In this document: positions 1-64,000 of the stretch, one piece after another
Layout of the letters: each line of letters opens with the position of its first letter
Numbering within the stretch: position 1 is the stretch's first letter
Source: Ignavibacteria bacterium
GTDB taxonomy: Bacteria > Bacteroidota > Ignavibacteria > Tepidaquicellales > OLB5
Length of the DNA: 64,000 nucleotides
Reading direction: 5' to 3'
NCBI GenBank assembly: GCA_017303675.1
Contig: JAFLBX010000002.1
Span: 819,091 to 883,090, forward strand
Notes under the pieces: generated by a model
Seen by the model: the letters and a program-made list of their open reading frames with translations, nothing else
The model's database searches: none
What the model was told of the DNA's origin: nothing
Position numbers and translations under genes: made by a program

Positions 1-615
1 TATTTTTATAATATCCTCTTTTTTCAAACACGGAAACACGAACAAAAGCCCTTCATCAGGCGAAAGTGTTTTTACATCAGAAATATCCGTATCACTGTCT
101 ATCCTGGTGTAGCTGTACTTTTCATCGTAATACCTGTTTAGTGCCGCAAGCTGAGATAACATGGTTTTCAGGTCATTATCAAGCGTAACTGAAACAGCTT
201 CTCCTTCTGAAGAGTAAACAAGTAAATCACATGCTGAAGCAGTATTTTTTGTTCTTTGGATTTTTTTCAGCTTAAGCCCTGCTGATGATGCGAACTCTGT
301 GAGTTCTGCCATAGTCATAAAGCTGACATAGTGATACCAGGTTTTAAGTACAACTTCTTCTGAAGCATAATCTACAAGCTGTGCCAATATTGCTTTGCAG
401 CCCAGCTGCTTTAAAGCTTCAAACCTGTTTGCTCCATCTATCAGTATATGGCTCTCATTATATTTAGCAACAATTAACGGATTATAAAGAACGTGCTCAT
501 CTTTAAAACGGTCAACTAGCCTGCTGCTTCTGTTACCTTCGCATTCTTCATGTAATGCAACAGCTTTTGAAGGCAGAAGTTTAAGTTCAAACTTTTCCCC
601 GGCGAGGATGGACAT
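1..615 (-). CDS. ParB/SbnI-like protein, partial at window edge
   Basis: An open frame runs from an ATG at 615 to the left edge without a stop (205 codons), so the C-terminus is missing. The first 85 residues resemble the ParB/sulfiredoxin fold: a basic stretch, NPLIV, then LIDGANRFEALKQLGCK, which matches the DGxxR box of ParB-like domains and of the free-serine kinases SbnI/SerK. The rest (about residues 90-205) shows nothing I recognise. It could be a ParB-like regulator or a small-molecule kinase; no parA or siderophore gene is visible. The gene downstream on the same strand lies outside the window. Confidence 0.6.
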   Translation of the reverse strand, partial: MSILAGEKFELKLLPSKAVALHEECEGNRSSRLVDRFKDEHVLYNPLIVAKYNESHILIDGANRFEALKQLGCKAILAQLVDYASEEVVLKTWYHYVSFMTMAELTEFASSAGLKLKKIQRTKNTASACDLLVYSSEGEAVSVTLDNDLKTMLSQLAALNRYYDEKYSYTRIDSDTDISDVKTLSPDEGLLFVFPCLKKEDIIKI

Positions 616-710
616 AATTTAATTTTTGGTCAAAATTTTAAAGGCAATATAACAATCATAATAATTGATTTCTGTATAAAGATTAATCCTATAGTTATTG
701 GCTTAAATCA

Positions 711-1574
711 CTAAAAAGTATAACCTAAGCCCCCTGAAATGCCCCAGGTTCCGGCCTCTTCAAGTCCGTATGAACTGCCAATTGAAAATCCAATTCTCTT
801 GGAAAGTACAAATCCCAGCCCGCTGTATATGCTATGAGAATTATAGTTAAGCCGTGTGTTTCTGGTAAATGAATATCCGGCGTAGCAAGAAACATTTTTC
901 GATATATCAACTGATGGACCTCCTGAAATTACAATTTCAGGTTCAATTGAATAATTGTATGAATTCTTGGCGCTGTCTATCTGATTCTGAATAACTGCAG
1001 GATATTTTTTTGTATTAGGAAAGTCACGCCTTTGCAGCAAATTCAGCTCAAAGCTCAGGTCATACCCGAATCTGCCGTTAACATACCCCTGTGCAATCCC
1101 GAAATAAAAATCTGCTTTACCTGTGCCAAGCTCTTTTGACTGGCTTGCAGTTGGAAGCTTAACGATACCCTGTATACCGTGAATTAAATAATCCGTTTCA
1201 AGAAAGGAATATTTAATTCCAAGGTATGAGTCACCAAAGCCGCTGACCTTATTTCCCTGGAAATTGTAGCTTTCAGTAAACGGGGAAAGTCCCCCTGAGA
1301 GCTCTAAATTATCAGTAATTCCATAACTAACAGAAACCGGAATATCAATAACTTCATCTCCGTAAGAAATTCCAATTGAAAGATTAGTTTTACCTTTTTC
1401 AGTTGTAAACGCGTCAACACCGTAACCGGGCCTGTTGGCATTCAACAGGTATGAATATGCAGTCTGGCCAAGTATATCAAGCAAACGGTTCCCGCGCACG
1501 CGCTGTGCGGAAGTATCGCTGCTAAAGAGCAAAAGTAAAAACAAAACCGGCAAAGCTCCGCAGTATTTTTTCAT
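711..1574 (-). CDS. Putative outer-membrane beta-barrel protein
   Basis: 287 residues with a clear Sec signal peptide (residues 1-23: MKKY, a run of leucines, then SDTSAQ). The rest alternates polar and hydrophobic residues in short strands separated by glycine- and asparagine-rich turns, and ends in GLGYTF, a terminal aromatic residue typical of outer-membrane barrels. The pattern resembles transporter-like barrels of unknown substrate. It lies downstream of the lipoprotein gene but is separated from it by a terminator at 1585-1618, so it probably has its own promoter. No specific family is recognised. Confidence 0.6.
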   Translation of the reverse strand: MKKYCGALPVLFLLLLFSSDTSAQRVRGNRLLDILGQTAYSYLLNANRPGYGVDAFTTEKGKTNLSIGISYGDEVIDIPVSVSYGITDNLELSGGLSPFTESYNFQGNKVSGFGDSYLGIKYSFLETDYLIHGIQGIVKLPTASQSKELGTGKADFYFGIAQGYVNGRFGYDLSFELNLLQRRDFPNTKKYPAVIQNQIDSAKNSYNYSIEPEIVISGGPSVDISKNVSCYAGYSFTRNTRLNYNSHSIYSGLGFVLSKRIGFSIGSSYGLEEAGTWGISGGLGYTF

Positions 1575-1584
1575 TTCAGTATTT

Positions 1585-1618
1585 TTAACAAAAAACGGGC
1601 ATAAAGTTATGCCCGTTT
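1585..1618 (-). terminator. Rho-independent terminator of the lipoprotein gene
   Basis: Perfect inverted repeat AAACGGGCATA/TATGCCCGTTT (1593-1618), followed in minus-strand reading by a T-rich run. It sits just after the gene at 1642-2055 and before the start of the next minus-strand gene. Confidence 0.8.
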
Positions 1619-1641
1619 AAAAGATGTACTATTATAAAATT

Positions 1642-2055
1642 TTATTTACTTACTATTTCAACTTCATTTGTTGCAATCACGGTACCGTCTTTCTTTAAGC
1701 AGCTGACCTTATATTTTCCGGGCTCTTTAAATTCTACATCATCAAAGTGAATATAATCCCAGCTTGATTGTACTGTGAACGGAAATGTTTCTACAGCCTT
1801 TCCTGAAGCAACATCTGTAACATTGATATCAACAGAAGTAACACCAATCGGTTTTTTAAGCTTAAGCATCACTGTAATTGTGCCGGTAGTGAACTTTGTG
1901 CCTTCACCGATCTCTTTAGTAGTATATTTTTCACAGAAATAAAGCCTGTCACCGCCTGTCAGATCCTGCAGCTTAGAGCATGATACAACTACTAAAAATA
2001 AGACAGCTAAAGAAGCGAAAAGTTTAATCCTGTTAAAATTGATCCTGTTATTCAT
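1642..2055 (-). CDS. Small lipoprotein of unknown function
   Basis: 137 residues. The N-terminus is basic, followed by a hydrophobic helix and the lipobox VVSC (Cys about residue 26), so the product is probably lipid-anchored. The mature part looks like a compact beta-sandwich of the kind used for extracellular or periplasmic recognition; no catalytic motif is visible. An AGGAGA ribosome-binding site precedes the ATG, and a terminator follows at 1585-1618, suggesting a single-gene unit. Confidence 0.65.
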   Translation of the reverse strand: MNNRINFNRIKLFASLAVLFLVVVSCSKLQDLTGGDRLYFCEKYTTKEIGEGTKFTTGTITVMLKLKKPIGVTSVDINVTDVASGKAVETFPFTVQSSWDYIHFDDVEFKEPGKYKVSCLKKDGTVIATNEVEIVSK

Positions 2056-2132
2056 TTTGTCTCCTTAATTATTTTCCCCTTTATGGAATTTTATAATGTA
2101 AAAATAACGAAATATCTGAAAATAAGAAACAT

Positions 2133-2777
2133 TCATTTATCACGTGAATCAAGATATTTAAGCCCTTCAATATCTCCCCATAAACCTCTTTTATTTTCCC
2201 TGGCTTCCTTTTCTGCTTTTATGAACTCACTTTGTTTAGAAACATTGAACTTCCTGTATGCATTGGCATAGCCATCTTCCACTATCTTCAGGTTTACAAA
2301 TGTTCCGTCTTCAAGATATACATATCTCAGCAGTCTGCCGTATTTATCCTTATCATCGCCTTTGCTATCCGGTACAAGTATTACTTTTTTGCCCCCTATA
2401 AGCCTGGTTGTATAATCAGATGAAAGCTGCCCAAGCTTCCTGATGGTTTCTTTATCTCTGCCTGTTCTTTCTGAATCCCTTTCAAATTTATCGGAATCCC
2501 ATTTTTCAGGAGTATCAATACCCAGCATTCTTACTTTTTCTGACTTTCCGTCAATATCAGCTTCAAAAGTATCTCCGTCAAAGATCTTTTTCACTGTGTA
2601 AGAACGTTTATCCTTAAGGTCCTTTTGATCCAGTTTTGGAATAATATATTTCCAACCGAAATAAATCAACAAAACCAGAACTGCAGCGGTAGTAACGGTT
2701 TTAAATGCAATTTTAACTAATGACTTCAATAATCCTTCCTTTTTCAGCAGGCTTCTCAGCGGAGATCTTAACTGCAT
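2133..2777 (-). CDS. Membrane-anchored thermonuclease-family (SNase-like) protein
   Basis: A Staphylococcus nuclease-like fold follows one N-terminal membrane helix (about residues 25-44). Visible SNase motifs are IFDGDTFEADI, RMLGIDTPE (Arg and Glu of the active site), KYGRLLRYVY (second catalytic Arg) and ENKRGLWGD near the C-terminus. The family cuts DNA and RNA with calcium; the anchor suggests action on the outer face of the inner membrane. The ATG at 2777 lies inside the 3' end of the phosphorylase gene. A TTG at 2729 in the same frame has a much better ribosome-binding site (AGGAAGG, 4-nt spacer) and would give about 198 residues starting right before the membrane helix. I consider that start at least as likely. 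Confidence 0.85.
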   Translation of the reverse strand: MQLRSPLRSLLKKEGLLKSLVKIAFKTVTTAAVLVLLIYFGWKYIIPKLDQKDLKDKRSYTVKKIFDGDTFEADIDGKSEKVRMLGIDTPEKWDSDKFERDSERTGRDKETIRKLGQLSSDYTTRLIGGKKVILVPDSKGDDKDKYGRLLRYVYLEDGTFVNLKIVEDGYANAYRKFNVSKQSEFIKAEKEARENKRGLWGDIEGLKYLDSRDK

Positions 2778-4032
2778 TTATAAGCATCTCTATAGTGCTT
2801 TGCACCTGTTGTTTAGTTTCTCCAAAGATCCGGCATACAATATCATCTTTGTTAACACTATAACCGATTTTTTTCTCAAGAAGTATTGCTGATGAATAAT
2901 CTATCTTATCTTCAACGGTCTTTCTGCCGCATCCAAGGTTCACAGCCGCTAAACCGAAAGTCAGGGCATCCAACCCGGCGATGTATCCGTTCTCACTTGC
3001 TGTGACCTCATCAGAAAATAATGCTTTGGGGTATTTTTCAAGATCGTTAATTACAGAAAGATCACCATTTTGCATTTTTACAAGCTGCTTGAATCTTTCA
3101 AAGCACTCACCATTGTTTAACTTACCCTCAGCCATTGCAATACCTTCTTCTATATCTTTGCATTTGCCTGCAATCATTAACATTGCTCCTGCAAGATATA
3201 ACGTTACATCGTAAAGATCTTTGGAGAGCGGTGATGTTTTTCTTGCAGGATCCATTATCTCAATACATTCCATTATTTCCGCCCAGTTACCTATTGCATA
3301 ACCTAAAGGAGAGCTCATATCCGTTAGTACAGCAATTGCACTCTGTCCAAAATCTTTTGAAGTTTTCAGTAGCTTGGAAGCAAGCTCTTTTGATTTTTCA
3401 TACGTTGGCAGGGTTGAGCCGTTGCCAACTTTAACATCATAAACTATACCTTCAGAACCTTCTGCAATTTTTTTGCTAGTTATGCTTGCTGTTATGAGTC
3501 CCACATTTTCAACTGTAGCTGTAACATCACGCAGTGCGTAGATCTTTTTATCGGCGGGAGTTAATGTTTCGGTTTGCCCTATCATAGAAACATTCAGCTT
3601 TTCCAGGTTCTTAACAAACTCCGGTATGCTTAAATGAACGTTAAACCCGGGTATTGATTCAAGCTTATCAAGCGTTCCGCCTGTGTGACCCAATCCCCTG
3701 CCTGACATCATTGGCACGATAACATCAAAACATGCTACCAGCGGAGCCAATATTATGGAAGTTTTATCCCCAACTCCGCCTGTTGAATGTTTATCTACCT
3801 TAGGTTTTTTGATATGTGACAGATCAACCCTTTCACCTGAATTAATAAAAGCTTTTACAAAGCCAAGGGTCTCATCATCATTTAAACCCCTGAAATATAT
3901 AGCCATTAGCAACGCTGATTTCTGATAATCGGGTATCTTACCTTTAACGTAATGAGAGATAAAATAATTTATCTCTTCGGGAGTTAAAGAATCACCATTT
4001 CGCTTCTTTTTTATGATTTCTACAGGATTCAT
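2713..4032 (-). CDS. deoA: Pyrimidine-nucleoside (thymidine) phosphorylase
   Basis: Phosphorolysis of thymidine or uridine to the free base and (deoxy)ribose-1-phosphate, in cytoplasmic nucleoside salvage. The family signature is intact: DKHSTGGVGDKTS (phosphate-binding) and SGRGLGHTGGTLDKLES, plus the C-terminal DALTFGLAAVNLGCGR region. The length from the ATG at 4032 is 439 residues, normal for the family; the frame is open 24 codons further upstream, but that extension is hydrophobic and atypical. A TATATTTG -7-like box (4044-4037, minus) ends only 4 nt before this ATG, which suggests a very short leader. Specificity for thymidine versus all pyrimidine nucleosides cannot be decided by eye. 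The nuclease gene overlaps its 3' end. Confidence 0.92.
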   Translation of the reverse strand: MNPVEIIKKKRNGDSLTPEEINYFISHYVKGKIPDYQKSALLMAIYFRGLNDDETLGFVKAFINSGERVDLSHIKKPKVDKHSTGGVGDKTSIILAPLVACFDVIVPMMSGRGLGHTGGTLDKLESIPGFNVHLSIPEFVKNLEKLNVSMIGQTETLTPADKKIYALRDVTATVENVGLITASITSKKIAEGSEGIVYDVKVGNGSTLPTYEKSKELASKLLKTSKDFGQSAIAVLTDMSSPLGYAIGNWAEIMECIEIMDPARKTSPLSKDLYDVTLYLAGAMLMIAGKCKDIEEGIAMAEGKLNNGECFERFKQLVKMQNGDLSVINDLEKYPKALFSDEVTASENGYIAGLDALTFGLAAVNLGCGRKTVEDKIDYSSAILLEKKIGYSVNKDDIVCRIFGETKQQVQSTIEMLINAVKISAEKPAEKGRIIEVIS

Positions 4033-4248
4033 ACAACAAATATATGGTTTTAAGTCATCATTTATTTGCCATAAAATTGGTAGTATTAGGGTAACTAACC
4101 CCAAATGATCGTTAGTTTAAAATCATATATTGAAAAACATTGCATTTAATGTTATCTTACAGTCAATTCTTCAGATAAATTGAACGGTAAAGGAGGATTA
4201 CTGTTCAGTTTCTATCAACTTTTAATTCATAATTTAAAAAAAATTAAC

Positions 4249-6471
4249 ATGAAAATTTTCTTTTCTGTTTTACTGTTTTTTTCTGTTTTAACTACCTCAA
4301 TTTTTTCAAATAATACAATGTGGCAGGATGTTCAGCCCGGTTCATTTATAGTTAAAGGACAGGTTTACCTTGCTCCAATAGCTTACAGGACTGTTAAGCT
4401 GAATAAAGCTGAGCTTTTCAGAGTTTTAAGCACTGCACCTCTTGAAGTTAATGTTAAGGTAAAAAATTCAGCAACTATTATTTCTTTGCCGATGCCAAAC
4501 GGTACATTCGCAAAGTTCAGATTCGTTGAATCTCCGGTTATGGAAGCAGAGCTTCAGGCCCAGCATCCTGAAATGAGAACTTATCTTGGACAGGGTATTG
4601 ATGACCCGTATGCAACGATCAGGTTTGATAACACTCCAATGGGTTTTCATGCTATGATACTTTCTCCAAACGGATCTGTTTTTATCGATCCTTTCAGCAT
4701 GAATGAAACTGATTATTACATTTCTTACTACAGGGATGATTTCAGGCCGGTAGTTCAGCAGAACTTTGTTTGCTTAACTGAAAGCAGCCATGAAAGCCCT
4801 GTCTACAATAATGTATTGACCAGAACCGGCGAGCAGCTTAGAACTTACAGGCTTGCTGTAGCTTGCACAGGTGAATTTACAACTTTACTTGGAGGACAGG
4901 CAAATGCTTTAAATAATGTTGTAACAACCACTAACAGAATTACCGGTGTTTATGAAACTGATATGGCAGTAAGACTGGTAATTATTGCAAATAACATGAG
5001 CATCATATATACAAACGGCGGTACTGACCCCTATACTAATAACAGCGGCGGTGCATTACTCGGGGAAAACCAGACTAACCTGGATAATGTTATTGGTAAC
5101 GCTAATTATGATATCGGGCATGTTTTCAGTACAGGCAGTTTTGGCGGTATTGCAGGACTCGGTGTAGTTTGTGTTACAGGAAACAAAGGCCGCGGAGCAA
5201 CCGGCTCAACAAATCCGGTTGGAGATCCCTGGTCAATTGATTATGTTGCTCACGAAATGGGACACCAGTTCAGCGGCAACCATACACAGAATAACCTGAG
5301 CTGTAATGCAAATCCACCCACTGCATGGGAACCCGGAAGCGGTATTACAATTATGGGTTATGCAGGAGTCTGCGCTCCTAATTTAGCGAACAACAGTATT
5401 CCATATTTACACGGCGGCAACCTTTTTGTAGAAATGCTTCCTTTCACACAATTTGGAGCAGGCAGTAACTGCCCTGTTGTTACCAATACCGGAAATAATC
5501 CGCCTGTTCTTACTCTGCCTTCTGTTGGAGGATATGTAATACCTATTTCAACTCCATTCAGCTTAACAGGCTCTGCAACTGATCCTGATAATGATCCTTT
5601 AACATACTCATGGGAGCAGACAAATATCGGACCGCAGGGAAATCCAAATGCTCCAACCGGCAATGCGCCTATTTTCAGGCCATTTTCACCGGTTACAAAC
5701 GGTACAAGGGTTTTCCCCAAGCTTTCTGATATTATCAATAATACACAGACCCTGGGCGAGCGTCTGCCTACATATGACAGGCTTCTTAAGTTCAGGCTGA
5801 CAGTAAGAGATAACCGTGCCGGCGGCGGCGGTATTGCTTCAGATGAAGTTGTATTCCAGGCTACTGCAAGCGCAGGACCGTTCCTTGTTACATTTCCTAA
5901 TACCAATGTTACTATTGGCGGCGCGCAGACTGTTACATGGGATGTTGCAAATACTAACACAGCACCTGTGAACTGCGCAAACGTGAAGATATCACTTTCT
6001 ACTGATGGCGGTAATACATTCCCTACTGTTCTTTCAGCTAGCACTCCAAATGACGGAAGTGAATCAGTTACCCTGCCTGCAATTGAAAATTCACAGGCAA
6101 GAATAAAGATCGAAGCTCTTGATAATATCTTCTTTGATATGTCAAATGCTAACTTTACTATTACCGCTTCAATTGGTATAAATAACAATCAGAACGGTAC
6201 CCCGGTAAAATTTGAGCTTGCTCAGAATTTCCCTAACCCGTTCAATCCTGTTACAATATTAACTTACGCTCTGCCTAAAAAATCCGCAGTCACACTTAAA
6301 ATATATGACGCTCTTGGCAGAGAAACAGCTACCCTGGTAAATAATGAAATTAAAACAGAAGGTTACTACAACGTTGAATTCGACGCAACAAACCTTCCAA
6401 GCGGTATCTATTATTACAGGATAGAAGCAGGTGAATTCACAGATTCAAAGAAAATGATACTTATTAAATAA
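4249..6471 (+). CDS. Secreted metzincin (reprolysin-like) metalloprotease with T9SS sorting domain
   Basis: The ATG at 4249 starts a good signal peptide (MKIFFSVLLFF); the upstream in-frame codons look untranslated. Residues 20-190 resemble a reprolysin-type propeptide. The catalytic site is HEMGHQFSGNH (His335, Glu336, His339, His345), followed by IMGYAG, the methionine turn, so zinc-dependent peptidase activity is very likely. Then come Ig-like/cadherin-like beta domains (SATDPDNDPLTYSW) and a type A sorting domain from AQNFPNPFNPVT to the C-terminal KKMILIK. Export is expected through Sec, then T9SS. A strong terminator follows. Substrates are unknown. Confidence 0.9.
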   Translation: MKIFFSVLLFFSVLTTSIFSNNTMWQDVQPGSFIVKGQVYLAPIAYRTVKLNKAELFRVLSTAPLEVNVKVKNSATIISLPMPNGTFAKFRFVESPVMEAELQAQHPEMRTYLGQGIDDPYATIRFDNTPMGFHAMILSPNGSVFIDPFSMNETDYYISYYRDDFRPVVQQNFVCLTESSHESPVYNNVLTRTGEQLRTYRLAVACTGEFTTLLGGQANALNNVVTTTNRITGVYETDMAVRLVIIANNMSIIYTNGGTDPYTNNSGGALLGENQTNLDNVIGNANYDIGHVFSTGSFGGIAGLGVVCVTGNKGRGATGSTNPVGDPWSIDYVAHEMGHQFSGNHTQNNLSCNANPPTAWEPGSGITIMGYAGVCAPNLANNSIPYLHGGNLFVEMLPFTQFGAGSNCPVVTNTGNNPPVLTLPSVGGYVIPISTPFSLTGSATDPDNDPLTYSWEQTNIGPQGNPNAPTGNAPIFRPFSPVTNGTRVFPKLSDIINNTQTLGERLPTYDRLLKFRLTVRDNRAGGGGIASDEVVFQATASAGPFLVTFPNTNVTIGGAQTVTWDVANTNTAPVNCANVKISLSTDGGNTFPTVLSASTPNDGSESVTLPAIENSQARIKIEALDNIFFDMSNANFTITASIGINNNQNGTPVKFELAQNFPNPFNPVTILTYALPKKSAVTLKIYDALGRETATLVNNEIKTEGYYNVEFDATNLPSGIYYYRIEAGEFTDSKKMILIK

Positions 6472-6494
6472 TCACATTTTATTTTATTTATTAA

Positions 6495-6523
6495 AACCCC
6501 GGTTTATAGCCGGGGTTTTTTAT
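6495..6523 (+). terminator. Rho-independent terminator after the metalloprotease
   Basis: Stem AACCCCGG (6495-6502) with CCGGGGTT (6510-6517), followed by a T run. Confidence 0.9.
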
Positions 6524-6686
6524 TAATCAGAATGATTCACATGATCACCGAAAATTAATAAACAGATAAAACAATTCTTTAGTACTTTCGGGGCTCAATA
6601 GATTTTGCTATATTGCAAGTTATTTGCATTGAATTTGTGCTAAATATTGGACATATTTAGTCTTATATCATTTTAATTTATAGCAA

Positions 6687-6947
6687 TTGACTGAAAATAC
6701 CGGAATAATCAATAATATTTCTGTAGCCGATATGAAAATTGGTGAAACTGCCAGCATAACTTCTGTCGGGGATGACTGCATCGATATACACTGCCATTGC
6801 TTAAGGCTGATGGAGCTTGGCTTCACACCGGGGCAGGAAGTCACAATTATTGCCAGATCACCTTTTAAAGATCCTATAGCTGTATCCGTACGCGGAACGA
6901 TAATTGCTTTAAGAAAAAGTGAAGCTGAATGTATTAAGATAAACTGA
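6687..6947 (+). CDS. feoA: Ferrous iron transport protein A
   Basis: 86 residues from a TTG start; an SH3-like FeoA domain fills it (SVADMKIGETASI, then LMELGFTPGQEV, FKDPIAVSV and IALRKSEAECI). FeoA is a small cytoplasmic partner that modulates the FeoB transporter. The next ATG (6732) would cut into the start of the domain, so the TTG is preferred although no ribosome-binding site is obvious. feoB begins 3 nt after the stop, so the two are surely cotranscribed and probably translationally coupled. No Fur box was recognised upstream. Confidence 0.9.
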   Translation: MTENTGIINNISVADMKIGETASITSVGDDCIDIHCHCLRLMELGFTPGQEVTIIARSPFKDPIAVSVRGTIIALRKSEAECIKIN

Positions 6948-6950
6948 TAA

Positions 6951-9020
6951 ATGGCTTTAAACATCACTGAAAAAGACTGTCACACAGATACCCTTAATAA
7001 TTTAACCAAAGAAAATAATTTACCGGTAATTGCACTCATTGGCATGCCTAACTCAGGCAAAACAACTTTATTTAACGCGCTTACCGGATCAAACTTCAAA
7101 ACATCCAATTATCCCGGGGCAACTGTTGAGTATTCACTTGGAAAGCTTACCGGCAAATTCCGGTTTAACTCATACGTTATGGATTCACCGGGAATTATCA
7201 GCTTAAATCCAAGCTCTCCTGATGAAGAAGTAACAATTGACGGATTATTCAACCACCCTAAATTCGGAATGCCCGATGTGGTTATTGTAAGCTGTGATGC
7301 TACCCAGCTTTCAAGGCAGCTTTTCCTGGTAAAACAGGTTATTGATACGGGCTTTAAAACTATTGTGGCATTAACTATGAATGACCTTCTTGAAAAAAAG
7401 GAGCTTGTAGTTTCTGCCGAAAAGCTTTCACTGCTTCTTGATACACCCGTTATTAAAGTTAACAGTAAATCACGGGCGGGACTTGATATACTTATAAATA
7501 AAGCCGAAGCACTTTATAAAGATAATTCTGTTTTAGACTATAAATCGAATATACATAAGCTTGCCTTACCCACTGAAGAGGATGTTGCAAGGCTTTATGA
7601 CTACACTGAAGCAGCAGAGAGAAAAGTAATTGAACATATTTCTAATAAGCCGGATCTCGATGAAATAAATAAAAAAAGCTTTCATTCACTTTCAAGAACC
7701 CCTGATAAAAATTCACTTAAGCTTGATAAAGTTTTTCTGCACCCGCTTTGGGGGATAATTATTTTCATTATCTCAATGGGAATAATATTCACGTCAATCT
7801 TCTGGATTGCTCAGCCTTTAATGGATCTCATCGATGCTGGTTTCAGCAATTTATCCGGTTTGGTTTCTGAGGCACTCCCGCCGGATGCATGGTACAGCAG
7901 CCTTATAACCAACGGCTTAATCAACGGTTTTGGCTCGGTTATGATATTCGTTCCGCAGATCGTTATACTTTTCATTTTACTCGGGCTGCTTGAAGATACA
8001 GGGTACCTTGCAAGGGCTGCAATGCTGATAGATAAACCGCTCAGTAAATTCGGGCTTAACGGCAGGTCATTTATTCCAATGCTCTCAGGCTACGCCTGCG
8101 CGATTCCCGCAATGATGGCGGCAAGGACAATTTCTAACAGGCGTGAACGGTTCCTGACAATCATGATAATTCCGCTTATGAGCTGCAGCGCGCGGCTTCC
8201 TGTTTATGCTATGCTGCTCGCCTTTGTTGTTCCGCCTGATAAGCCGTGGATAGGCGGTATCGGGCTTGGAGCATTGTATCTTTTCAGCCTAATATCAGGG
8301 GCAGTAACTGCCGGAATAATAAGCAAATTCAAAAAGACCGAAGAGAAATCAACATTTATGCTTGAGCTTCCCCCCTACAGGCTTCCTGTATTCAGGCATA
8401 TTTTCAAGAATACATATTATAAAGCTCTCGTATATGTAAAACAGGCAGGTCCGATAATAATTTTATTTTCACTCATCCTTTGGGCTTTAACATATTTCCC
8501 GAATGTAAACCCGGAACTGCCTGAAGTCAGAACCGCAGGTTTGACCGAAGAGCAGGTATCTCACATAGTGGATTCCGAACGTCTGAATACATCATATGCA
8601 GCTACCATTGGCAAATATGTTTTTGAACCGATCTTAAAACCGCTCGGGTGGGATTGGAGAATAGGGGTTTCGCTGATTTCAGCATTTGCAGCCCGTGAGA
8701 TATTTGTAAGCGCAATGGCTATTACGTTTAATATAACCGAAAGCGAAGATGATGAAGAGAACTTCCAGCAGTCAATTTTGAGCTCAATGCGCGAAGCGCG
8801 TTCACCTGACGGCACAAAGCCGCTTTTCACAACTGCTTCTACAATTGCACTTATTATTTATTTTATGTTCGCAATGCAGTGCCTTTCAACAGTTGCTGTT
8901 GCGAGGAAAGAAACCGGCTCATGGAAAATCCCTTTATTACAAATAGGATTATATACTGTCATGGCTTATGTGCTGGCGTTTATTACATACCGCGGTTTAA
9001 ATCTGCTGGGTGTGCAGTAG
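6951..9020 (+). CDS. feoB: Ferrous iron transporter FeoB
   Basis: Inner-membrane Fe(II) transporter with a cytosolic G domain. G1 is GMPNSGKT (31-38), the switch region includes NYPGATVE (53-60) and G3 is DSPG (78-81). The membrane part carries both gate motifs: VPQIVILFILLGLLEDTGYLAR-type and IIPLMSCSARLPVY. The length of 689 residues is typical. The G4 position reads TMND (142-145) where FeoB proteins usually have NxxD, and G5 reads NSK instead of SA(K), so guanine recognition may be altered. It is the second gene of feoAB. Confidence 0.95.
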   Translation: MALNITEKDCHTDTLNNLTKENNLPVIALIGMPNSGKTTLFNALTGSNFKTSNYPGATVEYSLGKLTGKFRFNSYVMDSPGIISLNPSSPDEEVTIDGLFNHPKFGMPDVVIVSCDATQLSRQLFLVKQVIDTGFKTIVALTMNDLLEKKELVVSAEKLSLLLDTPVIKVNSKSRAGLDILINKAEALYKDNSVLDYKSNIHKLALPTEEDVARLYDYTEAAERKVIEHISNKPDLDEINKKSFHSLSRTPDKNSLKLDKVFLHPLWGIIIFIISMGIIFTSIFWIAQPLMDLIDAGFSNLSGLVSEALPPDAWYSSLITNGLINGFGSVMIFVPQIVILFILLGLLEDTGYLARAAMLIDKPLSKFGLNGRSFIPMLSGYACAIPAMMAARTISNRRERFLTIMIIPLMSCSARLPVYAMLLAFVVPPDKPWIGGIGLGALYLFSLISGAVTAGIISKFKKTEEKSTFMLELPPYRLPVFRHIFKNTYYKALVYVKQAGPIIILFSLILWALTYFPNVNPELPEVRTAGLTEEQVSHIVDSERLNTSYAATIGKYVFEPILKPLGWDWRIGVSLISAFAAREIFVSAMAITFNITESEDDEENFQQSILSSMREARSPDGTKPLFTTASTIALIIYFMFAMQCLSTVAVARKETGSWKIPLLQIGLYTVMAYVLAFITYRGLNLLGVQ

Positions 9021-9070
9021 TGACAACTCCCCTCACATCCAACTAATTCACTACAAATTTCTAAAATAAA

Positions 9071-9391
9071 CCACTGAAGTGGTTATTATATAATTTTTAT
9101 ATCATTTTTACCCACGACTGAAGTCGTGGGCTATTTTTCATTTTAATTCAAAAAGCGGATTAATCAATCTAAGCTGCTATAAAAAAAAGTGTTTTGCTTT
9201 TATTCCACGACTGAAGTCGTGGGCTGTTATTCATTTTAATTCAAAGTTCGAATTAACCGGTTTTGAAATTCAAGGGATAATTGCAGCAATCCTTATCGGA
9301 ATCAATTTATTCAATCAAATCTTTTGGGATCCACTACCGAAGTTGTTGTTAAACATTGTTTCGTATGTTAGCCCACGACTTCAGTCGTGGG
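9071..9391. repeat. Cluster of four short palindromes sharing the core ACTGAAGT/ACTTCAGT
   Basis: The gene-free stretch 9021-9515 contains palindromes at 9071-9082 (CCACTGAAGTGG), 9111-9130 (CCCACGACTGAAGTCGTGGG), 9205-9223 (nearly the same) and 9372-9391 (the reverse orientation, with ACTTCAGT). Two copies are also followed by similar flanks (GGGCT, then TTCATTTTAATTCAAA). They resemble REP elements mobilised by IS200-like RAYT transposases, but no transposase gene is visible. Nothing else is seen in the gap apart from a -7-like box (TAAATTTG, 9486-9493) near the next gene. Confidence 0.8.
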
Positions 9392-9515
9392 ACATTATTC
9401 AATATATCACACTAACCGATTCATCGGTTTATATGTTTTAATAAAAATCCCTTGGAATATGATTTTATATTGAGTAAATGTTGCTTAAATTTGTGCAGTG
9501 AAAGGATCATATATC

Positions 9516-9872
9516 ATGAAAAACATAACTATACTTTTTTCAATTATAGCAATAATTTCTGTTTTATATATCGGGCTCTCAGCAATAAACGCTGATGCCG
9601 GCAAAGCAAATTGCGAAGCATATATTTATGTATCGAACAATTCTTTATTCGAAATTACATTAACAATTGACGGATTTCCTTCAGGTAATTTGCTTGTAGG
9701 CAAAAGCAAAACCTACACCATTAATCTGCAAAATGACCAGGGTAAAAGGATCAAGGTGAAAGCTGAATACCAGGACCCTGACTACATTGACCCCAAAGCG
9801 ATCACATATGTAACAAAACAAAAAGTTGAGTGCGGGGGAAGTGATTCCGTATTTGTAGCTTTTTCAAAATAA
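9516..9872 (+). CDS. Small exported protein of unknown function
   Basis: 118 residues from the ATG at 9516, which has an AAAGGA ribosome-binding site 9 nt upstream; a GTG at 9498 is in frame but less likely. Residues 1-28 form a signal peptide or single membrane anchor. The mature part is small and beta-rich (VSNNSLFEITLTIDG, then GKSKTYTINL), with two cysteines. It resembles small carbohydrate-free beta-sandwich proteins, but I recognise no family. A TAAATTTG box at 9486-9493 and a terminator at 9896-9924 make it a single-gene unit. Confidence 0.65.
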   Translation: MKNITILFSIIAIISVLYIGLSAINADAGKANCEAYIYVSNNSLFEITLTIDGFPSGNLLVGKSKTYTINLQNDQGKRIKVKAEYQDPDYIDPKAITYVTKQKVECGGSDSVFVAFSK

Positions 9873-9895
9873 AAGTTTAGCGCAGCAAAAATATA

Positions 9896-9924
9896 AGCCC
9901 GGCATCAATTGCCGGGCTTTTTTA
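9896..9924 (+). terminator. Rho-independent terminator
   Basis: Stem GCCCGGCA (9897-9904) with TGCCGGGC (9910-9917), then a T run. Confidence 0.9.
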
Positions 9925-9959
9925 TATACAAACTGTTAAAACGTTATTGTATCATATTT

Positions 9960-10460
9960 TTATTTTCTGTAAAGCGTAATTTTTTCTTTAAAAGGCCATA
10001 CATTATTTTGAGTTACAGTTTTCATCAGTTGGAGGGTTAAAATTCCAGCCTGACTTTCTACTTCCTGATATACCAGATCAAATTGCCCAAAATCATAACA
10101 TGGATTTTTACTCTTATCAACCGGAATTTTATCCCATAATCCTTTTAAATATATCTTATTATCATTAACTGAATAAGTTCCTTTTGCACTTCTTTCTGCA
10201 TTATTTAAGTTACAAGGATCATTTGATACCACATCACTCCAATTAGCTTCCCTGAATATAAAGCTGTCCTTATTAAACAATATAGTTACTGGATGGCCTT
10301 CAAAATAAATTTTTCCTTCTTCATGCTTTTCGGTTGTCCACTCACCTTCTAAATATTCACGGTCAATTTTTGATGCAAAACACCCGGGAAGGGTAATTAG
10401 TAAAACCATGAACAGCAACACGAGAGTTGAAACTGATTTATATTGAAGCATCAAAACCAT
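9960..10460 (-). CDS. Lipoprotein of unknown function
   Basis: About 166 residues with a signal peptide and lipobox LPGC (Cys about residue 27). The mature part begins DREYLEGEWTTEKHEEG and has alternating strands such as NDNKIYLKGLW, a layout reminiscent of small lipocalin-like domains that test for a weight of matter bound in a barrel; this is only a resemblance. The ATG at 10460 directly follows the stop of the T9SS protein gene upstream, so the two are cotranscribed. An alternative ATG lies at 10451. Confidence 0.6.
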   Translation of the reverse strand: MVLMLQYKSVSTLVLLFMVLLITLPGCFASKIDREYLEGEWTTEKHEEGKIYFEGHPVTILFNKDSFIFREANWSDVVSNDPCNLNNAERSAKGTYSVNDNKIYLKGLWDKIPVDKSKNPCYDFGQFDLVYQEVESQAGILTLQLMKTVTQNNVWPFKEKITLYRK

Positions 10461-11921
10461 CTATTTTAAAACCATCATTTTTTTAGTATCAAATTTAATT
10501 CCATCAATATACATAGTATAGAAATAAATTCCAGATGGATAATTTCTACCCTCAAATACAGCATTATATACTCCCGGATTTAAATTCAGATCTACTAGCT
10601 TTTCAGTTTCCCTGCCTAAGAGGTCACTCACTGTAATTCTTATATGACTGTATTTTCCTGTTGAAAACTCAATATTCGTCATCGGGTTAAACGGGTTTGG
10701 ATAGTTTTGAGAAAGTGAAAAATACTTTGGTATTTCTGTATTTATTACTGATATGCTGGTTGGATTACCTGTAGGGTCGCGTTTATAGTATATCTCATAG
10801 TTACCATCTCTATTATCCTGCCAAACAATGTGTAAATTATAACCAGCGATTGAAACAGAAGCATATTCAGAGGAAGAAGGATTATTTGTTATTCGGGTAT
10901 CAGTTCCCCAGTTTAATCCCCCGTCCATCGAGAGTTTATAATAGATCTCAGTATTGCCGTCGCGATTATCATGCCAGACAATATGCAATATCGAGTTGTA
11001 TACTGCAATGCATGGATAATCAGAAATAGCAGAGTTACTGGTAACGCGTACATCAGGTCCCCAACTTATACCCCCATCGGGCGACCGTTTGTAGTAAATC
11101 TCTTTATTGCCGTCGCGTTGGTCTCCCCATACAATATGCACATTCTGATTTGAAACAGAAATGGAAGGAACCTCAGAAATTGCAGAATTATTTGTCATGC
11201 GTGTATCCACTCCCCAACTCAAACCACCATCGGGCGACCGTTTATAGTAAATCTCATAATTACCATCGCGATTATCCTGCCACACTATATGCACAACCGA
11301 GTTATAAACTGCGATGTTTGCCATCCATGAAAAAGAAGAATTAATTGTCAAGCGTACATCGGCTCCCCAAGTCACTCCTCCGTCTGTTGAGTTTTTGTAA
11401 TATATCTCTTGGTTGCCATCTCGATTGTCTCTCCATACAATATGTACATTTGAACCAAAGACAGCAATTGAGGGATGCCAATTAGTTGCTGAGTTATTAG
11501 TAATTCGTGTATCCATTCCCCATGTTATACCCATGTCAGTTGATCGTTTGTAGTAAACTTCCCAGTTGCCATCACGGTTATCGTGCCATACTGCATGTAC
11601 TAAATTGTCGACAATTGAAATAGAAGGCATTAGAGATGAAGCGGAGTTATTTGTTAGCCGTGTATCCGTTCCCCAGGTTGTGCCTGCGTTAATAGAGCGT
11701 TTATAATATATTTCTTGATTACCATCGCGATCATCATAAAATAATGCATGTACAACATTCCCGTTTGATGCAACACTCCACGCATGATTGTGAGTAGTAT
11801 TAGAACTACCCGATGCGTTCGTCAACCTGAGATCGGGACCCCACTGCGTAAAACAATTTTCATTTATTACAGTACAATGTACAATAAAAATGAAAGCAAT
11901 TGTATAACTAATATATTTCAT
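10461..11921 (-). CDS. Secreted BNR-type repeat protein with T9SS sorting domain
   Basis: 486 residues from the ATG at 11921; an in-frame TTG at 11930 is less likely. After the signal peptide come seven tandem repeats of about 48 residues, each with WGxDxRxTNNSA, then VHIVWxDNRDGNxEIYYKRS. They should build a sialidase-like beta-propeller, and the cycling Asp-box-like motif DGGxxWG supports this. The C-terminal type A sorting domain starts at LSQNYPNPFNP and ends KKMMVLK. No catalytic residues of sialidases are evident, so a binding or adhesive role is more likely. Its sorting domain is almost identical in DNA to that of the next gene upstream. Confidence 0.82.
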   Translation of the reverse strand: MKYISYTIAFIFIVHCTVINENCFTQWGPDLRLTNASGSSNTTHNHAWSVASNGNVVHALFYDDRDGNQEIYYKRSINAGTTWGTDTRLTNNSASSLMPSISIVDNLVHAVWHDNRDGNWEVYYKRSTDMGITWGMDTRITNNSATNWHPSIAVFGSNVHIVWRDNRDGNQEIYYKNSTDGGVTWGADVRLTINSSFSWMANIAVYNSVVHIVWQDNRDGNYEIYYKRSPDGGLSWGVDTRMTNNSAISEVPSISVSNQNVHIVWGDQRDGNKEIYYKRSPDGGISWGPDVRVTSNSAISDYPCIAVYNSILHIVWHDNRDGNTEIYYKLSMDGGLNWGTDTRITNNPSSSEYASVSIAGYNLHIVWQDNRDGNYEIYYKRDPTGNPTSISVINTEIPKYFSLSQNYPNPFNPMTNIEFSTGKYSHIRITVSDLLGRETEKLVDLNLNPGVYNAVFEGRNYPSGIYFYTMYIDGIKFDTKKMMVLK

Positions 11922-11967
11922 GTTTTTCAAATTGAATTTATTAATTAAACTGCTTTAATTATTATGC

Positions 11968-13521
11968 TTATTTTATCAGCATCATTTTCTTTGTATGAGT
12001 AAGGATTCCATCGACATACATTGAATAAAAATATATTCCTGATGAATATCTTTTTCCTTCAAATACTGCATTATGTACGCCCAGCGGGTAATAATTATCA
12101 ACCAGCTCAATAGTTTCCCTGCCTAAGAGGTCACTCACTGTTATTCTTATATGACTGTATTTCCCGGTTGAAAACTCAATATTCGTCATCGGGTTAAACG
12201 GGTTTGGATAGTTCTGGCTTAAAGTGAATTCAGCCGGTTCATTATTGGAAGCAATAGCCGTCAACACTGTATACTGCAGGAATGTTGCAGGTGGTACTGT
12301 ACCCGGCGGGTTAAGTCCTTTTCCGCCAACGGGCAGCGTGCCAATAAAATTAGCAAGTGAATCCTGTGCTGCAAAATAATATTCTACATTTGCTCCGGTG
12401 CTTTGGCCGGGAATGGTAAATCTGAAAGTATCGAGATTATTGTAAACATAATTCAATGCCGTAAACGAGCCTCCATTAACCCTGTAATATAGCCTCGGTC
12501 CGTTTGTGATCTTTTTAAGTTTATATGGTGATGTGATTACCACGCTGGCAGTCCTGGGTCCCGTATCACTTGAGCCTGTAATTGGTGTATGTGCAAAATT
12601 TATTGTAAAATTCCATCCGTAAGTCATTAAAGCTGCAAGTGAAGCCTGTGTGAACTTAAGAAAATACGGCATTTTTACATTGGCGAAATTATCGTTCACA
12701 GTATGATAATACGGATGAAAATCGCTCATAAGCTCAATACCGCAGTATGCATTGTAGCCGCGCTGCCAGAAGTAATAATGATCACTTGATGACATATTGC
12801 CGACTGAAACAACCGGGTCGAGCATTGGCTGATATATGTTATAGGCGATCTTGGTAATATTGGTAAAGTTTTGCGAAGCTGAATTTGTGAAGAGATTCAG
12901 CTTATAATCATTGTTCCCGTCCCAGGCTATCATATCAAAGTTCAATACTCCTTTAATAGAGTCTCCCCTGTTATATGATGAATCCGCATAAGCGCGGCTG
13001 CCTATTAGACCCTGCTCTTCTTCATCAAAAGCTACAAAAATTAAAGTATAATCAAAATTAAACGGAGCAAGCAGCCTTGCTGCTTCCATTACAGCACAAG
13101 TGCCTGAAGCGTTATCATCTGCTCCTGGTGCCAGTGAGCCTGAGGGCATATTATCATAATGTCCGCATATTATGTAGTATTGATTTGGATATTTGGTACC
13201 GATCTTCGTTGCTATAACATTCTGACCGTTTGTTCTGTAATTCATATACCTTGCAGTCAGTCCGTAACTCTGGAATCGTTCATAAATGAACTGTGCTGCT
13301 TTTGGGTTATGCACAGTGTTTGAATGCCTTGATACAATAGTATACGGCACTCCGCCTATTATAGTAGAAGTATCACCGCAAAGCTCCCTGTTGAGCTTTG
13401 AAAGTGTCTGCAAGGTAACCAGGTTTGAAATGGAATCAATCCGTGGGCTGTACCCAACCTGTGAAAAAATAGTTGATGAAACAATAATGAATACAACAAA
13501 AATTGTATAGATAGCTTTCAT
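11968..13521 (-). CDS. Secreted M28-family zinc peptidase with T9SS sorting domain
   Basis: 517 residues with a signal peptide. The M28 (aminopeptidase Y/S-like) metal ligands are visible: His121 (CGHYDN), Asp135 (GADDNASG), Glu167/168 (FDEEEQG), Asp196 (LNFDMIAWDG) and His273 (PYYHTVND). It should cleave N-terminal residues from peptides, using two zinc ions, outside the cell. Residues 310-410 form a beta domain, and the sorting domain runs from LSQNYPNPFNPMT to KKMMLIK. It sits between two other T9SS cargo genes on the same strand. A TATATTTG box (13607-13600, minus) lies upstream without a good -33 partner. Confidence 0.9.
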   Translation of the reverse strand: MKAIYTIFVVFIIVSSTIFSQVGYSPRIDSISNLVTLQTLSKLNRELCGDTSTIIGGVPYTIVSRHSNTVHNPKAAQFIYERFQSYGLTARYMNYRTNGQNVIATKIGTKYPNQYYIICGHYDNMPSGSLAPGADDNASGTCAVMEAARLLAPFNFDYTLIFVAFDEEEQGLIGSRAYADSSYNRGDSIKGVLNFDMIAWDGNNDYKLNLFTNSASQNFTNITKIAYNIYQPMLDPVVSVGNMSSSDHYYFWQRGYNAYCGIELMSDFHPYYHTVNDNFANVKMPYFLKFTQASLAALMTYGWNFTINFAHTPITGSSDTGPRTASVVITSPYKLKKITNGPRLYYRVNGGSFTALNYVYNNLDTFRFTIPGQSTGANVEYYFAAQDSLANFIGTLPVGGKGLNPPGTVPPATFLQYTVLTAIASNNEPAEFTLSQNYPNPFNPMTNIEFSTGKYSHIRITVSDLLGRETIELVDNYYPLGVHNAVFEGKRYSSGIYFYSMYVDGILTHTKKMMLIK

Positions 13522-13687
13522 GGGTTTTAATAAATAGATTGATAAATATGGGGATGGATGAATGCGGAATGCTGCCTGAATGCAAGGCTTCAGGTATTAC
13601 AAATATATCTATGAGTGTAAGGAATAATTATGATATTTATCATTAATATTAATGATAAATAACTTCATTATAAAATCTTGTGAATTT

Positions 13688-15856
13688 TTACTTTATCAGA
13701 ACCATTTTTCTTGATACAACAAAACTTCGTCCTGAGCCTGTCGAAGGATCACCTGCCTCAATCTTATAAAAATACACTCCACTTGAATAGTTTGATGCGT
13801 CCCAATCAACATTATAACTTCCCGGCTTCATTTGCTCATTTACAAGCGTAGTAATTTCTCTACCAAGCAGATCATAAACTGTAATTTTCACAAACCCTGA
13901 TTTCGGAATATCGAATTTAATGTTCGTTACCGGATTGAACGGGTTGGGATAGTTTTGGGAAAGTGAATATTTATCAGGTGTAATTCCGGGATAGTGAGTC
14001 ACAAATGTTAATCCGCCGTTTGTTGTTTTTATAACTTTACCTGAATCACCGCATATAAAGCCGTTTTGCACATCTACGAATGAATATCCCTTAACATCAA
14101 AGTTCATTAAAGACATCATTTGCTGGAATGATGTACCGCCGTTATTGGTAACATAAAGCCTGCCTGTATATGGTGAATTCCGGTTAGTAGCCATGAACCA
14201 GCCTGTGTTTTCATTAACAAACCTGATATTCTGCACTCGCAGGTTATTTGGCACTGTTATTTGTGACCAGTTTAAGCCAAAATTCGTTGTTCTAAGCAGC
14301 AGCGAAGAATCACACCCTACGAACCCCAGGCCGGAAGGCCTTAGATATACCGATTCAATATACTTTGTTGAACCTGTAGAATAAATAATCCAGTTTGTTC
14401 CGCCATTAGATGTGAATAGTATACCCCTTATACCGCTTGCGCCTATAGAAACAAATCCTGTATTCGCGTCTGCAAAATATATTTTCCCGGTTGTTGAACC
14501 TGTATAAACCGTTGCCCAGTTAGCTCCGGAATTTTTTAAAACCGAAAAACTGTTAGTTAAATATGTTACTCCGCCAGTTTCAAAAATATCACTAACCCCG
14601 TATCCCATTGAACCATAGTTTCTTGGACCTGCCCATGTTAAGCCCTGATCTGTAGACTGTTGAACAGAAAAAGACGGGAAACCTCCGATGCCCGGATAAT
14701 ATATTTCTCTATACCAGCTGTTTTGTGAAAATAACCATAGATCAGTTAGAGAGCTTGAGCCTTCAAACCAGCTGTTAGTTCCGCAAAAAATTACATTCCA
14801 TTTATCACCGCCGTTGCTTGTTGTAAACAACAGTGAGCCGTCAATGCTCATCACTGCACCGTTTAAGGCATCTGTAAAATTGATCCTGCTTAAGTTTGCG
14901 AGTGAACCCCCCAGGTTATAAGCATTCTGATTCACCTGGTCTGTACCGATACATTTGATGATCCACCCGTTTTTTCCGCATAAAAATGCTGTGTTAGAAT
15001 CAACTATACTTATATCATAAAATGAGTTTCCTGAAAAAAGCTGGTATGAACACCATGGCTGCCAAACAGAACCACCGTTAGTCGTTCTGGATACAGGACC
15101 ATTCTTCCCATATACATAACCGGTATTTGCATCAGTAAATTTAACAAAGTTCTCCTGTCCCGCATAACCAACCTGGCTTGTGAACCAGTTATTTCCTCCG
15201 TTTGTTGTTTTCAATCCGCCTAATCTGGGTGTTAGGTATCCTGTTAAAGAATTTATGAAAGCAACACTAAGCAGATTTTCTGTACCTACAGTTTGTACAC
15301 TCCAGTTTAATCCGCAGTTTGTTGTTTTTAGGAATTTACCGCTATCACCGCAAACGTACCCTGTAAGCGAATCATAAAAATATATATATCTTAAATTAGC
15401 TGATGTAACATTTAGTTGCTGCCACCCAGTTATGCCGCTGGTTGTCTTGTATAATGCTCCGTTATCACCGGCAATAAATCCTGTGTTATGGTTTATAAAC
15501 TTAACGGATCTTAAAGCATAATTATTAGTGGTTGCAATAGTAGTCCAGTTCGCTCCGCCGTTTGATGTATATAAAATAATTCCGCCATCGCCAACTATAT
15601 ACCCGGTACTCATATTAAAAAAATGCATCGCAAAAAGGTCACGTGAAGTGTATGTAGCAATATTTATCCAGTTATCTGAACCGGTAACATTTTTCAAGAA
15701 CGCTCCGCCGGAGCCTATCACATAGCCTGTATTCTGATCAAAAAATTTTATACCGTAAAAATTGGTTTGCGGATTTGTATTCCGGTAAGCCCAGTCTGAA
15801 TTTTGAGTGAATAATACGGATGGAAGAAGGAATATTAAAGTAATAATGGCTTTCAT
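13688..15856 (-). CDS. Secreted YCF48/BNR-type beta-propeller protein with T9SS sorting domain
   Basis: 722 residues with a signal peptide. About a dozen repeats follow the pattern FxDxxTGYVxGxxGxIxxTxNGGxxW, as in YCF48-like photosystem II stability-factor propellers widespread among T9SS cargo. No enzyme site is visible. The type A sorting domain begins LSQNYPNPFNPVTNI. Inside it, between KIEAGD and FVVSRKMVLIK, eight extra residues (PSTGSGRS) are encoded by a copy of the dispersed palindromic repeat at 13725-13750. A GGAGG ribosome-binding site lies just before the ATG, and a TATATTTG box is at 15889-15882 (minus). Confidence 0.88.
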   Translation of the reverse strand: MKAIITLIFLLPSVLFTQNSDWAYRNTNPQTNFYGIKFFDQNTGYVIGSGGAFLKNVTGSDNWINIATYTSRDLFAMHFFNMSTGYIVGDGGIILYTSNGGANWTTIATTNNYALRSVKFINHNTGFIAGDNGALYKTTSGITGWQQLNVTSANLRYIYFYDSLTGYVCGDSGKFLKTTNCGLNWSVQTVGTENLLSVAFINSLTGYLTPRLGGLKTTNGGNNWFTSQVGYAGQENFVKFTDANTGYVYGKNGPVSRTTNGGSVWQPWCSYQLFSGNSFYDISIVDSNTAFLCGKNGWIIKCIGTDQVNQNAYNLGGSLANLSRINFTDALNGAVMSIDGSLLFTTSNGGDKWNVIFCGTNSWFEGSSSLTDLWLFSQNSWYREIYYPGIGGFPSFSVQQSTDQGLTWAGPRNYGSMGYGVSDIFETGGVTYLTNSFSVLKNSGANWATVYTGSTTGKIYFADANTGFVSIGASGIRGILFTSNGGTNWIIYSTGSTKYIESVYLRPSGLGFVGCDSSLLLRTTNFGLNWSQITVPNNLRVQNIRFVNENTGWFMATNRNSPYTGRLYVTNNGGTSFQQMMSLMNFDVKGYSFVDVQNGFICGDSGKVIKTTNGGLTFVTHYPGITPDKYSLSQNYPNPFNPVTNIKFDIPKSGFVKITVYDLLGREITTLVNEQMKPGSYNVDWDASNYSSGVYFYKIEAGDPSTGSGRSFVVSRKMVLIK
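13725..13750. repeat. Dispersed palindromic repeat copy inserted in a coding sequence
   Basis: CTTCGTCCTGAGCCTGTCGAAGGATC (split as CTTCGTCCTGAGC + CTGTCGAAGGATC) belongs to the same family as the GGATCCTTCG...CTCAGGATGAC copies at 40-42 kb. It keeps the reading frame of the sorting domain of the 13688-15856 gene. Confidence 0.8.
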
Positions 15857-15938
15857 AAGCCGCCTCCTTATTTAGGTTATTCAAATATAATCAATAATGT
15901 TCGAAATTATTATTTAAATATTAACATAGCTTTAAAAA

Positions 15939-15969
15939 TTGCAATTATAAAGCATTTACGTTATTTTTG
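15939..15969 (+). promoter_or_regulatory. Bacteroidota-type promoter of the symporter gene
   Basis: TTG at 15939-15941, exactly 20 nt, then TATTTTTG at 15962-15969, matching TTG-N20-TAnnTTTG. The leader to the ATG at 16080 would be about 105 nt. Confidence 0.65.
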
Positions 15970-16079
15970 TTTGATATTTAAGTGAGAGTATCACGTTGTT
16001 TTTTTATTCAGGGAATAAATTTAAAAGTAATTCAAATGCTGAAATCTGAGTTCAGCATTACATCATACTATAATATATT

Positions 16080-17858
16080 ATGCATATTATCGACTGGATC
16101 ATCATTGCTCTGTATTTCATTATCAGCCTTGGTATTGGTTTATACTATTACCGCAAAGCAAGCAGCAACACCGAAGATTTTTTCTTAAGCGGCAGAAAGC
16201 TGCCGTGGTGGCTTGCCGGGTTGAGCATGGTCGCCACCACATTTGCCGCCGATACACCGCTTGCAGTTGCTGAGCTTGTAGGGCAGAACGGAATTGCAGG
16301 CAACTGGCTCTGGTGGAACATGCTTATCGGCGGAATGCTCACCGTTTTCTTTTTTGCCAAGCTTTGGCGCAGAGCGGGCATATTGACTGATGTTGAATTT
16401 ATTGAGCTAAGATATTCCGGCAAATCAGCATCATTCCTTCGCGGATTCAAAGCGCTTTACCTCGGTATATTCATGAATTGTATAATTATGGGCTGGGTAA
16501 ACCTTGCAATGGGTAAGATAATGCTTGGTATGTTCCCAGAATATGTGAACCCCGGTAATGTAATTTATTTTCTTGCCGGCTGTATGTTCATTACAGCGGT
16601 TTATTCTGCAATATCCGGCCTGTGGGGTGTAGCAGTGACAGATGCATTCCAGTTCATACTTGCAATGACAGGCTGTATTATTCTGGCTATAATAGTTGTA
16701 AACTCACCGCAGATAGGCGGTATAACCGGTCTGCAGGAAAAACTGCCTGACTGGGCTTTAAGATTTACACCTCAAATTGGCGGTGAAACGGGAACTTCTA
16801 CAGGCACCGGCGGCATTTTAATGATGACAGTATCTACATTTCTGGCTTTTATAGGTATTCAATGGTGGGCAAGCTGGTATCCAGGCGCTGAACCGGGTGG
16901 CGGTGGTTATATTGCGCAAAGAATAATGTCCGCCAAAGACGAGAAAAACTCACTACTTGCAACGTTATTCTTTCAAGTTGCCCACTATTGTATCAGACCG
17001 TGGCCATGGATACTTGTCGGACTCTCCGCTATCGTGCTTTACCCTGAGCTTTCAATGGCAGATAAAGGACTTGGCTATGTTAAAGCTATGAACGACTTCC
17101 TCCCAATGGGATTGAAGGGTCTGCTGCTTGCCGCATTTCTTGCCGCATACATGTCAACAATTGCTACTCATCTTAACTGGGGCACTTCATATTTTGTAAA
17201 TGATTTTTATAAGCGCTTTATTTCCCCCGGCAGATCAGAAAAAAGCTACGTTACAGTTTCAAGGGTTGCTACAATAATATTTATGATAATTTCTGTTATT
17301 GTAACAATGTTCATGACAACAATATCCGGTGTATGGGCGTTTGTTATTGAGTGCGGCGCGGGTCTTGGCTTAATATTGATCCTGCGGTGGTACTGGTGGC
17401 GCATAAATGCGATATCTGAAATAGTTGCGACAGTAACACCATTTATTGTATATGCCATTCTTTATTTTGGTAACTTCGGAGTAAAATTCCCGGAAACATT
17501 ATTTATAATTGTACCTGTAACAACACTTGCATGGCTTGTTACTGTTTTCATCACAAAACCCGTTACAGAGGATAAGCTTTCCATATTTTATATGCGCGTC
17601 CACCCCGGCGGCTGGGGCTGGAAAAAATTCGCGCAGAAACACCCGCATATCAAAGCTGACCGCGGCTACGCAGTTTTGTTTATTGACTGGATGCTCGGGA
17701 TAATTCTGGTATACATGTATTTATTCGGTATTGGAAAAATAATCTTAGGTGATTTTATGGCGGGATTGATATATCTTGTTCTGGGCACAGCAGCCGGCTG
17801 GATAATCCTTAAGCATGTAAATTATCTCGGCTGGGATGAAGTTGTGAAGAAGAAGTAA
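16080..17858 (+). CDS. Sodium:solute symporter (SSS family)
   Basis: 592 residues with about 13-14 membrane helices, beginning IIDWIIIALYFIISLGIGL and SSNTEDFFLSGRKLPWW, the usual SSS opening (DFFLGGR). Family residues such as the ATTFAADTPL stretch and a sodium-site region TFLAFIGIQWW are visible. It should move an organic solute inward with Na+; sugar, amino acid or other cannot be told. It is long for a PutP-like member and closer to the sugar-transporter group. It has a good promoter at 15939-15969. The DUF433 gene follows after 48 nt and may be read through. Confidence 0.88.
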   Translation: MHIIDWIIIALYFIISLGIGLYYYRKASSNTEDFFLSGRKLPWWLAGLSMVATTFAADTPLAVAELVGQNGIAGNWLWWNMLIGGMLTVFFFAKLWRRAGILTDVEFIELRYSGKSASFLRGFKALYLGIFMNCIIMGWVNLAMGKIMLGMFPEYVNPGNVIYFLAGCMFITAVYSAISGLWGVAVTDAFQFILAMTGCIILAIIVVNSPQIGGITGLQEKLPDWALRFTPQIGGETGTSTGTGGILMMTVSTFLAFIGIQWWASWYPGAEPGGGGYIAQRIMSAKDEKNSLLATLFFQVAHYCIRPWPWILVGLSAIVLYPELSMADKGLGYVKAMNDFLPMGLKGLLLAAFLAAYMSTIATHLNWGTSYFVNDFYKRFISPGRSEKSYVTVSRVATIIFMIISVIVTMFMTTISGVWAFVIECGAGLGLILILRWYWWRINAISEIVATVTPFIVYAILYFGNFGVKFPETLFIIVPVTTLAWLVTVFITKPVTEDKLSIFYMRVHPGGWGWKKFAQKHPHIKADRGYAVLFIDWMLGIILVYMYLFGIGKIILGDFMAGLIYLVLGTAAGWIILKHVNYLGWDEVVKKK

Positions 17859-17906
17859 TGAAAAATGGTTCAAAGTATTCCAAAAAAATGATTAAATTAT
17901 CAACAG

Positions 17907-18122
17907 ATGAAGAAAGACATAATAAATATTGACCCTGAAATACAGGGCGGCAGACCGGTCTTTAAAGGTACCCGTGTACCAATTGAAACACTTTTCATTC
18001 ATCTGGAAAAAGGGATTTCATTAGATGAATTTTTGGAAGACTTTCCTTCTGTAAAAAAAGAACATGCAATTGAGCTATTGGAAATTGCAGAGGGACTTGT
18101 GACTGCTGAAAGCCTGAAATAG
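17907..18122 (+). CDS. DUF433 antitoxin-like protein
   Basis: 71 residues that match DUF433 almost throughout: INIDPEIQGGRPVFKGTRVP, then LEKGISLDEFLEDFPSV and a C-terminal helix. DUF433 proteins are small DNA-binding-like antitoxins usually paired with a DUF5615 PIN-like partner, which follows here after 3 nt. In the family the pair is treated as a type II toxin-antitoxin system; activity has not been shown for this one. The gene is cotranscribed with the partner and probably with ftsX. Confidence 0.88.
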   Translation: MKKDIINIDPEIQGGRPVFKGTRVPIETLFIHLEKGISLDEFLEDFPSVKKEHAIELLEIAEGLVTAESLK

Positions 18123-18125
18123 TAA

Positions 18126-18446
18126 ATGAAAATTCTACTTGACGAAAATTTACCTAAGAAATTGAAATCAATTTTAAAGTTGCATGAGGTACATACCGTG
18201 AGCGATATGGGATGGAATGGCAAACAAAACGGTGAGTTACTGGGACTTATGGCAGCTAAAAAGTTTGATGTCATAATAACCTTTGATAAAAATATCGAAT
18301 TCCAGCAAAATTTCAGAAAATTTACGATACCTGTACTTGTTTTTAATGCACCTGATAACACTTTTATTACTTTAAGTAAATACAAAGATAAATTATTAGA
18401 TTTATTGAATTCTGCCCTACCAACAGGTATAACGAAAATTATTTAA
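18126..18446 (+). CDS. DUF5615 PIN-like protein, putative toxin
   Basis: 106 residues with the PIN-like DUF5615 layout: an acidic first strand (KILLDENLPKKL), a middle strand and helix (AAKKFDVIITFDKN) and a C-terminal strand. These carry the acidic residues that form the metal site of PIN nucleases, so an RNase-like toxin role is plausible. The stop codon at 18444-18446 is directly followed by the ftsX start. It is the second gene of the DUF433/DUF5615 pair. Confidence 0.85.
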   Translation: MKILLDENLPKKLKSILKLHEVHTVSDMGWNGKQNGELLGLMAAKKFDVIITFDKNIEFQQNFRKFTIPVLVFNAPDNTFITLSKYKDKLLDLLNSALPTGITKII

Positions 18447-19316
18447 ATGAATCCATCATACTACTTTAAGGAATTTATGCGGTACCTGAAGACAGCCAAA
18501 TCGGCTGTTATCAGCTCCACCGTGGTCATAGCGCTTGCAGTATTACTGCTTGGCATTTATTTGACCATATCCATAAATTCCGTAAAGCTGCTTAAGCTCA
18601 TTCGAGATAAAGTGGAAATTGACGCATACCTTGTAGATAACATTCAGACTGCCGATATCAGCAAATTAACATCATCAATTAAATCAATTGGCGGAGTAAA
18701 AAGCGTGAATTTCGTTTCAAAAGATGAAGCAGCAAAGATCTTTGCCGAAGAATTCGGGCAGGATATACTCGAAGTATTTGACCATAATCCCCTGCCGCCT
18801 TCGCTTAAGATAAATCTTTATGATGAATATAAAACTATTGACCGTATTGAGAAGATAAAACAGGAACTTGGGAAAAATCGAGAAATTACAGATGTTGTTT
18901 ACGCTCAGAAAAATCTAGAAATAATTGAAAGGAACTCACAATCGCTTGTATTCCTTAATCTTAGTTTATTGGTAATTATTACATTTTCTTCAATATTCCT
19001 TATCGGCAATACGATAAGGTTAATGATAGTTGCCAAAAAAGATACCATTGAAATTATGAAGTTAATTGGAGCTACAAAGGAAACCATACGCACTCCTTTC
19101 ATAATGGAAGGATTTTTCCAGGGATTCGTAGGAAGCCTTTTAGCTGTAATTCTGCTTCAGGTATTTTTAGGTTATTTTTATGCTACTTATACCAATAATG
19201 ATTTTAATTTTTCAATTATGGATACTAAGTTCCTGATATTACTTGTCATCTTTGGTTCATTACTTGGTACTTTAGGCAGCGCGATTTCTATACGCAGATT
19301 TTTAAAAATAGCTTAA
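18447..19316 (+). CDS. ftsX: Cell-division ABC-transporter-like permease FtsX
   Basis: 289 residues with the FtsX plan: a short cytoplasmic N-terminus, TM1 (SAVISSTVVIALAVLLLGIYL), a large periplasmic loop (about 45-165, containing KVEIDAYLVD and SKDEAAKIFAEEFG) and three further helices around the FtsX domain, with MKLIGATKETIRTPFIMEG. FtsX works with the ATPase FtsE to control peptidoglycan hydrolases at the division site; ftsE is not in this window. The ATG abuts the stop of the DUF5615 gene, so its expression is tied to that of the toxin-antitoxin-like pair. Confidence 0.92.
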   Translation: MNPSYYFKEFMRYLKTAKSAVISSTVVIALAVLLLGIYLTISINSVKLLKLIRDKVEIDAYLVDNIQTADISKLTSSIKSIGGVKSVNFVSKDEAAKIFAEEFGQDILEVFDHNPLPPSLKINLYDEYKTIDRIEKIKQELGKNREITDVVYAQKNLEIIERNSQSLVFLNLSLLVIITFSSIFLIGNTIRLMIVAKKDTIEIMKLIGATKETIRTPFIMEGFFQGFVGSLLAVILLQVFLGYFYATYTNNDFNFSIMDTKFLILLVIFGSLLGTLGSAISIRRFLKIA

Positions 19317-19378
19317 TTAATCACTTTTTTGCCCTCACTTTTAAAAACAATCAAAAAACAAATATTTTTTTTCAGATA

Positions 19379-19409
19379 TTGCATTTTCTTACATTTTTAA
19401 CTACTTTTG
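19379..19409 (+). promoter_or_regulatory. Bacteroidota-type promoter of sdhC, nearly leaderless
   Basis: TTG at 19379-19381, 20 nt, then TACTTTTG at 19402-19409. The ATG of sdhC is at 19417, so the transcript should start only a few bases before the start codon. Confidence 0.7.
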
Positions 19410-19416
19410 TATAGAA

Positions 19417-19827
19417 ATGGCAGAATTTAAAAAATTTGACCAGAGAAATTGGGTAAAAACCAATTTAAGTTATAAGAAGGATAGCGGAAGCTGGGCCTGG
19501 ATATTGCACCGCATAACCGGAATTGCATTATTAGGTTACCTTTTTATGCATATTTATTCCCTTTCTCCTCTTTCACAGGGCAGAGAAGCATTTAATAAAT
19601 TTATTTCAGCATACACTACTCCGTTTTTTATGGCATTGGAGTGGTTTTTATTTGCATTTGTTTTGTTTCACTCACTCAACGGAGTGAGAATTGTATTGGT
19701 TGATTGGGCTGACGGCGCAAGATACCATAAAGCTTTATACAGGTATTCGATAGTTATAGGCGTGGTAATGTTTTTTGCAATGGGCTATGTAATGTTTTCA
19801 CACGAAATTCACAAATTATTCAGATAA
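19417..19827 (+). CDS. sdhC: Succinate dehydrogenase cytochrome b subunit (SdhC)
   Basis: 136 residues, three membrane helices. The SdhC signature is visible: SWAWILHRITGIALLGYLFMH in helix 1 (given by its first and last residues, SWAW...YLFMH) and FHSLNGVRIVLVDW in helix 2, with the haem-ligand histidine. It anchors succinate dehydrogenase to the inner membrane and passes electrons to quinone. sdhD follows after 6 nt. The catalytic subunit genes sdhA and sdhB are not next to it. Confidence 0.9.
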   Translation: MAEFKKFDQRNWVKTNLSYKKDSGSWAWILHRITGIALLGYLFMHIYSLSPLSQGREAFNKFISAYTTPFFMALEWFLFAFVLFHSLNGVRIVLVDWADGARYHKALYRYSIVIGVVMFFAMGYVMFSHEIHKLFR

Positions 19828-19833
19828 GCTAAG

Positions 19834-20223
19834 TTGTACAAACACAGAAATTCTCAGGGTTCAGGGTCATTCAGCTGGGTATTCCAGCGGGTAACAGGCT
19901 TAATACTTGTTGTTGTAATGATAGGTCACTATATTTTAATGCATTACACACCTGAATCAGGTCACACATACGATGCAGTACTAGCCAGAATGCAGAGCAA
20001 CTGGTACCGTGTTTTAGACCTTACATTTGTTGTTCTTGCTATGTATCACGGTTTAAACGGTGTGTGGGGAATATTCAGGGATTACAGGCTGAAATCCTGG
20101 CAATCAATTACAATTGTCAGCTTATTAATAATTATCGGTTTGGCATTTACTTTATGGGGCATCAAAACTATTCTTGATATTCCATATGTCCAAACTTCCA
20201 CCGGAGAGCTTCTTGTAAAATAG
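19834..20223 (+). CDS. sdhD: Succinate dehydrogenase membrane anchor subunit (SdhD)
   Basis: 129 residues from a TTG start, three membrane helices. FSWVFQRVTGLILVV is the usual start of the domain, and MYHGLNGVWGIFRDY carries the second histidine-LNG motif, placed as in SdhC. Both subunits thus keep a candidate haem-b ligand. The next gene (Hc1-like) is unrelated, so the complex depends on sdhAB encoded elsewhere. Confidence 0.87.
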   Translation: MYKHRNSQGSGSFSWVFQRVTGLILVVVMIGHYILMHYTPESGHTYDAVLARMQSNWYRVLDLTFVVLAMYHGLNGVWGIFRDYRLKSWQSITIVSLLIIIGLAFTLWGIKTILDIPYVQTSTGELLVK

Positions 20224-20267
20224 CTGTACCATTAAATAACTTTTTTCAATCAAAAAGGAGAAAACAA

Positions 20268-20465
20268 ATGGAAAAAATCAACGAAATTAAAGCAATGCTG
20301 GATGATATGGGCAAGGATCTTGAGAAGTTTTATTCCAAAGGACAGAATTCTGCCGGCACAAGGTTAAGAAAATCTTTGAACGAAGTCAGAAAGAAATGCC
20401 AGGAAATGAGAAATGAGATCCAGACCATAAGACAGGATAGAAAATCATCAGCTCCTGCTTCTTAA
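20268..20465 (+). CDS. Hc1-like small histone H1 homologue
   Basis: 65 residues, highly charged, mainly helical. KGQNSAGTRLRKSLNEVRKKC matches the Hc1 core known from chlamydial and Bacteroidetes nucleoid proteins (G-N-x-A-A-G-T-R-x-R-K); here GQNSAGTRLRK. It should bind and compact DNA. It has a strong AAAAAGGAG ribosome-binding site, unlike many genes here, suggesting high expression. There is no lysine/alanine-rich tail, so it is the short form. Confidence 0.85.
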   Translation: MEKINEIKAMLDDMGKDLEKFYSKGQNSAGTRLRKSLNEVRKKCQEMRNEIQTIRQDRKSSAPAS

Positions 20466-20681
20466 TTTAAAGGGATTTTAGCTGCTGGGATTATAGCGAA
20501 GGAAACGATTTTTTACAAATTTCTTTAAGTAGCGGTTTAAACGGAGGTATATTGCTTTCGGATTAAATTGCTACTTATTTTTATTTATATTACAGCATTT
20601 AATTTTTCAGGAATTTAATACTCTTTTTTTACATTATTAATACAAACCATACGGAATTTAAGTTTTACTTAACCAGAGCAG

Positions 20682-22478
20682 ATGAAGTCTAAAATCAGGA
20701 ATTTTTGCATAATTGCACATATTGATCACGGTAAATCTACCCTTGCAGACCGTTTACTTGAAGAAACCCACACAATAGCACAGCGTGATATGATCAAGCA
20801 GGTGCTTGATGATATGGATCTTGAACAGGAACGCGGTATTACAATTAAATTGCATGCTATCCAGCTTCAGTACAAAGCCAAAGATAACGAGCTTTATACA
20901 CTGAACCTGATCGATACCCCCGGGCACGTTGATTTTTCATATGAAGTATCACGCTCACTTGCAGCCTGTGAAGGCGCATTGCTTGTTGTTGATGCTTCCC
21001 AGGGGATTGAAGCGCAGACCGTGAGCAATCTTTACCTGGCTATTGATGCAAACCTGACAATTATTCCTGTGATAAATAAAGTTGACCTGCCCAGCGCAAA
21101 TGTTGCAGGCGTTAAAAAGCAAATAATAGAAATGCTTGGCTGCGATGAAAGCGAAATTATTCTAGCAAGCGCAAAAGCAAATATCGGCACAGAAGATATC
21201 CTCGAGGCTATTGTAAACAGGATACCTGCGCCTGAGATAAAAGAAGACGCTCCGCTTAGGGCTATGGTATTCGATTCAACATTTGACGCATACCGCGGAA
21301 TTATTGTTTATTTAAGAGTTGTTGACGGTGTTCTGAAAAAAGGCGATAAGGTTAGATTTTTTGAAACAGAAATTCCAAGTGATGCCGAAGAAGTTGGAAT
21401 TTTAAAAATGAACCGGGTCGTAAAAGACCAGCTCCGCTCAGGTGATGTTGGTTATATGGTTACAGGCATTAAAACAGCCGCAGAGCTGCTTGTTGGTGAT
21501 ACGATAATCAACGTAGCAAATCCCGCGGCAGAGCCGCTTGGCGGGTATAAGAAGATTAAGCCAATGGTTTTTTCAGGTATCTACCCTTCATCAAGTGATG
21601 ATTTTGAAGACCTCAGGGAATCACTCATTAAGCTTAAAACCAATGATGCATCCCTTATCTTTGAGCCTGAAACATCCTCAGCTCTCGGTTTCGGTTTCCG
21701 CTGCGGTTTCCTCGGACTTCTTCATATGGAGATCACCCAGGAAAGGCTTGACAGGGAATACAACCAGACTATTATCACCACCGTTCCTAACGTAGAATAC
21801 CAGGTATTCAAAACTGATGGCAACATGGTGCTTGTTGATAATCCTTCACAAATGCCGCCTCTTGGAAATATTGATTACATTACAGAGCCATACATTAAAG
21901 CGCAGATCATAACTCCCACAGATTATATGGGAAACATAATGAAGCTTGCAAATGACAGGCGCGGCGTATTTGTAAGTACAAATTATCTTTCTGAAACAAA
22001 GGTTGACCTGATATTTGAATTCCCTTTGAGTGAAATAATTTTTGATTTCCACGATAAGCTTAAGTCAATTTCCAAAGGCTATGCTTCGCTTGATTACGAA
22101 TTTATCGATTACCGCAAGTCTGACCTTGTTAAGCTTGATATACTCCTTAACAATGAGCCGGTTGACGCGCTTTCATCAATTGTACACCGCTCAAAAAGCT
22201 ATGAATACGGCCGAAAGCTTTGTACAAAGCTAAAGGAGCTTATCCCCAGGCAGATGTTTGAAATTGTGATACAGGGAGCAATTGGCGCTAAGATCATTTC
22301 ACGCGAAACCGTAAAAGCGCTTCGCAAGAATGTTATTGCAAAATGTTACGGCGGCGATATTTCACGTAAACGCAAACTTTTGGAAAAACAAAAAGAAGGC
22401 AAAAAACGTATGAAACAGGTTGGCTCCGTCCAGCTTCCGCAGGAAGCCTTCCTGGCTGTGCTTTCAATTGATGAATAA
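20682..22478 (+). CDS. lepA: Elongation factor 4 (LepA)
   Basis: 598 residues, typical for LepA. G1 is AHIDHGKST near residue 10-18, followed by RGITIK (switch I), DTPGHVDF (G3) and NKVDLP (G4). The C-terminal LepA domain is intact, with [13 protein letters not shown] and a [16 protein letters not shown] basic tail. It is a ribosome-associated GTPase that back-translocates or rescues stalled ribosomes. The three signal peptidase genes follow, an association (lepA-lepB) seen in many bacteria. Confidence 0.97.
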
Positions 22479-22504
22479 ACCGGGATGACAAACTAAATTC
22501 TGAA

Positions 22505-23512
22505 ATGACAGAAAAAGAAAAGACTGATAAAATTCCGGTAAACAGCGAAACTAATTCCACAAAAAATGATCCAGCAGTTAAAAGCACAGATACTACCCTG
22601 ATAAAGGATAATAATGATGCTGCGCCTAAAAGCACTGTAATTCACGTTACACACAGTCCAAAACCAAATTCAAAGCTTAAGGAATATTTTGATGCCCTGC
22701 TTTTTGCGGGACTTGTCGCAATAATATTGAAAATTATTTTCGTAGAAGCCTACAGAATTCCAACAGGCTCAATGGAAAATACACTTCTGGTTGGTGACTT
22801 TCTGCTGGTTAATAAATTTATTTACGGCGCTACCACGCCTAGGAATATTCCCTTTACCCAGACCCGTATCCCTTTTTTCCGTTTCCCGGCACTTAAAGAA
22901 CCTGAAAGGGGCGATGTTGTAGTTTTTGATTTCCCCGGCAATGCTAATGAAGTCTCAGCTCCCGAGGTCACAAATTATATCAAAAGGCTTGTGGGAAAAC
23001 CCGGGGATACTATCCATATAGTGAACAAAACACTGTTTGTTAACTCAGCAGAATTTCCAAATCCGCCGGATGCAAAGTTCAGCAAAAATGTTTCACCCGG
23101 CACGTTCACAGATATTTTTCCGAGAGGCAGGCCGTGGAATGATGATAATTACGGCCCGGTTGTTGTACCTAAAAAGGGAGATATTATCAAAATTACACCG
23201 GATAATATTGATGACTGGAAAACATTCATCAAGCGAGAAGGTCATTCCATAAGGCTCACAGCCGATAACAAGGTTTTTATAGATGAGACCGAAAATTCAA
23301 GTTATAAAGTTGAAAAGAATTATTATTTTATGATGGGTGATAACAGGAATAACAGCTCAGATAGCCGGGTATGGGGCTTTATGCCTGAAGATAACATAAT
23401 CGGCGAAGCCATGATTATTTACTGGTCATGGAATCCCGATATTCCGTTTGCTGAATTCGGCAGGCTGTTTGATTCTATAAGGTGGAACAGGATAGCGAAG
23501 ATAATACATTAA
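22505..23512 (+). CDS. lepB: Signal peptidase I, copy 1
   Basis: 335 residues: a disordered charged N-terminus (1-58), one membrane helix (about 62-80), then the catalytic domain. The Ser/Lys dyad is Ser89 (PTGSM) and Lys160 (YIKRLVGKPGD); MGDNRNNSSDSR is the last conserved box. The family has a 100-residue insertion with DNYGPVVVPKKGD, as in Bacteroidetes signal peptidases. It cleaves Sec/Tat signal peptides on the periplasmic side of the inner membrane. It is first of three tandem paralogs; 26 nt separate it from lepA. Confidence 0.95.
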   Translation: MTEKEKTDKIPVNSETNSTKNDPAVKSTDTTLIKDNNDAAPKSTVIHVTHSPKPNSKLKEYFDALLFAGLVAIILKIIFVEAYRIPTGSMENTLLVGDFLLVNKFIYGATTPRNIPFTQTRIPFFRFPALKEPERGDVVVFDFPGNANEVSAPEVTNYIKRLVGKPGDTIHIVNKTLFVNSAEFPNPPDAKFSKNVSPGTFTDIFPRGRPWNDDNYGPVVVPKKGDIIKITPDNIDDWKTFIKREGHSIRLTADNKVFIDETENSSYKVEKNYYFMMGDNRNNSSDSRVWGFMPEDNIIGEAMIIYWSWNPDIPFAEFGRLFDSIRWNRIAKIIH

Positions 23513-23541
23513 TTTACAATTAATTCATTAATCCTGAAATA

Positions 23542-24687
23542 ATGAATTCTGAAATTAAAGCTGCTGAAAATTCCGGCACAAATACTGAAGTAAATTATAA
23601 AAAAAGGTCACCTTTAGCTGCAGCTCTTTTAACATTACTCGTTCCTGGTTTGGGACATTTTTATTGCGGAGAGGTAAAACGCGGCTTTTTTGTATTTCTC
23701 TCAGTTACTTTTATCACAGTTTTATTTTATGCTGTTATTAAGTTTATTCCGCAAAAATCGATCTTTGTTATAGCAATATTAATAGAATTACCAATCGGTT
23801 TATATTTTCTGATCGAATCCATAATCATTGCTATTAAAAAAAACAAATATAAGCTGCAATTTTATAATAGTGCCCGGTATTACAGTGCTATTGTAATGAC
23901 TTCAATTTTTTATGTAAGTCCGGTTACTGATATATTTATTCCGGGGAATTTTTCAACACCTACCGGCAGCATGATTTATACTATATTGCCCGGTGACAAG
24001 TTCTTTGATAATGATCTTTATTACGGTATTAAAAATCCATTTACAGGAAAGTATGTAGTTATTTATAATAAACCTGAAAATGGTGAAATTGTAAAATTTA
24101 AATATAAAGGATTACCCGGCCAGGCTCCTGCCGGGGAAAAAATTCTTTACCTCAAAAGAATTCTGGCTGTTCCGGGCGATTCGCTTGTAATAAATAACAG
24201 GGTCATTAATCTAAATGGTAAGCTGTATATAAACAATAATTTTTATTTTGACGAGAACTTCTCATACTTAGGAAAGGGAACAAGTTCTTTGATCTTTCCG
24301 GAAGGTTCAAACTGGAATGTTGATAATTACGGTCCATTAACCGTCCCTAAATCAGGTGAAACAGTAAGTTTTGATACTTCAAACATCAATGTGTGGAAAA
24401 GAATAATAAGGGATGAAGGCAATAAGCTGGAAATAATTAAGGATAGAATTTTCATTAACGATATTGAAAAATACAGTTATACATTCAAAGATAATTATTA
24501 CTTCATGATAGGTGATAACTGGTATAACTCGCTTGACAGCAGGTTTACCGGATTTGTAAATGAAAATGATATCGAATCTAAATTAACAATGATTTATTTT
24601 TCATGGGATAGAGACATTCCTTTAACAGAATTCGGTAAAAAATTAAGGTCGATACGATGGGATCGTATCGGTAAAATGATAGAATAA
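23542..24687 (+). CDS. lepB: Signal peptidase I, copy 2, divergent with extra membrane module
   Basis: 381 residues. The N-terminal 110 residues are a multi-helix membrane module, starting PLAAALLTLLVPGLGHFYCGE (its last conserved part is VPGLGHFYCGEVKRG), similar to small TM2/DUF5683-like proteins. A second hydrophobic helix follows, then the catalytic domain with Ser143 (PTGSM) and Lys205 (YLKRILAVPGD). Box D reads IGDNWYNSLDSR, with Trp in place of the Arg of GDNR. The dyad is intact, so it is likely active, but it may have a narrower or different substrate range. It lies between the other two copies, 29 and 5 nt apart. Confidence 0.85.
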   Translation: MNSEIKAAENSGTNTEVNYKKRSPLAAALLTLLVPGLGHFYCGEVKRGFFVFLSVTFITVLFYAVIKFIPQKSIFVIAILIELPIGLYFLIESIIIAIKKNKYKLQFYNSARYYSAIVMTSIFYVSPVTDIFIPGNFSTPTGSMIYTILPGDKFFDNDLYYGIKNPFTGKYVVIYNKPENGEIVKFKYKGLPGQAPAGEKILYLKRILAVPGDSLVINNRVINLNGKLYINNNFYFDENFSYLGKGTSSLIFPEGSNWNVDNYGPLTVPKSGETVSFDTSNINVWKRIIRDEGNKLEIIKDRIFINDIEKYSYTFKDNYYFMIGDNWYNSLDSRFTGFVNENDIESKLTMIYFSWDRDIPLTEFGKKLRSIRWDRIGKMIE

Positions 24688-24692
24688 ATTTT

Positions 24693-25802
24693 ATGGCAAG
24701 TACATTAGGTAAAAAAACACAAAAGAAAAAACCGGTAAGCTCACTTGAGGAAAAAGCAAAAAGCTTTGGCTCACTGGTATTGACCCTGATAGTGGTGTTA
24801 TTCGTTCAGTCTTTCTTTATTCAGGGTTACAGCACGCCAACCGGCTCAATGTTAAATACAATCCTCATTGGCGATAAAATGTTTTTTAACCAGTTTTTAT
24901 ATGGCGGTTCAACACCCAGGAATATCCCATTTACAGAAATAAGGCTGCCGTATATCCAGCTTCCGGCTATACGCGATCCTCGGAAGGAAGATATTGTGAA
25001 TTTCGAGTTCCCCGGCAACCGCGAGGAAGTTGATGCTTCGATGAAAGTTCAATATTTAAAACGCTGCGTGGGTGAGCCCGGTGATACTATCGAAATTAAG
25101 GACGCCATTTTGTATGTTAACGGGAATAAATTCCCTGAAACACCTGCGATGCAATATTCATTTAGAGTTTATTTCGACTCTACCAAAATGAATTTTAATA
25201 AATTTTTCGGAATACTTCAAAACTCAGAATTTTTAGAAAAGTATGAAATTACCGATTTAAGACAAGTCCGGATTGATTCAAATGAGTTTAGAAAAAAATA
25301 TCTTGTAGTTCCTCTCCCTATTAAAACTGTTGAAGAATTCAGGAGACTACCCTATGTTAAATCTGCTGAATTGAATTTTCAGCCTGCAAATAAGCCGGAT
25401 TTGGACATTTTTCCCAAAAACAAATTATGGAACCGCGATAACTACGGTCCGCTGCGCGTACCTGTGAAGGGCGATGTTGTAACAATTGATGCCGCAAACT
25501 ATGGTGAGTGGGATACCTTCATAAAGCGTGAAGGGCATAATATAGAGCTCCGCGGCGGTAAGGTATTTATTGATAACAAGGAAACTGATAAATATACCGT
25601 CGAAAACAATTATTATTTTATGATGGGCGATAACCGCCATAATTCACTTGATAGCAGGTTCTGGGGATTTGTAAAGCGCGAAGCAATGGTTGGCAAGGCA
25701 TGGTTCACATATTTTTCATGGAATTCAGAAATTCCGTTCAGTGATTTTGGCAAACTTCTCGGCTCTATCCGCTGGGATAGGATCGGAATGCCGATAAAGT
25801 AA
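24693..25802 (+). CDS. lepB: Signal peptidase I, copy 3
   Basis: 369 residues: a basic N-terminus, one membrane helix (about 26-42), then the catalytic domain with Ser52 (PTGSM) and Lys123 (YLKRCVGEPGD), and box D MGDNRHNSLDSR. An insertion of about 80 residues (around 145-225) sits before DNYGPLRVPVKGD, longer than in copy 1. Three type I signal peptidases in a row probably reflect the heavy secretion load (T9SS cargo, lipoproteins, barrels). Confidence 0.95.
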   Translation: MASTLGKKTQKKKPVSSLEEKAKSFGSLVLTLIVVLFVQSFFIQGYSTPTGSMLNTILIGDKMFFNQFLYGGSTPRNIPFTEIRLPYIQLPAIRDPRKEDIVNFEFPGNREEVDASMKVQYLKRCVGEPGDTIEIKDAILYVNGNKFPETPAMQYSFRVYFDSTKMNFNKFFGILQNSEFLEKYEITDLRQVRIDSNEFRKKYLVVPLPIKTVEEFRRLPYVKSAELNFQPANKPDLDIFPKNKLWNRDNYGPLRVPVKGDVVTIDAANYGEWDTFIKREGHNIELRGGKVFIDNKETDKYTVENNYYFMMGDNRHNSLDSRFWGFVKREAMVGKAWFTYFSWNSEIPFSDFGKLLGSIRWDRIGMPIK

Positions 25803-25819
25803 ACCAACATCTCCTGTCG

Positions 25820-25871
25820 TGGAGTGCACTGACTGTGTCAGTGCATGCATCAACGCAGTTGATGCACTCCA
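25820..25871. repeat. Nested palindrome with two inner hairpins
   Basis: An outer stem of 9 bp (TGGAGTGCA at 25820-25828 with TGCACTCCA at 25863-25871) encloses two perfect hairpins: 25825-25845 (TGCACTGAC/GTCAGTGCA) and 25846-25866 (TGCATCAAC/GTTGATGCA). The arms compete, so a cruciform or three-way structure is possible. It lies just after the third signal peptidase gene. Confidence 0.75.
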
Positions 25872-25886
25872 AGAAAAGTTTTCTTA

Positions 25887-25912
25887 CCTTCCCAAACTGA
25901 AGTTTGGGAAGG
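25887..25912. repeat. Palindrome with ACTGAAGT core
   Basis: CCTTCCCAAACT (25887-25898), GA, AGTTTGGGAAGG (25901-25912). The core is the same ACTGAAGT as in the 9 kb cluster, with entirely different but self-complementary arms. Confidence 0.8.
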
Positions 25913-25925
25913 AGAAAGATATATC

Positions 25926-25980
25926 TCATCCCGAGCTTGTCGAGGGATGCTGTTCCACCCTTAGAGAAGCTCAGGGTGAA
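25926..25980. repeat. Two imperfect inverted repeats of the dispersed CCTTCG...CTCAGG family
   Basis: TCATCCCGAGCTTGTCGAGG at 25926-25945 and CACCCTTAGAGAAGCTCAGG at 25956-25975 are members of the family copied many times at 40-42 kb. A frame across them (25819-26001) codes only for repeat-derived residues. Confidence 0.7.
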
Positions 25981-26041
25981 GAACTAATGTTATTCAAATA
26001 ATTAGCTGCTTCCCAATCCGGAGTATCGGACGGAGATAAAC

Positions 26042-26059
26042 AAGGGGCTCGAGCCCCTT
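26042..26059. repeat. Perfect 18-bp palindrome upstream of hemW
   Basis: AAGGGGCTCGAGCCCCTT, 20 bases before the hemW start. The outer bases AAGGGG...CCCCTT recur in the palindrome at 49406-49433 with a different centre. Confidence 0.75.
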
Positions 26060-26078
26060 CTTCAAATTAAACTAACCA

Positions 26079-27200
26079 ATGGCAGGAATTTACCTACATA
26101 TCCCCTTTTGTGATACCAAATGCATCTACTGCGATTTCTACTCAATTACAAATCACACAAAAAAAGCTGAATTCCTTAATTCCATAAAAAAGGAAATTCA
26201 ATTCTATTCACAGCAGCTGGCAAACCGTGAGTTCGATTCGATCTTCTTTGGCGGCGGAACGCCATCACTCTTAAGTTATGATGAATTTACGGCTATATTT
26301 GATGAGCTTTATAAGTGTTATAATATTTCCGGTAATAGCGAAATCACCATAGAAGCAAACCCGGGCACGCTTGATATAAAAAAACTTGAAGTATTCAGGA
26401 AATTGCCGATTAACAGAATAAGCTTTGGCGTGCAGTCATTCATAGACCGGGAATTGCAGTTCTTAACGAGGATACATACATCAGAGCAGGCAAGGGCATC
26501 TATCAATGCCGCTAAAGAGTCTGGATTTGAGAACATTAACCTGGATATGATATTCGCCCTGCCCGGCCAAACAATGGATAGCTGGAAATACAATCTTGAT
26601 GAAGCCATTAAGCTTGATACTAAACATATTTCAGCATACTCGCTTATATTTGAAAAAGGCACCATGCTTTACAGCATGCGTGATAAGGGTCAGGTTAAAA
26701 ATGCTGATATTGAGCTTGAGCAAGAGATGTATGAATACACAATGCAAACACTGGCGGATGCCGGCTACAGGCAGTATGAAATATCCAATTACGCTAAGCC
26801 CGGCTACGAGTGCCGGCATAACCTTAAGTATTGGACACTTGAAGAGTATATTTCATTCGGCCCTTCAGCTTCATCTTTTATCGGTAATAACAGGTGGACA
26901 AATATTAAAAATATCGGCAGATATATTGAGCTTGTGGATTCCGCAAAGCCTGCATATGATTTCATTGAAACTATCGATAAAGATACATCCGTTACCGAAC
27001 ACATCATGCTGGGTCTAAGGAGTATTGGAGTGAACTTCGACGATTTCCGCAGCAGGCATAATATTGATTTTGAATCTACATACAAATCCCCTATCAATAC
27101 TTTGATCACCAACGGCTATGCAGTAAAAGATGAAAACAAACTCTCCCTCACCCGCAAAGGTTACGCAGTGTGTGATGAGATAGTGGCAACTCTATTCTGA
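26079..27200 (+). CDS. hemW: Radical SAM haem-related protein HemW
   Basis: 373 residues, the usual length of HemW. The radical SAM cluster motif CxxxCxxC is in HIPFCDTKCIYCDF near the N-terminus, and GGGTPS and the C-terminal HemN_C-like domain are visible. HemW proteins are thought to be haem chaperones; older annotation as oxygen-independent coproporphyrinogen oxidase is usually wrong for this branch. The cytosolic protein would need a reduced 4Fe-4S cluster. It is a single gene after the repeat spacer. Confidence 0.92.
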   Translation: MAGIYLHIPFCDTKCIYCDFYSITNHTKKAEFLNSIKKEIQFYSQQLANREFDSIFFGGGTPSLLSYDEFTAIFDELYKCYNISGNSEITIEANPGTLDIKKLEVFRKLPINRISFGVQSFIDRELQFLTRIHTSEQARASINAAKESGFENINLDMIFALPGQTMDSWKYNLDEAIKLDTKHISAYSLIFEKGTMLYSMRDKGQVKNADIELEQEMYEYTMQTLADAGYRQYEISNYAKPGYECRHNLKYWTLEEYISFGPSASSFIGNNRWTNIKNIGRYIELVDSAKPAYDFIETIDKDTSVTEHIMLGLRSIGVNFDDFRSRHNIDFESTYKSPINTLITNGYAVKDENKLSLTRKGYAVCDEIVATLF

Positions 27201-27493
27201 GCTTTTTCCTGATTAGTTATGACGATTGAAGATTAAGGAATGTTTAAGAAAATATTGTCAACGAATAGTATTTTAAAGCATCTTATAGCATGCATAATAC
27301 TAAATGTCCTTTATTGAGAAACTGAGTTTTACGTTTTTATTTCTATAATAAAGTTTTAAATTTGGTGAACTTTAAATTAGCATTTAATTTATTTAAGCTT
27401 ACTGTAAATATTACAATTGCTATGAAAAACAATTATTTAACTTATTATTAAAATTTTAGGTTTTTAAAAATTAAGATAAGAAAGGAATTATAA

Positions 27494-27850
27494 ATGCCAT
27501 TTATATACTTTCCATCAAATGACTTTCGAAATGATTTTGTAGACATTATTATAAGACAAGTTGAACAAGTTTCAAATGATATAGGTAAAGAAATGAATGT
27601 TGAAATCACAACAGGGGCGAGAGTTATAATGATGAACTTACTCGAAGCAATAATTAATGATCCTTCAAATCAGTGGAGTGATTCAAAACGAGAAAGAGAA
27701 ATAGTACTTAATGATAAATTAGGATCGTTACACAAAGATTTAGAGACTATGATTAATATATATGAATATAAAAAAGTAACAACGTTTGATTTAATTCATT
27801 GGTTAGCTGATAACTTAAATAATATATGCCCTATTAAAAAAAGGAGATAA
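27494..27850 (+). CDS. Unknown 118-residue protein in AT-rich island
   Basis: Mostly helical, acidic/charged, no signal peptide or membrane helix. It begins MPFIYFPSNDFRNDFVDII and ends in a basic tail (PIKKRR). I recognise no family. An AAAGGA ribosome-binding site lies 9 nt before the ATG. The stop is followed by the next gene after only 1 nt, so the two form an operon. The gap 27201-27493 upstream holds only AT-rich sequence and no motif I trust. Base composition is visibly more AT-rich than in neighbours. Confidence 0.6.
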   Translation: MPFIYFPSNDFRNDFVDIIIRQVEQVSNDIGKEMNVEITTGARVIMMNLLEAIINDPSNQWSDSKREREIVLNDKLGSLHKDLETMINIYEYKKVTTFDLIHWLADNLNNICPIKKRR

Positions 27851-27851
27851 C

Positions 27852-28457
27852 ATGCCTCAAACAGTTGACAATACTAATGGAGGAGTTGGTAGCACCTCAT
27901 CTTCAACCAACCCAAATAGAAGAATTAACTCAGAAGCATCGGGTACAATGCAAGAATTCCTAAAATTAATTATTACAATTACTACAGGCTTTTTAGCCTT
28001 TACGGTAACATTTTCTGAAAAATTATATAATCCTAATATAGATTCAATTCCTAGTTTCTTATTTGCAACATGGATTTTTATGGGTCTTTGCATTTCTGCA
28101 TGTTTATTCGCTTTAGGATCACTAGTTAGTCATCTTGATGATAATAACAATATTAATAATGCAATACGAACATCAAATATTGCCTATTTTCTCTTATTTA
28201 TTGGTGTTGCTTGTTTTGTAATTTTTTCTGTAACATTTGACAAAGAAAAATATAAAAATGATATTATAAGGTCAGAATTAACTGCAAAAGAATACTTACA
28301 AAGAAGTGACTCTAGTTTTTACGCTACCGCTAACATAATAAAGAAAAAATGGAATGAAGACAATGAGAGTTATAGTTTCACATTTGTATCGAAAACAGAT
28401 ACGTTATCTTTAGAAGTTGACCCAAAACTTCAACAAATTTTAAGTTATGAAAAATGA
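27852..28457 (+). CDS. Unknown three-helix membrane protein
   Basis: 201 residues: a Ser/Thr/Asn-rich disordered start (1-32), then three membrane helices (about 36-55, 67-90 and 107-126), then a basic coiled or globular tail with the end SLEVDPKLQQILS. It has an AAGGAG ribosome-binding site and follows the 118-residue gene by 1 nt. The layout is like small membrane effectors that sit next to nuclease or ATPase genes in defence loci, but no known family is matched; this is inference from context. Confidence 0.65.
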   Translation: MPQTVDNTNGGVGSTSSSTNPNRRINSEASGTMQEFLKLIITITTGFLAFTVTFSEKLYNPNIDSIPSFLFATWIFMGLCISACLFALGSLVSHLDDNNNINNAIRTSNIAYFLLFIGVACFVIFSVTFDKEKYKNDIIRSELTAKEYLQRSDSSFYATANIIKKKWNEDNESYSFTFVSKTDTLSLEVDPKLQQILSYEK

Positions 28458-28466
28458 AATATTCAT

Positions 28467-28493
28467 AAAAAAGTGCTCAATTGTCCGCTTTTT
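28467..28493. terminator. Weak bidirectional hairpin between convergent genes
   Basis: AAAAAGTG and CGCTTTTT form a stem of about 8 bp (one G-T pair) between the membrane protein gene and the OLD gene, which converge here. A T run occurs on both strands. Confidence 0.4.
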
Positions 28494-28552
28494 CATGTGT
28501 TGAAAGGGTTATACTTGACACAAAATTTATAATTTACAGTGTTATTGAATTG

Positions 28553-30238
28553 TTAAACAAACCTCTGTACAAAATCTCTTGCTTCTTTAAGCTCAGGATC
28601 ATTTACAAGATCTTTTTTTAAAACTTCATTTACCCATTTAGGACCGTGATTTCCAACACTTTTATCAAAACTTTCTAATTCACCTATTTCTACTATTTCT
28701 AACCCAATTCTCCTAGCCTCAGTATTTAATTTAATAAACGCTTTACTTGCATCACCAGGTGGTATAAAACTTTTACCATTCAACTTTGCTTCAGCCCATG
28801 GAGATGCTTTTTTAAGCAATTTTGAAAATTCCTGTATTTTTTCCTTACCAACATTTGTTTCTGAAATTGAAGCAAATACTTTATCAATTTCTTCTTTAAG
28901 GTTTTCTTTTAGTAATTCTGGTCTTTTCCCATCAATTCCAATTTTTATTTTTCTCCAATCATCTTTGAAATTATCCCATACCCCACCTAGCGTCTCTATA
29001 ATTTCTTTAAATGGGTTCTCATCATTTAGAATATCAAAGTCAGTAACGACATGCATCGGTACATCCAATTTTTTTAATGCTTTTATTGCAATTGGGATCC
29101 TATGTTTACCACCACAATGCAAAAATAAAATATCTGGGGCAATTTCATCTTTTACTTCAAACAATGACGTTAAAATTGCAGAATAAAATCTGCAATCAGA
29201 ATCACTTTCGCATATAACCACTCTAGAATGAAAAAGTCCACCTAGTATATTCGAATGTCTTAATAATGAATCTTCCCAAATTTCTTTAATATCATTCTTA
29301 TCTAATATATGTACTTTATTTACTACTCCTTCTCTTCTAATTCTTACCACCTTGATATTTTGATTTCCTGAATCAAGCAATCCTTTCAGAAAGTCTTCAC
29401 TATGTGTCGCCAAAAATAATTGCCTATCAGTAAGTAAATCTTTTGCTAACATTTTCCCAATTAGTTTTGCTTGTGGCGGATGTAAAAATGCCTCAGGTTC
29501 GTCAATTAATACTATCGAATACCTGCTTAAAAAAGTTGTATATAATAATACACCAGTAAAACTTCTCATTCCATCACCTTGCTCTTGTAACAAAGGTAAT
29601 TTTTTTACTTTTTTAACATAACTATTGGAAACCCTATCTTCTCCCATTTCCTTCAATGGTATATCACCTACACGAAGAGGGACAATGCTACCTGCATTTC
29701 TATCTAAGATTAAATCAGTTCCAAAAGCAAGCTTAAAATATTCACTTAACTTTTTCTCAATTGTATCATTTTCTTGTAAGAAATGTATAGGATGTTGAAA
29801 TGGTTCATAATCCAAGGCAATATTATTTGGGGGGTCGGAGACTCTTATTCTATCGATTGTTGATAGTAACTTAACAAAAATATTTTTGACTTGGTCTAAA
29901 CCTTTTTTATAATTGGGCCAAAAATAGTTTAAATTAGACTCAAAGAATGAATACTCAAAACCACTGTAATGAGTATTATTTGAATTGTGCACTTTAATAT
30001 TGGAAAAAGTTTTCAAGAAATCTATTAAATCTGATTCATTTCCAATTTTTTCAATTTCTACATGTTTTATAATAACTGTAGGTTTATCAATAGACTCTAT
30101 TAATAAATTAATTTCTCTTAATGCAGCACTCTTACCAGCATTATTAGGTCCAACAAATACTAGTATATCATTTTGCTTTAATGGAATTTCAGTCCCATCA
30201 TTAATTTTAATCTTGCTGATCCAAACTTTTGGATTCAT
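28553..30238 (-). CDS. OLD-family ATPase with TOPRIM nuclease domain
   Basis: 561 residues from the ATG at 30238, which has an AGGA site just upstream. The frame opens 22 codons earlier, but this ATG starts the domain. The ABC-type ATPase has Walker A GPNNAGKS (30-37), an ABC-signature-like QGDGMRS (220-226) and Walker B SIVLIDEPEA (241-250), then LATHSEDF. The TOPRIM part begins CESDSD (Glu344, Asp346, Asp348) and includes VVTDFDIL, giving the acidic metal site. OLD proteins cut DNA and include phage P2 Old and GajA. No GajB-like helicase is next to it, so it is a standalone (class 1-like) member. A phage-defence role is likely but unproved. Confidence 0.85.
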   Translation of the reverse strand: MNPKVWISKIKINDGTEIPLKQNDILVFVGPNNAGKSAALREINLLIESIDKPTVIIKHVEIEKIGNESDLIDFLKTFSNIKVHNSNNTHYSGFEYSFFESNLNYFWPNYKKGLDQVKNIFVKLLSTIDRIRVSDPPNNIALDYEPFQHPIHFLQENDTIEKKLSEYFKLAFGTDLILDRNAGSIVPLRVGDIPLKEMGEDRVSNSYVKKVKKLPLLQEQGDGMRSFTGVLLYTTFLSRYSIVLIDEPEAFLHPPQAKLIGKMLAKDLLTDRQLFLATHSEDFLKGLLDSGNQNIKVVRIRREGVVNKVHILDKNDIKEIWEDSLLRHSNILGGLFHSRVVICESDSDCRFYSAILTSLFEVKDEIAPDILFLHCGGKHRIPIAIKALKKLDVPMHVVTDFDILNDENPFKEIIETLGGVWDNFKDDWRKIKIGIDGKRPELLKENLKEEIDKVFASISETNVGKEKIQEFSKLLKKASPWAEAKLNGKSFIPPGDASKAFIKLNTEARRIGLEIVEIGELESFDKSVGNHGPKWVNEVLKKDLVNDPELKEARDFVQRFV

Positions 30239-30353
30239 TATCCTATAAATTTTTAGTTTTGTAAAATAAGGGTTTGAATTTTCAATATTCCCTTGGAAAT
30301 TCAAACTTATGTTTTTACAATAAAAATATCAATGGGAAATGCAAAGCATAAGC

Positions 30354-30380
30354 AATAAAAAAGGCGGTCATTGACCGCCT
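30354..30380 (-). terminator. Rho-independent terminator of clpC
   Basis: AGGCGGTC ATT GACCGCCT (30362-30380), followed in minus-strand reading by six or more T. Confidence 0.85.
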
Positions 30381-30403
30381 CATGATTATAATTCTGATTT
30401 TTC

Positions 30404-32899
30404 TTAATTTTCCTTAATCGATTCCGGTTCTATCTTCTCGGGGAGCTTGCTCTGAGAAATATCAACAAATACCAGCTCATCTGCGCCTTCTTTGTATGAT
30501 ACCATTACATGCGAACCCTCTTTGAATGAACCCTTCAGAACTTCTTCGCTCACTGGGTCTTCAACATATTTCTGTATAGCCCTTCTGAGCGGCCTTGCGC
30601 CGTATTTGGGGTCATAGCCTTTTTCTGAAAGGAACGTCTTGGCTGCATCGTCAAATTCAAACGTAATGCCGAGCGCCTGTATCCTCTTAAGCAGCTGCCT
30701 TGTTGATATATCTATAATTCTGAATATATCAGCCTTTTCAAGCTGTTTAAATGTTATCAGGTCATCTATTCTGTTGATAAACTCCGGACTGAAAACACGT
30801 CTTACTGATTCTTCAATCTGTGTTTTCATCTTATCATGCTTATCGTTCTGGTTAGGATCACCGAATCCCATACCGCCTATTGACTTAATATCGCGTGTAC
30901 CGATATTTGAAGTCATTATCATAATAGTATTCTTGAAATCAACTTTTCTGCCAAGGCTGTCTGTCAGCATACCTTCATCCAATACCTGCAAAAGGATATT
31001 GAAAATATCCGGGTGCGCCTTTTCAATTTCATCAAGCAGCACCACAGAATACGGCTTGCGCCTTACCTTTTCGGTAAGCTGTCCGCCTTCTTCATATCCC
31101 ACATATCCCGGAGGAGCACCGACCAGGCGAGATACATTGAATTTTTCCATGTATTCGCTCATATCGATCCTTATCAGGTTCTCTTCGCTGTCAAACAGGA
31201 ATCTTGAAAGTACCTTCGCCATTTCGGTTTTACCAACACCGGTAGGTCCTGTAAAGATGAATGAACCGATTGGCCTGTTGGGGTCTTTTAGTCCTGCCCT
31301 TGTTCTGCGTATTGCTTTGGAAAGCTTTACGATAGCTTCATCCTGGCCGATGATATATTTCTTAAGCTCATCTTCCATTTTAACCAGCTTGTCGCTTTCT
31401 GACTGCGCTACGCGGTTAACGGGAATGCCTGTCATCATCGATACCACATCAGCAACGTTCTCTTCTGATACCTCGTGAATAATGCTCTGTGATTTAACTT
31501 CCCAGTCAAGCTTTGCCTGCTCAAGCTCATTGAGTAGGCGCTTTTCCTCATCACGCAGCTTCGCTGCTTCTTCGAAGTTCTGGTTCTTTACAACCTGGTT
31601 CTTCTTTGATTTGATGTTTGTAATATCATTTTCCAAAGCCACGATATTTTCAGGCACCACAATATTTGCCAAATGAACCCTTGAACCGGCTTCATCCATT
31701 ACGTCAATCGCCTTATCCGGCAGGTAACGGTCTGTGATATACCTTGAGCTCAGCTTAACAGCCGCTTCAATTGCTTTTTCTGTATATTTTACGTTATGAT
31801 GCTCTTCGTATTTATGCTTGATGTTGTTTAAGATCTGCATAGTTTCTTCCTCTGTTGTGGGGTCAACTATGATCTTCTGGAAGCGGCGGTCTAAAGCGCC
31901 GTCCTTTTCGATATACTGCCTGTATTCATCAAGTGTTGTTGCGCCTATGCACTGAAGGTCTCCCCTTGCAAGCGCCGGCTTGAAAATGTTCGATGCGTCC
32001 AGGGAGCCGGATGCGCCGCCTGCGCCTACAATTGTATGCAGCTCATCTATGAAAAGGATAACATCCTTCGCCTTTTCAAGCTCATTCATTACAGCTTTCA
32101 TACGCTCTTCAAACTGGCCGCGGTATTTTGTACCCGCAACAAGCGAAGCAAGGTCAAGGGTTACAACCCTTTTATCATGCAGAACGCGTGATACTTTTTT
32201 CTGTACTATCCTTATTGCAAGGCCTTCAGCAATAGCGGTTTTACCAACACCGGGCTCACCGATAAGCACAGGGTTGTTCTTTTTCCTGCGGCTTAATACC
32301 TGCGCAACGCGCTCTATCTCTTTTTCCCTGCCAACAATAGGGTCAAGCTTTTCTTCCATCGCAAGCTTGGTCAGATCCCTGCCGAAATTATCGAGTACCG
32401 GTGTTTTTGTCCTTTCCGGTTTCTTCTCGGCTGCGGGTGTCTTCTGCTGCTGTGGAGCGGTTTTACCGCTCAGTATTGCGGAAAGCTCTTCCTTCACAAC
32501 TTCATAAGTTATGCCGAACTGCTGCAGTATCTGCGATGCAAGATTGTCATCTTCGCGTAATATCGAAAGCAATAAATGCTCTGTTCCTATTACGTCTGAT
32601 TTGAAAATCTTTGCTTCCAGATAAGTTATTTTTAAAACTTTTTCGGCCTGTTTGGTGAGTGGAATATTCCCCACTGTAAGTGTTGCACCGGACTGCCTTA
32701 CTGTATCTTCTATGGTCTTTTTTATCTTGCCGATATCTTTTCCAAGGTTCCGGAAGATCTTGATAGCGATCCCTTCTCCTTCACGGATTATTCCAAGCAG
32801 GAGATGTTCAGTACCGATGTAATCATGCCCGAGGCGAATTGCTTCTTCCCTGCTTAACCTTATCACATCCTGAACTCTGTTTGAAAAATTACTGTCCAT
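30404..32899 (-). CDS. clpC: ATP-dependent Clp protease ATP-binding subunit ClpC
   Basis: 831 residues: two Clp N-terminal repeats (about 1-145), AAA domain 1 with GEPGVGKTA and LFIDELHTIVGAG, a central helical UVR-like middle domain (about 415-460, FEEAAKLRDEEKR), AAA domain 2 with GPTGVGKTE and a C-terminal small domain. It unfolds proteins for ClpP. The UVR-type middle domain fits ClpC rather than ClpA or ClpB. An AAAGGA site precedes the ATG, and a strong terminator follows. No mcsA/mcsB or ctsR gene is next to it. Confidence 0.95.
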   Translation of the reverse strand: MDSNFSNRVQDVIRLSREEAIRLGHDYIGTEHLLLGIIREGEGIAIKIFRNLGKDIGKIKKTIEDTVRQSGATLTVGNIPLTKQAEKVLKITYLEAKIFKSDVIGTEHLLLSILREDDNLASQILQQFGITYEVVKEELSAILSGKTAPQQQKTPAAEKKPERTKTPVLDNFGRDLTKLAMEEKLDPIVGREKEIERVAQVLSRRKKNNPVLIGEPGVGKTAIAEGLAIRIVQKKVSRVLHDKRVVTLDLASLVAGTKYRGQFEERMKAVMNELEKAKDVILFIDELHTIVGAGGASGSLDASNIFKPALARGDLQCIGATTLDEYRQYIEKDGALDRRFQKIIVDPTTEEETMQILNNIKHKYEEHHNVKYTEKAIEAAVKLSSRYITDRYLPDKAIDVMDEAGSRVHLANIVVPENIVALENDITNIKSKKNQVVKNQNFEEAAKLRDEEKRLLNELEQAKLDWEVKSQSIIHEVSEENVADVVSMMTGIPVNRVAQSESDKLVKMEDELKKYIIGQDEAIVKLSKAIRRTRAGLKDPNRPIGSFIFTGPTGVGKTEMAKVLSRFLFDSEENLIRIDMSEYMEKFNVSRLVGAPPGYVGYEEGGQLTEKVRRKPYSVVLLDEIEKAHPDIFNILLQVLDEGMLTDSLGRKVDFKNTIMIMTSNIGTRDIKSIGGMGFGDPNQNDKHDKMKTQIEESVRRVFSPEFINRIDDLITFKQLEKADIFRIIDISTRQLLKRIQALGITFEFDDAAKTFLSEKGYDPKYGARPLRRAIQKYVEDPVSEEVLKGSFKEGSHVMVSYKEGADELVFVDISQSKLPEKIEPESIKEN

Positions 32900-33071
32900 A
32901 TATGTTATTTTCCTTTATTTACTAAATTCAACAATTTACGTTAAAATTTAGTTTCCTACAGCTGAAATTACGCTTTAATTCAACTATTTGCAATGATTGC
33001 TATTTTACATTGCAAAACATATTTTGATTAAATTTTAAAAATTATAAGGTTTTTATGGTTAATTATTATTC

Positions 33072-34964
33072 TTAAGTCCTTCTCAGGTAATTTGACCTCT
33101 TAAAGCTTATTCTGAACTCCGTACCGCCACCTCTTATAATTTCCGCATTTCCTCCAAGCTGCTCTGAGAGTATTTTTACCAGTTTTAAGCCAAGTGATGA
33201 AGTATTGGCAAAGTTGATATTTTCTGAAATTCCTATGCCATCGTCATGAATTTTAAGCATATATTCACTTTCGCTGACTTCCAGCAGGTCAATGGTTATC
33301 TGCCCCTTTTTTAATGCCGGGAAGGCGTATTTTAAACAATTGCTTACAAGCTCGTTTATTATCAGGCCGCACGGTATAGCCGTATCGATATCCAGGTAAA
33401 TACTTCTGAATTCAATTACCGGCTTTACCCGCTCAGAGCTCATTCCGTATGATGCATAGAGGCTGTCAACAAGATTTTTGATGTAATCATAGAACTCTAT
33501 CACAGAAATATCCGTTGAGCGGTACAGCTTTTCATGTATTAAAGCCATGGTTTTTATCCTGTTCTGGCTTTCTGCAAACAGGCTGTGTATCTCCTTATCC
33601 TTTACATGGGCTGATTGCAGCTTAATAAGGCTTGAAATTATCTGCAGGTTATTTTTAACCCTGTGATGTATCTCCTTAAGCAGCAAGTCCTTTTGTTTCA
33701 GAGAATTTTCAATGGTATTTTCGTATTTTTTCCTGTCAGTGATATCGCTGTGAATGCCAATTGAGCCGATGATCTTTCCGTTTACATCTTTCAGCGGAGC
33801 GCTCGAAATTTCAACCCAGATAATCTCGCCGTTCTTGCGCTTCATCTTCACTTCATACCTGTCCGTAAAGCCATGGCGGCGGAGCTTTATCCTGTCTTTT
33901 ACAAAATCAGAATATTCATCCTCTACCAGAAGCTTGCCTGATATTTTCCCGATAAGCTCATCCTTGCTGTAGCCAAACATGTTAATAGCGTTATCATTCA
34001 CAAACAGTATCCTGTCTTCGTTATCAACATACAATATTACTTCACTCATATTTTCTATGAGTGTACGGTATTTCAGCTCGCTATCTATTAAAGCCTGCTG
34101 TGTTTTTTTAAGCTCTGTTATATCATAAGCAACGCCCAGTACAGCCGGTTTGCCCTGGAAGTTTATACTTGTGCCGCTGTAATCAAGCCACCTTTCATTG
34201 CCGTATTTATCAAGTATCTTAAGCTCATACCTTGCGGGAGCTTCTTTGCCGCTTATGCGGTTCATACCCCGCTGCTTTACAGTTTCGCGGAAATCAGGAT
34301 GCGCAAGCTCCCAGAAGTTCTTCCCGATAAGCTCTTTTACACCATATCCGGTGATTTTAGTTGAATATTCATTTCCGTAGATGAACTTATTATCTGAGTA
34401 AATAAATATTGCGGCAGGTACTGATTCTGTCAGCCTTCTGTACTTATCTTCACTTTCACGCAGAAGCTTTTCAGCGTTTATCCTGTCAGTAATATCAACA
34501 TATATCTGGTCTATGGCGTAAGGCGTTCCGTCTTCATCAAGCTCTGCGTAATAATATACATCCAGCCACAGGGTTTTGCCTTCGCGGTTAATTATCCTGT
34601 ACATATAGCGGAAGGTATCCTTAAAATCGTTATCACACCACTGCTCATGCGCTTTCAAAAAACCGTCAAGGTCATCTTTGTGAATACTTGAAAGTATTTC
34701 ATCATCTTTTAGTGAATTGAATTCTTCGCGTGTATAACCTGATTGTCTTGTGAACTCTTTGTTTGCAAGGGCATAGCCCTGTGTATCCTGCAATACACGG
34801 GTAAACGCTATGGGAGCGTTTTCTACAACTTTTGGATAGCTGAACAGTGAAAAATCATATGATTCAAGCTGCTTTTCCAGCTCAGAAATACGTTTTTTCA
34901 GCGCTGCGATCTCTTCATCAGAACTTATAGTATTGTTAAGAGGTTCATTTTTCATACCTGGCAT
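33072..34964 (-). CDS. PAS-domain histidine kinase (HisKA_2 type)
   Basis: 630 residues, no membrane helix, so probably cytosolic. A short coiled coil (18-37) is followed by three PAS domains, each closed by a PAC-type DITD/DITE sequence (about 40-162, 165-285 and 292-412). The phosphoacceptor box is KEIHHRVKNNLQ with His433, typical of the HisKA_2/HWE-like group, then the ATPase domain with an N box (LIINELVSNCLKYAF) and DDGIG. It senses small ligands or redox state and would pass phosphate to an unlinked response regulator. Alternative ATG at 34955. Lies between clpC and mscL. Confidence 0.9.
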   Translation of the reverse strand: MPGMKNEPLNNTISSDEEIAALKKRISELEKQLESYDFSLFSYPKVVENAPIAFTRVLQDTQGYALANKEFTRQSGYTREEFNSLKDDEILSSIHKDDLDGFLKAHEQWCDNDFKDTFRYMYRIINREGKTLWLDVYYYAELDEDGTPYAIDQIYVDITDRINAEKLLRESEDKYRRLTESVPAAIFIYSDNKFIYGNEYSTKITGYGVKELIGKNFWELAHPDFRETVKQRGMNRISGKEAPARYELKILDKYGNERWLDYSGTSINFQGKPAVLGVAYDITELKKTQQALIDSELKYRTLIENMSEVILYVDNEDRILFVNDNAINMFGYSKDELIGKISGKLLVEDEYSDFVKDRIKLRRHGFTDRYEVKMKRKNGEIIWVEISSAPLKDVNGKIIGSIGIHSDITDRKKYENTIENSLKQKDLLLKEIHHRVKNNLQIISSLIKLQSAHVKDKEIHSLFAESQNRIKTMALIHEKLYRSTDISVIEFYDYIKNLVDSLYASYGMSSERVKPVIEFRSIYLDIDTAIPCGLIINELVSNCLKYAFPALKKGQITIDLLEVSESEYMLKIHDDGIGISENINFANTSSLGLKLVKILSEQLGGNAEIIRGGGTEFRISFKRSNYLRRT

Positions 34965-35070
34965 GCATATTAATACTATTTTTAGACATATTCTATAGCT
35001 ATAAAAGAGATTGATATTTGTTGTAAAATTTTATTATTTTATGGAAATTAACAAATTACGGAGGCAATTT

Positions 35071-35484
35071 ATGGGACTTTTTAAAGAATTTAAAGAATTT
35101 ATTTCCCGCGGAAACGTTGTGGATCTGGCTGTTGGTGTTATAATAGGAGCTGCATTTGGCAAAATAGTTTCATCTATAGTTGATGATATAATAATGCCAC
35201 CGATCGGCGTGTTGCTTGGAGGTATGAATTTTTCTTCACTAAAATTTATATTAAAGGAAGCTTCAACTGATCCAGCCGGTAAAGTTGTTGAAGCAGTTTC
35301 TATTAATTACGGTAATTTTATACAGACGGGCATAGATTTTATTATCATTGCAGCAGCTATTTTTGTTTTTGTAAAAGCGTTCAATTCAATGAAACGAAAG
35401 GAAGAAGCTCCCCCGCCGGCTCCCCCAACAAAAGAAGAAATATTACTTACTGAAATAAGGGACCTGCTGGCGAAGAAGAATTAA
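35071..35484 (+). CDS. mscL: Large-conductance mechanosensitive channel MscL
   Basis: 137 residues from the ATG at 35071, chosen for the GGAGG site 6 nt upstream and because the domain begins [10 protein letters not shown]. The MscL signature [21 protein letters not shown] is complete ([16 protein letters not shown]), followed by the pore helix region [11 protein letters not shown], a periplasmic loop and TM2 ([16 protein letters not shown]), then a charged C-terminal helix with a PPPAPP linker. It releases solutes on hypo-osmotic shock. A strong terminator follows. Confidence 0.96.
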
Positions 35485-35512
35485 TATATTTATAATCCTG
35501 AAATTAATTTAT

Positions 35513-35545
35513 AAAAGCGGCTAATTATTAGCCGCTTTTTTATTT
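35513..35545 (+). terminator. Rho-independent terminator of mscL
   Basis: AAAAGCGGCTAAT T ATTAGCCGCTTTT with a T run after it. Confidence 0.9.
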
Positions 35546-35655
35546 TTTTAGATTTTATGTTTTTCAAATATTGATCTTATATTAATTTTTTAGATACAAC
35601 CAATTTATGATTTTATTCATCTAATAAATAGTTGATATATTTAACATTGAAAACT

Positions 35656-36171
35656 ATGATAATAAAAACAATCTTCATAACAGTTATATTATTGTATACA
35701 ATAAGTATATACTCACAAAATGGTACAAAAATAGGAGATAAAGCACCAGCATTAACAGTTGAAGAATGGATTAAAGGTGAAGCTATCAATTCATTTGATA
35801 ACGGTAAAGTATATTTAGTGGAATTTTGGGGAACATGGTGCTCTCCCTGTATTGCTAATATTCCTCACTTAAGTAAAATTCAAAAAAAGTATTTAAATGA
35901 TGGATTGATTGTAATTGGAGTCGCTACCCACGAATTTGAAGGTCGTACAAAACTGGATGACTTTATGTTAAGACATGGAAATGAAATGGAATACCGGGTT
36001 GCATATGATTCAAATCTTTCTATGCAGAAAGACTGGGACGGAGTATCTGAAGGATCTGATTTTCGTCTTCCACTCTGTTTTCTTATAGACAAAAACGGGA
36101 AAATAGTTTTCGTTGGTCATCCCTCAGAAAAAAACCTTGAAGATTTAATTGATAATACTCTAAAGGAATAA
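35656..36171 (+). CDS. TlpA-like thioredoxin-fold protein
   Basis: 171 residues from the ATG at 35656; a TTG at 35632 is in frame but less likely. A signal peptide (1-20) exports it. The thioredoxin fold has EFWGTWCSPC, i.e. the WCxxC active site, with the helix and strand IPHLSKIQKKY and a cis-Pro region RLPLCFLID. It should work in thiol-disulfide exchange in the periplasm, as in cytochrome maturation or repair. It stands alone between mscL and a convergent symporter gene. Confidence 0.85.
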   Translation: MIIKTIFITVILLYTISIYSQNGTKIGDKAPALTVEEWIKGEAINSFDNGKVYLVEFWGTWCSPCIANIPHLSKIQKKYLNDGLIVIGVATHEFEGRTKLDDFMLRHGNEMEYRVAYDSNLSMQKDWDGVSEGSDFRLPLCFLIDKNGKIVFVGHPSEKNLEDLIDNTLKE

Positions 36172-36220
36172 ATAAAAAAATAATCTTCTTAGATTCAATT
36201 GAATTTTTTAAATTCTATAT

Positions 36221-37654
36221 TCAATCATTTTTTGAAGGTAATAATAAACTCACCAGCGGACACAGCAAAAACGAAACAAGCATTCCAATTGTTCCGGCTT
36301 CAGGTGATGGCGAACCGGTAAAGTACATTCCTAAGCAAATACCCAAACCGGCAGCAGAAGAGCTGAAAGCTCCGGCAAGCGAAGTTTTCTTCCAGAGTAA
36401 TCCCCACACAAACGGTCCCAGGAAAGCTGCGCCGATTGCTCCCCATGAAATGCCAAGTATCGCAACAATTGTAGACGGTTTAAAATAAGCAAGCACAACG
36501 GAAATTATTATAAAGATGAGCGCACACAGCCTCATCAGGTTTGTAAGCATTCTGTCAGAAGCATTATTATTTATAAATCCAGCGTAAAAATCCTTTACAA
36601 CCGATGAGCTTGAAATAAGTATAATTGCCGCAAGCGTTGACATTGATGCCGATAAGATAAGAAGCAGCATTATTACAAATAGATACTCAGGAATTACTTT
36701 ATTCAATAGCTCAGGCATAAGAGAATCAAAAACGGGCTTGCCGTTACTAAATGCGTTTGGCGCATTTTCAGGGGTTAAAAACACCCGCGAAGTTGAGCCG
36801 ACAAAATACGCCGTTGAGGCTATTAATACCGAAAATAAAGTTGATGCTATCATTCCCAGCCTGATGGCTTTTTTATCACGTACAGCGTAAAATTTCTGTA
36901 TAAGCTGCGGCATTGCAAACGGCGCTGCTGAAGTTAAGAATACCAGGTAAAACAGGTTCCAGAATCCCGCAGGTCCTATTACAGATACCAGCCTGGGATC
37001 AAACTCTTCAAGCTTAGCTGATAGAACTGAAATCCCCCCTGCTGATGATACAGTTGCCGATGCCAGGACTACACAGCCTATTATCATTATTACCCCGAAA
37101 ATCACGTCTATCATAGTCATTGAGTTATACCCGCCTAGCACAAGGTAAAGTCCGGTGAATCCCCCCATAAATATCAGCGCAACAGTGTAATCTATATTAA
37201 ATGTTACTTTGAATAAATATGAAAGTCCAATGAACACCGCTGCTGAATAAGGTATAAAAAGGAAAAATATCGCAATTGATGAATATAGCTTTAATGCTTT
37301 GCTGTTATACCGTTTTTCAAAAAATTCAGGCAGCGTGGATACTTTATATTCAATTGACATTTGTTTTATCCTGTGGCCAAGTACCCACCATACAGCAAGT
37401 ACACCGAGCAGTGAATTGAAGAGCGCTATCCATAAGCCTGAAAATCCGAAATTCCAGCCAACCTGCCCTGCGAAACCAATAAACAGTACTGCTGAAAAAT
37501 ATGCCGTGCCGTATGTGAAAGCTGTCATCCATGCACCAATCTTACCTCCCCCCAGGAAGTAATCGTTGAACGTTTTGGTTTTCCTCATGCCTATTATACC
37601 AATTGCAATAATTGCGAGGCAGAAGAGTGATATTATTATTATTCGGGTTATCAT
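36221..37654 (-). CDS. Sodium:solute symporter (PutP-like SSS family)
   Basis: 477 residues, about 12-13 helices. The opening KTFNDYFLGGGKIGAWMTAFTYG (only FNDYFLGGGK need be used) is the SSS entry, and ILSASMSTLAAIILISSSS carries the Na2-site serines of the family. Substrate, e.g. proline or a carboxylate, cannot be read. It is downstream of pckG but cut off from it by a terminator (37664-37696). Confidence 0.88.
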   Translation of the reverse strand: MITRIIIISLFCLAIIAIGIIGMRKTKTFNDYFLGGGKIGAWMTAFTYGTAYFSAVLFIGFAGQVGWNFGFSGLWIALFNSLLGVLAVWWVLGHRIKQMSIEYKVSTLPEFFEKRYNSKALKLYSSIAIFFLFIPYSAAVFIGLSYLFKVTFNIDYTVALIFMGGFTGLYLVLGGYNSMTMIDVIFGVIMIIGCVVLASATVSSAGGISVLSAKLEEFDPRLVSVIGPAGFWNLFYLVFLTSAAPFAMPQLIQKFYAVRDKKAIRLGMIASTLFSVLIASTAYFVGSTSRVFLTPENAPNAFSNGKPVFDSLMPELLNKVIPEYLFVIMLLLILSASMSTLAAIILISSSSVVKDFYAGFINNNASDRMLTNLMRLCALIFIIISVVLAYFKPSTIVAILGISWGAIGAAFLGPFVWGLLWKKTSLAGAFSSSAAGLGICLGMYFTGSPSPEAGTIGMLVSFLLCPLVSLLLPSKND

Positions 37655-37663
37655 GATAAATTA

Positions 37664-37696
37664 AATAAAAAAAATTCCCGCCATAAGCGGGAATCC
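37664..37696 (-). terminator. Rho-independent terminator of pckG
   Basis: ATTCCCGC CATAA GCGGGAAT with an A run on the plus strand, i.e. a T run when read on the minus strand. Confidence 0.88.
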
Positions 37697-37803
37697 TTTA
37701 ATTAAAAAAATATATTTATATCTAAACCGTACATTTCACATTAAATATAACAATTCTGTTTTAATATACTTTGTATCTTTTTATTAAACGTAGAATCTAT
37801 TTA

Positions 37804-39582
37804 TTAAGCTTTGTATCTTTTTTCAGCTTTATCAACTTCTGCGCTTAATTCTTTTGGCAATGTGCCTTCGAATATTTTATAATACTCGCGCATTTCGTTA
37901 AGCTCAGCAATACCCTGTTCATTATCTACTGCAAATAATTTTTCCAGGTTCTCTTTTGTTATATCGAGTCCTGCTACATCAAATTCTTCGATAACCGGGA
38001 GCCTGCCGATAGGCGCATCAACCGCTTTAGCGGTTCCGTTAACACGCTCAATTGCCCATTTTATCGAGCGGATATTTTCACCGTAGCCTGGCCACATGAA
38101 CTTTCCGTTTTCATCCTTGCGGAACCAGTTAACATAAAATATCTTCGGTAATTTTGCGTTATCGTTTTTACTGCCTATATTTATCCAGTGACCGAAATAG
38201 TCGCCCATATTATACCCGCAGAACGGAAGCATAGCAAACGGGTCATGGCGCAGCTTGCCTACTGTACCTGCTGCTGCAGCAGTCATTTCGCTTGAGCAGG
38301 ATGAGCCCATAAACACGCCGTGATTCCAGTCATATGCTTCGGTGATCAAAGGAACGAATGTTGCCCTTCTTCCGCCGAAAAGGAATGCTGAGATCGGCAC
38401 ACCTTTGGGGTCTTCCCATGCCGGATCAATTACAGGGCACTGAGAAGCAGGCGCTGTAAAACGTGAATTGGGATGTGAAGAAAGCTCTTTGCTCTCTGGT
38501 GTCCAGTCGTTCTTATGCCAGTCAATTAAATGCGCAGGCTTTTCGTCTGTCATACCTTCCCACCATACATCGCCGTCATCTGTATAGGCAACATTGGTGA
38601 AGATAGTATTTTTTGTCATTGAAAGCATTGCATTGGCATTAGTTTTCATTGAAGTTCCGGGAGCTACGCCGAAGAATCCGTATTCAGGATTAATAGCGTA
38701 CAGCCTGCCGTCTTCGCCGAATTTCATCCATGCGATATCATCACCCACTGTTTCAACCTTCCAGCCCGGAAGTGACGGGGTTAACATTGCGAGATTTGTC
38801 TTTCCGCATGCGCTTGGAAATGCAGCGGCAATATATTTTTTCTCGCCTCCCGGAGGTGTAACTCCGAGTATAAGCATATGCTCAGCCAGCCAGCCCTGCT
38901 CTTTTGCAAGCACTGAAGCTATCCTGAGCGCGAAACATTTTTTACCCAGCAGTGCGTTTCCGCCGTAGCCGCTGCCGTATGACCAGATAGCTTTTTCTTC
39001 GGGGAAGTGTACAATATATTTTGTTGAATTGCACGGCCATGCAACATCTGCCTTGCCGCCTTCAAGCGGGTAGCCTACGGAATGAATTGCGGGAACAAAC
39101 TCGCCATCTGCGCCAAGTACATCAAGTACCTTCTGTCCGATGCGTGTCATGATCCTCATGTTGATAACAACATAGGGTGAATCGGTAAGCTCAACACCAA
39201 TGTGAGAAATTTTTGAGCCAAGCGGACCCATGCTGAAAGGAATAACATACATCGTTCTGCCTTTCATGCATCCGGCAAACAACCCGTTTAAAATTGATTT
39301 CATTTCATTCGGATCCATCCAGTTATTGGTAGGGCCTGCATCTTCTTTCTTTTGGGAACAGATAAAAGTTTTATCTTCTACTCTTGCTACGTCACTCGGA
39401 TCTGATACCACCCAGTAGCTGTTCTCTCTTTTTTTAAGGGGTTTGAACTGACCGCTCTTTACGCACTGTTCAATGAGCATTTTATTCTCTTCTTCAGAGC
39501 CGTCACACCAATGGACTGAATCGGGCTGGCAAAGTTCCGCCATTTGCTTAACCCAGTCTTTAAGCTTTTGATTGTTTGTCAT
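37804..39582 (-). CDS. pckG: GTP-dependent phosphoenolpyruvate carboxykinase
   Basis: 592 residues, right for the GTP-type enzyme. The kinase loop [13 protein letters not shown] is the P-loop with the reactive cysteine of this class, and [20 protein letters not shown]-like, FGGRRA and [11 protein letters not shown] stretches are in place. It interconverts oxaloacetate and PEP plus CO2, using GTP; the cytosolic enzyme opens gluconeogenesis. The promoter region shows no clear -7 box. The neighbouring symporter is separated by a terminator. Confidence 0.97.
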
Positions 39583-39787
39583 TTTTACTCAACATTAGTT
39601 AGAAATTAAACACATCTTGAAAGTGTAAATAATGAATATAAGCCCACTTCCTCATCCAAGCTTTTCATTTTTTACAGAATTTTTGGTAAACCAAAAAGCT
39701 AAAATACGCTTTTTTGATGTTTTTTTCAATTTAGAAAATAGTGGATATATGGTAAGGATTTTCGTGGTTTTGGCTGGATTCCCGTCC

Positions 39788-40054
39788 TCAATCCAGAGAA
39801 TCATACTGCACAATTTCCCATTTAAGGCTTTTGTGGTAAAATGAAAGCTCGCATATCAGGGATTCATCCTCGCATATAACGGTAAAGTGAGTTTTAAATC
39901 CTTCTTCATTATCCGGCAGCCGCCATGTATTGGCTATGCGGTGTACTTTGTACACGCGCCTATCCCACTTGAACTTAAGGATATCAACCTTTGAGTTGTG
40001 GAAATACGAAATTACCTCTATGGGTTTATATACCTGGTTTTGTATGTAGGTCAT
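39788..40054 (-). CDS. DUF6504-like small protein
   Basis: 88 residues: KPIEVISYFHNSKVDILKFKW, then VYKVHRIANTWRLP and a repeat of aromatic/basic strands to KSLKWEIVQYD. The pattern (basic beta-strands with conserved Trp, RRxYxVxRixxxW) resembles DUF6504, a family I associate with Y-family polymerase genes in other bacteria. That link is from memory and should be tested. Here it lies 0.9 kb from lexA and 2.6 kb from dinB. No promoter is evident. Confidence 0.5.
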   Translation of the reverse strand: MTYIQNQVYKPIEVISYFHNSKVDILKFKWDRRVYKVHRIANTWRLPDNEEGFKTHFTVICEDESLICELSFYHKSLKWEIVQYDSLD

Positions 40055-40124
40055 AACTAACTGATATCAAATATCAAAGCTCAAATGCCAAAAAGAGTTT
40101 GTTTTTTTTAGTGCCGCGTTCAGC

Positions 40125-40650
40125 CTTGTCATTCTGAACGAGTGAAGCGAGTGAAGTCACGAAGTGCTCTTCTATATCTAGTCGATAATTTTAATGTGAA
40201 TATAATCTCCACATTCAATCAATATAAAATCCAACTTTAAAAATAACGCTCAACTCCCCTGGATCCTTCCTTAGCAACAAGGCAGGCGCTGCGCTCAGGA
40301 TGACAATACTTTTTATCAGCCTTGTCATTCGGAACGAGCAAAGCGAGTGAAGTCACGAAGTGCTCTTCTATATCTAGTCGATAATTTTAATTGCATGTTG
40401 AAACTTCACATTTCAATTAATATTAAATCCAACCTTTATATAATACGCTCAACCTCCCTGGATCCTTCGCTTCGCTCAGGATGACAATACTTTTTATTAG
40501 CCTTGTCATTCTGAACGAGCGAAGCGAGTGAAGAATCTAGACGACGATATTTAAGTTTGGTGAATCATCACATTAGTCAAAACTACAATCAAACTTTATA
40601 TAATATCACTCAACTCCCCTGGATCCTTCGCTGCGCTCAGGATGACATGT
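40125..40650. repeat. Tandem composite repeat, three units of about 181-196 bp
   Basis: Each unit begins CTTGTCATTCTGAACGAGCG, continues AAGCGAGTGAAG, often TCACGAAGTGCTCTTC, an AT-rich part and ends GGATCCTTCG...CTCAGGATGAC. Units start at 40125, 40321 and 40502. The two ends are imperfect inverted copies of the dispersed palindrome family. Internal AT segments vary between units. Confidence 0.8.
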
Positions 40651-40658
40651 TTTACTCA

Positions 40659-40736
40659 CGACCCCGTCAGGGGTCGTACGTTTATAGAAAGGATATGCCA
40701 TTATCTCACGACCCCGTCAGGGGTCGCATGTATTGC
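40659..40736. repeat. Two copies of palindrome CGACCCCGTCAGGGGTCG
   Basis: Copies at 40659-40676 and 40719-40736, both with CTCA on the left. A shortened relative (GACCCCGTAGGGGTC) is at 42373-42388. Confidence 0.8.
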
Positions 40737-40802
40737 AAAACTGCAAATCCCCGTTCAAAATTACCCTGTAAATCCCCCTCAAAAAATTCCATTATTTCCT
40801 GC

Positions 40803-40840
40803 TTGACTTCGCTTAAAAAATACTGTATATTTATACAGTG
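40803..40840 (+). promoter_or_regulatory. lexA promoter overlapping an SOS box
   Basis: -35 TTGACT (40803-40808), 17 nt, -10 TATATT (40826-40831). The SOS box TACTGTATATTTATACAGTG (40821-40840) contains CTGT-N8-ACAG and overlaps the -10, so LexA would block RNA polymerase. It differs from the E. coli consensus at two of 20 positions by my alignment. A second ACAG half-site is in the direct repeat TTTATACAGT (40830-40839 and 40845-40854). Confidence 0.8.
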
Positions 40841-40873
40841 TAAATTTATACAGTATATTTAAACCCCCTCCGG

Positions 40874-40892
40874 CTCCCCCTTTAAGGGGGAG
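40874..40892. repeat. Palindrome in the lexA leader
   Basis: CTCCCCCT TTA AGGGGGAG between the promoter and the lexA ATG; a REP-like element of the CCCCTC...GAGGGG type, also seen at 42398-42413 and 52399-52447. Confidence 0.65.
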
Positions 40893-40916
40893 GGCTGATA
40901 AGGGTAAAGAGAAAAA

Positions 40917-41537
40917 ATGAAAAAACTCACTAAAAACCAGCAAAAGGTTGCGGATTTCATCAGCCGGTTCACAAAGAAACATTTGTATTCACCCACATAC
41001 AAAGAGATCGCTGAGCATTTCGGGGTGAACGTTAACGCCATTCAGCAAACAGTAGCGGCGCTTATAAAAAAGGATGCCCTTGAACGCTCCGAAGGCATTG
41101 CGCGGGGCTTAAGGATAAAGCCCGCGCCTGATGCGGAAATACTTCACGGTAGCACGGCGATGATAACCATTCCCTTATACGGCAGCGTAGCTGCCGGCGA
41201 GCCCATCTTTGCCGATAACAATATAGAAGGCTACATAACGGTTGATAAGCCCCAACGCTCCGCAGGCGAGCTGTTTGCCGTTACAGTCCGCGGCGATAGT
41301 ATGACCGATAAAAAGATCATTGAGCGTGATAAGCTGATAGTGCGCAAACAAAACACGGCAAACGACGGCGAAATTGTTGTTGCCCTGCTTGATGATGAAG
41401 TGACCGTAAAGGTGTTTAAGAAAAATAACGGTTCACCCTACCTTCAGCCGGCTAATAATAAGTATGACCCGATACACAGGCCGTTTAAGATACTTGGTAT
41501 TGTTGTGGGGCTGACACGGGATTTTACAGCAGCGTAA
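40917..41537 (+). CDS. lexA: SOS-response repressor LexA
   Basis: 206 residues. The N-terminal winged helix reads SPTYKEIAEHFGVNVNAIQQTVAALIKK, keeping Asn40-Ala41 of the recognition helix as in E. coli. The S24 peptidase part has the cleavage site Ala93-Gly94 (SVAAGEPIF), Ser128 (VRGDSMTD) and Lys165 (VTVKVF), all exactly 9 residues after the E. coli positions. It should repress SOS genes and self-cleave when RecA is activated. Its own promoter carries an SOS box. It is flanked on both sides by tandem composite repeats. An UmuD-like role is less likely because the DNA-binding domain is complete. Confidence 0.92.
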   Translation: MKKLTKNQQKVADFISRFTKKHLYSPTYKEIAEHFGVNVNAIQQTVAALIKKDALERSEGIARGLRIKPAPDAEILHGSTAMITIPLYGSVAAGEPIFADNNIEGYITVDKPQRSAGELFAVTVRGDSMTDKKIIERDKLIVRKQNTANDGEIVVALLDDEVTVKVFKKNNGSPYLQPANNKYDPIHRPFKILGIVVGLTRDFTAA

Positions 41538-41555
41538 CATGCTTTTGCTTTTGTA

Positions 41556-41578
41556 GAGACGTCCCGCCGGGACGTCTC
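41556..41578. repeat. Palindrome GAGACGTCCC GCC GGGACGTCTC
   Basis: First of two copies; the other at 42543-42565 has ACC in the loop. Both lie in the lexA-dinB interval. Confidence 0.85.
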
Positions 41579-41660
41579 AAGGCAGCGTAACGCTCTCTTG
41601 AAAATTATCGACTGGATTTAGAAGAGCACTTCGTGACTTCGGTCCGTTCAGGATGACAAT

Positions 41661-41810
41661 TTTTCTGTCATGCTGAACTTGTTTCAGCATCTGTCAGAAT
41701 ACCCATTGGATAATGAAATCAGGAAGCAAGTTTTTAGAATGGAATTAATAAATGTTAAATTGATAATTATTGAATCCGAAGGTAGACCCTGAACCAAGTT
41801 CAGGGTGACA
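41661..41810. repeat. Short inverted repeats of the dispersed family
   Basis: CTGTCATGCTGAACTTGTTT near 41667-41686 and GGTAGACCCTGAACCAAGTT near 41781-41800 pair with neighbouring CAGCATCTG and CAGGGTGAC arms. These are degenerate members of the family. No gene is seen here. Confidence 0.6.
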
Positions 41811-41870
41811 GGCAATTTTTTCACCCTGCAGCATAAGCAGAAAACTCTCCCGCAAAGATTTCTGCCTGCC

Positions 41871-41894
41871 AAAACGCACCTGCGGGTGCGTTTT
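41871..41894. repeat. Perfect hairpin AAAACGCACC TGCG GGTGCGTTTT
   Basis: 10-bp stem, 4-nt loop, within the lexA-dinB interval. Confidence 0.85.
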
Positions 41895-41980
41895 GAAGGG
41901 GTGAGAGTATAGCATATTCAGCTGCTTTTATATGATGATCTTATTTCATAGCTCAATGTTCTGTTAAAAATTATCGTCTA

Positions 41981-42345
41981 GATCCTTCGCTGCGCTCAGG
42001 ATGACAATACTTTTTATTAGTCTTGTCATTCTGAACGAGCGAAGCGAGTGAAGTCACGGAGTGCTCTTCTATATCTAGAGGACGATATTTAAGCTTGGTG
42101 AATCATCACATTAGCAAAGCTGCGATCAAGCTTTATTATAATACGCTCAACTCCCTGGATCCTTCGCTGCGCTCAGGATAACAATACTTTTTATCAGTCT
42201 TGTCATTCTGAACGAGCGAAGCGAGTGAAGTCACGAAGTGCTCTTCTATATCCAGACGACGATATTTAAGCTTGGTGAATCATCACATTAGTTAAAGCTG
42301 TGATCAAGCTTTGCATAATACGATCTTCGCTCAGGCTGACAAGGA
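41981..42345. repeat. Tandem composite repeat, second cluster
   Basis: A GATCCTTCGCTGCGCTCAGG end at 41981-42000, then two units starting CTTGTCATTCTGAACGAGCG at 42022 and 42199 (period 177). They repeat the same modules as at 40125-40650, including TCACGAAGTGCTCTTC and GACGATATTTAAGCTTGGTG. The last unit decays after 42320. Confidence 0.8.
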
Positions 42346-42372
42346 TTTACGTAAATATTAACAATGGTTCAA

Positions 42373-42565
42373 TGACCCCGTAGGGGTCGCACATATTCCC
42401 CTCTATAGAGGGGTGGCACCGCCGCAGGCGGTGACTGCTTGTCCCGCCATAGCGGGAGGGTGTGTGGCAATAATTTTACAAAGATTATTTTATTCCACAC
42501 ATAAAACGCTCTCTAAAAAATTATTGTCAGGCTGAAAATCAGGAGACGTCCCACCGGGACGTCTC
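42373..42565. repeat. Assortment of four unrelated palindromes and a repeat copy
   Basis: GACCCCGTAGGGGTC (42373-42388), CCCCTCTATAGAGGGG (42398-42413), CACCGCCGCAGGCGGTG (42417-42433), CCCGC CATA GCGGG (42443-42456) and GAGACGTCCC ACC GGGACGTCTC (42543-42565). The combined 42398-42470 block is related to 52399-52447. Confidence 0.75.
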
Positions 42566-42629
42566 TACACTAAAGCCATTTCAATCACACATTGCACCCC
42601 TTTCCTCTTAGGATAGGGGTGAGGTCATA

Positions 42630-43949
42630 ATGAATACAGCAAAAAATACAGGTAAAATAAGTTCATCATTCTTTATCCCCAGAGATGCCTCGCGTTCTGC
42701 GCATCTTTTTAAAAGGATAAGGATGATGCCGCTGTATTCCTTCCCCCACCACAAAGATCTTGGCAACACCACAGGCGCAAACCGCAACAAATATTTCATA
42801 CATCTTGATCTTGACGCGTTTTACGCGCAGGTAGAGCAGCGCGATAATCCAAAGCTGCGCGGCAGGCCTGTCTCAGTAGGCGGCGGCGAAGGCAACAAGG
42901 GTATCGTGATGACAGCAAGCTATGAAGCCCGGCGTTACGGCGTTGATATAGGCATGTCTGTAGTTGACGCGAAGCGGCTCTGCCCTGAGCTGATCTCCCT
43001 GCCCTGCTACGGCACAAAATACGAAGCCGTCCTGCAGAGCATTCTGTATGAAATATCAAAGCTGCTGCCTGAAGACTGCATTGAGCAGTACAGCGTTGAT
43101 GAATGCTTCCTTGATATTACGCCCGTGGCCCCTGATTATTTTAAGGCGGCAAAGCTTGCATGGCAGATAAAAAAGCTTATCCGCGATAAAGAAGATCTAA
43201 CGGCATCTATCGGGCTCTCGTTCAATAAATCCTACGCCAAAATGGCCACAAAGTTCAACAAGCCTGACGGGCTTACAATTGTGCGCGAAGAGAACCGTGA
43301 TATGATATACCGCCTGCCTGTAAAAAAGATGTGGGGCATAGGCCACCGTATGGAAATACGCATGCACTCCCTCGGCATACGAACAATTGGCGAGCTGGCG
43401 GAATCCAATTTCCATGCCATACATAAGGAGTTCGGTATCAACGGCGTTATACTGCGCAAAATTGCGCGCGGCGAAGATACAAGCGGCATCGCCTCGGGCG
43501 ATACCCCGCGCGTTGAAAAATCATTCACCCACAACCACACGCTTTCAACCGCAATATATGAAAGCGACAAGGCTGAGATGGAGATCAAACGGATGACAGA
43601 ATATGTATGCCGCAGAATGCGCGCGAAGGATCTGATTGCCGATCATGTGGGACTCTCGCTCCGTTACGAAGACCTTGGCTACCAGGGCGATAAGGTAAGG
43701 CTTTGCCATGCAACCAACAGCGAAAAGGAGCTTTTCCATAATGCTATGGAAATTTACCGCAGGCTCCCCCAGCCGGGTCCGTTATACAAGATAAGAACAT
43801 TCGGCATCTTTGTTTACGACCTCTTCAAGGTCACAGCTTACAATCTCGACCTTTTCAACCGCGATCATCTGATACCCTATAAGCAAATTGACCTGCTGAA
43901 GGATAAGTACGGTGAAAATATAATCCGTATGGGTTTGGGCAATAGCTGA
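42630..43949 (+). CDS. dinB: Y-family DNA polymerase IV (DinB)
   Basis: 439 residues. The catalytic residues are Asp60 and Asp62 in HLDLDAFYAQVE, and Asp157-Glu158 in YSVDECFLDIT, as in DinB. The palm-finger-thumb and little-finger regions (KSFTHNHTL, MAGTP-like helix MRAKDLIADHVGLSLR) are complete. The N-terminus is about 50 residues longer than usual; the ATG at 42630 has a GGAGGT-like site (TGAGGTCATAATG), while ATGs at 42723/42726 would give a shorter form. No SOS box is visible just upstream, although the gene lies downstream of lexA. It replicates past damaged bases, error-prone. Confidence 0.93.
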   Translation: MNTAKNTGKISSSFFIPRDASRSAHLFKRIRMMPLYSFPHHKDLGNTTGANRNKYFIHLDLDAFYAQVEQRDNPKLRGRPVSVGGGEGNKGIVMTASYEARRYGVDIGMSVVDAKRLCPELISLPCYGTKYEAVLQSILYEISKLLPEDCIEQYSVDECFLDITPVAPDYFKAAKLAWQIKKLIRDKEDLTASIGLSFNKSYAKMATKFNKPDGLTIVREENRDMIYRLPVKKMWGIGHRMEIRMHSLGIRTIGELAESNFHAIHKEFGINGVILRKIARGEDTSGIASGDTPRVEKSFTHNHTLSTAIYESDKAEMEIKRMTEYVCRRMRAKDLIADHVGLSLRYEDLGYQGDKVRLCHATNSEKELFHNAMEIYRRLPQPGPLYKIRTFGIFVYDLFKVTAYNLDLFNRDHLIPYKQIDLLKDKYGENIIRMGLGNS

Positions 43950-44005
43950 GCACACTGATTTTTGCGAACTTATATAAAATTGTGTACTTGAAAGCCTTTT
44001 ACGCC

Positions 44006-44029
44006 GTCGTTGGTGTTTTCACCAACGAC
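44006..44029. repeat. Perfect hairpin GTCGTTGGTG TTTT CACCAACGAC
   Basis: Ten-base-pair stem and TTTT loop between dinB and the lipoprotein gene. It may act as a terminator for dinB only weakly, because no T run follows; a REP-like element is as likely. Confidence 0.75.
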
Positions 44030-44095
44030 AAAATCCATAAAGGTCATACAGCAATAATTAAACTTGTAACCCACATTATAGGAAAAACCCGTTCA

Positions 44096-44126
44096 TTGAT
44101 AGTTTTGCTGAATATTGATAATTTTG
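44096..44126 (+). promoter_or_regulatory. Bacteroidota-type promoter of the TPR lipoprotein gene
   Basis: TTG at 44096-44098, exactly 20 nt, then TAATTTTG at 44119-44126. The ATG at 44168 is 41 nt further. Confidence 0.65.
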
Positions 44127-44167
44127 CATTAATTATTAAACTAATCATTCAAATCCCGTTAAAAACT

Positions 44168-44854
44168 ATGCAAAAACTGAAGATCCTGTTATTTATCTTA
44201 ATTCCCGCCCTGCTGTTAACAGCATGTTCAAAGGAATCAGAAGATTCAATTCTGCTTGCAGCTAAAACAAAGCTTGAAGAAGCAAAAAAGCTTGATACGG
44301 AAAATAAACCGGAAGATGCCAAAAAAGCATACGGTGAAGCTATTGAGCTGTATAAAAAGTTTTTGAAAGAATACCCGGCATCGCAGAAAGCTCCTGAAGT
44401 TTACAGCAGCATTGCAAAAATTTACGTGGATAATTTAAAAGACTATCCCAATGCGATAAAGCATTACGAAGAGCTGATACAGAAACATCCCGGAACAAAA
44501 GAATCAAAATACGGCATGTTCATGGTAGCTTTTATTTATGATGAAATGCTGAAGGATAAGGAAAAAGCAAAAGCCAATTACCAGAAATTCCTTGATAAAT
44601 ACCCGAAGGATGAAGACCCGAACGAAAAAATGAGCGAATCAGCAAGAATGATGCTGCAAATGCTTGATGAGAACAGGTCAATTGAGGATATTATCAAAAA
44701 TACACAGAAGGATACTGTAAAGACAAATACGCCTAAGGAAGAACCGAAGAAAGATGATGTTAAGAAAGAAGATGTAAAAAAGGATGAAACGAAGAAAGAA
44801 GCACCAAAAGATAATCCTGATTCAAAACCAACAGATTCAGACACAAAAAAATAA
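44168..44854 (+). CDS. TPR-like outer-membrane lipoprotein (BamD/YfiO-like)
   Basis: 228 residues from the ATG at 44168; the frame is open further upstream but without start signals, and the signal peptide begins at this ATG. Lipobox LLTAC (Cys near residue 20). Three TPR-like helix pairs follow, AYGEAIELYKKFLKEYP, DYPNAIKHYEELIQKHP and KEKAKANYQKFLDKYP, as in BamD or tol-pal-associated proteins. The C-terminal 45 residues are a Lys/Asp/Glu-rich repeat (KKDDVKKEDVKKDE). A role in outer-membrane assembly is possible but unproved. The DUF58 gene follows. Confidence 0.8.
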   Translation: MQKLKILLFILIPALLLTACSKESEDSILLAAKTKLEEAKKLDTENKPEDAKKAYGEAIELYKKFLKEYPASQKAPEVYSSIAKIYVDNLKDYPNAIKHYEELIQKHPGTKESKYGMFMVAFIYDEMLKDKEKAKANYQKFLDKYPKDEDPNEKMSESARMMLQMLDENRSIEDIIKNTQKDTVKTNTPKEEPKKDDVKKEDVKKDETKKEAPKDNPDSKPTDSDTKK

Positions 44855-44885
44855 GTTCTTTAATTAAGAAACAAATTAATAAAAA

Positions 44886-44922
44886 ACGGAGTTATATTAA
44901 AACAAATAATATAACTCCGTAA
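44886..44922 (+). terminator. 13-bp perfect hairpin, probable terminator
   Basis: ACGGAGTTATATT (44886-44898) pairs with AATATAACTCCGT (44908-44920), followed by a T-rich stretch. It lies 7 nt before the TTG start of the DUF58 gene. Confidence 0.6.
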
Positions 44923-44927
44923 TTATT

Positions 44928-45902
44928 TTGCAGACCGACTATAAAAAATTCCTTCAGCCCCGAGTAATATCAAAGCTGGCAAACATAGAGCTGAAAGCTA
45001 AATTTGTTGTGGAAGGTTTTATTGCCGGTTTACATAAATCTCCCTACCACGGCTTCAGCGTGGAATTTGCAGAACACCGCCAGTATATGCCGGGTGATGA
45101 CCTAAAATATCTTGACTGGAAAGTCCTTGGCAGAACCGACCGCTACTATATCAAACAATTCGAAGAAGAAACAAATCTAAAATCATACATAATAGTAGAT
45201 TCAAGCCGCTCTATGCAGTTCCGCTCATCTGATAGCGGACTTGGCACCTCTTCCCCGTTTGGCAAGTTTTTCAGAAAAAAAGAACAGGTAAAAGCAGAGA
45301 CAAAAAGCAGTATTTCAAAGCTTGAATACTCTACTTACATAGCTGCATCACTGGCAGTGCTTATGAATTTTCAGAAGGACGCGGCGGGACTAGTGGTTTA
45401 CGATGAAGCCGTTAAAACATTCATACCGCCAAAGGCTACCAGCCAGAACCTTAAGCTGATTTTAAATCAGCTTGCATCAATTCAGCCTTCAGGAAAAACC
45501 AATACGGCTTCTGCATTGAATCTTGTTGCGGAGCGTATTAAGCGGCGCGGACTGGTAATTATCTTCAGCGATCTCTTCGATGACCAAACTGCGGTAATAA
45601 ACGCGCTAAAACATTTCCGCTACAAACGGAATGAGGTTATAATGTTCCAGGTTTTAGACCCGGCTGAAATGAATTTCGCGATCGACTCACCCACTATATT
45701 TAAAGATATGGAAACCAGCAAGGAAATGCTTTCGCAGCCCATCTCAGTTATGAATTCATACAAAGACGCTGTAAAGGAATTCATCGATAACTACAGAACA
45801 GCCTGTCTCTCGAATAATATTGATTATGTGCTGCTTTCAACTGATACACCCTTTGACCAGGCATTACTTGGATACCTGAATAAACGTAAAAGATTACTTT
45901 AA
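44928..45902 (+). CDS. DUF58 domain protein
   Basis: 324 residues from a TTG; the DUF58 core PYHGFSVEFAEHRQYMPGDD starts close behind, so no later start is possible. PGDDLKYLDWKVLGRTDRYYIKQFEEE is the DUF58 consensus (PGDDxxxIDWK), and DSSRSM near residue 92 is a MIDAS-like DxSxS, so the fold is von Willebrand A-like. DUF58 proteins often work with MoxR AAA ATPases in envelope or respiratory-complex maturation; no moxR is next to it. The insertion between SM and the next helix (SSPFGKFFRKKEQ) is unusual. The strong hairpin just upstream raises the question of how it is transcribed. Confidence 0.85.
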   Translation: MQTDYKKFLQPRVISKLANIELKAKFVVEGFIAGLHKSPYHGFSVEFAEHRQYMPGDDLKYLDWKVLGRTDRYYIKQFEEETNLKSYIIVDSSRSMQFRSSDSGLGTSSPFGKFFRKKEQVKAETKSSISKLEYSTYIAASLAVLMNFQKDAAGLVVYDEAVKTFIPPKATSQNLKLILNQLASIQPSGKTNTASALNLVAERIKRRGLVIIFSDLFDDQTAVINALKHFRYKRNEVIMFQVLDPAEMNFAIDSPTIFKDMETSKEMLSQPISVMNSYKDAVKEFIDNYRTACLSNNIDYVLLSTDTPFDQALLGYLNKRKRLL

Positions 45903-46039
45903 CAATCGTTTTAAGCATATTCATTAGTAGACTTACCGGAAATAATCTCAATTTATCCCAAAATTTTAAGTATATTTGATTAAACTTTTCAGGATTTTTA
46001 ATGTCTAATTTATAGAAAAGTAGAAAAAATCACAAATTT

Positions 46040-47077
46040 ATGCAATATGCATTTAATAATACTGTTTATTTCAGCAAAATAACTTTGTTTATTGCTGTTT
46101 TTCTAATTTCCCGGTTAACATTCTCCCAGAACCAGGATAGTTTACTCGAAAAAATTAGGAACATCGATGTATCCCTGAATGAAGCCCCTGACAGCGAGGA
46201 AAATCTGTACATGAATACTGTTTCATTCCAGTCTTTTTATGATGTGCTCTCACCAATGGGCGAGTGGATTCAGATAACGAAGGAAGACATAGATGAAGAC
46301 CTGAGCGATGGCGAAGGTGAAGGCAGGTATTCTGCTTATTATTACGATGAAGATGACTTCCTTTATATCTGGAAACCGCAGGTTACCGGTGACTGGAAAC
46401 CATACTCAAACGGGAAATGGGAATATACAGATCATGGCTGGTTGTGGGTATCAAATGATAAATGGGGTAACACAACATACAATTACGGCAGGTGGTGGAA
46501 CTCACCCAAATACGGATGGGTTTGGCTGCCGGGATACACCTGGGCTCCCGCCTGGGTAAGATGGAAAGTATCCGGCGATGATAAATATATCGGCTGGGTG
46601 CCGCTTACGCCAAAAGCAAAATGGAAAAGCGAATCAGGCATTACTGAAAAGAATTACAACTACACCAATAAAGATGCTGACTGGGTTTTTGTAGAAACAG
46701 GTAACTTTGCAGGAGAGATAAACTCAGCTTCAATTAAAACTGTGAACGAAAATTCAGCACTGGTAAAAAATTCAGTAAATATAACAGATATCAAAACCGA
46801 GGATGATAAGATTATCACTAACGGACCGGATGTAAACCGCGTAGAAGAAAAGAGCGGCAAAAAATTCGGCAGGAAAAAACTCAGGTTCTCTAAAGAAAAT
46901 AAATCAGCATTGATAGGCGATAATGATATCACTGTTCCAAAAGAAACTTTTGACCGCTCAAACGGACATAAATTTCAGAAAGGAAAGCCCGGTAAATTTA
47001 CAAAAAGCGAAAGAGTTAAAAAAATCATTCGCAAGAAAAAGCCGAGGAACTCTCCCCCTCCAAACAGAAATAAATAA
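46040..47077 (+). CDS. Secreted DUF6600-like tryptophan-rich protein
   Basis: 345 residues with a signal peptide (1-29). The central domain (about 75-200) has many Trp/Tyr motifs: GEWIQI, YGRWWNSPKYGWVWLPGYTWAP and AWVRWKVSGDDKYIGWVPL, the DUF6600 pattern (GRWxxxPxYGWVWVPGxxWxPAWVxWR). The C-terminal third is Lys/Arg-rich (FGRKKLRFSK, KKIIRKKKPR). The function of the family is unknown; extracellular or periplasmic. A TATATTTG box is at 45971-45978, without a good -33 partner. A terminator follows at 47087-47114. Confidence 0.8.
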   Translation: MQYAFNNTVYFSKITLFIAVFLISRLTFSQNQDSLLEKIRNIDVSLNEAPDSEENLYMNTVSFQSFYDVLSPMGEWIQITKEDIDEDLSDGEGEGRYSAYYYDEDDFLYIWKPQVTGDWKPYSNGKWEYTDHGWLWVSNDKWGNTTYNYGRWWNSPKYGWVWLPGYTWAPAWVRWKVSGDDKYIGWVPLTPKAKWKSESGITEKNYNYTNKDADWVFVETGNFAGEINSASIKTVNENSALVKNSVNITDIKTEDDKIITNGPDVNRVEEKSGKKFGRKKLRFSKENKSALIGDNDITVPKETFDRSNGHKFQKGKPGKFTKSERVKKIIRKKKPRNSPPPNRNK

Positions 47078-47086
47078 GTATAACAG

Positions 47087-47114
47087 ATCCCGTTCTTAAA
47101 CGGGATTTTTTATT
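47087..47114 (+). terminator. Rho-independent terminator
   Basis: ATCCCGT TCTTAA ACGGGAT, then a T run. Confidence 0.9.
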
Positions 47115-47231
47115 TCTTCACCTTTGTTAAACATTGAAATACCATCATTTTAAAACTATATGCTATTAAACATTATAGTATAAATATATATAGATTGTTA
47201 CAATCTCATTTTTGCCATAATTTCGCGTAAT

Positions 47232-49307
47232 ATGAAAAGAATACTTCTGATTTTAATTTTAACATGCACATCTGTATTTGCACAAAACCTGCACCAGCGT
47301 TTTGACGGGATGGATTTTATCATCAACGGGAATAATTCTCTAAACCCGTTTAACGGGGGTATCGAGATACCCAGATACCAGTTCATAGATATTGATGGAG
47401 ATAATGATCTTGACCTCTTTATTTATGACAGGGATACCACATTAAATTTCTACAGAAATGAAGGTAATGCAGGTGTACCTGTATTCAGGCTAAACACAAC
47501 CCGCTATCAAAACCTGAACATACGCAACTGGTTCAAATTTGCAGATCTTGACGGCGATAACGATATCGATCTCTTCTGCGGCGGTGATTCACAGCGAGTA
47601 CGCTACTACAGGAACATAGGCACAATATCAAATCCAAACTTCACTCTGCAGCTTTACGGGGTAAAGACTGATCTAAATGATTACATGGGAAGTGAATCAG
47701 CAAGTGTGCCAACAATTGTGGATATTGACGCAGATGGTGACCTTGATTTTTTAACGGGAAGCTCAACAGGAGAAATTACATATTACCAGAACATAGGAAA
47801 TGCGCAGAACTTTAACTTTAAATTTATAACATCGCGGTTTGCGAATATTTTAATTGTCGGCGGAGCCGACGATCCGAGGCATGGGGCAAGCTCAATAACT
47901 TTTGCGGATATTGACGGTGATAATGACAGGGATCTTTTCTGGGGAGATCTTTTCGGGTTAAGCATTTATTTCATCCGCAATACAGGCTCAGCATCAAGCT
48001 TTAACTGGAATGTAATTGATACAAACTCTCCCCCGCCGAATTACTATTTCAGCGGCGGTTTTAATATGCCAGGGATCCACGATCTTGATAATGACGGGAA
48101 GAATGATTTTTTTGTTGGCGTACTGGTAGGTTCAAAATCAGTTGATAATTTTGTTCATTTCAGGAATATGGGTCCATTAAATAATCCCGTTTTCACAAAG
48201 GTCACAGATAATCTTATCTTATCTGCAGATATTGGTGCTTACAGTTACCCCGCATTCGGTGATATTGATAATGACGGCGATAAGGATCTCTTCATGGGCT
48301 GCGGCAATTCAATTGGATTTTACAGAAATACCGGGACTGCTTCAATACCCGCATTTAATCTGGTAACTGATAGCTTACCGCTTAATGTAAATAATTTCAA
48401 TTATTCCGTTTCAATCGGAGATCTTGACGGCGACGGGAAGAAAGATTTGGTTGCAGGATTTTATTCACTGGCAAGGCTTCGTTATTTCAGGAATACAGGC
48501 ACACTGGCAAACCCGGTCTTTACATATACTGCCTCACAGCTTGATACAATGAACCTTTCACAGGCTAGCGCACCCTGCCTTACTGATCTTGATAACGACG
48601 GCGATCTTGATATCCTTGCTGGCAATTCAAGCGGCAGGCTTACTTATTACAGGAATAACGGTTCAGCAAGCAGCTTCAATTACCAGTTTGTTTCAGGTAA
48701 CTATGCAAATGTTAACGTAACCAATGATGCAGCGCCTTCACTGGGCGATCTTGACAGCGATGGTGATCTTGACCTGCTGGTTGGCAATCGCCTCGGTCAA
48801 CTTGCTTTTTACCGCAATACGGGGAGCGTTTCATCACCTGCATTCACATTTGTTACATCCAATTATTCGGGTATAAATGCTTTTCAGAACTCAGTCCCCG
48901 CTATTGTTGATATAAACGGCGATACAGACCCCGACCTTTTTGTTGGAAACATCAAAGGCGGCTTGTACTATTATGAGAACTGGGATGTTTTCGGTATTCA
49001 ACAGATCGGCTCTGAAATTCCAGGTTCCTTTTCATTGAGTCAAAACTATCCAAATCCGTTCAACCCGATGACAAAAATCATATTCAATATTCCCCAATAC
49101 AAAGGAGTATCCGGCTCAGCCGGTGAGGTATCATTAATTATTTATGATATAACAGGTAAAGTAATTTCAACTCCGGTTAACCAGCCATTAAATGCCGGGA
49201 CTTACGAAGTTGATTTTGATGCAGCAGATCTGCCAAGCGGAATATATTTTTACAAGCTTGTAAGCGGTGGATTTAGTGATTCAAAGAAAATGGTGCTGGT
49301 GAAGTAA
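47232..49307 (+). CDS. Secreted FG-GAP/VCBS repeat protein with T9SS sorting domain
   Basis: 691 residues with a signal peptide (1-18). About eleven FG-GAP-like repeats carry calcium-binding DxDGDxDLD loops (e.g. DIDGDNDLDLF, DLDNDGDLDIL), followed by LxxYRNxGxAxxP-type strands, and should build beta-propellers. The sorting domain starts LSQNYPNPFNPMTKI and ends KKMVLVK. An adhesive or scaffold role is likely; no enzyme site is seen. The gene has its own upstream gap with an AGATTG TTA CAATCT palindrome at 47192-47206. Confidence 0.88.
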   Translation: MKRILLILILTCTSVFAQNLHQRFDGMDFIINGNNSLNPFNGGIEIPRYQFIDIDGDNDLDLFIYDRDTTLNFYRNEGNAGVPVFRLNTTRYQNLNIRNWFKFADLDGDNDIDLFCGGDSQRVRYYRNIGTISNPNFTLQLYGVKTDLNDYMGSESASVPTIVDIDADGDLDFLTGSSTGEITYYQNIGNAQNFNFKFITSRFANILIVGGADDPRHGASSITFADIDGDNDRDLFWGDLFGLSIYFIRNTGSASSFNWNVIDTNSPPPNYYFSGGFNMPGIHDLDNDGKNDFFVGVLVGSKSVDNFVHFRNMGPLNNPVFTKVTDNLILSADIGAYSYPAFGDIDNDGDKDLFMGCGNSIGFYRNTGTASIPAFNLVTDSLPLNVNNFNYSVSIGDLDGDGKKDLVAGFYSLARLRYFRNTGTLANPVFTYTASQLDTMNLSQASAPCLTDLDNDGDLDILAGNSSGRLTYYRNNGSASSFNYQFVSGNYANVNVTNDAAPSLGDLDSDGDLDLLVGNRLGQLAFYRNTGSVSSPAFTFVTSNYSGINAFQNSVPAIVDINGDTDPDLFVGNIKGGLYYYENWDVFGIQQIGSEIPGSFSLSQNYPNPFNPMTKIIFNIPQYKGVSGSAGEVSLIIYDITGKVISTPVNQPLNAGTYEVDFDAADLPSGIYFYKLVSGGFSDSKKMVLVK

Positions 49308-49405
49308 AAAAAGCTGCCAAAAGTAAAAAATCAAAAGGCAAAAAATTTTACAAATAATTCCCAAACATGTCCTTCGGGGCGGATTGTGAATTAGAATATA
49401 TAAAC

Positions 49406-49433
49406 AGAACAAGGGGTTGCAACCCCTTGTTCT
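49406..49433. repeat. 28-bp perfect palindrome between convergent genes
   Basis: AGAACAAGGGGTT GC AACCCCTTGTTCT. It lies between the FG-GAP gene and dapA, and may terminate both transcripts. Its AAGGGG...CCCCTT core matches 26042-26059. Confidence 0.75.
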
Positions 49434-49459
49434 TGTAAATAGATGAAGTAAATCCAGGA

Positions 49460-50344
49460 TTATATCAGCTTCAGATCCTGCAATACACTCTTCAGCTTTT
49501 CGCGGTTAGGCTTAGACATTTTGGTAAGCGGCAAGCGAAGGCTTTCTTCTATTTTACCCATCATATGCAAAGCAGTCTTAACAGGTATAGGATTAGACTC
49601 ATAAAAATTAGCTTTCATCAGCTCAAACAATTTATAATGAAGCTCCTGCGCCTTCTTAAGATCACCTTTTAACGCTGCTCTTGTCAGGTCACTGTACTCT
49701 TTAGGCACTTCATTTGAAATAACGCTGATCACACCATCACCGCCTGCTGTAATAATGGGAAGCGTAAGTGAATCCTCGCCAGAGAGCACTGAAAAATCCT
49801 TTGGCCTGTATTTAATTATCTCCATTATCTGCTCGAGATTGTTTGAAGCTTCTTTGATCGCGATAACATTTTCAACTTCTTCGGCAAGCCGGAGTGTAGT
49901 TTCAGGCAGCATGTTTGATGCAGTCCGCCCCGGTACATTATATAACACTGCTTTTACGTCACACTCTTCAACAATTCGCTTAAAATGCTGGTAGAAACCT
50001 TCCTGTGTAGGCTTATTGTAATATGGACCTACAAGCAGAACAGCATCAGCCCCTACTTCTTTGGCATCGTGTGTGAGGTCGAGTGAATCAAGCGTTGAAT
50101 TCGTGCCGGTTCCTGCAATCACCGGAACTCTTCCTTTATTCTCGTCAACAACAATTTCAATTACGCGGCGACGTTCATCACGGGTCATAGTGGCTGATTC
50201 ACCAGTTGAGCCGCACGGCACAAGGAATTCAACCTTATTTTTAATTTGCCATTCTACAAGTCCCCTGAGTGATTTTTCATCAATTGTTCCGTTTGCCTTA
50301 AAAGGTGTTACTAAAGCTGTTCCTGTACCTGTTAATCTGGCCAT
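49460..50344 (-). CDS. dapA: 4-hydroxy-tetrahydrodipicolinate synthase (DapA)
   Basis: 294 residues, typical. GTGTALVTPFKANGTID starts the barrel, GSTGESATM is the substrate-binding loop (Thr), Tyr135 (YNVPGR) is the proton relay and Lys164 (IAIKEAS) forms the Schiff base with pyruvate. It commits aspartate semialdehyde to lysine and diaminopimelate synthesis. A TTG-N20-TAAATTTG promoter lies just upstream (50407-50377, minus), with a leader of about 30 nt. It stands alone. Confidence 0.97.
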   Translation of the reverse strand: MARLTGTGTALVTPFKANGTIDEKSLRGLVEWQIKNKVEFLVPCGSTGESATMTRDERRRVIEIVVDENKGRVPVIAGTGTNSTLDSLDLTHDAKEVGADAVLLVGPYYNKPTQEGFYQHFKRIVEECDVKAVLYNVPGRTASNMLPETTLRLAEEVENVIAIKEASNNLEQIMEIIKYRPKDFSVLSGEDSLTLPIITAGGDGVISVISNEVPKEYSDLTRAALKGDLKKAQELHYKLFELMKANFYESNPIPVKTALHMMGKIEESLRLPLTKMSKPNREKLKSVLQDLKLI

Positions 50345-50376
50345 ATAAATAGAAAGAATTATTTTTATAAATTATA

Positions 50377-50407
50377 CAAATTTAGTTTTAAAATAGAACT
50401 TAAACAA
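50377..50407 (-). promoter_or_regulatory. Bacteroidota-type promoter of dapA
   Basis: Minus-strand TTG at 50407-50405, 20 nt, then TAAATTTG at 50384-50377, the same spacing as in the three plus-strand promoters. Confidence 0.65.
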
Positions 50408-50437
50408 TTTATAAAGGGATGTATGCTGGGTTTATCT

Positions 50438-50642
50438 TTCGTGCCACGAATACAGGTTTCATTAAACTGAATTAAATGATATAATTTTTAAAAACGATAG
50501 GTTTGCAGGATAACGATTTCGTGGCACGAATATCTTTTAGCTTTTTTTACTCGTTCCACGAAATTAGTATCTATAATACTTACATGTATTTGAAAATAAT
50601 CTGTATACCCATGTTGGATGAACATTCTATTCTTGGCACGAG
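50438..50642. promoter_or_regulatory. Four related 13-bp palindromic motifs, TTCGTGSCACGAA
   Basis: Starts at 50438 (TTCGTGCCACGAA), 50518 (TTCGTGGCACGAA), 50550 (CTCGTTCCACGAA) and 50630 (TTCTTGGCACGAG), giving spacings of 80, 32 and 80. The gap 50345-50814 between dapA and the aldehyde dehydrogenase gene contains only these, the two promoters and a repeat copy. They could be operators or another decayed palindrome family. Confidence 0.5.
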
Positions 50643-50767
50643 AGAATTGATTTATCTATATTACATTTAAATGATTTAAACGCATGTTTCAATGGAATTT
50701 TGAGAAAGAATTATTCATATTAAGAGTTGTAAATTTTGATTATTTTTGTAGATAATTTTAATAAAGT

Positions 50768-50793
50768 TGACCCTTCGACTCCGCTCAGGGTGA
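50768..50793. repeat. Dispersed repeat copy in a 5' leader
   Basis: GACCCTTCGACTCCGCTCAG, then GGTGAC, between a TATTTTTG -7-like box (50741-50748) and the aldehyde dehydrogenase ATG. Confidence 0.75.
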
Positions 50794-50814
50794 CTATAAT
50801 ATGAGGATAACTAC

Positions 50815-52326
50815 ATGGCAGAAAAATATTTAAACTTAATAAACGGTGAATGGGTAGCACCTTCAACAGGCAAATATATAGAAAACCGCAATCCCGCTGA
50901 TAAAGATGACCTTATCGGCTTATTCCCCGCTTCATCTGAAGAAGATGTAAACAAAGCGGTAGCAGCAGCTAAAGCTGCGTTTGATAAATGGCGTCTTGTG
51001 CCTGCGCCAAAGCGCGGCGATGTGCTGAAAGTTGTTGGCGATATGATGCTCGCTAAAAAAGATGAAATATCATTTGAAATGACACGTGAAATGGGTAAAG
51101 TTTTTGCTGAAACCAAAGGCGATACCCAGGAAGGAATCGATACAGCATATTATGCAGCTTCAGAAGGCAGAAGGCTTTTTGGTTTGAATGCTCCAAGCGA
51201 GCTGCCCAATAAAATGAACTTAAGCTTCCGTGTGCCTATTGGCGTTGGCGGATTTATCTGCCCGTGGAACTTCCCTATGGCTATTCCAACCTGGAAGCTC
51301 TTCCCTGCTCTTGTATGCGGAAATACAGCAGTGTTCAAACCTGCAGAGCTTACACCTAAAACAGCGCATACATTAGTAGAAATTATCGATGCGGCAATGC
51401 GCGAAGTACTGGGTAAAGATTATATCCCCGGTGTGATAAATCTGGTTCACGGCAAAGGCAGTGTTGTTGGCGAAGCCATCACTAACCATGAAGATATTGA
51501 CTTGATCTCATTTACCGGCTCCACAGATGTTGGCAAACGTATTAATGCAGTTGCCGGCGCTTCGCTGAAAAGAGTATCACTTGAGCTTGGCGGCAAGAAC
51601 GCGCAGATTGTAATGGATGACGCAAACCAGGAGCTTGCGCTTGAAGCGGTATTATGGGGCGCATTCGGAACCACCGGTCAGCGCTGCACAGCTACATCAA
51701 GGTTAATTCTGCATGAAAAAATTTATGATGAATTCATAAAAAAGCTTGTGGACCGTGCTTCAAAATTAAAGCTTGGTTACGGCAATGATAAAGGCATAGA
51801 TGTGGGTCCATGCGTAAGCGAAAGCCAGCGCAACAGTGTTAATGAATATGTTCAGATCGGGCTGAATGAAGATAAAGCAAAGCTTGTATTGGGCGGTGAG
51901 TTTGCAGCAGAGGATTCACTGGTTAAAGGCTGGTTCTACAAACCGACAATTTTTGTTGATGTAACTCCTGAAATGAGAATTGCAAAAGAAGAAATTTTCG
52001 GTCCGGTACTTGCTGTAATTAAAACCACCGGCCTCGAAGATGCCATAAGGATACTTAACAATACAAAATACGGTTTATCATCATCAATATTTACAAACAA
52101 TGTAAATGACGCGTTCACAGCTGTACGCGATATTAAAGCAGGCATTACCTATGTAAACGGCGCAACAATAGGCGCTGAAGCGCATATGCCCTTCGGCGGC
52201 GTTAAGCAGACCGGAAACGGCCACCGTGAAGGCGGCTGGACAGTGTATGATTTCTACACCGAATGGAAGGCTGTTTATATCGATTACTCAGGCAAGCTGC
52301 AAAGAGCGCAGATCGATAATTATTAA
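50815..52326 (+). CDS. Aldehyde dehydrogenase (ALDH superfamily)
   Basis: 503 residues. Catalytic Cys291 (GQRCTATSR), general base Glu257 (SLELGGKN), Asn152 and Lys175 (ICPWNFP, KPAELTP) and the Rossmann FTGSTDVGK are all present, so NAD(P)-dependent oxidation of an aldehyde is very likely. The GQRCTATSR and ELTPKTA blocks fit the semialdehyde group (2-oxoglutarate- or aminoadipate-semialdehyde dehydrogenase), but substrate cannot be fixed. GAGGA lies 8 nt before the ATG. A repeat copy sits in the leader. A terminator follows at 52362-52386. Confidence 0.9.
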   Translation: MAEKYLNLINGEWVAPSTGKYIENRNPADKDDLIGLFPASSEEDVNKAVAAAKAAFDKWRLVPAPKRGDVLKVVGDMMLAKKDEISFEMTREMGKVFAETKGDTQEGIDTAYYAASEGRRLFGLNAPSELPNKMNLSFRVPIGVGGFICPWNFPMAIPTWKLFPALVCGNTAVFKPAELTPKTAHTLVEIIDAAMREVLGKDYIPGVINLVHGKGSVVGEAITNHEDIDLISFTGSTDVGKRINAVAGASLKRVSLELGGKNAQIVMDDANQELALEAVLWGAFGTTGQRCTATSRLILHEKIYDEFIKKLVDRASKLKLGYGNDKGIDVGPCVSESQRNSVNEYVQIGLNEDKAKLVLGGEFAAEDSLVKGWFYKPTIFVDVTPEMRIAKEEIFGPVLAVIKTTGLEDAIRILNNTKYGLSSSIFTNNVNDAFTAVRDIKAGITYVNGATIGAEAHMPFGGVKQTGNGHREGGWTVYDFYTEWKAVYIDYSGKLQRAQIDNY

Positions 52327-52361
52327 AACAATTATCAAACTACAATTAGCAATTAACAATT

Positions 52362-52386
52362 AGCCGGTTCAAACCGGCTTTTTTAT
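52362..52386 (+). terminator. Rho-independent terminator of the aldehyde dehydrogenase gene
   Basis: AGCCGGT TCAA ACCGGCT, then a T run. Confidence 0.9.
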
Positions 52387-52398
52387 AATACAATTAGA

Positions 52399-52447
52399 AA
52401 TTCCCCTCTTGAAGGGGGCGGCTCGCCACAGTCGAGACGGGGTGTGT
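52399..52447. repeat. REP-like repeat related to the 42.4 kb block
   Basis: TTCCCCTCTTGAAGGGGGCG, then GACGGGGTGTG. It shares its ends with 42395-42470 (TTCCCCTCTATAGAGGGG ... GGGTGTGTG). Confidence 0.6.
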
Positions 52448-52596
52448 TATTAATTTACTTAATTCGATAAGTATGATCAACCTGAAACTATAATATATAA
52501 TGTTGAGTATATAATATAAACACTACTAAAGTCCAACAATTATTAAATTTAACTTTAATTAAATTTAACTTATCATTGTAAATTCTAATAAAAATT

Positions 52597-54468
52597 ATGC
52601 AAAATCCGCAAAAATACAAAAAAGGGGCATTTTTATTCAGTGCCGGAGTGATTTTCAATTTATTCATATCAGCGCTGCTGTTTCTGGGCGCTTCAGTTCT
52701 AACTGAGCGCGGCACATCCAACGGTAAGGTGCTGGTAGAGCTTTCAAAGGAAAAAGGTATCCAGGTAGTAGAAAAGCTCTGGGGTTTATATAAAGGCTCC
52801 GCAGGTGATGTAAGAGAGGATACTGAAACAGAGCTGAAAATGCTTGCTTTGTATGATGCCGTGGATTATGATCTTAATTTATCTTTTGATATCCCTGGCA
52901 GATCGATAAACGGAATTAACTACATGCGCATCCGCGCTGAAACTGATACCCTCCGGACAATATATGTAAACATTTATGATAACCTGAAAGTGGATAAAGT
53001 AAGCTTTCAGAATATGATGCGCACCGGAATTAATTACAGGAATGCAAGGGATATTCCTGAATGGTATGATGTATCTTATACACAAACGAAGAACTACCTT
53101 ATTATTACAATGAAGGACAGCGATGTGCCTATGAAGGGTGATAACCTTGCCCTTAAAATTGAATATTCAGGCAAACCTGTTAAAAAAGGATTTGATTCAT
53201 TTTCATTTAAAGAGCTTTACGGCAATATGTATATATATACATTAAGTGAGCCTAACTGGGGACCCGTTTGGTGGCCTTCAAAAGATTTTCCGGATGATAA
53301 AGCTACAATGAGCATGCATCTTAAAGTGCCAACAGGCATGAAGGGTGTATCCAACGGGCTGCTTAAAGATACAGTGCAGAATTCAGACGGCACAACAACA
53401 TTCAACTGGGAAAGCCAATACCCTATCGCAACATATCTTGTAAGTATTGTAGTAGGAAATTTTGTTTATTGGGAAGATACCTACACTTCTCTTGACGGCA
53501 ATAAACAAATGCCGGTAGTATATTACGCTTTTCCTCGTGATTCAGCCAAAGCACGTATTGACTGGAAGCCGACACCTGAAATGATTAAGGTGTTTGCTGA
53601 AAAATTCGGTGAGTACCCGTTCATAAATGAAAAATACGGTAACTGCCAGTTCGGCTGGACATCAGGAGCTATGGAGCATCAAACAATTACATCATACGGT
53701 TACCTGCTTATAACCGGAGATAACAGGTATGATTTTGTAAACGCGCATGAGCTTGCGCATCACTGGTTTGGCGATGCAGTAACATTAAAGGACTGGAAGA
53801 ATATCTGGCTTAACGAAGGTTTCGCTTCCTACTGCGAAGCTTTATGGATGGAATACACAGGCGGCAAGACGGCATATATTTCTCACATGAAAGGTTTTGA
53901 TTACGGTTATTTCAGCGGGACAGTTTACGCGCCTAAAGGCTTCATTGATAATCCCGCAATATACGCTACCATATACCAGAAAGGCGCATGGGTACTGCAC
54001 ATGCTGCGCGGAGTAATGGGTGATGAAAAATTCTTTGCTGCAGTAAGAGCGTATTACGATAAGTTCAAATATACAAATGCTGAAACATCAGACCTGGTAA
54101 GCGTATTTGAAGAATATCACGGCTCAAGCCTGGGTTACTTTTTTGACCAGTGGGTTTACAAAGGTACAGGCAGGCCTAAATATGAATACTCATGGAAATT
54201 CGAAGACTTCCAGGGACAAAAAGGCTCAGGCGCTTATACGGTCAGATTGAACCTGAAGCAGGTTCAGAAAGAAGAAGAGATAGATGTTTACAGGATGCCG
54301 GTCAAGATAACAGTTGTTACTGAAGCCGGTGATAAGGAATTTACAGTATTCAATGACCAGAAAGAACAATCAATACTGCTTACGGTTGATTCAACACCGA
54401 AGGAAGTATTGATAGATAAAGACAGCTGGATACTGAAAAAAGTAGCAAAGGGAACATACAAAAAATAA
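52597..54468 (+). CDS. M1-family zinc aminopeptidase
   Basis: 623 residues. A signal anchor or uncleaved signal (about 8-36) precedes the peptidase. The substrate-side motif GAMEHQT (GxMEN-type) and the zinc site His384, His388 and Glu407 in HELAHHWFGD...LNEGF are complete, with catalytic Glu385. It should trim N-terminal residues from peptides, probably in the periplasm or at the membrane. The aminoglycoside-phosphotransferase-like gene starts 13 nt after its stop, suggesting an operon that runs to the hydrolase. Confidence 0.93.
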   Translation: MQNPQKYKKGAFLFSAGVIFNLFISALLFLGASVLTERGTSNGKVLVELSKEKGIQVVEKLWGLYKGSAGDVREDTETELKMLALYDAVDYDLNLSFDIPGRSINGINYMRIRAETDTLRTIYVNIYDNLKVDKVSFQNMMRTGINYRNARDIPEWYDVSYTQTKNYLIITMKDSDVPMKGDNLALKIEYSGKPVKKGFDSFSFKELYGNMYIYTLSEPNWGPVWWPSKDFPDDKATMSMHLKVPTGMKGVSNGLLKDTVQNSDGTTTFNWESQYPIATYLVSIVVGNFVYWEDTYTSLDGNKQMPVVYYAFPRDSAKARIDWKPTPEMIKVFAEKFGEYPFINEKYGNCQFGWTSGAMEHQTITSYGYLLITGDNRYDFVNAHELAHHWFGDAVTLKDWKNIWLNEGFASYCEALWMEYTGGKTAYISHMKGFDYGYFSGTVYAPKGFIDNPAIYATIYQKGAWVLHMLRGVMGDEKFFAAVRAYYDKFKYTNAETSDLVSVFEEYHGSSLGYFFDQWVYKGTGRPKYEYSWKFEDFQGQKGSGAYTVRLNLKQVQKEEEIDVYRMPVKITVVTEAGDKEFTVFNDQKEQSILLTVDSTPKEVLIDKDSWILKKVAKGTYKK

Positions 54469-54481
54469 TGGAGAGCTTCGT

Positions 54482-55534
54482 TTGAATATGGAGATCTCTC
54501 CGATTGAGCTAAAGGCGCATTATACAAATCTTCAGCATCTGCACCATAAATGGTGCAGTAAACCGGTTGCAAAATTCGAACAGCTACTTTCGCATGGCTC
54601 TGAAAGGCTTATAGTCAGATTAATTACTGATAGTGGTGAAAGTTCAATTGGAATAGTAAACAGGCACCTCGAAGAGAACAGGGCATTTATCAGCTTCGGC
54701 AGGCATTTCCTTGAAAAGGGCCTGAATGTTCCCGTGATTCACATTGTTTCACCATCAGAAGACAGCTATATACTTGATGACCTTGGCGATGATACTCTGC
54801 TGAAATGCATTCAAAACGAAGGCGGGTTCAATGAAAAGATCTCGGGGTTGTATGAAAAAGTAATTGCAGCGCTTCCCCGGTTCCAGGTTTCCTGCAGTCA
54901 GGGGATAGATTACTCATTATGCTATCAGTACAGTGAGTTTGGAAGCGATAATATAGATTATGACCTGGACTATTTTAAACAGCGTTTTCTGAAGAATTTC
55001 CATAAAGGTGAAACTGATACCCTTAAGCTTGAAAACGATCTGGCGTTCATTAAAAATAAAATTCTTGAGTTCCCCAGGGAATATTTTTTATACCGTGATT
55101 TCCAGTCAAGGAATATCATGATAAAAAACGGCGAGCCGTTTTTTATCGACTTTCAGTCAGGCAGAAAAGGCGCACTGCTTTACGATATTGCCTCATTGTT
55201 ATATGATGCTAAAGCAGATATCCCGCAGAATACCCGTGAGAAACTGCTGGGATCTTACCTAGATCAATTGTCACTTCATATATCAGTTGATAGAGATAAG
55301 ATGGAAAAATACTTCTGGTATTTTGCGCTTGTAAGGATACTTCAGGCAATGGGTGCTTACGGGTTTCTTGGCATAGTAAAAGGTAAAACCAGGTTTTTAG
55401 AAAGCATTCCGTATGCGTTAAAAAATATTAATTATATTCTTAATGAACGGATAGATTCAGGCGACCTTAAGTATTTAAAAGATATTTTCGGTGAATTATT
55501 AAAAGCAAACAATACACAAAATGACAAAGCATAA
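54482..55534 (+). CDS. Aminoglycoside phosphotransferase-like small-molecule kinase
   Basis: 350 residues. APH-fold landmarks: GSERLIVRLI at the start of the N-lobe, the catalytic loop YRDFQSRNIM (aspartate plus Asn, HxDxxxxN type), and FFIDFQSGRKGALLYDIASLLYD with the metal-binding FIDFQ. This form is closest to the AmgK-like sugar-1-kinases in layout, but the partner nucleotidyltransferase murU is missing. A TTG at 54482 (GGAG site 7-8 nt upstream) and an ATG at 54488 are both possible starts. The hydrolase gene overlaps its end by 14 nt. Confidence 0.75.
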   Translation: MNMEISPIELKAHYTNLQHLHHKWCSKPVAKFEQLLSHGSERLIVRLITDSGESSIGIVNRHLEENRAFISFGRHFLEKGLNVPVIHIVSPSEDSYILDDLGDDTLLKCIQNEGGFNEKISGLYEKVIAALPRFQVSCSQGIDYSLCYQYSEFGSDNIDYDLDYFKQRFLKNFHKGETDTLKLENDLAFIKNKILEFPREYFLYRDFQSRNIMIKNGEPFFIDFQSGRKGALLYDIASLLYDAKADIPQNTREKLLGSYLDQLSLHISVDRDKMEKYFWYFALVRILQAMGAYGFLGIVKGKTRFLESIPYALKNINYILNERIDSGDLKYLKDIFGELLKANNTQNDKA

Positions 55535-56327
55535 TATACGCGGATTAAACGTTATTGAATTCGGTGAAGAGAACAAACAGGCAATAATCTTTGTGCATGC
55601 ATTCCCTTTATGCAACAGGATGTGGGATAAACAAACCGAAGCGCTGAAGGATAAATTCCGCGTTGTGGTATATGACCTGCGGGGATTCGGTTACAGCGAA
55701 TACGGCGACGGGCATTTTTCGATAGATTCTCATGTAAGCGATCTTATTTCCATTGTTGACAGTATGAAGCTTGATAAGCCGGTTGTATGCGGACTTTCAA
55801 TGGGCGGATATATAACTTTAAGAGCGCTTGAGCTGTACCAAAGCAAATTCAAAGGTGCAATTATTGCCGATTCAAAAGCCGAAGGCGATAACAATCCCAC
55901 AAAACACGCCAGGGCTGAACAGATGAAAATGATTAAGAACGGCCAGCGGGACCAGTTCACAGAAAATTTCATAAAAGCCGCTTTAAGCGAAACAAATTAT
56001 AACGAAAAGCCTGAGATTGTTGAATTCCTTAAGAAAATTATCGGGTGGCAGAAAAATGAAGCTATAACAGGTGCTCTGCTTACACTTGCAGCCAGAACAG
56101 ATACAACAGAAGGACTCGATAAGTTTGACCTGAAAATGCTTATTATGGCTGGTAAAGAAGATAAATTAACTCCACCGGAATTCAGCAAGATCATTTACGG
56201 CAAAACCCGTAATTCTGACTTAAAGCTGATTTCAAATGCAGGCCATTTACCCAACATCGAAAATCCGGATGAATTTAATGCGGCAATACTAGACTTTATG
56301 AAGAGTTATGAAAAAAAGCAGGGTTAA
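55521..56327 (+). CDS. Alpha/beta hydrolase
   Basis: 268 residues. Nucleophile elbow GLSMGG (Ser about residue 94), acid Asp in GKEDKLTPP and His in NAGHLPNIE give the catalytic triad; VHAFPLCNRMW is the oxyanion loop. It hydrolyses an ester, amide or similar bond; the branch resembles 3-oxoadipate enol-lactonase-like hydrolases, but the substrate is unknown. It overlaps the kinase gene by 14 nt, so coupled translation is expected. Confidence 0.85.
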   Translation: MTKHNIRGLNVIEFGEENKQAIIFVHAFPLCNRMWDKQTEALKDKFRVVVYDLRGFGYSEYGDGHFSIDSHVSDLISIVDSMKLDKPVVCGLSMGGYITLRALELYQSKFKGAIIADSKAEGDNNPTKHARAEQMKMIKNGQRDQFTENFIKAALSETNYNEKPEIVEFLKKIIGWQKNEAITGALLTLAARTDTTEGLDKFDLKMLIMAGKEDKLTPPEFSKIIYGKTRNSDLKLISNAGHLPNIENPDEFNAAILDFMKSYEKKQG

Positions 56328-56453
56328 AAATCCAACATAGAATGAGATTGTTTCGTCACTTTGCTGCGCTCATAAATATGAATTTTACAAGCGCAGCTGT
56401 TTACTCCTTCTGGGAAGCAATCCCATAAATTAAAGACAAAAGTCTTGTCTGCT

Positions 56454-57401
56454 TTAACTTAATTTCTTCTTTATTTCCTTTAACATAATATCCGTCATCC
56501 TGGCAAGATCGTATTCATGTTTCCAGCCCCAGTCTGCCCTGGCATCGGCATCATCAATGCTTCCGGGCCATGATTCAGCTATCTGCTGGCGGAAATCAGG
56601 CTTATAGGATATAGTAAATCCGGGAATATGTTTTTTAATTTCTGAAGCCAGTGTTTCCGGGTCAAAGCTAATACCGCTTAAATTGTAGCTTGATCTTATT
56701 TTAACCTTTTCTTCGGGGGCTTCTACAAGGTCAATAGTTGCCCTGATTGCATCAGGCATGAACATCATTGGCAGAAGTGTTTTTTCTGTTAAAAAACATT
56801 CATACTTCCCTGCTTTAATTGCTTCATAAAATATTTCGACAGCGTAATCAGTAGTACCGCCGCCGGCTTCGGTTTTATAGCTTATCAACCCGGGGTAGCG
56901 GACGCTGCGGACATCTACACCGTACTTTTTAAAATAATACTCGCACCATCTTTCGCCTGCCAGCTTGCTGATACCGTATACTGTAGAAGGCTCCATAACT
57001 GTAAGCTGCGGAGTATTAACTTTTGGTGTAGTTGGTCCGAATACCGCAATTGAGCTTGGCCAGAATACTTTTTCAATAATTCCTTCTTTAGCCATATCCA
57101 GGATGCTGAGAAGACTTTTCATGTTCAGGTCCCAGGCTTTCTTCGGATTTTTTTCCGCGCTGCCTGAGAGCATTGCTGCAAGCAGATATACTTTTGATAT
57201 ATCATACTTCTTAAATACAGCGGCTACGCCGCCTTCATCCATAACATCAAGTGTTTCAAACGGACCTGATGACATAACATCATCAGTCGTATTTTTTATA
57301 TCACTTGCAACTACATTTTCATTTCCGAACCTGTTTCTCAGCTCAAGAGTTAAGTCAGAGCCAATTTGTCCGGATGCTCCGATCACTATAATTTTACTCA
57401 T
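56454..57401 (-). CDS. NAD-dependent L-threonine 3-dehydrogenase-like SDR
   Basis: 315 residues. Rossmann motif GASGQIGSD, then WPSSIAVFGP and the YGISK catalytic pair (Tyr-xxx-Lys), with RYPGLISYKTEAGGGTTDYAVEIFYEA typical of the epimerase-like threonine dehydrogenases (key part RYPGLIS and TTDYAVE). It would turn L-threonine into 2-amino-3-oxobutyrate with NAD+. A UDP-sugar epimerase is the other possibility, but the TTDYAVE block speaks against it. The small 60-residue gene overlaps its start by 8 nt. Confidence 0.85.
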   Translation of the reverse strand: MSKIIVIGASGQIGSDLTLELRNRFGNENVVASDIKNTTDDVMSSGPFETLDVMDEGGVAAVFKKYDISKVYLLAAMLSGSAEKNPKKAWDLNMKSLLSILDMAKEGIIEKVFWPSSIAVFGPTTPKVNTPQLTVMEPSTVYGISKLAGERWCEYYFKKYGVDVRSVRYPGLISYKTEAGGGTTDYAVEIFYEAIKAGKYECFLTEKTLLPMMFMPDAIRATIDLVEAPEEKVKIRSSYNLSGISFDPETLASEIKKHIPGFTISYKPDFRQQIAESWPGSIDDADARADWGWKHEYDLARMTDIMLKEIKKKLS

Positions 57402-57576
57402 TTTCTTTATTGGATTTTAAGTCTTTATTTAGGATTATTCTTCGGTTTGTTATGGAATATTTGAATTCCATTTGCATCCAAAGATATTGTAATTTTTCTT
57501 TTGGATTCATTTTAGATAAGGGTTTTTCCAGATGCCCATCGAATAATGGATCAATTTTCTCTATTTTGTTACTCAT
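57394..57576 (-). CDS. Unknown 60-residue protein, translationally coupled
   Basis: It begins MSNKIEKIDPLFDGH and contains LSKMNPKEKLQYLWMQMEF, a helical, basic product without signal or membrane helix. The ATG overlaps the stop of the gene upstream as ATGA, and its own stop overlaps the ATG of the threonine dehydrogenase-like gene by 8 nt. This double overlap is strong evidence that it is translated. No family is recognised. Confidence 0.65.
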   Translation of the reverse strand: MSNKIEKIDPLFDGHLEKPLSKMNPKEKLQYLWMQMEFKYSITNRRIILNKDLKSNKENE

Positions 57577-57983
57577 TTATTCAAACTGGTCTTTAATTTT
57601 CTTTTCAGCTTATCTTGTTTGCTTTTCGGAAGCTCTTTGAATTCTTCCTTAAGCCTTGCTTTATCTTCTTCAGAAAGCTTTTCTGTTTTTCCTGTTTTAA
57701 CTGAATCGTTTTTTTTATTGATATTATCTTCGGTTGAATTTATTGTTTGGGTTGAATGCGTATTTTTTTGTTTTATACTGTCTATTAACTTAACAGTATC
57801 TGTTTTGACCTGTATAACTGTATCACGGTTAAGCGCTTTATCTTCATCTGTTTTTCCTTTCAGCAGGAACTGCCAGATAGTGATTATTGCAGTTATCATA
57901 AGTATAAATGCGCCTGCAATTAAATATGTATCCCTGCTTTTTCGTTTTCCGGGTGAACCCTGCTGTGTATTATCTTCAGCCAT
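57573..57983 (-). CDS. Single-pass membrane protein of unknown function
   Basis: 136 residues: short basic N-terminus (QQGSPGKRKSRD), one membrane helix (about 20-40), then a highly charged Lys/Glu/Asp/Asn-rich tail with helical repeats (KLSEEDKARLKEEFKELPK). Signal-anchor topology would put the tail outside the cytoplasm. It follows the AtuA-like gene by 18 nt and overlaps the 60-residue gene, so it is part of one operon. No family is recognised. Confidence 0.65.
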   Translation of the reverse strand: MAEDNTQQGSPGKRKSRDTYLIAGAFILMITAIITIWQFLLKGKTDEDKALNRDTVIQVKTDTVKLIDSIKQKNTHSTQTINSTEDNINKKNDSVKTGKTEKLSEEDKARLKEEFKELPKSKQDKLKRKLKTSLNK

Positions 57984-58001
57984 TAATTATATTGCATCGT
58001 T

Positions 58002-59363
58002 TTAAATGCCTTCTACAACTACCTGCGGTGTAACTTTGGTTTTTGGAATTAACGCTGGCCAGTATGCAACAACATCACTTGGCTTGGGCCTGCCTCCGGC
58101 GAAGCCGGTTACACTTGGCGGACCCGTCAATATCAGAGGCGCAATTTCCTTGCTGAACCTTTCGATAGTAGCCTTATCCTTTGCACGGACCCCGATCCTC
58201 AGCACAACTTCGCTAAGATCTTCATGGCGTTTTACCAAGGGACCGTGGCAGCTGTTATAACCAAGTAATTCAGTCCTTATTTCATCAAATTTCAATCCAA
58301 GGTCATCAAGCCTTGTGCGCAATATCTTATCAGCAGCTTCTGCTTTTTTTAATGCATCCGGGGCAGAATATGTTAAAGTGGAAAAAGCGCTGTAGCCGTC
58401 ATCGTATGACATTGATACTTTATAAAACTCAGTAGCAGGCTTGCCGGTTATTCCGAATACTTTAACCCTGTCTTTTCCTTCCTGCTCTAGATGAATTGAC
58501 GTGAAATCAGCAACACAATCAGGGGTAATATAATCTGCCGGGTCGCCGATCTCATATAAAAGCTGTTCGCTTACTGTTTCTGTCGAAACTAGTCCGCCAG
58601 TGCCTTCGTGTTTTGTGATATAAAATGTACCGTCCTTATGCGCTTCTACTATTGGAAAGCCTATTCTTGCCAGATCAGGCACTGATTCCCAGTCACCAAG
58701 AAAATTTCCGCCTGAAGCCTGTCCGCCGCACTCAATAATATGACCGGCAATAGTTCCCGCTGACATCTTGTTAAAATCATTCATATCCCAGCCAAACTCA
58801 TATATCATAGGTGCAAGCGTTAAGCCAGTATCAGTAACTCTGCCTGTGATAACAATATCAGCGCCCTGCTGCAAAGCCTGTACAACAGGCAATGCGCCAA
58901 AGTAAACATTAGCGCTTAATATTTTATCTTTTATTGCCGCTGCGCTTTCGCCGGTTTCCATGTTCTTTAACAAAACACCTTCACTTAGCAATGAATCTAT
59001 ATTATCAAGGATATTGTCGCCCATTACAATACCTATCTTGATGCCGCTTATACCTATCTTACGGGCAACTTCAAAAATAGCATCCCGGCAGGCTAATGGA
59101 TTTACACCGCCGCCATTGGTTATAACTTTAAATTTCTTTTCTTTTAATAACGGGAGCAGCCTTTCCATAAGGGGGGGAATGTCACGGGCATAGCCGAATG
59201 CGGGATTCTTTAATTTTTGTTTCTGCAAAATAGACATTGTTACCTCGGCAAGGTAATCCATCATTAAATAATCAATATCGCCTTTTGATGCCTGGTGTAC
59301 CGGAGCATCAATAAGATCTCCCCAAAATCCCTGCCCTGAAGCAATCTTTATAATATCTTTCAT
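58002..59363 (-). CDS. AtuA/DUF1446-family protein
   Basis: 453 residues from the ATG at 59363; the family opens IIKIASGQGFWGDLIDAP and an upstream 12-codon extension is atypical. DUF1446 blocks include VITNGGGVNPLACRDA, GADIVITGRVTDTGLTLAP and GHIIECGGQASGGNF. The family is needed for acyclic-terpene and related acid catabolism in Pseudomonas (AtuA), but its reaction is not known. Acyl-CoA carboxylase genes, its usual partners, are missing here. It heads an operon of four; a TAAATTTG box is at 59395-59388 (minus) without a -33 match. Confidence 0.85.
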   Translation of the reverse strand: MKDIIKIASGQGFWGDLIDAPVHQASKGDIDYLMMDYLAEVTMSILQKQKLKNPAFGYARDIPPLMERLLPLLKEKKFKVITNGGGVNPLACRDAIFEVARKIGISGIKIGIVMGDNILDNIDSLLSEGVLLKNMETGESAAAIKDKILSANVYFGALPVVQALQQGADIVITGRVTDTGLTLAPMIYEFGWDMNDFNKMSAGTIAGHIIECGGQASGGNFLGDWESVPDLARIGFPIVEAHKDGTFYITKHEGTGGLVSTETVSEQLLYEIGDPADYITPDCVADFTSIHLEQEGKDRVKVFGITGKPATEFYKVSMSYDDGYSAFSTLTYSAPDALKKAEAADKILRTRLDDLGLKFDEIRTELLGYNSCHGPLVKRHEDLSEVVLRIGVRAKDKATIERFSKEIAPLILTGPPSVTGFAGGRPKPSDVVAYWPALIPKTKVTPQVVVEGI

Positions 59364-59419
59364 TGAACTGTTTTTAGTAAATTTATACAAATTTACCAAA
59401 AAAAGATGAGATTTAAAAT

Positions 59420-59451
59420 TAAAAATCCCCTCTCAAACATCAAGAGGGGAT
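59420..59451 (-). terminator. Rho-independent terminator of the T9SS BNR gene
   Basis: ATCCCCTCT (59425-59433) pairs with AGAGGGGAT (59443-59451); minus-strand T run follows. Confidence 0.85.
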
Positions 59452-59480
59452 AGTTTTAAGTGATCTTTGAAGCGAAAAAT

Positions 59481-60935
59481 TTATTTAAGAAGTATCATTT
59501 TTTTGGTCTCTGTAAAGACTGTCATACCACCGGCATCAGGATCGTTGACAGTTATGGAATAAAAATAAATTCCGCTGCTTAATCCATCAGAATTAAACTC
59601 CAGTGTTTCGCCGAATGAGTTCATAATTTTATCAGCAAGAACTGTAACCAGCTTCCCGTTGAGATCAAATACCGCTACCTTTACATTAACCCCGGTTTTT
59701 GGTACCTGGTAAAATATTTTTGTAACAGGGTTAAACGGATTTGGATAGTTCTGATTCAGCATGTAGGTTTGTGGAATCATCGGGTCAGGATCACCAACTG
59801 CAAGCGGCGGCCAGGAATACTCAAATACACCCTGCCCTGTTATGACAGTAGGATGCGCAACCGCTGCGAATATAGTTGTATCACCTGTAGTTTTGAAATC
59901 AAGCCCGCGTACAGTATATGTATTTAGCATTAAGCCGTTATTAAAAGGCAGCCAGCTTTGCCCCTGGTCAGTTGACCTGAATACGCCGACATTAGCGTTT
60001 GTGGCATTACCCATGCCGACAAAAAAATCTGTGGAGCTGCCGTATCTGATAATCTGTGAACGCGGCAGTGAACCGACTGTGTTCGGAATACCATTATTTC
60101 TCCTTACCCACAGGCTGCCGCCGTTCGTTGATACATACATTCCACCGCCAAGAGTATCAGTATTGATAAACAGTCCGGCCAGCAATACTGCTGTATCCGT
60201 CCTGCTGACGCTGATATTTCTGATAGGCTTGATATCTGTGGTAAGTGATGGAAGTCCGTTGCTGATATCAGACCAACTACCGCCGGCATTGACTGATTTA
60301 TATATTTTTGATGGACCCGTAGATGGCGGCGAAAAAGATGTACCGGCATAAATAACGTTAGGGTTAAGCGGATTTATTGTAACGCATAAAAAATTCTTAA
60401 TTGTTCCTACCCCGGATACTGAAGGCGACCATGTTGCGCCGGCATCTGTGGTTTTATACAATCCGTTAACGGAATTATTCGCGCCGTCAAAAACTGTACA
60501 GTATGCAGTACTTGGGTTTGATTGATCAATAGCAATTGCCTGAATGTTCAATGCGGTTTCGGATATGCCGGTTACTACTCTTGACCAGCTTGTGCCGCCA
60601 TCACTTGAGCGGTACACACCCGGATCAGTCCCGGTATTGGTTGAACCGCACATCACAATATTGGCATTTGATGGCGCTACAGCAACACACTGCAGTATCA
60701 GGTTATTCAGGCCTGTATTTACCTGAACCCAGTTCAATCCGGCATTTGTACTTTTCCACATACCGGTAGAATTACTGGCCGCGTAAATGACCTGCTGGTT
60801 CGAAGGGGCTACCGCTATACCCCAAATTTGTCCGGCACTGCTTAATGACTGCGTCCATGTATTTGGACCGTCATCAACATACATCGAAAAGAATGAAATT
60901 AAAGCAAGAAGAGCAATGAAGAATAGTTTTTTCAT
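59481..60935 (-). CDS. Secreted BNR/sialidase-like propeller protein with T9SS sorting domain
   Basis: 484 residues with a signal peptide. Repeats of the type YRSSDGGTSWSRV, YKTTDAGATWSP and YKSVNAGGSWSD are Asp-box/BNR motifs and should form a 6- to 7-bladed propeller. No sialidase Arg triad was recognised. The sorting domain starts LNQNYPNPFNPVTKI and ends KKMILLK, with a slightly longer loop (VNDPDAGGMTVFTET) before the last strand. A strong AGGAGG site is 7 nt before the ATG. A terminator follows. Confidence 0.85.
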   Translation of the reverse strand: MKKLFFIALLALISFFSMYVDDGPNTWTQSLSSAGQIWGIAVAPSNQQVIYAASNSTGMWKSTNAGLNWVQVNTGLNNLILQCVAVAPSNANIVMCGSTNTGTDPGVYRSSDGGTSWSRVVTGISETALNIQAIAIDQSNPSTAYCTVFDGANNSVNGLYKTTDAGATWSPSVSGVGTIKNFLCVTINPLNPNVIYAGTSFSPPSTGPSKIYKSVNAGGSWSDISNGLPSLTTDIKPIRNISVSRTDTAVLLAGLFINTDTLGGGMYVSTNGGSLWVRRNNGIPNTVGSLPRSQIIRYGSSTDFFVGMGNATNANVGVFRSTDQGQSWLPFNNGLMLNTYTVRGLDFKTTGDTTIFAAVAHPTVITGQGVFEYSWPPLAVGDPDPMIPQTYMLNQNYPNPFNPVTKIFYQVPKTGVNVKVAVFDLNGKLVTVLADKIMNSFGETLEFNSDGLSSGIYFYSITVNDPDAGGMTVFTETKKMILLK

Positions 60936-61083
60936 TTGAAACCTCCTGTATAATTTAATTGGTGAGTTTATTTTTAAATTTATAAAACAGGAAGAATAGA
61001 GTATGAGAAACTAATCTATTAATATTAATAAGTCAATACTATTTCAAGGGTTTAATCGGGGATAAAAATCATATTTTCACAGA

Positions 61084-62034
61084 TCATAATGATAAAACGG
61101 CATTATCATATTCTTTAAGCAGGTTCTGAACAATAGTTTTTACAGGCAGAATTTCATTTACTAAGCCGCTGGATTGTCCCATTTCAAGCTCGCCTTCATC
61201 AAGATCGCCTTCAAAAATTCCTTTCATTTCTCTTTTGCGGCCGAGTAATTCTGTAAGCTCTTCTGCTGTAGCTCCGCTTTGTTCAGCTTTTATTACTTCT
61301 TCGGCAAATTTATTTTTGAACAATCTTACCGGGTTAAGCTTTTTCATAATAAGATAAGTATCGTTATCTTTTGCTTCTACTATCTTATTTTTATAAACAT
61401 CACTGCTTGAAGCCTCCATTGAAGCTGCGAATCTGGTTCCTATTTGAACTCCTTCTGCGCCTATAGCCATACATGCAGCTATCTGTCCCCCGGTCGCTAT
61501 TCCACCGGCTGCAATTACCGGAATTTCCAGGGCTTGTGATACCTGGGGAACGAGGCAAAGAGTTGTAATTTCATCAATGCCGTTATGTCCGCCGGCTTCG
61601 AAACCTTCGGCAACAACTGCGTCACAGCCTGCATCCTGCGCTTTGAGCGCGTGTTTTACCGATGCAACTACATGTACCCAGGTAATATCGTTTTCCCTGA
61701 AAATATTTGAAAAGGCTTTGGGATTTCCCGCTGAGGAAAAAACAATTTTTATTTCTTCCTTTAAAATAGTTTTTATTAATTCATTGATATCACCGCGAAT
61801 CAAAGGAATGTTCACACCGAATGAAGGAGAGATATTTTTTTCCTTAAAATAATTCCTGCATTTGGTTATATGTTCGCTTAGAAGCTCCGGTTTCATAGAG
61901 CCTGCCCCGATCAACCCCAAACATCCGTTTTCTGATGCTGCTGATGCAAGACGCCATCCGGAAGTCCATACCATACCAGCCTGAATGATCGGGTATTTTA
62001 TCCCGAACAGAGTATTTACGCGGGTTTGCTTCAA
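61084..62034 (-). CDS. Nitronate monooxygenase / FabK-like flavoprotein
   Basis: 316 residues from a TTG start; the first ATG (21 codons later) would remove the beginning of the barrel. FMN-barrel motifs: YPIIQAGMVWTSG, GLIGAGSMKP, AEGFEAGGHNG (catalytic His), IAAGGIATGGQIAACMA and GVQIGTRFAA. The group covers nitronate monooxygenases and the enoyl-ACP reductase FabK; the latter is possible, since the sequence cannot separate them. It follows ribH by 9 nt and ends the PHP-ribH operon. Confidence 0.85.
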   Translation of the reverse strand: MKQTRVNTLFGIKYPIIQAGMVWTSGWRLASAASENGCLGLIGAGSMKPELLSEHITKCRNYFKEKNISPSFGVNIPLIRGDINELIKTILKEEIKIVFSSAGNPKAFSNIFRENDITWVHVVASVKHALKAQDAGCDAVVAEGFEAGGHNGIDEITTLCLVPQVSQALEIPVIAAGGIATGGQIAACMAIGAEGVQIGTRFAASMEASSSDVYKNKIVEAKDNDTYLIMKKLNPVRLFKNKFAEEVIKAEQSGATAEELTELLGRKREMKGIFEGDLDEGELEMGQSSGLVNEILPVKTIVQNLLKEYDNAVLSL

Positions 62035-62043
62035 TTTTTAAAA

Positions 62044-62520
62044 TTATATTTCTTTTAGTATCCTGATCATATCCAGTACAGCCGATGCCGCTTCCCTGCC
62101 TTTATTATGCTCATCATCAGAGGAACGTTTTACTGCCTGTTCATCTGTGTAACAAGTAAGCACTCCAAACGAAACCGGCATTGCATATTCAAGATTTAAT
62201 GTCATTATCCCGTTTGATACTGCATTGGAAATATACTCAAAGTGAGCTGTTTCACCTTTAATAACTGCACCAAGACAGATAACCCCGCAGTATTTACCGC
62301 TCATGCAGAGGTGTTTTGCTGTTAACGGAATTTCATACGCGCCAGGGACATGAATAACACTGATATTTTTATCATCATATTTATTTTCATGCAGCACGCT
62401 CATCGCTCCCTTAAGCAAGCCTTCTGTCACTTCTTCATTAAACCTGCTCACTATTACGGCTATTTTGCCGGAGCCTTTTTTAGTGGTTTTCCTTGAAATT
62501 TTCTTTTTACTTTTAGCCAT
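62044..62520 (-). CDS. ribH: 6,7-dimethyl-8-ribityllumazine synthase
   Basis: 158 residues. The signature strands VIVSRFNEEVTEGLLKGA, HVPGAYEIP, GAVIKGETAHFEYI (His as general base) and SFGVLTCYTDEQA are all present. It joins the pyrimidine and butanone-phosphate precursors of riboflavin, usually as a 60-mer shell. A basic N-terminus (SKKKISRKTTKKG) precedes the fold. The start is 5 nt after the stop of the PHP gene, and the flavoprotein gene follows; no other rib gene is nearby. Confidence 0.95.
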   Translation of the reverse strand: MAKSKKKISRKTTKKGSGKIAVIVSRFNEEVTEGLLKGAMSVLHENKYDDKNISVIHVPGAYEIPLTAKHLCMSGKYCGVICLGAVIKGETAHFEYISNAVSNGIMTLNLEYAMPVSFGVLTCYTDEQAVKRSSDDEHNKGREAASAVLDMIRILKEI

Positions 62521-62525
62521 TTTTT

Positions 62526-63374
62526 TTAAACTTTAAACAATCGGTTTTTCATTGCGGTTATCTTGATCTCAGGTATATAATATCTTCCAAGTATTGAAAC
62601 ATCATTAATCCTGCCGCCGTGGAAATCACTTCCCCCGCTTTCAAGCAGGAAATACTGCGAAGCAATATCCCTGAAATATTCAATATCATAATCTGAATGT
62701 GAAGGGTGCACTACTTCAATGCCGTCAATCCCGAACTCAATCATCTCAAACAGCGAATTGTTGTGCCGCATGCTTTTACCAGGATGTGCAACAAATGATA
62801 AACCGCCGCACCTGCTGATAAGCGATATTGCATCTTTGGTTGAAATGTTTGGCTTCTTAACATAAGCGGGCTTATCATCACCGATGTACTTATTAAATGC
62901 ATCGTAATAATTATTGACAAAACCACCTTCTATTAATGCTATTGCTATATGCGGCCTGCCAACTGAACCATTGCCTTTTACCTGGGAAAGCACATCCTGC
63001 ATTTGTATAGCCATCCCAAGTTCATTCAGTTTTTCAACTATCTTCTGTGCGCGTTTCATTCTTTCACTGCGGAAGTTCTGAAGGTAATTGAGCAGTTCAG
63101 GATTTTTATGGTCAAAATAATAAGCAAGTATATGGGTTTCTTTACCGTTATGCTCTGCGCTTATTTCCGTTCCGGGAATAAGCTCAATATTATATCCTGA
63201 AGCAATTTCCATTGCTTCATCAATTGCATCAACGTTATCGTGATCGGTAATTGCAAGATGAGTTAAGCCGGCTGTTTTGGCTTTTTGAATTAATTCTTCA
63301 GGTGTATGATAACCATCGGAAAAGTGAGTGTGAGTATGAAGATCAGCCTTAATATCAGAGTCAACGCTGCCCAT
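62526..63374 (-). CDS. PHP-domain phosphoesterase (TrpH/YciV-like)
   Basis: 282 residues from the ATG at 63374; the frame is open 15 codons earlier, but the domain starts KADLHTHTHFSDG. PHP metal residues are visible: HTHTHFSDG, AITDHDN, PGTEISAE, HILAYYFD, FVAHPG and SGGSDFHGG. The E. coli homologue degrades 3',5'-nucleoside bisphosphates and RNA ends; metal-dependent cleavage is likely. It is first of the PHP-ribH-flavoprotein operon (5- and 9-nt gaps). Confidence 0.88.
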   Translation of the reverse strand: MGSVDSDIKADLHTHTHFSDGYHTPEELIQKAKTAGLTHLAITDHDNVDAIDEAMEIASGYNIELIPGTEISAEHNGKETHILAYYFDHKNPELLNYLQNFRSERMKRAQKIVEKLNELGMAIQMQDVLSQVKGNGSVGRPHIAIALIEGGFVNNYYDAFNKYIGDDKPAYVKKPNISTKDAISLISRCGGLSFVAHPGKSMRHNNSLFEMIEFGIDGIEVVHPSHSDYDIEYFRDIASQYFLLESGGSDFHGGRINDVSILGRYYIPEIKITAMKNRLFKV

Positions 63375-63563
63375 GCTGTATTGACTTATGCAGAAAAAGG
63401 AATGCCGGAATATCAGCAATTGGTTTTATAATCCTTAACGGGATTGCTGCAGAACCCGAAGAAACTGAGCAAACATTCCTTAAATAAAGCCCGAAATGTG
63501 GAATTATGGACTAAATCCTGCGGTTTTTCTCCTTAAAATCGAAGAATTTAAATTGGTTAATTG

Positions 63564-63637
63564 TACCGGAGGAGGGACTTGAACCCCCGACCTGCGGATT
63601 ATGATTCCGACGCTCTAACCACCTGAGCTACTCCGGC
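63564..63637 (-). tRNA. tRNA with anticodon CAU (Met or Ile2)
   Basis: 74 nt. Acceptor GCCGGAG pairs with CTCCGGT (one G-U), D arm GCTC...GAGC, anticodon loop ATCATAA (CAT) on a 4-bp-plus-mismatch stem (TCGGA/TCCGC), variable AGGTC and T arm GGGGG TTCAAGT CCCTC. CCA is not encoded. The elongator-Met form and the Ile2 form (lysidine-modified C34) cannot be told apart by eye. A T-C mismatch closes the top of the anticodon stem. Confidence 0.9.
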
Positions 63638-63649
63638 TTTACTTAATTA

Positions 63650-63685
63650 TACCGGATTCGTCAGGCAGGCCTGAGCTACTCCGGC
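63650..63685 (-). pseudogene. Broken partial copy of the CAU tRNA
   Basis: TACCGGA at 63650-63656 and CCTGAGCTACTCCGGC at 63670-63685 match the two ends of the tRNA gene (3' end and acceptor/D arm), with only 13 unrelated bases between. It looks like a tandem duplicate with an internal deletion or an integration scar. No other gene is seen in 63638-63927. Confidence 0.65.
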
Positions 63686-63927
63686 GTAATTCTATAATTT
63701 ACAAATATGCTTAAAATTTGAAAATTATTCAAGGGAGAAGTAAGGTGAGTTATTCAGTAATTTTAATTACTTCTATCACAGATTTAAAAGAACATATAAG
63801 TGCCGCTGTAAATTAAACTGAAACAAAAACAAAAATTTTTCCGGAGATTATGACTCCCGATACATTTATAATAATAGTTGTAAAATGTATATTTGAAAAA
63901 TGAATTTAACATGAAAGGAATACTATA

Positions 63928-64000
63928 ATGCTGTTATATGCTGAAACCGAAACAAAATTTCAATATGTCAATTTGAACAATGTTGCCGCAATAGGTGTAT
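63928..64000 (+). CDS. Unknown protein, partial at window edge
   Basis: Only 24 codons are visible: MLLYAETETKFQYVNLNN, then VAAIGV. An AAAGGA site precedes the ATG by 9 nt. It could be any gene; nothing can be said about function. Confidence 0.4.
   Translation, partial: MLLYAETETKFQYVNLNNVAAIGV

Follow-up and report, generated by a model that had tools for sequence, protein, structure and literature searches.

In bacteria, LexA dimers bound to their operator obstruct RNA polymerase at the -10 element, and RecA on single-stranded DNA triggers self-cleavage of the repressor. The operator contacts of E. coli LexA include residues Asn41 and Ala42, and LexA operators change greatly in evolution, usually after duplication and between phyla. 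In colicin operons, overlapping SOS boxes are said to bind two LexA dimers, an arrangement linked to undetectable basal expression (PMC2994835). The non-canonical LexA of the Bacteroidetes has a distinct DNA-binding domain and the operators CTAA-N5-TTAG or GGA-N5-TCC (PMC8565304). That paper makes no mention of Ignavibacteria or Chlorobi, and our search of the open-licence literature turned up no work on LexA operators in either group.

Here, we describe a lexA locus from an Ignavibacteria bacterium, within a stretch of 64 kb that was analysed as a whole (the window). It shares with the E. coli and gammaproteobacterial systems the CTGT-N8-ACAG operator and its layout, a box over the lexA -10, the LexA fold, the Ala-Gly cleavage site, the Ser/Lys dyad, and the Asn-Ala of the recognition helix. 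However, E44 and E45 of the E. coli protein are Gln in the window LexA, the turn is one residue shorter, and the organism's recA has no box. Clostridia LexA is also about as similar to the window LexA as any proteobacterial LexA is, and in a tree with one gammaproteobacterial sequence the window LexA groups with its own order. As in colicin operons, two overlapping LexA boxes (here predicted from sequence) stand at a single promoter, but they are on lexA itself and in a lineage of the Bacteroidota phylum. The non-canonical LexA of the Bacteroidetes, a phylum-level neighbor, is likewise an S24 repressor of DNA-damage genes with a lineage-specific operator change, whereas the window LexA matches the canonical PF01726 and TIGR00498 and its predicted operator is CTGTA-N6-TACAG.

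With a probability of roughly 0.85, we read the site as the operator through which a canonical LexA autoregulates lexA and represses the neighboring polymerase gene, an operator inherited vertically in the family, with an E. coli-type half-site reached by a change in specificity and with repeats inserted later; binding, repression, cleavage, co-transcription, and the direction of change are predicted parts of this reading. Two LexA dimers would occupy the overlapping boxes, covering the -10 and the start site, and would hold the transcription of lexA and of the downstream Y-family polymerase low until RecA on single-stranded DNA triggered self-cleavage at Ala93-Gly94 (Ser128/Lys165), ending repression. 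The expected outcome is strong self-repression of LexA and, ancestrally, repression of the translesion polymerase. In the window lineage, repeats have since entered two places, the stretch from the operator to the start codon and the gap between lexA and the polymerase gene.

The lexA promoter and its product

The lexA promoter (plus strand) has the -35 element TTGACT (40803-40808) and the -10 element TATATT (40826-40831), separated by 17 bp, as read in the sequence and found by a promoter scan; the -10 is also seen in the family alignment. It lies within predicted LexA box 1, CTGTATATTTATACAG (40823-40838), which has a single base, 40838, in common with predicted box 2, GTGTAAATTTATACAG (40838-40853), the two being 15 bp apart from center to center. 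The original prediction had placed CTGT-N8-ACAG on the lexA -10 of this same promoter, and the sequence is as it described, with a true lexA downstream; its account of a single box was right for box 1 and incomplete, since the second, overlapping box was not stated. The 20-mer at 40821-40840, TACTGTATATTTATACAGTG, had also been said to lie two bases from the E. coli LexA consensus, and we counted two mismatched positions against TACTGTATATATATACAGTA. The whole double operator, TACTGTATATTTATACAGTGTAAATTTATACAGTAT, is near-symmetrical and spans 36 bp (40821-40856), and 78 bp separate box 1 from the lexA open frame. In the 64 kb, CTGT-N8-ACAG was observed twice, against 0.46 expected by chance, with the second occurrence (41271-41286) inside the lexA coding sequence, and the lexA site is the sole perfect CTGTA-N6-TACAG in the window. 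What puts the lexA box well beyond chance is the recurrence of this double site, identically placed, in 11 lexA promoters (see below).

The TTGAC-17-TATATT type contrasts with the Bacteroidota-type promoters elsewhere in the window. These had been described as TTG-N20-TAnnTTTG, and with a spacing of N19-21 we found four in sense orientation against 0.23 expected, upstream of the genes starting at 16080 (+), 19417 (+), 30304 (-), and 50344 (-).

The lexA gene (40917-41537, plus strand) encodes 206 amino acids, with a winged-helix DNA-binding domain and an S24 peptidase. TIGR00498 matched over the full length with 174.4 bits (curated cut-off, 110.95), its single match in the 3.65-Mb genome, and the Pfam domains PF01726 (46.5 bits) and PF00717 (103 bits) were above their cut-offs. 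Judged by these matches, the protein is a canonical, bona fide LexA; recA is also present in the genome. In the alignment, A93-G94, S128, and K165 correspond to A84-G85, S119, and K156 of E. coli LexA. The offset of these cleavage residues is thus constant (+9), as had been claimed. The Asn-Ala of the recognition helix is kept too, outside that offset: a turn shorter by one residue puts it at Asn40-Ala41, one position before its place in E. coli.

Conservation in the family and the operator of the sister family

Whole-genome searches found lexA, at least in part, in another 12 genomes from the same genus and family, and the lexA promoter was readable in 11 genomes, including the window organism's own and a second genus. 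All 11 kept TTGAC at the -35, the distance of 17 bp to the -10, and the pair of boxes with their 15-bp spacing. Mean column identity was 1.00 for TTGAC, 0.96 for box 1, and 0.88 for box 2, compared with 0.62 in the spacer and 0.55 downstream of the operator; the N6 centers of the boxes vary, and the flanking sequence diverges. The double pattern appeared without mismatch once per genome, at lexA, in 10 of these 11 genomes, and with one mismatch at lexA in the eleventh (G008), while among the matches listed there was none in genomes of the sister family. The gene order PEPCK-orf88-lexA-Y-family polymerase holds throughout the family.

The LexA tree that had been proposed as a check was built with 65 proteins and gave the family a support of 100/100 and the family plus its sister family 99/97. 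The one gammaproteobacterial LexA included sits far off on a long branch, and a scan of named genomes found no LexA outside the order closer than ca. 40% identity. Promoters of the TTGAC type were also found at lexA in most sister-family genomes and in several other families of the class. On these comparisons, lexA and its double operator are inherited vertically in this Ignavibacteria family.

The sister-family LexA is 43 to 49% identical and carries the recognition helix TIGTVQDH, compared with NVNAIQQ here. Its lexA promoters contain CCATA-N6-TATGG, mostly overlapping the start codon (operator sequence, TACCATATATTATTATGGTA), and this box had to be tested at other genes, since ATG G alone can form the right arm. 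Of the 11 genomes with a polymerase orthologue, 5 had the perfect CCATA-N6-TATGG at this gene and most others a variant such as CCTTA-N6-TAAGG, and a perfect CC[A/T]TA-N6-TA[A/T]GG preceded the orf88 orthologues in 18 of 19 genomes, 22 to 52 bp before the start and usually below a TTGA-type -35; these counts come from related genomes and are not independent events, with several genera and differing N6 centers included. The sister-family LexA therefore appears to use CC[A/T]TA-N6-TA[A/T]GG as its (predicted) operator. This motif and CTGTA-N6-TACAG have the same 16-bp layout, with 5-bp arms and a 6-bp center. Given this common layout and the box at lexA, polymerase, and orf88, the two families apparently share the LexA frame and the core genes and differ in their half-sites, which pair with Asn-Ala in the helix in the family and with Gly-Thr in the sister family. 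Two sister families whose main LexAs are closely related would then have different operators on the same frame, one of them identical to that of E. coli, and swapping a few helix residues could test how the DNA alphabet of a master repressor changes while its regulon is retained.

One sister-family genome (G029; L349-L360) contained about 25 perfect CCATA-N6-TATGG sites, many of them within promoters that read TTGACA..ATACCATATATTAATATGGnTAT..GTTCTTTGAAATA and precede what look like non-coding stretches. Rfam gave no match at these promoter loci.

Since the sister-family LexA uses CC[A/T]TA-N6-TA[A/T]GG, the E. coli-like box is most simply explained by convergence, and that the family reached the E. 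coli operator independently is plausible as the simpler reading compared with retention. Most likely, the CTGTA half-site arose by a change in specificity in the ancestor of the family, on the shared 16-bp palindrome layout; we infer this direction of change. An independently evolved SOS system, as the original prediction had put it, would then apply to the operator and not to the system, which has a bona fide LexA and a RecA. The reverse history, in which CTGT-N8-ACAG is the older state of the class, the sister family changed to CC[A/T]TA, and the likeness to E. coli is retention, seems unlikely to us. It is made possible by the class member L147, which has PNAA in its helix and TGT-N8-ACA on its -10, alongside a second copy, L163, with CTGTATGGCTATACAG. 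Set against this, unrelated palindromes are found in other families of the class (GTAGA-N6-TCTAC at L148 and CCCTA-N6-TAGGG at L150), and L150, a paralogue, has the VGTVQDH helix and the CCnTA half-site of the sister family, which suggests that this type is also old. The class genomes that carry these genes, G049 and G050 (L148-L150, L147, and L163), have several lexA-like genes each, some of them with a palindrome of their own close to the promoter, as if they held multiple repressors with diverged operators.

In favoring convergence, we tentatively entertain a broader scenario, to which we give somewhat less than even odds. The LexA of the order may have switched operator alphabets on a fixed 16-bp frame, between TACC[A/T]TA (..VGTVQDH..) and CTGTA (..VNAIQQ..), with a few helix changes (Gly-Thr to Asn-Ala) sufficing to re-create the E. 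coli operator, and with a regulon pared to lexA, one translesion polymerase, and orf88, leaving recA outside.

A palindrome that LexA does not bind, and that belongs instead to the promoter or the mRNA leader, is a very improbable reading. Palindromes rich in A+T easily arise, and the genome has many near-matches within coding sequences, but here both boxes persist at fixed spacing through 11 promoters despite their changing centers, and a different palindrome of the same layout occupies the equivalent place at the sister-family lexA, polymerase, and orf88.

Repeats and the lexA-polymerase spacer

In the window, lexA is flanked by dispersed repeats. The distance from box 1 to the start codon is 19 to 29 bp in six relatives, with differing longer inserts in the window genome and its closest genomes; the GC-rich inverted repeat in the lexA leader (40866-40893, plus strand) is, by comparison with relatives, a later insertion. 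Downstream, the spacer between lexA and the polymerase gene is 1,092 bp (41538-42629) and consists partly of dispersed repeats, while the sister genus has a corresponding gap of 9 bp, two other genomes have 68 and 116 bp, and five more have 341 to 639 bp. From these comparisons, the repeats, which had been taken as a sign of acquisition, are later insertions made after the locus formed, and the lexA-polymerase pair was ancestrally compact and then stretched by them.

The recent acquisition suggested by the original prediction, taken here as a horizontal transfer of lexA and its operator from a CTGT-using proteobacterium, would account for a box two bases off the E. coli consensus, a promoter unlike the Bacteroidota-type ones of the window, and the surrounding repeats, but we reject it at the family level and consider it the least probable reading of all, because the LexA tree is vertical, gene order and double box are conserved family-wide, relatives share the box and promoter form in a vertically inherited lexA, TTGAC promoters extend to the sister family and beyond, and there are relatives without repeats at the same joints.

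The gene after the spacer (42630-43949, plus strand) encodes a Y-family, Pol IV/DinB-like translesion polymerase (PF00817; best NCBIfam match, DNA polymerase IV), which adjoins lexA in every family locus reaching that far and which we infer to have belonged ancestrally to the lexA transcription unit. In the window organism, with its 1,092-bp spacer, co-transcription of the two genes is doubtful. A simple scan, which is weak evidence, found no plus-strand terminator in 40000-42700. The insertion at 41538-42629 possibly uncouples the polymerase gene from the SOS promoter.

The box-defined gene set

A genome scan for CTGT boxes at repair genes had also been proposed with the original prediction. 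The same box at recA would be expected of an E. coli-type SOS regulon, but in 14 family genomes neither type of box was found at recA with up to one mismatch, so that the SOS circuit would be unusual if the box defines the regulon; in the sister family, one perfect box was found among ca. 16 recA promoters. In the window organism's genome, no other promoter had a convincing CTGT box, and the regulon may therefore be the lexA promoter alone. Sites with up to one mismatch (CTGTA-W6-TACAG) or up to two were almost all within genes, as were the perfect sites in nine family genomes, and no non-lexA site recurred at orthologous promoters, except between close pairs. A wider CTGT regulon in this genome was rejected on these grounds. 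The umuDC pairs of some family genomes also have promoters without a box within one mismatch, and phage records searched with the operator gave A+T-rich chance matches only. Recurrent matches to GTGTATATTTYTACAG (L006, L009, L010, L016, and L024) are coding and a source of false positives for SOS-box scans: they sit near the C-terminus of 521-aa open frames and translate as GVYFYR, which we take to resemble the conserved stretch preceding the type IX secretion sorting domain of putative cargo.

The divergent neighbor of lexA, orf88 (39788-40054, minus strand), encodes a small all-beta protein, as judged from its orthologues and a structure model. The orthologues (L373-L391) are conserved and 83 to 90 aa long. 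The model is confident (pLDDT, 90.8), and its fold comparison gave no match with an E value of <0.001 (best Z, 5.8). Assignment to DUF6504 was set aside as insufficiently supported, with 4 of 20 members matching weakly (best E value, 0.0066). In the family, lexA, polymerase, and orf88 are all neighbors, and the double operator lies between the divergent orf88 and lexA, with ca. 100 to 800 bp between it and the start of orf88. Only one of 11 regions upstream of orf88 had a clear promoter motif of the Bacteroidota type, and the double operator may also serve this gene. Defined by the predicted boxes, the core of the order is lexA, polymerase, and orf88, which provides an SOS gene set for an uncultured lineage and includes a gene, orf88, not previously linked to DNA damage in the open-licence literature. 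In the reduced genome G014 of the same family (2.0 Mb, 87% complete), neither lexA nor orf88 was found and the polymerase had only a distant match, absences consistent with a joint loss of the SOS core. In G018 and G022, a copy of orf88 directly follows a Y-family polymerase gene.
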